Source of the DNA: Gammaproteobacteria bacterium
Lineage (GTDB): Bacteria > Pseudomonadota > Gammaproteobacteria > GCA-001735895
Direction of reading: 5' to 3'
Length of the DNA: 43,960 nucleotides
NCBI GenBank assembly: GCA_030066315.1
Contig: JASJBW010000007.1
Span: forward strand, 1-43,960
Shown here: one piece after another, positions 1 through 43,960 of the stretch
How the letters are laid out: each line of letters opens with the position of its first letter
Numbering within the stretch: position 1 is the first letter of the stretch
Translations under genes and position numbers: made by a program
The notes under the pieces: model-generated
Databases searched by the model: none
What the model was told of the DNA's origin: nothing
Seen by the model: only the letters and a program-made list of their open reading frames with translations

Positions 1-104
1 GGATACGCGGCCAGTACCTGGCCCGGGGTTAACAGGCCGGCTGAGGCCGCCACGCCAACGGCACTCACCGCCAGGGTTCTTTTTAATAATGTTCTACGAT
101 TCAT
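1..104 (-). CDS. N-terminus of a Tat-signal exported protein, possibly SoxY-like (truncated by window edge)
   Basis: Reverse strand from ATG at 104: MNRRTLLKRTLAVSAVGVAASAGLLTPGQVLAAYP; twin-Arg, hydrophobic h-region, AxA-like cleavage site, and an AGAGAGG ribosome-binding site upstream. The SoxY suggestion rests only on the N-terminal layout. Confidence 0.45.
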   Translation of the reverse strand, partial: MNRRTLLKRTLAVSAVGVAASAGLLTPGQVLAAY

Positions 105-239
105 GTTCACCTCTCTAAGTTAGTGTTATCACAGTATAAAAATGACAACTGAATGCCAAATGAATAAGGACTTGTGTAAGCAGGACGCGGCTCACATAAT
201 ATTCATTTCATTTTTTTTCGGATATCATGGGCTAAATCT

Positions 240-368
240 ATGCGTTTTCTCTTACCCCGCTCGGCATTGGCAATATTACTCATCGGCAGTGTTTTTGTAA
301 TCAGTGCTTGTGGTAATAAGGGCCCATTAAGCCTACCCTCGCCAGAAACTTCGCAACAACAGAGTTAA
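240..368 (+). CDS. lptM: LPS translocon maturation lipoprotein LptM (YifL-like), 42 aa
   Basis: Not in the ORF track (too short). Translation MRFLLPRSALAILLIGSVFVISACGNKGPLSLPSPETSQQQS; lipobox plus CGNKGPL motif immediately upstream of lysA, the usual location. Confidence 0.85.
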   Translation: MRFLLPRSALAILLIGSVFVISACGNKGPLSLPSPETSQQQS

Positions 369-374
369 ATTACA

Positions 375-1628
375 TTGGATCATTTCAATTACCTGGACGG
401 AGCGCTGTTTTGCGAACAGGTCCCACTGAGAACCATAGCCGAGACCTATGGTACTCCCGTATACGTCTATTCGCGTGCAACTCTCGAACGGCATTGGCAT
501 GCTTTTGATCAGGCGCTGTCTGATCGGCCTCATCTCGTTTGTTACGCGGTGAAAGCCAATTCGAATCTGGCGTTATTAAATATTTTGGCACGCCTCGGCA
601 GCGGTTTCGATATCGTTTCTGGGGGAGAACTACAGCGGGTAGTCCGCGCAGGCGGAGATCCTGCCAAGGTTGTTTTTTCCGGTGTAGGCAAACAACCTGA
701 CGAAATACAAATGGCTTTGCAACAGGGCATTCGCTGTTTCAATGTCGAATCTGAACAGGAATTACATACGATCAATGAAATTGCGGGGCAAATGCAAAAA
801 AAAGCCCCGATTTCATTTCGAGTGAATCCTGACGTTGATGCTAAAACTCATCCCTATATCTCCACTGGTCTGAAGGAAAACAAGTTTGGTATCGCCTTTG
901 AACAGGCTGAACAAGTTTACCTGCAGGCCAGCGCCCTGAAGTATATTGATATCATGGGCATTGACTGCCATATCGGCTCTCAATTGACTGAGCTTTCACC
1001 CTTTGTGGATGCGCTTGCACGGTTGCTTGGGTTGATCGATCGCCTGGCCTCTAAGGGCATCGATATCCATCATCTGGATCTTGGCGGTGGATTGGGAGTT
1101 CGTTATCAGGAAGAAAATCCACCCTTACCCGCGGAATGGGCCAGTGCACTCAATGATAAGCTGAGTAGTTTCCAGGGTGAGGTTGTTATCGAACCCGGCC
1201 GTGCCATTGCGGCCAACGCCGGCATTCTGCTCACCCGAATTAATGTCATTAAAAAGAACGAACACAAGAATTTTGCCATCATCGATGCCGCCATGAATGA
1301 CTTGATGCGCCCAGCCCTGTACAAGGCCTGGCAGGATATTATACCAGTGCATACAGATGCGAACGCAGAAGCAGCTGTCTACGATGTGGTGGGACCCATT
1401 TGTGAAACCGGTGATTTTCTTGGCAAGGATCGTGAACTACGGGTTCAACCTGGCGATCTCCTGGCCATACGATCATCCGGCGCCTATGGTTTTACCATGA
1501 GCTCCAATTATAATTCACGCCCGCGCGCTGCTGAAGTCATAGTGGATGGCGATCACCATCACTTGGTCCGTGAACGTGAATCCTTTGCTGATCTGATTCG
1601 TGGAGAATCCCTGCTACCAGCAGGTTAA
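375..1628 (+). CDS. lysA: Diaminopimelate decarboxylase (TTG start)
   Basis: 417 aa; PLP-binding YAVKANSN, HIGSQ, GGGLGVRY, EPGRAI and CETGDFLGKDR motifs. Confidence 0.96.
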   Translation: MDHFNYLDGALFCEQVPLRTIAETYGTPVYVYSRATLERHWHAFDQALSDRPHLVCYAVKANSNLALLNILARLGSGFDIVSGGELQRVVRAGGDPAKVVFSGVGKQPDEIQMALQQGIRCFNVESEQELHTINEIAGQMQKKAPISFRVNPDVDAKTHPYISTGLKENKFGIAFEQAEQVYLQASALKYIDIMGIDCHIGSQLTELSPFVDALARLLGLIDRLASKGIDIHHLDLGGGLGVRYQEENPPLPAEWASALNDKLSSFQGEVVIEPGRAIAANAGILLTRINVIKKNEHKNFAIIDAAMNDLMRPALYKAWQDIIPVHTDANAEAAVYDVVGPICETGDFLGKDRELRVQPGDLLAIRSSGAYGFTMSSNYNSRPRAAEVIVDGDHHHLVRERESFADLIRGESLLPAG

Positions 1629-1632
1629 AGTG

Positions 1633-2463
1633 ATGAAAATACTTTTTACCAAGATGCATGGACTGGGTAATGATTTCATGGTGATCGATGGTATTCATCA
1701 ATCGATCACGCCTGATCCAAAACTGATAGCCGCCTGGGCTGATCGTCATTTTGGTATTGGTTTTGACCAGTTGTTGCTGGTCGAGCCACCCAGCAATGCA
1801 GAAGCCCTGTTTAAATACCGAATTTTTAATGCTGATGGTGGTGAAGTGGATCAATGCGGCAACGGAGCGCGTTGCTTTGCGCGTTTTGTACGTGAAAAAG
1901 GTCTTACTGATGCCAAGGTGATTCCAGTGGAGACCAATACCGGTAGACTCGAACTCAAAATGATTGATGATGAACACGTCACGGTCAATATGGGGATTCC
2001 TGAGTTTGAGCCTCATAAAATACCGCTTAACACTCCCCAACGTCAGCACACTTACGAGCTTTCGCTGGGAGATCGTAAATTGACCTTCAGCGCCTTATCG
2101 ATGGGTAATCCTCATGCCGTATTTCAAGTAAAAAAATTAGATGATATGACAGTCCAACAATTGGGACCCCTGCTAGAATCACACCCGTTTTTTCCTCAAC
2201 GCGTCAATGCGGGTTTTATGCAGGTGACTGGTCGAGATGCCTTTAATTTAAGGGTATATGAGCGCGGTGTGGGTGAAACCCTGGCTTGTGGTAGTGGCGC
2301 CTGCGCCGCCATGGTGGCAGGTGTACAACTGGGATTACTGGATCACCAGGCTACTGCCCGTGTTCAGGGTGGTCATCTCCAACTCGACTGGCCAGGAGAA
2401 GGTAAGCCCGTTATGATGACGGGTAGCACCGCCGTGGTGTATGAAGGGGAAATCAACGTATGA
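1633..2463 (+). CDS. dapF: Diaminopimelate epimerase
   Basis: MKILFTKMHGLGNDFMVIDG; NADGGEVDQCGNGARCFARF and ETLACGSGACAA catalytic Cys motifs. Start set at 1633 rather than the track start 1600. Confidence 0.96.
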   Translation: MKILFTKMHGLGNDFMVIDGIHQSITPDPKLIAAWADRHFGIGFDQLLLVEPPSNAEALFKYRIFNADGGEVDQCGNGARCFARFVREKGLTDAKVIPVETNTGRLELKMIDDEHVTVNMGIPEFEPHKIPLNTPQRQHTYELSLGDRKLTFSALSMGNPHAVFQVKKLDDMTVQQLGPLLESHPFFPQRVNAGFMQVTGRDAFNLRVYERGVGETLACGSGACAAMVAGVQLGLLDHQATARVQGGHLQLDWPGEGKPVMMTGSTAVVYEGEINV

Positions 2464-3161
2464 CCAATATAACCAACGCCGAGCCGGTACCAGACCTTAA
2501 TCTGGACGAAACATCGGTTATTGACTATCTAAAAAACAATCCAGAAACCCTGGAAAGACATCCAGAGGTGCTTACCATGCTGACATTTCCCCATGAAAGT
2601 GGTGCAGCTGTGTCTCTGGTTGAGCGCCAGTTAAAACTATTGCGTGAGGAAAACAAAGAACTCAAAGATAAACTCAGTGGACTGGTCAAGATTGCGCGCG
2701 AGAATGAAGAACTTGGACAACGCTTTCATCGCCTGTCCCTGGAATTAATGGCCACTCAGCAGTTGCATGATATCGTGGCATTAACACAGGACCAGGTACA
2801 AACTTTTTTTTACACGGATTACGTCAGTTTCTGTTTTCACGATGAACTGGCTGAAAAGCTAGATGGTCTAGAAAAAAATACCCTGGATGCCCAGAGTCCT
2901 TTAGCGCCCAAGGTTCGCAGCTGGATGCACTCCCGTAAACCTGTTTTTGGCCCGTTGGAAGATGACATGCTGCGCCTGTTATTCGGTGATAATCAACAGA
3001 TCGCTTCCAGTGTATTGATCCCAATTTATCATACCCGTGACATAGGATTACTGATGTTGGGGAGTAAAAGCCAAGATCGATTTCGTGCGGATATGGGCAC
3101 TGTCTTTCTGAAACAACTGGGAGAATTGATCAGCCATAAATTGAAGTATTTTCTGTCCTGA
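2460..3161 (+). CDS. DUF484 family protein (GAF-like)
   Basis: 233 aa between dapF and xerC; typical VIDYLKNNPETLERHPEVLTML start; overlaps the dapF stop. Confidence 0.9.
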   Translation: MTNITNAEPVPDLNLDETSVIDYLKNNPETLERHPEVLTMLTFPHESGAAVSLVERQLKLLREENKELKDKLSGLVKIARENEELGQRFHRLSLELMATQQLHDIVALTQDQVQTFFYTDYVSFCFHDELAEKLDGLEKNTLDAQSPLAPKVRSWMHSRKPVFGPLEDDMLRLLFGDNQQIASSVLIPIYHTRDIGLLMLGSKSQDRFRADMGTVFLKQLGELISHKLKYFLS

Positions 3162-3166
3162 TCATC

Positions 3167-4078
3167 ATGTCTCTCAACCAGCATTTGTCCTCTTTTATTC
3201 AAATGCTTACCAACGAAAAATTTTACTCTCCACACACCTGCAAGAATTATCAAAAAGACCTGCAGCTGTTTGCAGATTACTTGCAATCTCTGCATATCAC
3301 GGATTGGCAGCAAGTGGATTACCGAACGGTTTCTGCATTTGCTGCGCAGCGTTTTCGTCAAGGTAAAAAAGGCAATACGATCCAGCGGGAACTCTCCTCT
3401 ATACGAAGTTTTTACCGATACCTGTTGCGACAACAAGTGGTTTCACATAATCCCGCCATCGATGTGAAAGCTCCAAAAACTGAAAAAAAACTCCCTAAAA
3501 CCTGTGATAGTGAACAGATCGAGCAATTGCTGAAATCATCATCTACTGATCATCCACTGCGTATTCGCGATCTGGCCATTTTTGAATTGATATACTCTTC
3601 CGGATTGCGCCTGGCAGAAGTGGTCAGTTTGAACCTCGATGATATCGACCTGCAACAACGTCAGTTAGTAGTGACCGGAAAGGGTAATAAAACTCGATAT
3701 CTGCCTGTTGGAAAAAAAGCCATTGAAGCCTTACGTCTTTGGCTGAAGGCGCGTCGAGGATTGCTAAAACATCAGGATGAAACAGCCCTTTTTCTCAGTC
3801 AGCAAGGGCAACGCCTGTCAGCGCGTTCCATTCAGAAACGGTTGAATAATCTTTCCAAACAGCAATCGCTACCCATACACCTCTCACCCCATATGTTACG
3901 GCATTCTTTTGCGACCCATTTACTGGAGTCCAGCTCTGATTTAAGAGCCGTACAGGAATTACTGGGGCATGCTGATATCAGTACTACACAAATTTATACA
4001 CATCTTGATTTCCAACATCTGGCCCAGGTTTATGACCAGGCTCACCCCAGGGCTAAAAAAAGATCCAATGAATCTTGA
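3167..4078 (+). CDS. xerC: Tyrosine recombinase XerC
   Basis: 303 aa; core-binding domain; R...HMLRHSFATHLLE...LLGHADISTTQIYTHL catalytic motifs; gene order. Confidence 0.95.
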   Translation: MSLNQHLSSFIQMLTNEKFYSPHTCKNYQKDLQLFADYLQSLHITDWQQVDYRTVSAFAAQRFRQGKKGNTIQRELSSIRSFYRYLLRQQVVSHNPAIDVKAPKTEKKLPKTCDSEQIEQLLKSSSTDHPLRIRDLAIFELIYSSGLRLAEVVSLNLDDIDLQQRQLVVTGKGNKTRYLPVGKKAIEALRLWLKARRGLLKHQDETALFLSQQGQRLSARSIQKRLNNLSKQQSLPIHLSPHMLRHSFATHLLESSSDLRAVQELLGHADISTTQIYTHLDFQHLAQVYDQAHPRAKKRSNES

Positions 4079-4185
4079 AATTGAACCTCACCACCCCAAT
4101 ATCCGGCAATTCGGGTTCATGGGTTGCGTGCTGAAAAAAACGTCTACTCTTCCGGAATCACTTAAATATTTATCGAGGAATCGTC

Positions 4186-4725
4186 TTGGATCAATTCAGA
4201 GGCACCACCATACTTTCAGTTCGCCGGGGTAATTCAGTCGTCATCGGCGGCGATGGTCAAGTCACCATGGGTAACACTGTGATGAAAGGCAATGCTCGTA
4301 AAGTGCGGCGTCTTTTGAAAAACCAGGTGATCGCCGGATTTGCCGGTGGTACTGCTGATGCTTTTACCTTGTTTGAATTATTTGAAGGTAAGCTTGAAAA
4401 ACACAGCGGTCAGCTGGTTCGAGCTGCCGTAGAATTGGCTAAAGACTGGCGACAGGACCGGGTGTTGAGAAAGCTCGAAGCCCTGTTATGCGTTGCAGAC
4501 AAGGAGGCTTCTTTAATCATCTCCGGCAATGGTGACGTGATCGAACCGGAAGACGATCTGATGGCTATAGGCTCAGGTGGTGCTTTTGCCCAAGCAGCGG
4601 CGCGAGCAATGCTGGATACGACCGAAATGAATGCCCTAGACATTGTGGAAAAAGGCTTAAAGATAGCTGGTGACATCTGTATTTATACCAACCAGAACCG
4701 CACTATCGAACAACTGGATTACTAA
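4186..4725 (+). CDS. hslV: ATP-dependent protease subunit HslV (TTG start)
   Basis: [37 protein letters not shown]...[17 protein letters not shown]; followed by hslU. Confidence 0.96.
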
Positions 4726-4742
4726 ATTTGAACGGTTAAAGC

Positions 4743-6089
4743 GTGGATACAAAATATATCAATCAATCTCCCATGACACCGCGTGAAATCACGCAGGAAC
4801 TGGATAAGCATATTATTGGACAGGATGAAGCCAAAAGGGCCGTAGCCATTGCCTTGCGAAATCGCTGGCGCAGATTGCAAGTGGCTGAAGATCTTCGCAA
4901 CGAAATAACTCCAAAAAACATTTTAATGATCGGTCCCACCGGGGTAGGTAAAACTGAAATCGCGCGACGTCTTGCGCGCCTGGCAAACGCTCCTTTCATT
5001 AAAGTTGAAGCCACAAAATTTACGGAAGTTGGTTATGTTGGCCGCGATGTTGAATCGATTGTACGCGATCTTGTCGATGTCTCGGTTAAAATGATGCGCG
5101 AAACTGAACTCGAGCGTGTAAAACACCGGGCGGAGGACGCGGCTGAAGAGCGTATCCTTGATGTGTTACTGCCCCGGCCTAATGACTTTCAGCAAGAAGC
5201 GGATGACTCAGCCAGTAGTACGCGTCAAAAATTCCGCAAAATGCTGCGCGAGGGCAAACTGGACGAAAAGGAGATCGAAATTGACGTGGTGACGCCATCC
5301 GTAGGCGTAGAAATTATGGCGCCTCCCGGAATGGAAGAGATGACCAACCAATTACAAGGCCTTTTCCAGAACATGGGCAGTGGTAAAACCAAGACCCGTA
5401 AGATGCCAGTCAAAGATGCCTTAAAACATCTAACTGACGAAGAAGCTTCCAAGCTCATTAATGAAGAAGAGCTCAAAATAGCTGCTTTGGAGAACGCCGA
5501 ACAAAATGGCATCGTGTTTATCGATGAGATAGACAAGGTGGCCAAGCGACAGGAGACCAGTGGCTCCGATGTCTCCCGTGAAGGGGTACAGCGGGATTTG
5601 CTACCTCTGGTAGAAGGCTGCACAGTCTCGACAAAATCCGGCATGATCAAGACAGATCACATCCTTTTCATTGCATCCGGCGCATTTCATTTGTCTAAAC
5701 CCAGTGACCTTATTCCAGAATTACAGGGCCGTTTACCGATCAGGGTAGAGCTGTCAGCGCTATCGGTGGGTGATTTTGTGCGCATCCTTAGAGAACCGGA
5801 TGCCGCTCTGACTGAACAATACAGTGCATTGATGGCCACTGAAGAGGTTTCATTGGAATTTACTGATGAAGGTTTGCAACGATTGGCGGAAGTGGCTTAT
5901 GAGGTTAATGAAAAACAAGAAAATATAGGCGCGCGTCGCCTGTATACGGTGATGGAACGACTTCTGGAATCCGTCAGTTTTGAGGCCTCCGATATGCGCG
6001 GAAAAAGTGTGGTGATTGACGCTGACTACGTGGCAGAACACCTCGAAGAATTGGCTAAAGACGAAGACCTTAGCCAATATATCTTGTAA
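4743..6089 (+). CDS. hslU: HslU, ATPase subunit of HslVU (GTG start)
   Basis: 448 aa; [34 protein letters not shown], Walker [16 protein letters not shown], Walker [10 protein letters not shown]. Confidence 0.97.
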
Positions 6090-6120
6090 TCGAATCAATC
6101 CCTCGCAGGCAGATAATATT

Positions 6121-6495
6121 ATGAGCTCACCCAAACCCACAGAAATCAATTTTCACAAAGTGTCGCGCGTTCTTGAACTGGCGTTTAACGATGGCTCCCG
6201 TTTCCAATTGCCCGCAGAGTACCTTCGCGTCTACTCCCCCTCTGCTGAAGTGCAAGGTCACGGACCCGGTCAGGAAGTGCTCCAGATTGGCAAAGAAGAC
6301 GTCAATATCACTCACCTCGAACCCGTAGGCCACTATGCCATTAAGCTGATGTTCGATGACAATCATGACACCGGTCTTTACAGTTGGGATTACTTGTATC
6401 AATTGGGGGCCCATTACGATAAAAAATGGCAAACCTATCTTGAACGACTGGAAGCAGCCGGATATACCCGCAAGGAAAATAAGCTGGAAAGCTAG
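6121..6495 (+). CDS. DUF971 / gamma-butyrobetaine hydroxylase-like N-terminal domain protein
   Basis: MSSPKPTEINFHKVSRVLELAFNDGSRFQLPAEYLRVYSPSAEVQGHGPGQ; start at 6121 rather than the track start 6016, which lies inside hslU. Confidence 0.88.
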   Translation: MSSPKPTEINFHKVSRVLELAFNDGSRFQLPAEYLRVYSPSAEVQGHGPGQEVLQIGKEDVNITHLEPVGHYAIKLMFDDNHDTGLYSWDYLYQLGAHYDKKWQTYLERLEAAGYTRKENKLES

Positions 6496-6650
6496 CAGAC
6501 CTGATAGCTTGACTGGATAAGCCCGAGTCCAGGTTTAAGCACTTTATCATCATACTGACATTCTTCAGCTTGTTCACTTAAGAGCCCTTTGCATGCAGAC
6601 CCAATCAGCCCATTCTGGTAAGCTGTATGCGGTAAAATACGAGCAAGGTT

Positions 6651-7403
6651 ATGAAAAACGAATCCACGACTCATTTTGGCTTCGAGCAAGTCCCGTCCAG
6701 TGAAAAAGCAGGCAAAGTTGCCGGTGTCTTTGATTCTGTAGCCAGTAACTACGACTTAATGAACGATGTCATGTCATTAGGCATACATCGCTTGTGGAAA
6801 AAATTCACCATTGAGATGTGTGGTTTACGTGAAGGGCACAAGGTATTGGATCTGGCAGGTGGAACCGGTGACCTTGCCATCAAGCAGGCGCAGAAGGTCG
6901 GTGACAGTGGTCACGTGATACTGGCGGATATCAATGCCTCCATGCTTCAGGAAGGACGTGATCGCGTATTGAATAAAGGCCTGGTAAATCGGATATCCAC
7001 GAGCCAATGTAACGCCGAGATCCTACCTTTTGATGACAATACTTTTGATTGCATCACGATCGCTTTTGGCTTACGCAATGTTACCGATAAAATTAAAGCA
7101 TTGCAGTCGATGCGCCGGGTATTGAAAGCCGGAGGACGGCTGTGTGTCCTGGAGTTCTCCAAACCACTACACCCACCCTTACAAAAACTTTACGATTTTT
7201 ATTCCTTTAATATCTTACCCAGAATGGGTGAATGGATTGCCAAGGACAAGGACAGCTATCAATATCTGGCTGAATCCATACGTATGCATCCGGACCAGGA
7301 AACCCTGAAACAAATGATGCTTAACGATGCGGGTTTTGATGAAGTCGAGGTTTTTAATATGACCGGTGGCATTGTTGCCTTGCATCGCGCCTTCAAATAT
7401 TAA
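6651..7403 (+). CDS. ubiE: Ubiquinone/menaquinone methyltransferase UbiE
   Basis: [51 protein letters not shown]. Confidence 0.96.
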
Positions 7404-7407
7404 ATTT

Positions 7408-7890
7408 ATGGCTTTGAGTCATCATCAGTTTCAAACCGCTGGATTTTGGCGACGTTTACTGGCTTTTCTACTGGATAGCCTGATGATTGGAGTTATCACT
7501 ACGATGATTACCGTGGGGCTATTTGGTGTGGAGTATATTTCACAACTGCAACATACTGATGCACTCGGACCAAAAGATTGGGTAGTGATCGCTCTGGAAC
7601 AAGGTGTACCTGCAGTGTGGACCATCGGTTTCTGGATTTTCTGGATGGCAACACCTGGAAAAATGTTGATGGATATCAAAATTGTCGATGCCAAATCCAT
7701 CGGCAAGGCCCGTAATGGGCAATTGGTGTTACGCTATTTCGGTTATATTTTAAGCGCCATTCCTTTGGGCCTGGGCTTTTTATGGATTTTAATCGATAAA
7801 AAGAACCAGGGTTGGCACGATAAATTATCCTCCACGCTGGTGATCATGCAGGATGAATCTTTAAAGCCATTAGAGTTTTACCATGGTTAA
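7408..7890 (+). CDS. RDD family membrane protein
   Basis: AGFWRRLLAFLLDSLMIG N-terminus and TPGKMLMDIKIVDA motif; hydrophobic segments; start revised from 7366 to 7408. Confidence 0.82.
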   Translation: MALSHHQFQTAGFWRRLLAFLLDSLMIGVITTMITVGLFGVEYISQLQHTDALGPKDWVVIALEQGVPAVWTIGFWIFWMATPGKMLMDIKIVDAKSIGKARNGQLVLRYFGYILSAIPLGLGFLWILIDKKNQGWHDKLSSTLVIMQDESLKPLEFYHG

Positions 7891-8512
7891 CACACTGATC
7901 AATGATTTACTGAGTATTGCCGAGATAGGCGGGAATCATTTACTGGGGATGGACCCAGCCATCCTGGTTCACTGCGAGGAATTGCAGGGTTCAATTATTG
8001 CAATTGAACTCACTGATCTGGAACAAACTATTTATTGCCATCCTGGCTCCTGGGGTATTCGTCTCAGCTTCCAGGCCCCTGCTAAAGATATCGATGCATC
8101 CATCAAGGGTAAATTAGTTGGCTTAATCAACTTATCCTTACAGCAGGACAAGGCCAGTACGTCTATTCAAGAGCGCATTGAAATTAGCGGCAATCCCGCC
8201 ATCGCCCAAAAATTTCAAAAGATCCTGACCGAGCTGGATATTGACTGGGAAGAGCAGTTATCGAAACTGACTGGTGACATCATGGCCTTCAGAATCAACC
8301 AGGCACTGCAAAAAACTGGGAAATGGCTTAAGCAGAGCACCGAATCCATTGCTTTTTCTGGACGGGAGTACCTGCAGGAAGAAGCACATCATCTGCCTAC
8401 CAAGCCCGAATTCATGCAATTTCAACAGTCTGTAACAGAATTGCGCCATGACGTGGATCGTATGGAGGCCCTGCTGAATCACTGGATAGAACAAAAACAT
8501 AAAACAGAATGA
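7883..8512 (+). CDS. ubiJ: SCP2-domain ubiquinone biosynthesis accessory factor UbiJ
   Basis: Located between ubiE and ubiB; C-terminal coiled coil VTELRHDVDRMEALLNHW typical of UbiJ. Confidence 0.82.
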   Translation: MVNTLINDLLSIAEIGGNHLLGMDPAILVHCEELQGSIIAIELTDLEQTIYCHPGSWGIRLSFQAPAKDIDASIKGKLVGLINLSLQQDKASTSIQERIEISGNPAIAQKFQKILTELDIDWEEQLSKLTGDIMAFRINQALQKTGKWLKQSTESIAFSGREYLQEEAHHLPTKPEFMQFQQSVTELRHDVDRMEALLNHWIEQKHKTE

Positions 8513-10182
8513 TTTCCACTTTTTATCGCCTGATATTCATCAACCTGACACTGGCCCGTTATGGCCTGGATGAAATCATACTGTCCCTCCATCTATTTTC
8601 ACCGTTACGTTTTTTAGCCTGGTTGAATCCCTTTAACTGGTTTCGTAGTCGCAACCAATCGCGATCGGTTCGAATTCGCTTATGCATTGAAGCCTTGGGT
8701 CCGATATTTATAAAATTTGGTCAATTGCTAGCCACCCGACGTGACCTGTTGAATGACGAATTGATCGATGAACTGGAAAAACTACTCGACCAGGTTCCCG
8801 CCTTTCCGGCAGAACAAGCACGTTCTATTATCGAGCAGCAACTGTCACTGCCTCTTGAACAGGCATTTCGGTCTTTTGACGAAGAAGTCCTTGCTTCAGC
8901 TTCTATAGCCCAGGTTCATAATGCTGAGTTACACGATGGCAGTGAAGTGGTGGTCAAGATCGTGAGACCCAACATTGAAAAGGTGATCCGCAAGGACATT
9001 CGTATTCTCAAGATTCTGGCCGGCTTGGCCAACCGTTACTGGAGTGAAGCCAAAAGGATTAAGCCCTTACAAATCGTTACTGAGTTTGAAAAGACCCTGC
9101 TGAATGAGCTGGACCTGGTTCGTGAGGCCGCCAATGCCAGTGAATTACGCCGCCATTTCTTAAACTCGTCCGACTTGTATGTCCCACAAGTTTATTGGGA
9201 TTATTGCAAAACCAATATCCTGGTCATGGAGAGGATTGAAGGGATACCGGTGACTGATGTTGAACAGCTCAATCAGCATCAAATTAATTTGGAAGTTTTA
9301 GCGCGAAAAGGGGTCGAGGTATTCTTTACGCAGGTCTATAACCATAATTTCTTCCATGCCGACATGCATCCTGGCAATATTTTTGTTTCCAGAGAGCATC
9401 CTGATGACCCTAAATATATCGCGGTTGATTTCGGCATCATGGGTTCATTATCGACATCAGACCAACGCTACCTCGCTGAAAATTTTGTCGCCTTCTTTAA
9501 TCGTGACTATAAAAGAGTGGCTGAATTACATGTAGATTCCGGATGGGTAGACCCGAATACCCGTATCGACGATTTTGAAAGTGCCATACGCGCGGTGTGT
9601 GAACCTTTGTTCCAAAGACCCTTGGCTGAAATTTCTTTCGGACAGCTGTTATTACGCCTGTTCGAAACTGCGCGAGATTTTAATATGGAAATCCAGCCAC
9701 AGTTGCTTCTACTGCAAAAAACCTTGTTACATATTGAAGGACTGGGGCGTCAGCTTTATCCACAACTGGATCTCTGGGATACGGCTAAACCGTTCCTGGA
9801 AAAATGGCTGAGCAACCAGATGGGCACAGGCGCTTTGACACAGGGGCTCAAAGACAACCTGCCCTTCCTCGCCGAGCATCTACCCGACCTGCCGCAACTC
9901 GTTTTTAAAACACTGGATAAAGTTGCCAATGACAAGCTGGAAATCGAGTGGAAATCTCGCCAACTGGAAGAAATAAAACAGGAAATTTATAAATCCAACC
10001 AAAGAACCATCAGGGCGGTCATTGGCAGTGCTTTGGTGATCAGTGCCGCGATTATTGCGGGTTTGGATGGTATTATGCCAACCATGATTGGCTCGGGCTA
10101 TCTCTATACCCCTGCCATCAGCATCGTGTTAGGCATTCCTGGTGTATATCTTTTGTTTACTTTATTAAATAATTCCAAGTAA
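8509..10182 (+). CDS. ubiB: UbiB atypical kinase/ATPase
   Basis: 557 aa; LGPIFIKFGQLLATRRDLL, SIAQVHNAEL, FFHADMHPGNIFV, VDFGIMGSL; C-terminal TM segments. Confidence 0.95.
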   Translation: MISTFYRLIFINLTLARYGLDEIILSLHLFSPLRFLAWLNPFNWFRSRNQSRSVRIRLCIEALGPIFIKFGQLLATRRDLLNDELIDELEKLLDQVPAFPAEQARSIIEQQLSLPLEQAFRSFDEEVLASASIAQVHNAELHDGSEVVVKIVRPNIEKVIRKDIRILKILAGLANRYWSEAKRIKPLQIVTEFEKTLLNELDLVREAANASELRRHFLNSSDLYVPQVYWDYCKTNILVMERIEGIPVTDVEQLNQHQINLEVLARKGVEVFFTQVYNHNFFHADMHPGNIFVSREHPDDPKYIAVDFGIMGSLSTSDQRYLAENFVAFFNRDYKRVAELHVDSGWVDPNTRIDDFESAIRAVCEPLFQRPLAEISFGQLLLRLFETARDFNMEIQPQLLLLQKTLLHIEGLGRQLYPQLDLWDTAKPFLEKWLSNQMGTGALTQGLKDNLPFLAEHLPDLPQLVFKTLDKVANDKLEIEWKSRQLEEIKQEIYKSNQRTIRAVIGSALVISAAIIAGLDGIMPTMIGSGYLYTPAISIVLGIPGVYLLFTLLNNSK

Positions 10183-10215
10183 GCTTAGGCCTGTCTTTCT
10201 TAACAGAGCCCCCCT

Positions 10216-11151
10216 GTGCCTTCTGGTTATTCCATATCTCGTCGCCAATTGTTAAAGCAAGGATTACTGCTGGGGAGTATTGCGGCAGTACCCGCGCTGG
10301 GCAGTCAAATAAGCAAAAGACCGATCATTACCAAACCCATCCCTACCTCTGGTCAACCTCTACCCATCATTGGCATGGGCACCTGGATCACTTTCAATGT
10401 AGGACAGGATATTGAAGCCCGCTTGAAACGGACTCAAGTCTTAAAAACTTTTCTTGAACAAGGCGGCCAACTTGTTGATTCATCTCCGATGTATGGTTCT
10501 GCAGAAGAAGTACTGGGATTTTGTCGTCAACAGCTGGGCCAAAGAGCTGACGACTTATTCTCTGCGACAAAGGTTTGGACGTCCAGTACTTCCGAAGGTC
10601 GCTCTCAAATCGACAATTCTCATCGTTTATGGGGATTGGATAAATTTAATTTGTTTCAGGTCCATAACCTGGTCAACTGGCGCGATCATCTCGATACATT
10701 ATTCAATATGAAAGCGGAGGGCCGACTTCAGTATGTGGGTATCACGACGTCTCATGGACGTCGGCATGTCGACCTAGAACAGATCATGAAAACGCAACCG
10801 ATTGATTTTGTTCAGTTAACTTACCATATTGACAACCGGGCCGTGGAAAAACGACTGTTACCCCTGGCTCAAGATCGGGGAATTGCAATCATTGCCAATC
10901 GTCCTTTCAGTGGCGGTGATCTTTTTGATGACTATGAACATCAACCTTTACCTGAGTGGAGCCACGAAATAGACTGCCATAACTGGGCACAATTTTTTCT
11001 TAAATTTGTTGTCTCCCATCCAGCCATCACCTGTGCGATTCCTGCAACTTCTCGAGTAGACCATATGCTTGAAAACATGGGCGCCTTAAAGGGTCCTTTA
11101 CCCGAAGCTGACATGCGCAAAGAAATGCTTAAATATGTATCTCGACTTTAA
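10216..11151 (+). CDS. Tat-signal aldo/keto reductase
   Basis: GTG start; MPSGYSISRRQLLKQGLLLGSIAAVPALG; AKR motifs DSSPMYGSAEEVLG, ATKVW, FQVHN, VQLTY. Confidence 0.85.
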   Translation: MPSGYSISRRQLLKQGLLLGSIAAVPALGSQISKRPIITKPIPTSGQPLPIIGMGTWITFNVGQDIEARLKRTQVLKTFLEQGGQLVDSSPMYGSAEEVLGFCRQQLGQRADDLFSATKVWTSSTSEGRSQIDNSHRLWGLDKFNLFQVHNLVNWRDHLDTLFNMKAEGRLQYVGITTSHGRRHVDLEQIMKTQPIDFVQLTYHIDNRAVEKRLLPLAQDRGIAIIANRPFSGGDLFDDYEHQPLPEWSHEIDCHNWAQFFLKFVVSHPAITCAIPATSRVDHMLENMGALKGPLPEADMRKEMLKYVSRL

Positions 11152-11834
11152 TGGAAGATCTATTCAGCTATCGCCTGACCGATTTTCTAATGTTTTCGGA
11201 GCAAACTTATTGGCGTCTTTTTAGCCGATACAACCAATCTATATTTCCACTGCCCTTGCTTTCACTGGCTTTTGGCCTCTACTGTTTATATGCCTTTGTA
11301 GCCTTCAAGAAGATAGTGATTAAGCCACTACTCATGCTGATCGCATTGGCATGGTTATGGATCGGTTTTCGTTTTTTTGGGCAATTGTATAGTGAAATTA
11401 ATGTCTATGCTGGATACCTCGCGGTCCTATTCTGGCTCCAGGGCCTTCTCTTATTATCAAGATCATTTAAAACGGTGACCTATCATGCTTGGTTTCGACA
11501 CCCTTTCGAGAGGTATATAGGTTGGGTGCTCTGGATAATGGCCCTATTAATGCTTCCGTTATTTGAAATTTTACTGGGCAAATCGATGAATGCGACCTCG
11601 AGTTTTGCATTGACGCCCGATAGCATTGCAATCGTATCCATAGCTTTAGTTTTGATTTTAAATATTAAACCTTGGTGGGTACTGGCGGCAGCGCTCTGGT
11701 TAATGATAAGTACATTAACTTACTGGGCCATGGGATCTTTATTAAGCCTGCCACCCTTCATCACACTGCTGATTTATGGCTGGGCGCATTGGTTACAAAA
11801 GCGCAATAAAACAGGCGATAATCCGAGTATTTAA
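11151..11834 (+). CDS. Polytopic membrane protein, DUF6064-like
   Basis: 227 aa with several hydrophobic segments; TAATG overlap with the AKR stop; sequence layout resembles DUF6064 from memory. Confidence 0.6.
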   Translation: MEDLFSYRLTDFLMFSEQTYWRLFSRYNQSIFPLPLLSLAFGLYCLYAFVAFKKIVIKPLLMLIALAWLWIGFRFFGQLYSEINVYAGYLAVLFWLQGLLLLSRSFKTVTYHAWFRHPFERYIGWVLWIMALLMLPLFEILLGKSMNATSSFALTPDSIAIVSIALVLILNIKPWWVLAAALWLMISTLTYWAMGSLLSLPPFITLLIYGWAHWLQKRNKTGDNPSI

Positions 11835-11901
11835 AACCAGAATATTATTATTCTAAAAAAAAAGAGGTTAAAACACCCTTTTCATTGGCATGATCCAAAC
11901 T

Positions 11902-12636
11902 TTACAGGCATTGATCGCGTGTAAAGCCCTTATTAAGTCTCTTGCCATGCTGATAACCTTTCCAATAGGCTTTTTTAGCATCATCCTGATAGTCATCCGG
12001 CATTTTATGAATAACCTCGTTGAAATCTCGGGTCACCACTTTGTTATCCCCACAAAATTTCCTGCGGAAGGCGAGTTGGCCACTCAGTTCAGCGATGCGT
12101 AAATGTTTCATCTTGGGATCTTCGGAAGGTTCTTCGGCCTTCGGTTGGGTGGTTTGCGCTTCCTCAGGTTGTGTTTTTGGATCTTCTTTTACTTTCGCTT
12201 CCACCTCTTTATCGCTACGTGTTCTCGACTGGGTAAGACGTTCACATTCATCTTCAGACAGTAGCGGTGTTTCTGCTTTGCTTTGATCGAAACCCTCTTG
12301 AAACGCATCACGCATAGGGTCACGATAATCTACCGGCATTCTTTGTACCCGACGCGTGAATTCAGCCAGCACATCGGCCTGACCACACTGCAAGCGGGAA
12401 TAACTTAACTTGCCAAGAGTTTTAGATAGATTGACCACCGTAGCCGTAGCCGCTGCGGTGGTCTTGGCCTTTTCTTCTTCTGATAATGGTTCTTCAGAGG
12501 GAGGCGCCTGAAATTGCTCAATAGCCCGGTCAATGATGTCCATCACTGAACTCAAGCCCTGGTCACGCAACGCCATCACGGATCCAGGTAAAAAAAATGA
12601 TAAGCAAATCAACAATATGGAAGCGGTTTTAATCAT
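11902..12636 (-). CDS. Secreted uncharacterised protein with two copies of a ~65 aa two-Cys domain
   Basis: Signal peptide MIKTASILLICLSFFLPGSVMA; internal duplication visible by eye; Glu/Pro/Lys-rich linker. Confidence 0.7.
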   Translation of the reverse strand: MIKTASILLICLSFFLPGSVMALRDQGLSSVMDIIDRAIEQFQAPPSEEPLSEEEKAKTTAAATATVVNLSKTLGKLSYSRLQCGQADVLAEFTRRVQRMPVDYRDPMRDAFQEGFDQSKAETPLLSEDECERLTQSRTRSDKEVEAKVKEDPKTQPEEAQTTQPKAEEPSEDPKMKHLRIAELSGQLAFRRKFCGDNKVVTRDFNEVIHKMPDDYQDDAKKAYWKGYQHGKRLNKGFTRDQCL

Positions 12637-12869
12637 TGAACAATAACTCTTGGTTTTATCTGGGAATTAAAGCATGTTCCATCCATTTCATCCACCACCG
12701 ACATCACAAGATGAAGAGATTTATATTTTCAATACAAGGTATTTAAGTATAACTCGCGCTGAAATCCTTAATAAGGTTGCTTTTTACCCCGGCAAAAGAG
12801 TATTTTGGGTAAATGCTGCAGCGCAACAATGGACGCTGGCGATATCTTATAATAATTAGGAGAGTGACT

Positions 12870-14177
12870 GTGAACCGACAAGAACAGATAAAACAACTTG
12901 AAAATGACTGGCTTACCAACCCTCGTTGGGCGAATGTAAAACGTGGCTATAGCGCTGAAGATGTGGTGCGACTGAGGGGATCGATTCAGCCTGAATATAC
13001 CCTCGCCCGTCGCGGTGCCGAAAAACTCTGGGAAAAAATCAATGGCGGAGCCAGAAAAGGCTATGTCAATGCATTTGGTGCGATAACCGCTGGACAAGCC
13101 ATGCAACAGGCCAAAGCTGGGCTTGAAGCCGTCTATCTCTCGGGTTGGCAGGTTGCTGCAGACGGCAATACCTCCGAAACCATGTATCCCGATCAATCGC
13201 TCTATGCTTATGATTCTGTACCCACCATGGTGCGTCGCATCAATAATACTTTTAAACGGGCTGATGAAATTCAGTGGGGTCGAGGCATCGATGAAGGCAG
13301 TGAAGAATTTGTGGATTATTTTCTCCCGATTGTAGCCGATGCAGAAGCGGGGTTTGGCGGTGTACTCAACGCCTTTGAATTAATGAAAAACATGATTACC
13401 GCCGGTGCTGCAGGGGTTCACTTTGAAGATCAATTGGCCGCTGTTAAAAAGTGCGGGCATATGGGTGGCAAAGTGCTCGTTCCGACGGGTGAAGCCATCC
13501 AAAAATTGATCGCGGCTCGTTTTGCTGCAGATGTCATGGGAGTACCGACAATCGTTCTGGCACGAACCGATGCGGAGGCTGCCAACCTGTTGACCTCGGA
13601 TGTAGACGAGAACGATAAACCTTTTTGCACCGGTGAACGAACTGCGGAAGGTTTCTATCGTGTTAAAAATGGACTGGAACAAGCCATCAGTCGTGGTGTT
13701 GCCTATGCTCCTTATGCTGATCTGGTCTGGTGTGAAACCGGCAAACCTGACATTGGTTTTGCGCGCGAATTTGCCCAAGCGGTACTGGCGGCAAACCCGG
13801 GGCAACTTTTATCTTATAACTGCTCACCCTCCTTCAACTGGAAAGGTAACTTGTCCGAATCCGAAATTGCCTCTTTCCAGGATGAATTGTCTGCATTGGG
13901 TTACAAGTACCAGTTCATTACCCTGGCAGGTATCCACATTAACTGGTACAACACCTTCCAGTTCGCTCATGCCTATGCACGGGGCGAAGGCATGAAACAC
14001 TATACTGAAATGGTCCAAGAACCTGAATTTGCTGCGCGTGAGCAAGGCTATACGTTCGTGTCTCATCAGCAAGAGGTAGGTGCGGGTTACTTCGACGATG
14101 TGACCACCGTCATCCAAGGCGGCTCTTCTTCGGTAACGGCTTTGACCGGGTCTACTGAAGAAGAACAGTTCGGTTAA
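12870..14177 (+). CDS. aceA: Isocitrate lyase (GTG start)
   Basis: [20 protein letters not shown] start preceded by TTAGGAGAG; catalytic [23 protein letters not shown]. Confidence 0.95.
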
Positions 14178-14193
14178 AAAATCTCTCCTCGTT

Positions 14194-14244
14194 TCTGGAA
14201 ACGGTAATCCGCTGACTGGGTTGCCGTTCTCCAGACATTTTTTT
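14194..14244 (+). terminator. Hairpin with T-rich tail between aceA and aceK (terminator/attenuator-like)
   Basis: TCTGGAAACGGTAATCC / loop / GGGTTGCCGTTCTCCAGA pair with one bulge and G-U pairs, followed by CATTTTTTT. Confidence 0.65.
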
Positions 14245-14344
14245 CACATCGGTTGAGTATTGATCAATAGCTAAGCGGGCATATAACATGGGTACATGCG
14301 CACTGACCAAAAAGCCTACTGCCCCCCTGGTTTCCGGAATCAAT

Positions 14345-16078
14345 ATGGAAATTGATGCGCAACTGATTGCCCAGACCATACTCAGGGGTTTTAACAAGCA
14401 TTATCGAATTTTTCTCGAGATCACGAAGGGGGCCCAACATCGATTTGAACATTGCGAATGGGACGCTGACCGTAAAGCTTCAAAAAAACGTATCACCTTG
14501 TATACCAAGCGGGTTTGGGAATCGATCGCGAAATTACGTCAAGATTTCGACCTGAATCAATTTGATGAAGCCCTGTGGAAACAGGTAAAAATTGAATACC
14601 TGCAATGCCTGTATGAACATAAACAACCTGAACTCGCTGAAACCTTTTTTAATTCAGTGTTCACCTCTCTGTTTCATCGTCGTTATTACAACAATGACCA
14701 TATTTTTGTTCGCCCCGGGCTTTCGACAGAGTATCTCGATGATGAACTGACTTACATTGGCTTTTATCCCACTCGGCATGGACTGACTAAAACCGTACGT
14801 CAAATCCTGACTTTAAATAACCTTTCCCTACCCTATGAGGATCTAAACCGGGATGTAAGAAGAGTGGTCTCTATCATTAAGAAAAAAATGTTACCGTACC
14901 TGGAGTTTCGTCAACATTTTCAATTGCGAATTTTAACCAGCCTGTTTTATCGTAATAAGGCTGGCTACATTATCGGTATGGGCGTGAACGGTGATCAGAT
15001 CATTCCTTTTGCCATCCCTATTTTGAATAATGAAAAGGGACACTTGTATGTAGATACCCTGATTCACGAACAAAATGATATTGCCAACCTGTTCAGCTTT
15101 GCACGCACCTATTTTATGGTGGATACCAATACGCCGTCGGCCATCGTTAATTTTTTATTACGCATGTTACCCACCAAGTCCAAAGCCGACATTTATACGG
15201 CCATAGGCCTTCAGAAACAGGGGAAATCTGAGTTTTATCGAGATTTTCTGCATCACTTAAAACATTCTTCCGACCAACTTGAAATTGCTCCAGGTATTAA
15301 AGGCATGGTGATGACAGTGTTCAATCTGCCTTCCTATCCTTACGTGTTTAAAGTGATTAATGATCAGTTTGCGCCACCGAAGAAAACCACGCGAAAACTG
15401 GTCAAGGAAAAATACCAGATCATCAAGATGCATGACCGGGTAGGCCGTATGGCCGATACCCTGGAATATTCCTATGCCGCGTTTCCGCTATCTCGGATTT
15501 CTGATGATCTGTTACACGAGCTCAAGAAAAAAATACCTTCCAGCATTGAATTTGAAAACCAAATGTTGATCATCCGCCACCTGTATATAGAACGACGCCT
15601 GGATCCTTTGAATTTATATCTTTCAAACCCTCAAAATGACGGCGAGGCCGTCATACGTGATTATGCTCGTGCGATTAAGGATATGGCTGCCGCCAATATC
15701 TTTGCCGGAGACTTATTGCTGAAAAATTTTGGGGTTACTCGACATGGTCGTGTCATTTTTTATGACTATGATGAAATTGAATTCATGACCGACATGAATT
15801 TTAGACATATTCCCGAAGCACTGACACCGGAACAGGAAATGGCTTCGGAACCCTGGTATTCAATTGGTGCAAATGATGTCTTTCCCGAAGAATTCATTCA
15901 TTTCATTACCGGACAACCTGCACTTAAACGTTTAATACGCGAGCAATATCCCGAGCTTTTTGATGCTGATTACTGGAAATCGGTACAGGAAGATATCAGA
16001 AATCATCGTTACCGCGATATTTTCCCTTATTCCAATCGAATACGATTTAAACATATCTATGCTGACGATAATCACTGA
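14345..16078 (+). CDS. aceK: Isocitrate dehydrogenase kinase/phosphatase
   Basis: LIAQTILRGFNKHYRIFLEITKGAQHRFE; GMVMTVFNLPSYPYVFKVI; LLLKNFGVTRHGRVIFYDYDEI. Start could also be 14288. Confidence 0.94.
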   Translation: MEIDAQLIAQTILRGFNKHYRIFLEITKGAQHRFEHCEWDADRKASKKRITLYTKRVWESIAKLRQDFDLNQFDEALWKQVKIEYLQCLYEHKQPELAETFFNSVFTSLFHRRYYNNDHIFVRPGLSTEYLDDELTYIGFYPTRHGLTKTVRQILTLNNLSLPYEDLNRDVRRVVSIIKKKMLPYLEFRQHFQLRILTSLFYRNKAGYIIGMGVNGDQIIPFAIPILNNEKGHLYVDTLIHEQNDIANLFSFARTYFMVDTNTPSAIVNFLLRMLPTKSKADIYTAIGLQKQGKSEFYRDFLHHLKHSSDQLEIAPGIKGMVMTVFNLPSYPYVFKVINDQFAPPKKTTRKLVKEKYQIIKMHDRVGRMADTLEYSYAAFPLSRISDDLLHELKKKIPSSIEFENQMLIIRHLYIERRLDPLNLYLSNPQNDGEAVIRDYARAIKDMAAANIFAGDLLLKNFGVTRHGRVIFYDYDEIEFMTDMNFRHIPEALTPEQEMASEPWYSIGANDVFPEEFIHFITGQPALKRLIREQYPELFDADYWKSVQEDIRNHRYRDIFPYSNRIRFKHIYADDNH

Positions 16079-16160
16079 CCCTTGAACGGGAACACCACTA
16101 CCAGGGGAATTTTATATCTCCTTGATTATTCAGTTTTTATTTTAACGATTAGGAATTATT

Positions 16161-16190
16161 CAATGCTTTCTGAAAAAGCATTGGTTTTTT
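16161..16190 (+). terminator. Intrinsic terminator after aceK
   Basis: Perfect 9 bp stem CAATGCTTT / AAAGCATTG with 5 nt loop followed by GTTTTTT. Confidence 0.75.
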
Positions 16191-16285
16191 AATGGTGACT
16201 ATTGGGATTCACTGCCTCAAAGTAACTCGAATCACCGTTATCATGATAAACATTGTTAATACGTGCCGATTTCAATGAGTGATCT

Positions 16286-16777
16286 ATGACCTTTAAAACC
16301 GCCGACCTTTGTGATGATCATTTTGATCGCGTAAAAGTGATGCAGCCAGGCTTCATGGATTTTGGCGGTCAGATCATGTTTTCCGGTCAGGTTTCAACCA
16401 TTAAATGTTATGAAGATAATTCTAAAGTCAGGCAACAACTGAGCACAGCCGGAATGGGGCGCGTGCTGGTTGTCGATGCAGGCGGATCAAGACGTTGTGC
16501 AATGCTGGGTGACATACTCGCCGGTATGGCTGTCGATAATGGTTGGTCGGGTATAGTGATGTACGGTTTGATTCGTGATAGCTATGAAATCAGTCAGATG
16601 CCTCTGGGTGTGAAAGCTTTAGGGACCTATCCGCTGAAAAGTAAAAAACAAGATATCGGTGACATTGATGTTGAGATCTCATTTGGCGGTGTTGACATCC
16701 GACCGGGTGATTACCTTTATGCTGACCATGACGGTATTATTATCAGTAAAAACAATCTAATACCCAGTAACACTTAG
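16286..16777 (+). CDS. RraA-family protein (HMG/CHA aldolase-like signature)
   Basis: LCDDHFDRVKVMQPGFMDFGGQIMFSGQVSTIKCYEDN; GRVLVVDAGGSRRCAMLGDILAGMAVDNGWSGIVMYGLIRDS; GDYLYADHDGIIIS. Confidence 0.87.
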   Translation: MTFKTADLCDDHFDRVKVMQPGFMDFGGQIMFSGQVSTIKCYEDNSKVRQQLSTAGMGRVLVVDAGGSRRCAMLGDILAGMAVDNGWSGIVMYGLIRDSYEISQMPLGVKALGTYPLKSKKQDIGDIDVEISFGGVDIRPGDYLYADHDGIIISKNNLIPSNT

Positions 16778-16811
16778 AACAATAAATTAAAAGATATGAG
16801 AGGAGTGCAAT

Positions 16812-18704
16812 ATGAGTAGTTACCAACAGATATATCAACAGTCTATAGAGGACCCCGACGGTTTCTGGGCAGCAGCGGCAGATCAACTGCATTGGTATAA
16901 AAAATGGGATCGGGTCATAGACATGCAGGCCAAACCCGTTCCACGCTGGTTCGAAGGTGGCGAAATCAACACTTGTTATAACGCGGTGGATCGGCACGTT
17001 GAATCCGGCTTGGGTGATCAGACGGCCATTATTTATGACTCACCCATAACCAACCAGCAAACCAAGATCAGTTATGCAGAACTTCTGGATCAAGTTTCCA
17101 GATTTGCCGGGGTTCTTCAAAAGCATGGAGCTGGTAAAGGGGATCGAGTCATCATCTATATGCCCATGATACCTGAAGCGGCGATTGCAATGCTGGCTTG
17201 TGCCCGAATAGGTGCCATCCACTCTGTTGTTTTTGGTGGTTTTGCCGCCAATGAACTGGCAACCCGTATTGATGATGCAAAACCTGTCATTATCGTATCC
17301 GCCAGTTGCGGTATCGAACCGGGTCGTGTGGTCAAATACAAACCCTTGCTGGATGAGGCGATAGATGTCGCAACACATAAGGTCAGTCGTTGCATCCTTA
17401 AAGCCCGCCCCCAAGCCGAGGCAGGCCTCATTGACGGTCGAGATTTTGACTGGGATACCGAAATAGACCCTGCTGAACCCGTAGATTGTGTCCCTGTTGC
17501 GTCCACAGATCCTCTGTACATTCTGTATACCTCGGGTACTACCGGTCAACCAAAAGGCGTTATTCGCGACAATGGTGGCCATGCCGTGGCCATGCATTGG
17601 ACCATGAAGAACATTTACAATGTAGACACCGGTGATGTCTATTGGGCCGCTTCTGACGTCGGCTGGGTGGTTGGTCATAGTTATATCGTTTATGCTCCTC
17701 TACTCAAAGGCTGCACCACCATCATGTATGAGGGTAAACCGGTGGGAACACCTGACCCAGGTGCATTTTGGCGCGTTATCAATGAACACCAGGTACGCGT
17801 TTTATTCACCGCCCCTACTGCCTTTCGTGCCATTAAAAAGGAAGACCCAGAAGGTCACTATCTCAAGAATTATGACCTATCCTGCATGGACGCTTTGTTT
17901 CTTGCCGGCGAGCGCTGCGACCCTGATACCTTATTCTGGGCCCGTGATAAATTACAAAAACCGGTTGTTGATCATTGGTGGCAAACTGAAACGGGCTGGG
18001 CAATCGCTTCCAATCCACTCGGAATTGAACCCATGGAAATCAAGCCTGGATCGCCTACGGTTTCAATGCCTGGATATGATGTTCAGGTATTGTCGGAAGA
18101 AGGGGAGCCAATGCCTGCTGGAGAAATGGGTAACATTGTTATTAAACTGCCTATGCCCCCTTCCTGCTTACCCAGCCTGTGGGGTAATGATCAACGTTTC
18201 ATCGATTCCTATTTATCCAAATATGAGGGTTATTACCTGACCGGTGATGCGGGCTACAAGGATGAGGATGGCTATCTTTGGATCATGAGTCGCACAGACG
18301 ACGTCATCAATGTGGCGGGGCACCGCCTTTCTACAGGTGCGATGGAAGAGGTATTGTCAGGACATGAAGATATCGCGGAATGTGCGGTCATTGGCGTCGC
18401 CGATGCCTTGAAAGGTCAGATGCCATTGGGCTTATTAGTTCTGAAAGCGGGGATTGATCGACCAGAAGAAGAGATCGTTAAAGAACTGGTGCAGAGGGTT
18501 CGTGATCAAATCGGTCCGGTGGCGGCCTTCAAGATGGCTAAAATCGTTAAGCGCTTGCCCAAAACCCGTTCCGGAAAAATTCTTCGTGGCACCATGGTCA
18601 GTATTGCTGATGGTAAGGAATGGAAGATGCCGGCAACGATCGATGATCCCGCCATACTCAATGAAATCACCGAAGCCCTGCAGTCGCTCGGCTACGCCAA
18701 ATAA
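16812..18704 (+). CDS. prpE: Propionate-CoA ligase
   Basis: 630 aa AMP-forming acyl-CoA synthetase; YTSGTTGQPKGV, DHWWQTETGWAI, KTRSGKILRGTM; followed by prpB and prpC. Confidence 0.92.
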   Translation: MSSYQQIYQQSIEDPDGFWAAAADQLHWYKKWDRVIDMQAKPVPRWFEGGEINTCYNAVDRHVESGLGDQTAIIYDSPITNQQTKISYAELLDQVSRFAGVLQKHGAGKGDRVIIYMPMIPEAAIAMLACARIGAIHSVVFGGFAANELATRIDDAKPVIIVSASCGIEPGRVVKYKPLLDEAIDVATHKVSRCILKARPQAEAGLIDGRDFDWDTEIDPAEPVDCVPVASTDPLYILYTSGTTGQPKGVIRDNGGHAVAMHWTMKNIYNVDTGDVYWAASDVGWVVGHSYIVYAPLLKGCTTIMYEGKPVGTPDPGAFWRVINEHQVRVLFTAPTAFRAIKKEDPEGHYLKNYDLSCMDALFLAGERCDPDTLFWARDKLQKPVVDHWWQTETGWAIASNPLGIEPMEIKPGSPTVSMPGYDVQVLSEEGEPMPAGEMGNIVIKLPMPPSCLPSLWGNDQRFIDSYLSKYEGYYLTGDAGYKDEDGYLWIMSRTDDVINVAGHRLSTGAMEEVLSGHEDIAECAVIGVADALKGQMPLGLLVLKAGIDRPEEEIVKELVQRVRDQIGPVAAFKMAKIVKRLPKTRSGKILRGTMVSIADGKEWKMPATIDDPAILNEITEALQSLGYAK

Positions 18705-18719
18705 TTAAAGGGTACGCTT

Positions 18720-19607
18720 ATGAGCCAGACTTCACCTGGGAAAATTTTTCGTCAACTGGTTGCCTCAGAAAATCCGTTACAATGCGTTGGGGCAATCAAT
18801 GCCTATCATGCTCGTCTTGCACAGGCCTCCGGTTTCAAATCACTGTATATCTCCGGAGGTGGAGTCGCTGCGGGTTCTTGTGGTATTCCAGACTTGGGCA
18901 TCACCACTTTAGAAGATGTACTTACCGATTTACGTCGTATCACTGATGTCACTGATCTACCGGTTTTAGTGGATATTGATGTGGGCTGGGGAGGTGCTTT
19001 CAACATTGCCCGGGCCATTCGCTCCATGACCAAGTTTGGAGCAGCCGCTATACATATCGAAGACCAGGTCATGCAGAAACGTTGTGGTCACCGACCTAAT
19101 AAAGCCATTGTTTCTCAACAGGAAATGGTAGACCGCATCAAAGCGGCCGTCGATGCCAAGATAGATCCTGATTTTGTTATCATGGCCCGAACTGATGCTC
19201 TGGCAGTCGAAGGACTTCAATCTGCGATTGATCGCGCCGGTGCCTGTGTAGAAGCGGGTGCAGACATGATATTTCCTGAAGCTATCACCGAACTGGAGAT
19301 GTACCAGCAATTCATTGATGCCGTAAAGGTGCCGGTGCTGGCCAATATAACCGAGTTTGGCTCTACCCCTTTATTTACTACAGAAGAACTCGCAGGTGCT
19401 GGAGTCAGCATTGCACTGTATCCATTATCAGCTTTTCGCGCAGCCAATGCGGCTGCACTGAAGGTTTACCAAACGCTTATCACCGAAGGTAGTCAAAAAA
19501 ATGTAATCGATACCATGCAGACCCGGGCCGATCTTTATGACTACCTTGATTATCACAGTTACGAACAGAAACTCGATGCTCTGTTTGAGGAGGAGAAAGA
19601 ATTATGA
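18720..19607 (+). CDS. prpB: 2-methylisocitrate lyase
   Basis: 295 aa; [44 protein letters not shown]-type motif ([14 protein letters not shown]). Confidence 0.95.
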
Positions 19608-20758
19608 ATGCAACTGCCAATCAGATATTACCTAAAGCTAAAAAATCAGTAGCGCTGTCCGGCACTGCCGCTGGCAATACCGCAATCTGTACGGTAGGCC
19701 GAACGGGCAATGATCTGCACTATCGAGGCTACGATATTCTGGATTTTGCAGAAAAAGCGGAATTTGAAGAAATTGCCTATTTATTGATTCATGGGCATTT
19801 ACCCACCATGGCAGAATTAAATGCCTATAAAACCAAGCTTAAATCATTACGCAGTTTACCTCAGGCTGTAAAAAAAGCACTTGAAGCGATTCCAGCAACA
19901 GCCCATCCCATGGATGTCATGCGCACAGCATGTTCCGTGATGGGAACCTGCGTTCCCGAGAAGGATGATCATCCTGCTGCTGAAGCTCGGGATATCATTG
20001 ATCGCCTGATGGCCAATTTCGGCTCTGCCTTACTCTACTGGTACCACTTTGCTGTGAACGGCAAACGTATCGAGGTGGACACCGATGATGATTCCATTGG
20101 GGGTCATTTCCTGCACCTATTGCATGGCGAAAAACCTTCCGATTCCTGGGTAAGAGCCATGCATACCTCATTAATTCTATATGCTGAACATGAGTTCAAT
20201 GCCTCTACATTTACAGCCCGTGTCATCGCGGGTACTAACTCAGACATGTACTCCGCCATTACCGGTGCCATAGGAGCCTTAAGAGGTCCTAAACATGGAG
20301 GGGCCAACGAAGAGGCTTTCCGAATTCAAAGTCGTTACAATTCAGCTGATGAGGCTGAACAGAACATTCGCGAAAGGGTTGCTCGGAAAGAAATTGTCAT
20401 AGGTTTTGGTCATCCAGTGTATACCGTGGGTGATCCACGTAATGAAGTGATCAAGCGCGTCGCTAAAGAATTATCTGATGAAGCCGGAAATACTAAAATG
20501 TTCGATATTGCTGAACGTCTTGAATCCGTAATGTGGGCAATAAAAAAGATGTTCCCTAACCTTGACTGGTTTTCAGCCGTATCCTACAACCAGATGGGAG
20601 TCCCCACAGATATGTTTACTCCATTATTCGTGATTGCAAGGGTAACCGGTTGGGGTGCTCACGTTATTGAACAGCGTGAGGATGGCAAGATCATACGTCC
20701 TTCAGCCAATTATATTGGTCCCGAGAATCGGGAGTTTATTCCTATTGAAAACCGTTAA
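19604..20758 (+). CDS. prpC: 2-methylcitrate synthase
   Basis: 384 aa; [54 protein letters not shown] overlap with prpB. Confidence 0.95.
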
Positions 20759-20828
20759 TCCTGGTTAACTATGACAAGTGATATCAAAGAAGCCATAGCA
20801 TCCAAAACCATCGATAGAGGATTCTCCT

Positions 20829-21818
20829 ATGAACTCATTTAGTGCCTTTTATGCCACCGAGTCTGAGCAAGGCCCACTTATACAACAAACCACATTAACT
20901 CAAGACGATTTAATGCCGGGTAATGTGACCGTCCAAGTGAAATACTCAACCATCAATTATAAAGATGCCCTGGCGCTTACGGGCTCCGCCCCCATTTTAA
21001 GAAAACTGCCGATCATACCCGGTATTGATTTTGCCGGTGAGGTGATCGAGTCTTCTGACGAGCGTTTCTCAATCGGTGACGAAGTACTACTCAATGGTTT
21101 TGGTGTGGGAGAAACCCACAGTGGTGGTTATGCCCAGATGGCACGGGTTAATGCTGACTGGTTGGTCAGGCTACCTAATAATATCGATTGTCGCCAGGCC
21201 ATGGCTATCGGTACGGCAGGTTATACCGCCATGCTCTGTATTCTGGCATTGGAAGATCACGGTGTTAACCCTGATGACGGCCCTGTATTGGTAACGGGAG
21301 CATCTGGAGGTGTGGGCAGCGTAGCCGTATCGGTCTTGAGTAAATTGGGCTATTCAGTCAGTGCCTCAACCGGAAAACTAACGGAAAGTGATTATCTTAA
21401 ATCTCTGGGCGCCATTGAAGTGGTTGACAGGAATGACTTTGCACAAAAACCACGTCCCCTTGGAAAAGAACTTTGGGCTGCAGCCGTTGATGTTGCGGGT
21501 GGGCAAACCCTCGCCAATGTACTCAGTCAAACTCGTCGTGCAGGGGCCGTTGCTGCTTGTGGTTTGGCGGAATCGATGGATCTTCCCACCTCTGTGGCTC
21601 CATTTATACTGCGTGGCATTACCCTCTACGGTATAGATTCCGTGATGTGTCCAATGGAAAGAAGAATACAGGCCTGGAGTCGCCTCAGTCAGGATCTTGA
21701 TCTTGAAAGACTTGAATCAATGACCTCAGAGATACCTTTTGATGATTTACCGGCAGCCACACAGGATTTATTGGCAGGGAAATTAAAAGGCAGAACTGTC
21801 GTTAAACTTCCAGATTAA
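20829..21818 (+). CDS. acuI: Acrylyl-CoA reductase AcuI/YhdH-type MDR oxidoreductase
   Basis: 329 aa; STINYKDALALTGSAPILRKLPIIPGIDFAGEV; VTGASGGVGSVAV nucleotide-binding motif; strong SD upstream. Confidence 0.85.
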   Translation: MNSFSAFYATESEQGPLIQQTTLTQDDLMPGNVTVQVKYSTINYKDALALTGSAPILRKLPIIPGIDFAGEVIESSDERFSIGDEVLLNGFGVGETHSGGYAQMARVNADWLVRLPNNIDCRQAMAIGTAGYTAMLCILALEDHGVNPDDGPVLVTGASGGVGSVAVSVLSKLGYSVSASTGKLTESDYLKSLGAIEVVDRNDFAQKPRPLGKELWAAAVDVAGGQTLANVLSQTRRAGAVAACGLAESMDLPTSVAPFILRGITLYGIDSVMCPMERRIQAWSRLSQDLDLERLESMTSEIPFDDLPAATQDLLAGKLKGRTVVKLPD

Positions 21819-21859
21819 GTTAATCCCAGTGATCCCGTAAATGAAATCCATGTGAAAGT

Positions 21860-24469
21860 ATGAATAACCATTATCGCAAACCTTTACCCGACACAGCATT
21901 GGATTATTACGATGCCCGTTCCGCGGTGGAATCGATCCAGCCCGGTGCCTACGATACATTACCCTACACCTCACGAGTTCTGGCGGAACAATTAGTACGT
22001 CGCTGTGAACCTGCAGTATTCACTGAATCATTAAAACAAATCATCGGTCGTAAACGTGACCAGGATTTTCCCTGGTACCCGGCACGAGTCGTATGCCACG
22101 ACATTCTGGGACAAACGGCTCTGGTCGACCTGGCAGGGTTACGTGATGCCATCGCTGATCAGGGCGGTGATCCATCCAAGGTTAATCCGGTAGTACCCAC
22201 CCAGTTGATTGTGGATCATTCCCTGTCTGTCGAATGCGGAGGTTTTGATCCGGATGCTTTTGAAAAAAACCGGGCCATCGAAGACCGTCGCAACGAAGAC
22301 CGTTTCCATTTCATCGAATGGACTAAAACTGCATTCGATAATGTGGATGTGATACCTGCTGGAAACGGTATCATGCACCAGATCAACCTGGAGAAAATGT
22401 CTCCGGTCATCCAGTCTCGAGACGGAATTGCCTTCCCTGATACCTGTGTAGGCACGGACAGTCATACGCCCCATATTGACTGTCTGGGCGTCATTGCCAT
22501 TGGTGTAGGTGGTCTGGAAGCCGAAACGGTCATGCTGGGCCGCCCCACCATGATGCGTTTACCAGAGATAGTCGGTGTAAAATTGACCGGAAAACGCCAA
22601 CCTGACATCACCGCTACTGATATTGTACTGGCCCTGACCGAGTTCCTGCGTAGCGAAAAAGTGGTTTCCGCCTATCTGGAATTTTTTGGAGAAGGTGCTG
22701 CCGATTTAACGATTGGAGACCGGGCCACCATCTCCAATATGACACCTGAGTTTGGTGCTTCGGCGGGTATGTTTTACATTGATCAACAAACCATCGATTA
22801 CCTGAAGTTGACTGGCCGCGATGCACAGCAAGTGGCACTGGTAGAACACTATGCGAAGACGACCGGCCTGTGGGCTGAACACCTGGAAAATGCTCAATAC
22901 GAGCGCATGCTGGAGTTTGACCTGTCGGTTGTGGAGCGCAATATGGCGGGCCCCTCTAATCCACACCGTCGCCTACCCACCTCTGCCCTGTCAGAACGTG
23001 GTATTGCTACCGACCTTAACCAGGTGTTAGCCGAAGAGGCAGAAGGTAAGATGCCGGATGGCGCTGTAATCATAGCTGCCATTACCAGCTGTACCAATAC
23101 CAGCAACCCTCGTAACGTGGTCGCTGCTGGCCTGGTTGCCCGTAAAGCAAACGAACTGGGCCTGGTCCGTAAGCCTTGGGTCAAGTCCTCGTTTGCACCG
23201 GGTTCCAAAGTCGCCAGGCTCTACCTGGAAGAAGCCGGCCTGTTACCGGAACTTGAAAAATTGGGCTTTGGCATCGTTGCCTATGCCTGTACCACCTGTA
23301 ACGGTATGAGTGGCGCGCTAGATCCTAAAATTCAGCAAGAAGTTATTGATCGTGACCTTTACGCTACCGCAGTACTCTCTGGCAATCGAAATTTTGACGG
23401 TCGTATTCATCCCTATGCCAAACAGGCCTTCCTGGCTTCTCCCCCGCTGGTCGTCGCCTATGCCATTGCCGGAACGATACGTTTCGACATCGAGAAGGAT
23501 GCCTTGGGTACCGATGCCAATGGTAAACCGATCACGCTGAAGGACATTTGGCCCCACGATGAAGAAATTGATGCCATCGTTAATCAATACGTCAAACCTG
23601 AACAGTTTCGTAGAGTATACGATCCTATGTTTGACCTTGGCACCATTGAAAAAGCGGATAGTCCACTCTACGCATGGAGACCCCAAAGTACCTACATTCG
23701 ACGTCCACCCTATTGGGAAGGTGCGCTGGCTGGAGAACGCAGCATGAAGGGCATGCGTCCCTTGGCAGTGCTCGGCGACAATATTACAACAGACCACTTA
23801 TCGCCCTCAAACGCGATCCTGGCCAGCAGCGCAGCCGGCGAATATCTGGCCAGTATGGGATTACCCGAGGAAGACTTTAATTCCTACGCAACGCATCGTG
23901 GCGATCACTTGACTGCTCAGCGTGCAACTTTTGCCAATCCCAAGCTATTGAATGAAATGTGCAGAAATGGAAACGGTGAAATCAAACAGGGTTCTTTGGC
24001 CCGGATCGAGCCGGACGGTAAGCGTACGCGCATGTGGGAAGCTATTGAGACCTATATGCAACGCAAGCAACCACTTTGTATCATTGCGGGCGCGGATTAC
24101 GGTCAGGGTTCATCCAGAGACTGGGCGGCCAAAGGTGTCCGTCTAGCCGGCGTCGAGGCCATCGTGGCCGAGGGCTTCGAACGTATTCACCGAACCAACC
24201 TGGTAGGAATGGGCGTACTGCCCCTGCAATTCAAAAATGGTGAGACACGCAATACCTATCATATTGACGGTACCGAAACTTTCGATGTCATGGGTGAACC
24301 GACGCCTCGGGCTGAATTAATCGTCGTCATGCATCGAAGTGATGGCACCATAGTCGAAATTCCGGTGACTTGCCGACTGGATACCGCAGAAGAAGTGTCT
24401 GTCTACCAGGCCGGCGGGGTCCTGCAACGATTTGCCCAGGATTTTCTTGAATCATCGGCTGCTGCCTAG
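21860..24469 (+). CDS. acnD: Fe/S-dependent 2-methylisocitrate dehydratase AcnD
   Basis: 869 aa aconitase family; SCTNTSNPRNVV, CTTCNGMSG cluster ligands; next to prpF. Confidence 0.95.
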   Translation: MNNHYRKPLPDTALDYYDARSAVESIQPGAYDTLPYTSRVLAEQLVRRCEPAVFTESLKQIIGRKRDQDFPWYPARVVCHDILGQTALVDLAGLRDAIADQGGDPSKVNPVVPTQLIVDHSLSVECGGFDPDAFEKNRAIEDRRNEDRFHFIEWTKTAFDNVDVIPAGNGIMHQINLEKMSPVIQSRDGIAFPDTCVGTDSHTPHIDCLGVIAIGVGGLEAETVMLGRPTMMRLPEIVGVKLTGKRQPDITATDIVLALTEFLRSEKVVSAYLEFFGEGAADLTIGDRATISNMTPEFGASAGMFYIDQQTIDYLKLTGRDAQQVALVEHYAKTTGLWAEHLENAQYERMLEFDLSVVERNMAGPSNPHRRLPTSALSERGIATDLNQVLAEEAEGKMPDGAVIIAAITSCTNTSNPRNVVAAGLVARKANELGLVRKPWVKSSFAPGSKVARLYLEEAGLLPELEKLGFGIVAYACTTCNGMSGALDPKIQQEVIDRDLYATAVLSGNRNFDGRIHPYAKQAFLASPPLVVAYAIAGTIRFDIEKDALGTDANGKPITLKDIWPHDEEIDAIVNQYVKPEQFRRVYDPMFDLGTIEKADSPLYAWRPQSTYIRRPPYWEGALAGERSMKGMRPLAVLGDNITTDHLSPSNAILASSAAGEYLASMGLPEEDFNSYATHRGDHLTAQRATFANPKLLNEMCRNGNGEIKQGSLARIEPDGKRTRMWEAIETYMQRKQPLCIIAGADYGQGSSRDWAAKGVRLAGVEAIVAEGFERIHRTNLVGMGVLPLQFKNGETRNTYHIDGTETFDVMGEPTPRAELIVVMHRSDGTIVEIPVTCRLDTAEEVSVYQAGGVLQRFAQDFLESSAAA

Positions 24470-24480
24470 GGAGGCTCCGC

Positions 24481-25659
24481 TTGGCATACGCACCACAAAT
24501 CAAGATCCCTGCTACCTATATGCGCGGTGGTACTAGCAAAGGCGTTTTCTTTAACCTGGCTGACCTACCCGAGAGTGCACAAGTAGCGGGGGAGACAAGA
24601 GACAAACTGCTGCTGCGCGTCATCGGCAGTCCAGATCCTTACGGTAAACAGACCGATGGTATGGGTGGCGCAACCTCAAGCACCAGTAAAACGGTCATTC
24701 TTAGCAAGAGTGACCAACCGGATCATGATGTCGATTATTTGTTTGGACAGGTTTCTATCGATAAACCTGTTGTAGATTGGAGTGGGAATTGCGGCAACCT
24801 GACTGCAGCCGTGGGTTCCTTTGCTATTGCCAGTGGCTTGGTCAGTGCAGAACGTATCCCCGATAACGGTAAAGCCGTGGTGAGAATTTGGCAAAAAAAT
24901 ATACAAAAAACCATCATCGCCCACGTGCCCATCACCAATGGTGAAGTTCAGGAAACTGGAGAGTTTGAACTGGATGGTGTCACTTTTCCAGCAGCGGAGA
25001 TACAAATAGATTTTATCAACCCAGTGGACGCTTCAGAAGCCATGTTTCCAACCGGTAACACGGTAGATAACCTGGAAGTACCCGGTATTGGTAACTTTAA
25101 GGCGACGATGATCAATGCCGGTATTCCTACCATTTTTCTCAATGCAGAAGAGATTGGTTATCAAGGCAACGAACTTCAGCAGGCGATTAACGAAGATGAC
25201 GAGGCATTGAGAATGTTTGAAACCATTCGTGCCTATGGCGCATTACAGATGGGCCTGATCGAACAGGTGGAAGAAGCTGCTGCACGTCAACATACACCAA
25301 AAGTAGCATTTGTCTCAGAAGCAAAATCTTATCGTGCATCCAGTGGCAAGAACATTAATAGCTCAGACATCGATTTGAATGTTCGCGCACTATCCATGGG
25401 TAAATTGCACCATGCCATGATGGGTACAGCTGCCGTCGCCATCGGTACCGCCGCAGCCATACCCGGCACTTTGGTCAATCTGGCTTCCGGTGGCGGTCAT
25501 CGTGAATCGGTAACCTTCGGCCACCCTTCAGGAACCTTAAAAGTAGGCGCAGAAGCGAGTAACATTGAGGGTAACTGGACGGTCAACAAGGTAGTCATGA
25601 GCCGTAGCGCTCGTGTACTCATGGAAGGCTGGGTACGTATACCTCGAGACATCTTCTAA
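24481..25659 (+). CDS. prpF: 2-methylaconitate cis-trans isomerase PrpF (TTG start)
   Basis: 392 aa; KIPATYMRGGTSKGVFF, DWSGNCGNLTAAVG, GHPSGTLKVGA. Confidence 0.95.
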   Translation: MAYAPQIKIPATYMRGGTSKGVFFNLADLPESAQVAGETRDKLLLRVIGSPDPYGKQTDGMGGATSSTSKTVILSKSDQPDHDVDYLFGQVSIDKPVVDWSGNCGNLTAAVGSFAIASGLVSAERIPDNGKAVVRIWQKNIQKTIIAHVPITNGEVQETGEFELDGVTFPAAEIQIDFINPVDASEAMFPTGNTVDNLEVPGIGNFKATMINAGIPTIFLNAEEIGYQGNELQQAINEDDEALRMFETIRAYGALQMGLIEQVEEAAARQHTPKVAFVSEAKSYRASSGKNINSSDIDLNVRALSMGKLHHAMMGTAAVAIGTAAAIPGTLVNLASGGGHRESVTFGHPSGTLKVGAEASNIEGNWTVNKVVMSRSARVLMEGWVRIPRDIF

Positions 25660-25831
25660 AAACATCCCTGCGCTTTGCCAGGATCCCAGATTACCCACAA
25701 TCCTGGGGTACTGTACTGCATGACTATATAGAACGGGAAATCGGCGACGTTCGAGATTAATCCCGATGCGCAATCATAGCCGTTTTCCGGGGTCGTGAAT
25801 TCGTCCCATAACCTACCATGAATAAGGTGCT

Positions 25832-26500
25832 TTAGAATAGCGCCTCCAGTTCTGACATGGACTGGATAGTATGGGTTGGACGCCCCCCCCAAGGATCCAT
25901 CTGTTGCTGATCAGTTCGTTTGATCCAAATACTGTTCATGCCATAGGAACTGGCACCAATCACATCAAACGCATTCCCAGAAATGAGCCAGCTGTCGGTG
26001 GCACGGGCATTGGTACGGTCTAAAAAATGCTGATAAACCATGGGGTCTGGTTTGTATTTTTGAATTTCATCCACACTGATAATGTCTTTGAAGTACTGAT
26101 TAATGGCCACATCTTCGAATAATCGTTCTACATCTTCCAGGGGACCATTGGTCAGCGCATAGATCTTGATATCACTACGTTCACTGATTGAGCTCAGACA
26201 AGGCATAACATCTTTATAAGCAGGCAGTGTCTGATAACGCTTGATCAAGCTGAAATGTTGATCACGAGTGATGTTTACACCGAATGCCTCGATGCAATAG
26301 TCCAGAGCGTTGGATGTACAGGTATAGAAAGGTTCATACTGATTCATCATGCTGCGACGAAACGAATATTCGAGTTGTTTATCCCGCCACAGGGTGGCAA
26401 AAGGCATCGCTTTATCTTCACCGATATATCGCTGCAATAAATCGACCATGCCATAGGTATTGATCAGAGTGCCATAAACATCAAAAGCCAGTGTCGCCAT
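25832..26500 (-). CDS. Haloacid dehalogenase type II-like HAD hydrolase
   Basis: FDVYGTLINTYGM, FYTCTSNALDYC, ALTNGPLED, IQKYKPDPMVYQHFL, SGNAFDVIGASSYGMNSIWI. Confidence 0.82.
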   Translation of the reverse strand: MATLAFDVYGTLINTYGMVDLLQRYIGEDKAMPFATLWRDKQLEYSFRRSMMNQYEPFYTCTSNALDYCIEAFGVNITRDQHFSLIKRYQTLPAYKDVMPCLSSISERSDIKIYALTNGPLEDVERLFEDVAINQYFKDIISVDEIQKYKPDPMVYQHFLDRTNARATDSWLISGNAFDVIGASSYGMNSIWIKRTDQQQMDPWGGRPTHTIQSMSELEALF

Positions 26501-26517
26501 AAATAGGTTCCAGGGTC

Positions 26518-26545
26518 AAAAAAGCCGACATCCAAAGATGCCGGC
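26518..26545 (-). terminator. Intrinsic terminator downstream of acs
   Basis: Minus strand GCCGGCATC TTTG GATGTCGGC TTTTTT: 9 bp stem with one G-U pair, 4 nt loop and six T. Confidence 0.85.
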
Positions 26546-26565
26546 CAGTTTAGATTCAATCTTAT

Positions 26566-28512
26566 CTAACGGTTTTCGCGATTCTCAATCAAGTTATCAA
26601 CCACGGAAGGATCTGCCAATGTAGAAGTATCACCCAGACCATCAATCTCATTAGCGGCAATCTTACGCAGAATTCGGCGCATGATCTTGCCTGAACGAGT
26701 CTTCGGCAAGCCGGGAGCCCACTGAATAATATTAACCTTGGCTATAGGGCCAATTTCGCTGCGCACCAGTTTTACCAACTCGGTTTTAAGCTCATCAGTG
26801 CCCTCAACACCCGCCATTGGGGTAACATAGGCATAAATGCCTTGACCGGTTAGGTCATGTGGATAGCCGACGACTGCAGCCTCGGCGATACTGTCATGCA
26901 GTACTAGCGCGGATTCTATTTCAGCAGTGCCTAGACGATGTCCTGAGACGTTGAGTACATCATCAACCCGCCCGGTAATCCAGTAATGACCCTCTTTATC
27001 ACGACGAGCACCGTCACCGGTGAAGTAATAACCCTTGAACATTGCAAAGTAGGTTTCGTAAAAACGCTTGTGGTCACCATAAACGGTGCGCATCATTGAA
27101 GGCCACGGATGTTTAATGGCAAGGTTACCCTCAGCTGGGTTGCCCTCAATTTCATTACCCTGGTCATCTAGCAATACCGGTTGAACACCAAAGAAAGGTT
27201 GCATTGCAGAACCTGGTTTCAGTGGCGTGGCTCCCGGCAGTGGAGTCAGCATATGCGCCCCTGTTTCGGTCTGCCACCAGGTGTCTACTATAGGGCAACG
27301 CCCATCTCCAACAACATGGTAATACCATTCCCAGGCTTCCGGGTTGATGGGTTCACCCACGGTGCCCAGTAAGCGTAACGCACTACGCTGCGTCTTTTTA
27401 ACAGGCTCATCACCTGCTCCCATCAGCGAACGAATAGCTGTCGGGGCGGTGTAAAAAGTAGCAACATTGTGCTTGTCACAGACTTGCCAGAAACGTGAGA
27501 TATCAGGATAAGTCGGGATACCTTCGAACATTAGGGTGGTAGCACCGTTAGCCAACGGGCCGTAGACGATGTATGAATGACCGGTTACCCAGCCTACATC
27601 CGCGGTACACCAGTACACTTCACCATCCTTGTAGTCAAACACCATTTTATGGGTCATAGCAGACTGCAGTAAGTAACCTCCGGTCGTATGCAATACACCC
27701 TTGGGTTTCCCGGTGGAACCGGAAGTATACAAAATAAATAGGGGGTCATCGGCATCCATGGCTTCAGGTGGGCAATCTGCGGATGCTTCCGCCATAGCTT
27801 CGTGATACCAAACATCGATCTTGTCATTCCATGAAACCGGTTCTCCACCTCGTCGCACTACAACACAAGTATGTACCTGAGGACATGATGCAATGGCCGT
27901 ATCAGCGTTACCCTTGAGGGGGACTTTTTTGCCACCCCGCATAGACTGGTCAGAAGTGATGACCACCTTACAATCAGAATCATTGATTCGATCTTTTAGC
28001 GCATCCGGAGAAAAACCGCCAAAAACTATAGAATGAATGGCGCCGATACGAGTACAGGCAAGCATGGCAACGGCGGCTTCAGGAATCATGGGTAGGTATA
28101 ACGAAACACGGTCACCCTTGCTCACACCACGCGTTTTCAGCACGTTGGCGAATTTAGAGACTTCTTCATGCAATTCACGATAAGTTATCTTCCGATCTTC
28201 ATTCGGATCGTCGCCCTCCCAGATGATAGCAACCTGATCTCCACGGGTTTCAAGATGACGATCCAAACAATTGGCGGAAACATTCAATGTTGCGCCCTTG
28301 AACCAATTGATGTGTAAGTCATCTTCATCGAATGACCAATCGAGTACCTTGTCCCACTTTTTCATAAAGGTCAGATACTGGTCTGCCTGTTCAGCCCAAA
28401 ACGTTTCAGGATCGTCCACTGATTGACGATACATTTGTTGATATTGTTCTTGGTTAACGTTGGCCTGCGCAGCAAAGGCTTCAGGCACGGGATATACGTG
28501 CTCTTCTGACAT
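26566..28512 (-). CDS. acs: Acetyl-CoA synthetase
   Basis: [24 protein letters not shown] start at 28512 (track start 28551 is upstream); [51 protein letters not shown]. Confidence 0.95.
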
Positions 28513-28867
28513 GAGGATGTCCTCCAGATAAATTATTTTTACAGTACCCATTCAAACATAGCCGTATAGGTCTGAATGGCACTATTTTATTAAACTATGG
28601 TTTCATCTTAACCGAGCTGTATGAGTGCCAACAGCTCGAGATGAGTTTACTACGATTTGTAATATCAATATTAAATATTTAGTTTCTTTTTTTGCCTCAA
28701 TTGACCCCTGACTGCATGACTCAAAGAGCACGATTGTCTGCGATGAGGATACAGCAGGCTATCTGACTCTTAAAAAGAATAATGTTATGATAACGAATCT
28801 GCAGTATGCTGCAATGCAAAATAAAAGCCTGATAAAGGACTGCTTAATTTCCCGAGTTTAGATACGA

Positions 28868-29134
28868 ATGGATGAATTACAGCCATTAATTATCGCGAGT
28901 GCTCAACTGATGCTGATCGGTATGGGTACCGTATTTATTATCCTGACCATGTTGATTTTTTTAATCGGCCTGGTGAGTAAATTATTACCCGCCGAGGAGT
29001 ATCAGCCGGTTACTACCCGCACCCCGGTATCAACAGCTGCCTCCACGACGGCTGCGACTGAACAGGATGCGGAACTGGTTGCGGTCATCAGTGCCGCTAT
29101 CAAACTTTATAAAAAAAGGCACAAAAGTTTCTGA
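28868..29134 (+). CDS. oadG: Oxaloacetate decarboxylase gamma chain
   Basis: 88 aa; single TM LMLIGMGTVFIILTMLIFLIGL; immediately upstream of oadA. Confidence 0.87.
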   Translation: MDELQPLIIASAQLMLIGMGTVFIILTMLIFLIGLVSKLLPAEEYQPVTTRTPVSTAASTTAATEQDAELVAVISAAIKLYKKRHKSF

Positions 29135-29170
29135 CTTGCATTCTTCCGTCTTTAATTACGAGTAACGTTT

Positions 29171-30952
29171 ATGAGCAAAGCAATAAAAATAACCGACAAC
29201 GTTTTACGTGATGGCCATCAATCCCTGTTCGCTACGCGCATGCGGATCGACGACATGTTACCCATTGCAGAAAAACTCGATCAAATCGGTTTCTGGTCAC
29301 TGGAAACCTGGGGCGGTGCCACATTTGATGCGTGCATTCGCTTCCTGGGTGAAGACCCGTGGGAGCGTTTGCGTCAATTGAAAGCGGCGATGCCTAATAC
29401 ACCCCAGCAAATGTTGTTACGCGGTCAGAATGGATTGGGCTATCGTCATTATGCGGATGATGTTATCGAAAAATTCGTAGAACGATGTGCAGCCAACGGC
29501 ATGGACGTATTCCGTATCTTTGATGCGATGAATGATATGCGCAATTTAGAGACTGCGGTTAAAGCGACCATTGCCAACGAACGGCATGCCCAGGGTACCA
29601 TCTCCTATACGCTCAGTCCCGTTCATACCCTGGATAAATGGCTGGATATGGCGAAAAAAATTGAGGACATGGGCTGCCATTCCCTCTGTATTAAGGATAT
29701 GGCCGGATTACTCAAGCCTTATGCGGCCTATGAATTGATCACTGAAATCAAGAAAACCGTCGACCTGCCCATAGCCGTACATTCACATGCAACCACCGGT
29801 TTATCTACGGCAACCTTGTTTAAATCCGTTGAAGCGGGTTGTGATGTCATTGACACCTCTATTTCTAGCATGAGTATGACCTACGGCCATTCTCCTACCG
29901 AATCACTGGTCGCGATGTTCCAGGATACCGAGTACGACAGTGGCTTGAATATTGAAGATCTCGAGGAAATTGCGGCTTACTTTCGTGAAGTACGAAAGAA
30001 ATATGCCCAATTTGAAGGGGCATTAAAAGGTATAGATTCTCGTATCCTGGTCGCCCAGGTTCCTGGTGGTATGCTGACTAATTTGGAAGGCCAACTGAAG
30101 GAACAAGGTGCCGCGGATCGCCTCGATGAAGTGTTGGAGGAAATTCCTCGCGTTCGTGAAGATCTCGGTTTCATTCCATTGGTCACACCCACCTCTCAGA
30201 TCGTAGGTACTCAGGCAGTGATTAACGTCCTCTCCGGTGAGCGTTATAAAACCATCACCAAGGAAACCGCGGGGGTCTTAAAAGGTGAATACGGTGCTAC
30301 TGCAGCTCCAGTTAATGAAGCATTGCAGAAACGCGTATTAGAAGAAGGTGGTGAAGTCATTACCTGTCGACCGGCAGATAAGATTGACGCAGAAATGGAT
30401 AAACTCACCGAAGAATTTCTGCAGCTTGCGCAGGATGAGCACATCGAAGTAGCCGATCATCAGATTGATGATGTCTTGATTTATGCCCAATTTCCCCAGG
30501 TTGGACTTCATTTTCTCAAAAACCGACATAATCCGGATGCATTTGAACCTGAACCCGGGACCGAGGCCGAACCGGTCGCAACTGCTGCAGCGACCACCCC
30601 GTCGACGGGCCCGGAACAATTTCAGGTCACTGTCAATGGTAAGCAGTACGATGTTATCGTCTCCGCAGGCGGGGAAATAACACAAATCTCCGAGGGCACT
30701 TCCAGCACCCCAGCCCCGGCGGCAGCGGCAACCCATGCTGAACATGAGGTTTATGCACCCATGGCGGGATCCGTTTTAGATATCTTGGTTAATCCGGGTG
30801 ATGCCGTGGAAGACAATCAATTGGTGATGATTATTGAAGCCATGAAGATGGAAACCGAGATTCGTGCCAACCAGGGGGGTACCGTTAAATCCATACATAT
30901 TAAGAAGGGTGATGCCATCCAGGTTAATCAACCTCTGATTACGCTGACCTAG
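29171..30952 (+). CDS. oadA: Oxaloacetate decarboxylase alpha chain (carboxyltransferase + biotin carrier)
   Basis: 593 aa; [29 protein letters not shown]-terminal biotinylation EAMKMETEI. Confidence 0.95.
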
Positions 30953-30962
30953 GATCAACTCC

Positions 30963-32102
30963 ATGGATAATGGCATTACCCAGCTATGGGAGTCCACCGG
31001 ACTGTTTAACTTTGAGTTTGGCCAACTGGTTATGATTGCCGTTGGTTGCCTGCTTATATTCCTGGCCATCAAAAAACGTTTTGAACCCCTGCTTTTAATC
31101 CCGATTGGTTTTGGCGGGATTCTCGCTAACATCCCAATTGCAGAAATCAGCGGACCCGAAGGCCTACTGGGTATCCTGTATAACATGGGCATCGAAACAG
31201 GTATCTTCCCATTACTCATTTTCATGGGTGTGGGCGCCATGACCGATTTTGGACCTCTGTTAGCCCGCCCCAGTTTGATGATACTGGGTGCAGCCGCACA
31301 ATTTGGTATTTTTGTTACCCTGTTTGGGGCAATCCTGATGAATTTCGTCCCTGGCATCGAGTTCAGTCTGGCTGACGCTTCTGCCATAGCCATTATTGGG
31401 GGAGCCGATGGTCCCACGGCGATCTTCCTGGCATCTCGCCTGGCGCCCGACTTATTGGGAGCCATTGCTGTGTCGGCCTACTCCTACATGGCCTTGGTAC
31501 CATTGATTCAACCACCCATCATGAAGCTGCTGACCAGTGAAAAGGAAAGAACAACCACCATGAAGCAATTGCGTCATGTTTCCAAGGCAGAAAAAATTCT
31601 GTTCCCACTGATTCTGTTATTTGTCACTATCCTGTTGCTTCCCGCGGCAACACCCCTGGTGGGTATGTTGTGTTTTGGCAACCTGCTCAAAGAATCCGGT
31701 GTCGTGGAACGATTGAGTAACACCGCACAAAATGAATTGATCAACATCGTGACAATTTTCCTGGGCCTTTCGGTTGGTTCAAAATTATCCGCGGATAAAT
31801 TTCTTACCGGTGAAACCCTCGGCATCCTGACCCTGGGTATCTTCGCCTTCTCTATTGGCACCGCAGCCGGTGTCATCATGGGCAAAATCATGTATCGGGT
31901 GACTAAAGGTGAAGTCAATCCTTTAATTGGCGCAGCCGGTGTATCTGCGGTCCCCATGGCAGCACGGGTGGCTAACAAAGTGGGCATGGAAGCCAATCCT
32001 CAAAACTTCCTGTTGATGCATGCGATGGGCCCTAATGTGGCAGGCGTTATTGGCTCGGCCGTTGCTGCAGGCGTTCTGCTCGCAATCGTCGGTTCACCCT
32101 GA
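30963..32102 (+). CDS. oadB: Oxaloacetate decarboxylase beta chain, Na+-translocating
   Basis: 379 aa polytopic; [31 protein letters not shown] motif. Confidence 0.94.
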
Positions 32103-32105
32103 TCG

Positions 32106-33248
32106 TTACTTAAAGTTTAGTTGTCCTTGATGACAACGCAGGCTTAAACCACCCTCGAGGAATTCCAATAGGTGCTGACCCAGCATTTCATAACGCCATC
32201 CAGAACATAACTTATTATCTCTTTTGCCCAGGATGAGCTGATCCAACTCCTTCTTGGTTGCAACGGATGCCAATGCGATTTCGTTTTGTTCACTGACGAG
32301 GCGACATAATGCCATCAAGCAATCCGCTATCGCCTGTTGCTGATTATTGAGTTGTTTAAAATCAGTCTGTTTGGGATACTGATCCGGCCTCATTTGTGCT
32401 GCCTGAGACAGGACTTGAAGAATGGCGTTTCCATTCTTTTTAACATACTCGGCACTCAGATTACCGATCTGGGCTAACTCCTCATGATTACCCGGTTTAA
32501 ATCGAGCAATATCAACGATATCTTCATCTTTAATAATCCAGCGCCTGGGCCGGTTTTTTTGGATAGCTAATTGTTCTCTCCAACGACACAGCTGATCAGC
32601 ATTATTCAATGCAGCACCCTTGAGTCGCTGCACACCTTTCAGTCGCTTCCATAAACTGGAAAAATCCACCTGATAGGCATCCGGTTTGGATAGTTTTTCC
32701 AGGTCCGCTTGAATCCATTCTAGCCGTCCTTTTTCTTGTAGTTGGGAGTGCAACTGTTGATAAATTTCGATCAGATAACGAACATCATCCATTGCATAAT
32801 CGAGTTCTCCTTTTGAGAGCGGTCTGCGACTCCAGTTGGCCCGGGTATATTTTTTTTCCAATTGAACAGAACACACCCGCTTGACCAAATCCGCGTAACC
32901 AATCTGGTTTGCATAACCGAGTACCGCGGCTGCCAGCTGGGTGTCAAATATCGGCTGGGGTAAGGCATTCAATTGCTGGTAAAACAATTCAAGATCCTGC
33001 CCGGGTGAATGCAGTATTTTTACCATCGATGGAACGTTAAAAATCTCAACTAAAGGCGTAAAGTCATCAATTGCCAATGGATCAATACAGGCCTGTCGAG
33101 TTTCAGTGGCCAGTTGAATAAGAGACAATACCGGATAATAGGTTTTTTCACGCACAAACTCGGTATCCAGAGCACAAAATCGGCAATCCCTGATCTGTTC
33201 ACAAAAAATTTTCAGGGATTCATTCGTATCGATATACAAGTAATTCAA
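32106..33248 (-). CDS. rnd: Ribonuclease D
   Basis: 380 aa; ALDTEFVREKTYYP, HSPGQDLELF, DVRYLIEIY DEDD motifs; HRDC-like C-terminus. Confidence 0.93.
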   Translation of the reverse strand: MNYLYIDTNESLKIFCEQIRDCRFCALDTEFVREKTYYPVLSLIQLATETRQACIDPLAIDDFTPLVEIFNVPSMVKILHSPGQDLELFYQQLNALPQPIFDTQLAAAVLGYANQIGYADLVKRVCSVQLEKKYTRANWSRRPLSKGELDYAMDDVRYLIEIYQQLHSQLQEKGRLEWIQADLEKLSKPDAYQVDFSSLWKRLKGVQRLKGAALNNADQLCRWREQLAIQKNRPRRWIIKDEDIVDIARFKPGNHEELAQIGNLSAEYVKKNGNAILQVLSQAAQMRPDQYPKQTDFKQLNNQQQAIADCLMALCRLVSEQNEIALASVATKKELDQLILGKRDNKLCSGWRYEMLGQHLLEFLEGGLSLRCHQGQLNFK

Positions 33249-33258
33249 ATTAATATCT

Positions 33259-33738
33259 CTAACTCAGTTGCGCCTTACGGCGTATGTCACGTAATGCAAT
33301 AAATACCCAGGGCCAGATGGCCATTCCGACTAATGGTGCGCCAAAATAGGCCATCACTGGAGGTTCACGCTGCATCATTCCTTCAATCCAGACGACCGTG
33401 AGTTGATTTATCAATAACAACAAAAAGACGTACAGTGATTGGTGTACCAACGGCATGACGCGAATGCGTAAGTGAAAATTCAAATTGATAAAAACAATAA
33501 TCGTCAGCGCCAGGCTATGCTGCCCGAGAAGCGTTCCCAAAGTGACATCTACAAATAAACCGCTGATAAAGGCCACCCATAAACCGACTCGCTGAGGCAT
33601 GGCCATACTCCAGTAAATCAGTACTAATGCAATCCAGTCAGGACGATAAATCTCTGTCCATTCAGGGAGTGGTATCATCATTAATACCAGGCCAAGCACA
33701 AGGCTTAACGGAATAACCAGAAAATTTAATCCTATCAT
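33259..33738 (-). CDS. mreD: Rod shape-determining protein MreD
   Basis: 159 aa hydrophobic protein directly downstream of mreC; PDWIALVLIYWSMAMPQRVGLWVAFISGLFVDVTLG. Confidence 0.92.
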   Translation of the reverse strand: MIGLNFLVIPLSLVLGLVLMMIPLPEWTEIYRPDWIALVLIYWSMAMPQRVGLWVAFISGLFVDVTLGTLLGQHSLALTIIVFINLNFHLRIRVMPLVHQSLYVFLLLLINQLTVVWIEGMMQREPPVMAYFGAPLVGMAIWPWVFIALRDIRRKAQLS

Positions 33739-34628
33739 TGCTCAGAAGCGGACTCAGGAGCCTGGGCAGGAGCGGTTTCTTCTTCGGGCTTCGCCTCTAA
33801 TACAGGCTCGGTATAGGGTTTGATGACCAGAACTTCACGACTACTGTCCAGCCGCGCTTTCGGACGAGCACGTGCAGATATGAAACCATGAGTTTTATCA
33901 TGAGTAATTTCGGCAATCGCCGCGACGGGATAATCTGCGGGAAAACGACCCCCCAGGCCCGATGTAACCAATTCATCACCGATTTTGATATTGGCCGTGG
34001 CAGACAGGAAACGAATCTCTAATTCATCTGTATTGCCGTTACCAAAAGCAACGGTACGTAATCCACTACGAATGAATTGGACGGGTATGGCATGCTCAGG
34101 ATCTGAAATCAACATCACCGTGGAGGAATTGGGAGTCACATGGATCACCTGACCCATGACACCATAATCATCGATAACGGCCTGACCATCATAGAGACCA
34201 TCCAGAGAACCTTTATTGAGTTCTATCAGCTGTCGGTAAGGATTCTGGTCCACCGATAACAATTCCGCAACAATAACCTCGTCAGCCACTTTACGCGAGG
34301 AACCCAGCAGATTGCGTAACCGGGTATTTTCTGCCAGTAAGACTTCCATTTTCTGTAACCGGGCATTAAGAATTCGTTGATCATTGGTCAACTGGCGATT
34401 TTCATCAACCAGGCGATTATGAGTTCGAAACCATTCGGAAATCCAAGTACCTGACTGGGCGGGCAAACTCACCAGATAACGTAACGGTGAAATCAGAACA
34501 GAGATACCCGCACGCACACTCTCAAGATGTGAAAAGCGTTGGTCAACGTACATGAGGGATATACTGAATACGATCAAAAACAGGACTGGAATTACATTAC
34601 CACGCGCCTGCTGGAAAATGTTCTGCAT
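33735..34628 (-). CDS. mreC: Rod shape-determining protein MreC
   Basis: 297 aa; single TM, coiled coil, VMLISDPEHAIPVQFIRSGLRTVAFG; downstream of mreB. Confidence 0.93.
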   Translation of the reverse strand: MQNIFQQARGNVIPVLFLIVFSISLMYVDQRFSHLESVRAGISVLISPLRYLVSLPAQSGTWISEWFRTHNRLVDENRQLTNDQRILNARLQKMEVLLAENTRLRNLLGSSRKVADEVIVAELLSVDQNPYRQLIELNKGSLDGLYDGQAVIDDYGVMGQVIHVTPNSSTVMLISDPEHAIPVQFIRSGLRTVAFGNGNTDELEIRFLSATANIKIGDELVTSGLGGRFPADYPVAAIAEITHDKTHGFISARARPKARLDSSREVLVIKPYTEPVLEAKPEEETAPAQAPESASEQ

Positions 34629-34711
34629 GTATTCGTCCGCTTAACTACCACAAATGAATACAGAGTATAGCGCGCCTGCCACAGGCTGCTTAGGGAGCAG
34701 GCCGGCAAAGA

Positions 34712-35767
<1,056 letters not shown>

Positions 35768-35965
35768 TTAACCTGTTTTTTATGATTGTGGGCTGTTCGC
35801 AAGCCACTTCTGATGTGATGCGCGTACTCTAGCAACGGGCAAGCCTCAGAGCAAGGTAGAAATGCCTTATTTTGCTTATCCCGAGGTGCTTTATATGTTA
35901 ACTTTGCGAGCTTTTAAAAATTCGGCGGCATTGTAGCGCCAAACCTTGATAAAAGAACCCCTGTT

Positions 35966-36253
35966 ATGACATTAAAAAGAGAAGATGTTAAAAATATCGC
36001 ACATCTGGCGAGGTTGAATATCGATGAAGGTGCGGTGGATCGTTATGCCGCCGATTTATCCAGAATTCTCGAACTGGTTGATCAAATGAACCAGGTTAAT
36101 ACCGACGATGTGATGCCCATGGCGCACCCCATGGATGCCTCTCAACGACTCCGTGCGGATGAAGTCAGTGAGTCCAATCAACGCGATAAATTCCAGGCTA
36201 TCGCACCGGATGTTGAAATTGGGCTGTACCGAGTTCCGAAAGTCATCGAATGA
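35966..36253 (+). CDS. gatC: Asp-tRNA(Asn)/Glu-tRNA(Gln) amidotransferase subunit C
   Basis: 95 aa; HLARLNIDE...[27 protein letters not shown]. Confidence 0.95.
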
Positions 36254-36266
36254 TCAGGAGGTCGGC

Positions 36267-37721
36267 ATGACTATTAAAACCGTAAAAGACCTACAAATGG
36301 GTCTGGCAGAAGGCCAGTTTTCCAGTGTTGAAATCACCCGGGAATATCTGGATAAAATTAAACAGGTTAATCCTCAACTGAATGCCTTTATTCATACGAC
36401 TGAAGATCAAGCACTGACGCAGGCCGAGGATGCGGACAATCTGATTGCCAAGGGCAAGAGCCAACCCTTGACTGGTATTCCCATGGCACACAAGGATATT
36501 TTTTGTACTGACGGGATTGCGACCACCTGCGGATCCCGCATGTTGCAAAATTTTATCGCACCTTACAACGCCACGGTGATCGAAAAATTCAATGCGCAGC
36601 ATGCCGTCATGCTCGGTAAAACCAATATGGATGAATTTGCCATGGGTTCTTCCAATGAAAACAGTTATTTTGGTGCCGCTAAAAATCCATGGGACACTGG
36701 TTGTGTACCCGGGGGCTCATCCGGCGGCTCAGCCGTTGCCGTAGCGGCCAACCTGACACCTGCAGCCACGGGCACCGATACAGGTGGCTCCATTCGTCAG
36801 CCGGCTGCATTTTGTGGCATCACAGGTTTAAAGCCAACCTATGGTCGGGTTTCCCGCTATGGCATGATTGCCTATGCCTCCAGTCTTGACCAGGGTGGCC
36901 CCATGGCTCGTACTGCGGAAGACTGTGCCATTCTCCTGGAAGCCATGGCGGGTTTTGATCGTCGTGATTCCACCTCTATGCAACAAGAGGTCCCCAATTA
37001 CCAGGCGGAACTGAATCATGAGCTGGCTGGATTGAAAATGGGCCTGCCCAAAGAATATTTTGCCGAGGGCCTCAACCCAGAAGTCGCCCGCGGTATTGAT
37101 GAGGCCATTACCGAATATCAAAAACTGGGGGTTGAGGTTAAAGACATCAGTCTCCCCAACAGCAAGATTGCCATCCCCGCCTATTACGTGGTGGCGATGG
37201 CAGAATGCTCCTCCAATCTGTCTCGTTTTGATGGTGTGCGCTTCGGGCATCGGTGTGATAATCCAATCGATCTGGAAGACCTATACAAGCGTTCCCGTGC
37301 TGAGGGGTTTGGTGACGAGGTCAAGCGCCGTATTATGATTGGCGCTTACACCCTGTCGGCCGGTTATTACGATGCCTTTTATTTAAAGGCGCAGAAATTA
37401 CGTCGCCTAATTAGCCAGGATTTCACCCAGGCATTTGATGAAGTGGATTTAATCGCCGGACCGACTACACCTGACGTAGCCTTCAAGATTGGTGATAAAA
37501 CCGATGATCCCGTGAGCATGTACCTTCAGGATATCTATACCATCTCGGTGAACCTGGCAGGACTACCCGCGATCTCGATACCGGCTGGATTTGTGAATAA
37601 TAAACCGGTAGGACTACAGTTGATTGGTAATTATTTTTCCGAAAGCCGCCTATTGAATGCTGCGTACCAATTTCAACAACACACTGACTGGCATCAACAA
37701 TCTGCGGAGGTGCAGGCATGA
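36267..37721 (+). CDS. gatA: Asp-tRNA(Asn)/Glu-tRNA(Gln) amidotransferase subunit A
   Basis: [28 protein letters not shown]; amidase signature [36 protein letters not shown]. Start set at 36267 behind AGGAGG; track start 36135 lies within gatC. Confidence 0.96.
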
Positions 37722-39154
37722 AGTGGGAAACCGTAATAGGCCTTGAAATACATGCCCAGCTTGCGACCCACAGCAAGATCTTTTCGGGTGCCTCGACTGC
37801 CTTTGGTGCTGAACCCAACACTCAAGCCTGTGCCGTTGATCTGGGGCTCCCCGGTGTGCTGCCCGTACTCAATTCTGAGGTAGTTAACATGGCGATCAAG
37901 TTTGGGGTTGCCGTGAATGCTCATATTGCGCATGAATCGGTGTTTGCGCGAAAAAATTATTTTTATCCCGATCTGCCCAAGGGCTACCAGATCAGCCAGT
38001 ATGAGTTACCCATCGTTGGAGAAGGTCAAATTACTATCACTCCAGAAGAGGGCATCAGCAAAGTGATTGGTATCACCCGTGCACATCTCGAAGAAGATGC
38101 GGGCAAATCTTTACATGACCAGTTTACCGACCAAACGGGCATAGATCTTAATCGTGCCGGAACCCCTTTACTGGAAATCGTATCGGAACCCGATTTGCGT
38201 TCGGCCAAAGAAGCCGTGGCCTACGCCCGTAAGATTCATTCACTCGTGCAGTTTTTGAATATCTGCGACGGTAATATGCAGGAAGGTTCCTTCCGTTGTG
38301 ATGCCAATGTCTCGGTAAGGCCACAGGGTGAAGAAAAACTGGGAACCCGGGCAGAATTGAAAAATATCAATTCCTTTCGATTTCTGGAGCGTGCAATCAA
38401 TTTCGAGATAGAACGACAAATTGATTTAATCGAGGATGGTGGCGAAGTGGTTCAGGAAACCCGCCTGTATGACGCTGACAAGAATGAAACACGATCCATG
38501 CGCAGCAAGGAAGAAGCGAATGATTACCGTTACTTCCCTGATCCAGACCTGTTGCCAGTGAGAATCAGTGCAGATGATATTCAGCATATCCGCGATACCC
38601 TGCCTGAATTACCGGAACAAAAAAGGCAAAGATATGTCGAGGAATTAAACCTGTCTGAATACAATGCTGATTTACTCAGTGGCAGTCGAGATATTGCCGA
38701 CTATTTTGAAACTGCCTTGGCAGAAGCGCCCGATCTTGCGTCAGTATTGGCCAATTGGATTTTGGGCGACCTTACCGGTGCGCTCAACAAATCTGAGATG
38801 GCGTTTACCGAATCACCCGTTTCACCACAACAATTAGCCGGACTGCTTAAACGCATCTCTGATCATACGATTTCAGGAAAAATCGCCAAGGATGTATTCG
38901 AGGCTATGTGGAATGGTGAGGGCGATGCTGACGACATCATCGAGCGCAAAGGCCTGAAACAAATTACAGATACCGGCGCCATCGAAAAAATGATTGACGA
39001 GGTCATTGCTAATAATCCGGACCAGGTCGAACAATTCCGTGCGGGTAAAGAAAAAGTATTGGGCTTTTTTGTAGGCCAGATTATGAAACAATCGAAGGGT
39101 AAAGCGAATCCAGGGCAGGTAAACCAGCTGTTACGAGATAAACTCAAATCCTGA
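37718..39154 (+). CDS. gatB: Asp-tRNA(Asn)/Glu-tRNA(Gln) amidotransferase subunit B
   Basis: 478 aa; [36 protein letters not shown] overlap with gatA. Confidence 0.97.
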
Positions 39155-39172
39155 TAACTACTCGATTAGTCT

Positions 39173-40054
39173 ATGAAAGATCATGACCAGGTAAGTCGTT
39201 TTGTCATCGACAATACCCCTATTCGCGGACAATTAGTCTCACTGGATTCCAGCTGGCAAAAGTGTCTGGAGAACTGCGATGCAGATGAACACGCCCGGAA
39301 CCTGCTGGGACAAGCGTTAGCAGCCGTGTCCTTACTGGCCAGTACCTTGAAGATTAACGGAGATATCACGCTCCAGATAAGGGGGCAGGGTGCCGTTCAT
39401 TTACTGGTAGCCCAGGCCAGCAGTCAACGCACTATACGGGGTCTAGTCCGTCAAAACCGGCCCATTGAAAAGCATAGTACCCGGCTTCAGGATATTTTTG
39501 ATGCGGATAAGATGGTAATCACTATCAACTCCGGCAAGGGTGAGCCTTACCAGGGCATTGTTCCACTGATCGGAAACGATTTACAGGATGCGCTCGAAGC
39601 CTATTTTGAGCACTCTGAACAGCTGCCCACGCATATCTGGCTGACCAGCAACCGAACTTCAGCTTCTGGCCTACTATTACAGAGACTACCCGATGATCAG
39701 GAATATAGTGACGAAGACAGCTGGAATCGGGTGACTCAGCTGGCCTCGACCATAACACCCCAGGAATTGATCGAGCTTACTAAGAAAGAAATTCTTTTTC
39801 GTTTGTTTCATGAAGAATCGGTGCGAATATTTGACATGGAGCCGATTCATTTTGCTTGCAGTTGCTCAAAGTCACGTATCGTTAACATGATACGTTCACT
39901 CGGTCAGCAAGAAGCTAATGAAATTCTTCACGAAGAAGGGCTTATTAGTGTCAACTGTGAATTCTGCAATTCACGTCATGACTTTGACCCGATTGATATA
40001 GAACAGATTTTTAACCCATCGGCCGAGGCACCCGGTAGCCTTTCTGTTCATTAA
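39173..40054 (+). CDS. hslO: Redox-regulated chaperone Hsp33
   Basis: 293 aa; C-terminal CSCSKSR...CEFCNSRH zinc/redox switch. Confidence 0.94.
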   Translation: MKDHDQVSRFVIDNTPIRGQLVSLDSSWQKCLENCDADEHARNLLGQALAAVSLLASTLKINGDITLQIRGQGAVHLLVAQASSQRTIRGLVRQNRPIEKHSTRLQDIFDADKMVITINSGKGEPYQGIVPLIGNDLQDALEAYFEHSEQLPTHIWLTSNRTSASGLLLQRLPDDQEYSDEDSWNRVTQLASTITPQELIELTKKEILFRLFHEESVRIFDMEPIHFACSCSKSRIVNMIRSLGQQEANEILHEEGLISVNCEFCNSRHDFDPIDIEQIFNPSAEAPGSLSVH

Positions 40055-40056
40055 TT

Positions 40057-40392
40057 ATGCAAATAAGACGCACCACCGCTACAAAAATCATGGGCAAGGC
40101 TATCTCGATAAATAACGCTTGCCTATTGGCCATTTTGGACCAGTCTGAAAATTTACAATACGCCGAAAACCCCACTGAATTTAAAGTGCTGGCCCTGTCT
40201 AAACCCAATCTAATTTGGATACATAACCAAAATCCTGAAGCCATTGAGACCATGGAAAACATGAGTTATGCAGAAGGCCAGTTGTCTCTGGAGGTTTTCC
40301 AGGATACCGAAGGTGTATTTGGCCTCAGAGCCTATAAAATGATTGCTAAAATTCAGACCCCGGAAGTACTCGAACTTAAGGAGTTAACATAA
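40057..40392 (+). CDS. Uncharacterised 111 aa protein
   Basis: ORF starts 2 nt after the hslO stop; no SD seen; alternative start at 40090; no family recognised. Confidence 0.6.
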   Translation: MQIRRTTATKIMGKAISINNACLLAILDQSENLQYAENPTEFKVLALSKPNLIWIHNQNPEAIETMENMSYAEGQLSLEVFQDTEGVFGLRAYKMIAKIQTPEVLELKELT

Positions 40393-40526
40393 TGACTGAC
40401 TCAACGACATTAGACCATGAAGAAGGACGCGATTTCATTTACACCCCTCACACCGTTCATCAAAACCAGGCCCAACATTTGTGGATGGCTGACTGGAATA
40501 GTCACCATCCTACTGAGTTTTTTTGA
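40392..40526 (+). CDS. Candidate 44 aa small protein
   Basis: MTDSTTLDHEEGRDFIYTPHTVHQNQAQHLWMADWNSHHPTEFF; start overlaps upstream stop (TAATG) and is preceded by AAGGAG at good spacing. Not in the ORF track. Confidence 0.5.
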   Translation: MTDSTTLDHEEGRDFIYTPHTVHQNQAQHLWMADWNSHHPTEFF

Positions 40527-40593
40527 CCATGATATCCATTGATAACAGGTAATTAACAACCCTGTTGATCACTTATAAATCAAGAGTTTTCAT

Positions 40594-41466
40594 ATGGTCT
40601 GGCAACTGATCCATATCGTCTTCCCGATTTTTGCGATTGTTGCTTTAGGTTTCTTTTATGGTCGACGCCACTCTCCCGATATGGCGGCCGCTAACAAACT
40701 GAATATCGATGTTTTTGTACCAGCCCTGATATTTGATGTATTGACCTCCAAGAATTTTGACGTCGCTGCTTATCAATCACTGGCCCTGGCCGGAACCGCT
40801 GTTGTTTTAGGATCCGCCCTCATCGCCTGGCCGATTGCACGATTGATGAAGTTTGAAGTTAAAACCTTTGTGCCGCCCATGATGTTTAATAATTCCGGAA
40901 ACATGGGCCTGCCACTGATGCTGTTTGCCTTTGGAGAACAAGCCTTGCCTGCCGCGATCGTATTATTCATTATTGAGAACACTTTACACTTCAGTGTTGG
41001 CATGAAGATGTTGAGCCGCTCGAGTTCTTTATTATCCCTGTTAAAAATTCCCATGTTACTGGCCACTATGGTCGGGCTCGGGTTTTCGATAGGCGATATT
41101 CAATTACCCTCAGTATTAAGCACACCGATACATATGCTTGGTCAGATTTCAATTCCGTTGATGTTATTTGCGCTTGGAGTACGTTTGATACATATCAACT
41201 GGCGCGACTGGAAAATCGGATCCATAGGTGCTGTCGTTGCGCCTGTCAGCGGGCTGGTAATTGCGGTACCCCTCGGTAGCTGGCTACAATTGCCTGCACA
41301 ACAATATGCCATGTTAATCGTGTTTAGTGCGTTACCGCCTGCCGTACTTAATTACATGATTGCCGAACGTTATCAACAGCAACCTCACCTGGTGGCGTCT
41401 ATCGTAATGCTGGGTAACATGGCTGCCATCCTGGTCATACCTACCGTACTCGCTTTTGTATTATGA
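40594..41466 (+). CDS. AEC (auxin efflux carrier) family transporter
   Basis: 290 aa polytopic; FNNSGNMGLPLMLFAFG and ISIPLMLFALGVRL motifs. Confidence 0.87.
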   Translation: MVWQLIHIVFPIFAIVALGFFYGRRHSPDMAAANKLNIDVFVPALIFDVLTSKNFDVAAYQSLALAGTAVVLGSALIAWPIARLMKFEVKTFVPPMMFNNSGNMGLPLMLFAFGEQALPAAIVLFIIENTLHFSVGMKMLSRSSSLLSLLKIPMLLATMVGLGFSIGDIQLPSVLSTPIHMLGQISIPLMLFALGVRLIHINWRDWKIGSIGAVVAPVSGLVIAVPLGSWLQLPAQQYAMLIVFSALPPAVLNYMIAERYQQQPHLVASIVMLGNMAAILVIPTVLAFVL

Positions 41467-42053
41467 AACTGATTACTGGCGCTATAAAACATTTTATCCG
41501 TGGTTTGTTATGGGTCTCTGTCATTCATTCCGGGATCTTATTTTCGGCCCCGGTAGTAAATCTTAAAACCTCTTATTACGATATCACCGGAACAGATATT
41601 GTTGGCATTCATAAAAGCCTTCAACAAAAGGGACCTTTGGGAAAAAATGGTAAGCGTTATCATGCTTCGACCCAATGGAACATAAGTTGGAACTACCGCT
41701 GGATCGAATCAAAAAAACAATGCCGGCTCAATAAAACAGAGACGAGCGTTAATGTGGATATGCTGTTACCCAGGTTAAGAAATCGTGATCGCCTCAATGA
41801 AAACATGCGCACTACATGGGATCGCTATTTGACGGCACTGACCGCGCATGAAAAACAGCACCAGGCCTTTGGGCTTCAGGCTGCCACAGAGATCGAACAG
41901 TTATTACGTAATACGCCTGCCATGGATTGTTTTGCACTGGAAACTCGATTGAACAATCAGGCTGAACAAATTTTAAACAAGTATAAGACCCTGGAAGAGT
42001 CTTTTGACCGGGAAACGGAACATGGCGCTAGAGACGGTGTCCTGCTGCAATAG
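41463..42053 (+). CDS. DUF922 family secreted putative Zn-dependent protease
   Basis: N-terminal signal/TM segment; YYDITGTDIVGIHKSLQQKGP; HEKQH (HExxH) motif; ATGA overlap with the transporter gene. Confidence 0.8.
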   Translation: MKLITGAIKHFIRGLLWVSVIHSGILFSAPVVNLKTSYYDITGTDIVGIHKSLQQKGPLGKNGKRYHASTQWNISWNYRWIESKKQCRLNKTETSVNVDMLLPRLRNRDRLNENMRTTWDRYLTALTAHEKQHQAFGLQAATEIEQLLRNTPAMDCFALETRLNNQAEQILNKYKTLEESFDRETEHGARDGVLLQ

Positions 42054-42054
42054 G

Positions 42055-42300
42055 CTATTTAAGTTTCTTGACAATGAACAGCAGGATCACCGAGCCAAAC
42101 ACTGCCGTCGTTAAAGATCCCAGAAAACTGTTCGAATACAGACCCAGGAAACTAAATGCCCAGCCACCGATGAAGGCCCCAATAATTCCGATGATCATAT
42201 TCAGAATAATACCTGAGCCTTTGCCTTTCATAATAAGGCCGGCAATCCAACCCGCTATGGCCCCAATCAGCAAAAACATGAATAAAGCGGTAATACTCAT
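42055..42300 (-). CDS. GlsB/YeaQ/YmgE family (transglycosylase-associated) membrane protein
   Basis: 81 aa; GAIAGWIAGLIMKGKGSGIILNMIIGIIGAFIGGW. Confidence 0.9.
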   Translation of the reverse strand: MSITALFMFLLIGAIAGWIAGLIMKGKGSGIILNMIIGIIGAFIGGWAFSFLGLYSNSFLGSLTTAVFGSVILLFIVKKLK

Positions 42301-42330
42301 TTTTCCTACAAATTACACTTGTTGTCATGG

Positions 42331-42336
42331 ATTATA
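42331..42336 (-). promoter_or_regulatory. Possible sigma70 -10 box for the GlsB/YeaQ-like gene
   Basis: TATAAT on the minus strand ~30 nt upstream of the ATG at 42300; the -35 match (CTTACA, spacer 19) is weak. Confidence 0.4.
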
Positions 42337-42378
42337 ACGGTGACATGGTGCAAAATGTAAGGCATACCGAATAAAAGA

Positions 42379-42404
42379 GACCTGCGGAGCCACCCCCGCA
42401 GGTC
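42379..42404 (-). terminator. GC-rich hairpin, terminator-like on the minus strand
   Basis: Perfect 9 bp stem GACCTGCGG / CCGCAGGTC with 8 nt loop; on the minus strand followed by TCTTTTATT. Confidence 0.55.
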
Positions 42405-42537
42405 AACTGGATAAACCTATCAGACAACTCGTGTTGACATTATCCGACTGGCTTAAAGGGCCAACTGTCAGTGCCTAATCACCACTGACACGTACAGGAT
42501 AAAATACACTTAATGAATACTGGCTGAACGGACTATT

Positions 42538-42945
42538 ATGGAATACAAAGACAAGATACCTTTTAAGTCTGAATTTTATCCCCTGTACACAGCTACAGGT
42601 TGGAACGAACGACTGCAGTTGAGCCCGGACGAACTGGAAAAAGCGATCCATAACAGTTTTGCCGTCGTCTCCGTGTATGAACAGGGAGAATTAATCGGAT
42701 TCGGTCGGGTAGTCTCTGATGGCGTGGCTTATGCCACATTGTATGATGTGATGGTTGCACCCTATTGGCAAAATCAGGGCATCGGTAGCCAGATCATTCG
42801 CATCCTGGTGAATAAGTGCGAACGTCATGATATCCGTCGCATTCATTTGTTTGCCGCTAAAGACGCGGAAAATTACTTTAAACGCCTGGGTTTTGTCGCC
42901 CGGCCTGTCGACTCCCGGGGCATGGTCTACGAAAAGGTGGGATAG
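42538..42945 (+). CDS. GNAT family N-acetyltransferase
   Basis: 135 aa; LIGFGRVVSDGVAYATLYDVMVAPYWQNQGIGSQIIRILV acetyl-CoA binding region; YFKRLGF. Confidence 0.9.
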   Translation: MEYKDKIPFKSEFYPLYTATGWNERLQLSPDELEKAIHNSFAVVSVYEQGELIGFGRVVSDGVAYATLYDVMVAPYWQNQGIGSQIIRILVNKCERHDIRRIHLFAAKDAENYFKRLGFVARPVDSRGMVYEKVG

Positions 42946-42952
42946 GACTTCG

Positions 42953-43957
42953 CTAGCGATAAAGCTGTCGATAGTAAATCTGCCTGGAATTGCCCCCAAA
43001 GATACCGAAGGTAGCCTCAGATATGGGGTCATCATCAAAGCTACCATCTCCATCCCAATCGTATTTAAGCCAGCTTGGCACTGACACCGGATATATCACT
43101 GAACCTGTTACACCAGGACCCTCACTGATTGTTACATCATCATGTAAAGAGTAGGTGTTAATACCATTGCTGAGAGTACCACTTCCAGTTAAACCTAGAT
43201 CGGCTGCCGTCAGTGGCGGTGTAAAATTACCTGTCGAAGCCAGGTCAATATCAGTAGCCGTATTATATGCAGTGGTACTGTCGGCATTATTAAGCGAATA
43301 GATATAGGTGCTATCGGGTAACTGGTTATAATACTGGGATTTGATCGTTATCGATTGAGGCAGTAATTCCGACCCGAAACTATTGGTCAAATCAATACGT
43401 CCAAATCTTAATGTATTACCGCTAGGCTCAAATAGCTGATTAACATTTGTGGTGACTTCAACCGTGCCCGTGACGTTGTCCGCAATGGATGTCAACGTTA
43501 AATCGATATCAGCGGATGATACTTCAACCACTTCACTGTTGGACTCTTTATCACATCCAGGGATCGCTCCATTATCAATTCCATAACAGAACGTATCATT
43601 ACCAAATCGAACACTAAATTGTCCATTACCCAGATCATCAGTAACCGGATCGAATTCAATGGCTGCCTGGTTATGGAAAATCACCAACCGATTAAGGGCA
43701 TCACTGCCATTATTGGTGGTATCCGCAGTAACCTGGTTAACACTAAATGAATCTGCCGACAATTTATGCCAGGAGCCGGTGTAATTGGTTGTCGCCGTCG
43801 GTGTGGGCAATGCGTTCAAAGCAGTGATCGTAAAAGAGGGATTAATTAAATAACTAAAATCCTGACCGATATATGTGAAAGTACCATTCACGTTTTGAAA
43901 TGCCCCATCATTAACTGGAGCTTCTACGCGAAAACTGGCGGGAATAAACCGACCCAC
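42953..43957 (-). CDS. MshQ/DUF6701-like surface or pilus-associated protein, C-terminal part (runs past window edge)
   Basis: 334 aa; ends WLKYDWDGDGSFDDDPISEATFGIFGGNSRQIYYRQLYR, typical of DUF6701 C-termini; beta-rich repeats. Confidence 0.75.
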   Translation of the reverse strand: MGRFIPASFRVEAPVNDGAFQNVNGTFTYIGQDFSYLINPSFTITALNALPTPTATTNYTGSWHKLSADSFSVNQVTADTTNNGSDALNRLVIFHNQAAIEFDPVTDDLGNGQFSVRFGNDTFCYGIDNGAIPGCDKESNSEVVEVSSADIDLTLTSIADNVTGTVEVTTNVNQLFEPSGNTLRFGRIDLTNSFGSELLPQSITIKSQYYNQLPDSTYIYSLNNADSTTAYNTATDIDLASTGNFTPPLTAADLGLTGSGTLSNGINTYSLHDDVTISEGPGVTGSVIYPVSVPSWLKYDWDGDGSFDDDPISEATFGIFGGNSRQIYYRQLYR

Positions 43958-43960
43958 TAC

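Follow-up and report, generated by a model that had tools for sequence, protein, structure and literature searches.

Many bacterial genes are named "RNase E regulator" on account of E. coli RraA. One such gene lies in the stretch of gammaproteobacterial DNA analyzed here (the window: positions 1 to 43,960 of contig JASJBW010000007.1, assembly GCA_030066315.1), and it raises the question whether its product regulates RNase E or is an enzyme. Our preferred reading, to which we assign a probability of about 0.6, is that the window protein is a short RraA-fold, divalent-metal-dependent 2-keto-acid lyase of the isocitrate/glyoxylate branch point; this reading does not insist on an exact substrate. 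With such a function the family, whose natural substrate beyond aromatic degradation has been unclear, would gain a concrete and testable place in physiology.

The metal site of the window protein

The reading frame at 16286–16777 on the forward strand is open and has a stop codon at its end (Table 1). The encoded protein matches PF03737 at full length (model positions 1–152 of 152, E = 2.7e-46, 158 bits against a cut-off of 24.5). It also scores above the cut-offs of TIGR01935, the short RraA family, over the whole chain (206.8 vs 123.8 bits), of NF006875, "ribonuclease E activity regulator RraA" (219.9 vs 136), and, narrowly, of NF009134 (200.8 vs 196), a family whose own name is "putative HMG aldolase". 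The enterobacterial RraA equivalog TIGR02998 is missed (167.3 vs 241.25 bits), and the HMG/CHA aldolase equivalogs are missed by far (NF006731: 43.1 vs 179; TIGR02798: 34.6 vs 304.5 bits). Solved relatives at 50–53% identity fix the predicted fold of this protein.

Table 1. Features of the rraA locus in the window (nucleotide positions; strand).
Feature	Position	Strand	Remark
aceA, isocitrate lyase	12813..14177	+	NF011645, 756.9 bits, above cut-off
aceK, isocitrate dehydrogenase kinase/phosphatase	14288..16078	+	NF002804, above cut-off
Terminator-like hairpin followed by T run, aceK-rraA gap	16160..16184	+	pattern match only
rraA-like gene, 163 aa	16286..16777	+	short RraA-family protein, intact class II aldolase-type metal site
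D76 codon	16511..16513	+	pairs with Asp-102 of HMG/CHA aldolase 3NOJ
R97-D98 codons	16574..16579	+	pair with Arg-123 and Asp-124 of 3NOJ
E101 codon	16586..16588	+	acidic residue, invariant among relatives with G at 76
K121 codon	16646..16648	+	pairs with Lys-147 of 3NOJ
prpE-like acyl-CoA synthetase, start 34 nt past rraA	16812..18704	+	best match propionate-CoA ligase, under that cut-off
prpB and prpC, methylisocitrate lyase and 2-methylcitrate synthase	18720..20758	+	annotation
acuI, acnD, prpF, acrylyl-CoA reductase and AcnD/PrpF branch of methylcitrate cycle	20829..25659	+	annotation

Exactly 20 residues separate D76 from R97, and D98 follows directly. This result bears out the D-x20-RD motif that an earlier note, made from the DNA sequence without database searches, had read in this gene. 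The note had also stated, correctly, that E. coli RraA contains Ala and Gln at the two Asp positions: the sequence of 1Q5X has A76 and Q98. An alignment by phmmer places residues 39–156 of the window protein collinear with residues 65–182 of HMG/CHA aldolase (3NOJ) at a constant offset of 26, so that D76, R97, and D98 correspond to Asp-102, Arg-123, and Asp-124. In the same alignment G75, N45, and K121 fall on Gly-101, Asn-71, and Lys-147 of 3NOJ. According to published work on HMG/CHA aldolase (PMC5065237), Arg-123 is essential and stabilizes the enolate, Asp-124 and Glu-199 are metal ligands, the enzyme also decarboxylates oxaloacetate, and most homologues contain one of two motifs required for metal binding and catalysis. 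Glu-199 is without counterpart in the window protein, because the offset of 26 would give residue 173 and the chain stops at 163. We are nearly certain that the motif is real and that the active site is intact. Oxaloacetate or a related keto acid is a plausible substrate.

The earlier note took the motif as a mark of the HMG/CHA aldolase branch. This view was not supported: D-x20-RD is also present in the RraA proteins of Pseudomonas aeruginosa (3C8O), Mycobacterium tuberculosis (1NXJ), and Vibrio cholerae (1VI4), and among 197 aligned proteins (the window protein, five PDB sequences, and 191 relatives) 163 contain a complete metal site, either as D-x20-RD (144) or as G-x20-RD-x2-E (19); the other 34 are degenerate. 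The motif is the usual state of short RraA proteins and no peculiarity of the window gene. All 19 proteins with G at position 76 have E at position 101, while this +3 residue is variable in the D-x20-RD form. Such covariation points to selection on the metal site whichever of the two forms a protein has. R97 and D98 are conserved in 100% and D76 in 88% of the 163 motif-bearing sequences, but this set was picked by the motif, and the telling facts are the share of 163 in 197 and the covariation of the two forms. The residues lost most sharply from the degenerate set include D7, G75, D76, D98, K118, and K121; Lys at position 121 occurs in 91% of the intact relatives and in 0% of the degenerate ones. 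Genomes with two short RraA copies (ten examined in the phylum sample: L199-L216, L241, and L242) encode one intact and one degenerate copy in 10 of 10 cases, which is a clean case of duplicates dividing labor.

Position relative to RNase E inhibitors

To place the window protein we used a maximum-likelihood tree of 144 rows from which the five motif columns were omitted; many of the deeper branches of this tree are without support. E. coli RraA falls within one clade of 13 degenerate rows (100% SH-aLRT). The window protein lies outside this inhibitor clade, in the motif-bearing part of the tree, where it forms a group (97% SH-aLRT) together with five proteins from the same genus. Two degenerate copies, L175 from genome G274 and L103 from genome G009 (the latter on a very long branch), also branch outside the E. 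coli clade, which makes more than one loss of the metal site probable. A separate observation concerns the RraA proteins of Desulforhopalus and Desulfopila (L034 10001-10450 and L021 10001-10450), which show 56–57% identity with the window protein. In the tree the Desulforhopalus protein nests among those of Thiodiazotropha and Sedimenticola, and this position suggests lateral transfer.

By annotation the window protein would regulate RNase E in the manner of E. coli RraA. Consistent with this label, the NF006875 cut-off is exceeded, the protein shares 43% identity with E. coli RraA, Cys9 and Cys41 are retained, and the RNase E encoded in the same genome has a long tail of low complexity. Moreover, Streptomyces RraAS2 is described as an effective RNase E-type inhibitor (PMC5738090), which makes moonlighting of the window protein possible. 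On the other hand, TIGR02998 is well missed (167 vs 241 bits) and the E. coli clade excludes the protein with full SH-aLRT support (100%). Asp-50 and Glu-53 of E. coli RraA, which contact the helicase SrmB, are replaced by Q and S, although these positions vary in both groups. In Vibrio vulnificus, VvRraA1 binds and inhibits RNase E, whereas VvRraA2 does neither (PMC5738090). The cloning primers of VvRraA2 encode MGKDIT... and ...ISKELLQF, which fit the intact copies of Vibrio-like two-copy genomes; judged by these primers, the motif-bearing paralogue is the one that neither binds nor inhibits RNase E. Genomic context also differs: menA lies within 4 kb of 17 of the 33 degenerate copies, as in the hslVU-menA-rraA locus of E. 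coli, but of 0 of the 158 intact ones. This neighborhood is absent at the window gene, which is flanked by aceK and prpE. A regulator of the E. coli type is thus a very improbable description of the window protein. The preference of the earlier note for a metabolic enzyme over an RNase E regulator has gained from the residues shared with 3NOJ, from the position outside the E. coli clade, and from a Vibrio-type paralogue without RNase E binding; we hold it to be highly probable rather than settled.

Co-occurrence with isocitrate lyase

The gene order in the window is aceA-aceK-rraA-prpE-prpB-prpC-acuI-acnD-prpF, with rraA between the end of aceK (16078) and the start of prpE (16812), as the earlier note had stated. 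The hairpin at 16160–16184 and the 34-nucleotide gap to prpE suggest that rraA may be co-transcribed with prpE in a new transcription unit. The prpE-like gene (16812–18704) falls short of the two PrpE equivalog cut-offs and barely exceeds that of the generic acetate-CoA ligase model NF001208; the enzyme may accordingly use acetate, propionate, or both of them. The position of acuI (20829–21818) between prpC and acnD hints at the use of acrylate or 3-hydroxypropionate. The rraA-prpE pair recurs in congeners and in a sister genus, and prpB follows the pair in only some of them; in congener G003 it is on a different contig. On this side of the gene the order is common to close kin only. The placement beside methylcitrate genes emphasized in the earlier note is a local arrangement set on a broader link with the glyoxylate shunt, with the prp genes as local neighbors of a probable branch-point enzyme gene.

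This broader link was examined in a class sample of 276 genomes (completeness of 90% or more, with the window's own genome added; the class was taken as Gammaproteobacteria on the basis of its members, some of which show the enterobacterial-type menA locus), in which isocitrate lyase (ICL) was scored as PF00463 or as the 531-residue type NF005074. Both rraA and ICL are present in 81 genomes, rraA only in 4, ICL only in 16, and neither in 175 (Fisher odds ratio 221, uncorrected for shared ancestry). ICL is present in 58 of 61 rraA-bearing families. With prpB as a control, the odds ratios are only 5.1 with rraA and 8 with ICL. Inside ICL-positive genomes the association of rraA with prpB drops to an odds ratio of 0.83, none of the four ICL-negative rraA genomes contains prpB, and prpB lies within 5 kb of rraA in 2 of the 47 genomes that contain both. 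A general role in the methylcitrate cycle is rejected, since the tie to prpB vanishes once ICL is accounted for; the gene order in the window itself is nonetheless real.

Adjacency points in the same direction. The aceA gene lies within 5 kb of rraA in 20 of the 81 genomes, from 16 families, compared to about 0.3 expected by chance, and this in spite of fragmented assemblies. This adjacency occurs with both types of isocitrate lyase. Mapped onto the protein tree it requires at least 23 changes and is not a single inherited event. In the annotated loci of relatives, aceA and aceK adjoin rraA in many lineages and in varied orders and orientations. With related genomes included in the counts, aceA is found within 4 kb of 45 of 158 intact copies and aceK within 4 kb of 35, as opposed to 0 of 33 degenerate copies for either gene. 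The repeated neighbors are thus aceA and aceK rather than the methylcitrate genes. Also recurrent beside intact copies are the genes for malate synthase A, NADP isocitrate dehydrogenase (icd), PEP synthase (ppsA, 12 copies) and its regulator (ppsR, 9 copies), and acetyl-CoA synthetase (acs), the last recognized by similarity to a gene of the window.

Several observations limit this tie. Most intact copies are without adjoining aceA, and genomes of the enterobacterial type run the shunt with degenerate RraA alone; both facts count against a role at the glyoxylate branch. Across both samples, 104 of the 105 genomes that carry an intact copy have ICL, but so do 15 of the 19 in which every RraA copy is degenerate (4 lack it), so motif loss is only partly a marker of absent ICL. 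A universal link between RraA and ICL must be rejected, as it holds in the sampled class and fails elsewhere in the phylum: outside the class, 41 genomes have ICL and 19 have rraA, but only 1 has both, and one family keeps intact RraA without ICL. In one genome outside the class that lacks isocitrate lyase (L250 1557-5464), intact rraA runs divergently to genes resembling, by eye, oadA and oadB; among the relatives fetched, this is the only genome with such genes beside rraA.

On balance we consider a functional tie of the window protein to the isocitrate/glyoxylate branch point likely. For the majority of relatives in the class, which keep the enzyme active site and travel with ICL, the label "RNase E regulator" is probably wrong. 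The protein family and its two metal motifs were known already, and the connection between motif-bearing RraA and ICL seems new in the literature searched. That search, whose scope misses most subscription journals, found no publication linking RraA to aceA or the glyoxylate shunt; association databases may show the link. RraA-like proteins of plants have been linked to the peroxisome, and our literature search on these proteins found nothing usable.

Proposed chemistry, rival readings, and known systems

By analogy to HMG/CHA aldolase we infer that the window protein binds a divalent metal and acts as a lyase. The metal would be held by D76 and D98, perhaps with E101, and would chelate the substrate by its alpha-keto acid end, R97 would stabilize the enolate, and the adjacent C–C bond would then break. 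Glyoxylate is the product released by isocitrate lyase. The likeliest substrates may be 4-hydroxy-2-oxoglutarate (glyoxylate plus pyruvate) and oxalomalate (glyoxylate plus oxaloacetate), which the lyase would return to glyoxylate and either pyruvate or oxaloacetate. Since both adducts inhibit aconitase and isocitrate dehydrogenase, an adduct lyase would protect the branch point while ICL runs. An aldolase of the class II pyruvate type that can decarboxylate oxaloacetate as well has the right chemistry for undoing glyoxylate adducts, HMG being a methyl homologue of 4-hydroxy-2-oxoglutarate. Oxalomalate arises from non-enzymatic condensation of glyoxylate and oxaloacetate and loses CO2 to form 4-hydroxy-2-oxoglutarate, the same compound that glyoxylate and pyruvate give by aldol reaction (PMC4945632). 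We propose glyoxylate-adduct repair as the main role of the window protein only tentatively, with the odds somewhat against it.

KDPG/KHG aldolase (Eda) also acts on 4-hydroxy-2-oxoglutarate. Eda is encoded in 14 of 14 ICL-positive genomes with degenerate RraA only, which belong to three families and are confounded by ancestry, versus 2 of 19 ICL-positive genomes with intact RraA. This contrast is consistent with replacement of intact RraA by Eda; that the window's own genome carries both counts against it. A broader scenario would make motif-intact short RraA the glyoxylate-shunt repair lyase of many Gammaproteobacteria, with Eda taking over in the enterobacterial-vibrio lineage and the spare RraA without metal site becoming an RNase E inhibitor. 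We regard this scenario as doubtful.

The main rival to the branch-point lyase is an oxaloacetate decarboxylase: in cells growing on acetate or propionate it would form pyruvate as a C4-to-C3 exit from the glyoxylate shunt, and PEP synthase would then complete gluconeogenesis. This reading draws on the decarboxylase activity described for HMG/CHA aldolase (PMC5065237), on ppsA and ppsR beside intact copies, and on the divergent oadA-oadB-like genes in one genome outside the class, and it would account for the tie to aceA too. That the ppsA neighbors and the oadAB-like genes fit oxaloacetate or pyruvate chemistry equally well counts against our preferred reading. However, the ppsA counts take no account of lineage independence, and a decarboxylase would waste the acceptor required by citrate synthase and methylcitrate synthase while leaving the specificity of the tie to ICL unexplained. 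We consider this function unlikely. It is also conceivable that the link to ICL reflects lifestyle only, both genes being kept by aerobic heterotrophs without shared function. The co-occurrence statistics do ignore phylogeny and the link fails outside the class, but adjacency within 5 kb at about 60 times chance, in several orientations and with both ICL types, its confinement to motif-intact copies, and the far weaker association of prpB, another aerobic-carbon gene (odds ratios of 8 with ICL and 5 with rraA), make this explanation improbable. More improbable still is an enzyme of propionate or methylcitrate metabolism. The gene does start a run of prpE, prpBC, acuI, acnD, and prpF at only 34 nucleotides from prpE, and the rraA-prpE adjacency extends through the genus to a sister genus; against this stand the 2 of 47 genomes with prpB nearby, the odds ratio of 0.83 within ICL-positive genomes, the absence of prpB from all four ICL-negative rraA genomes, and the separate prpB contig of congener G003.

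Comparison with characterized and solved relatives places the proposed branch-point lyase among known systems. P. aeruginosa RraA (3C8O) is 53% identical over 155 residues, equal in length, and has the same GD-x20-RD motif and pocket residues. This structure was deposited under the RNase regulator name; we found no published function test of this protein, nor function data in literature on the P. aeruginosa and yeast gene names of the family. HMG/CHA aldolase (3NOJ, LigK/PcmE-type) shares D-x20-R-D and the equivalents of Gly-101, Asn-71, and Lys-147, but has a longer chain that includes Glu-199. In contrast to 3NOJ, no aromatic-degradation genes are among the annotated neighbors of the window gene. 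The Thermus thermophilus protein 1J3L is a short chain of the same fold with the alternative motif G-x20-RD-x2-E, and the window protein differs in having D there, at the variable position, with E at +3 in addition. Mazurkewich and co-workers reportedly described HMG aldolase and oxaloacetate decarboxylase activity for this RraA-like protein in 2014. VvRraA2 of V. vulnificus, judged from its primers alone, would belong to the intact type like the window protein. E. coli RraA (1Q5X) has the same fold and length at 43% identity, but differs by A and Q in place of D76 and D98, by its hslVU-menA context, and by its separate clade. Taken together, the evidence suggests a route by which a regulator may originate, namely from a duplicated and disarmed enzyme.
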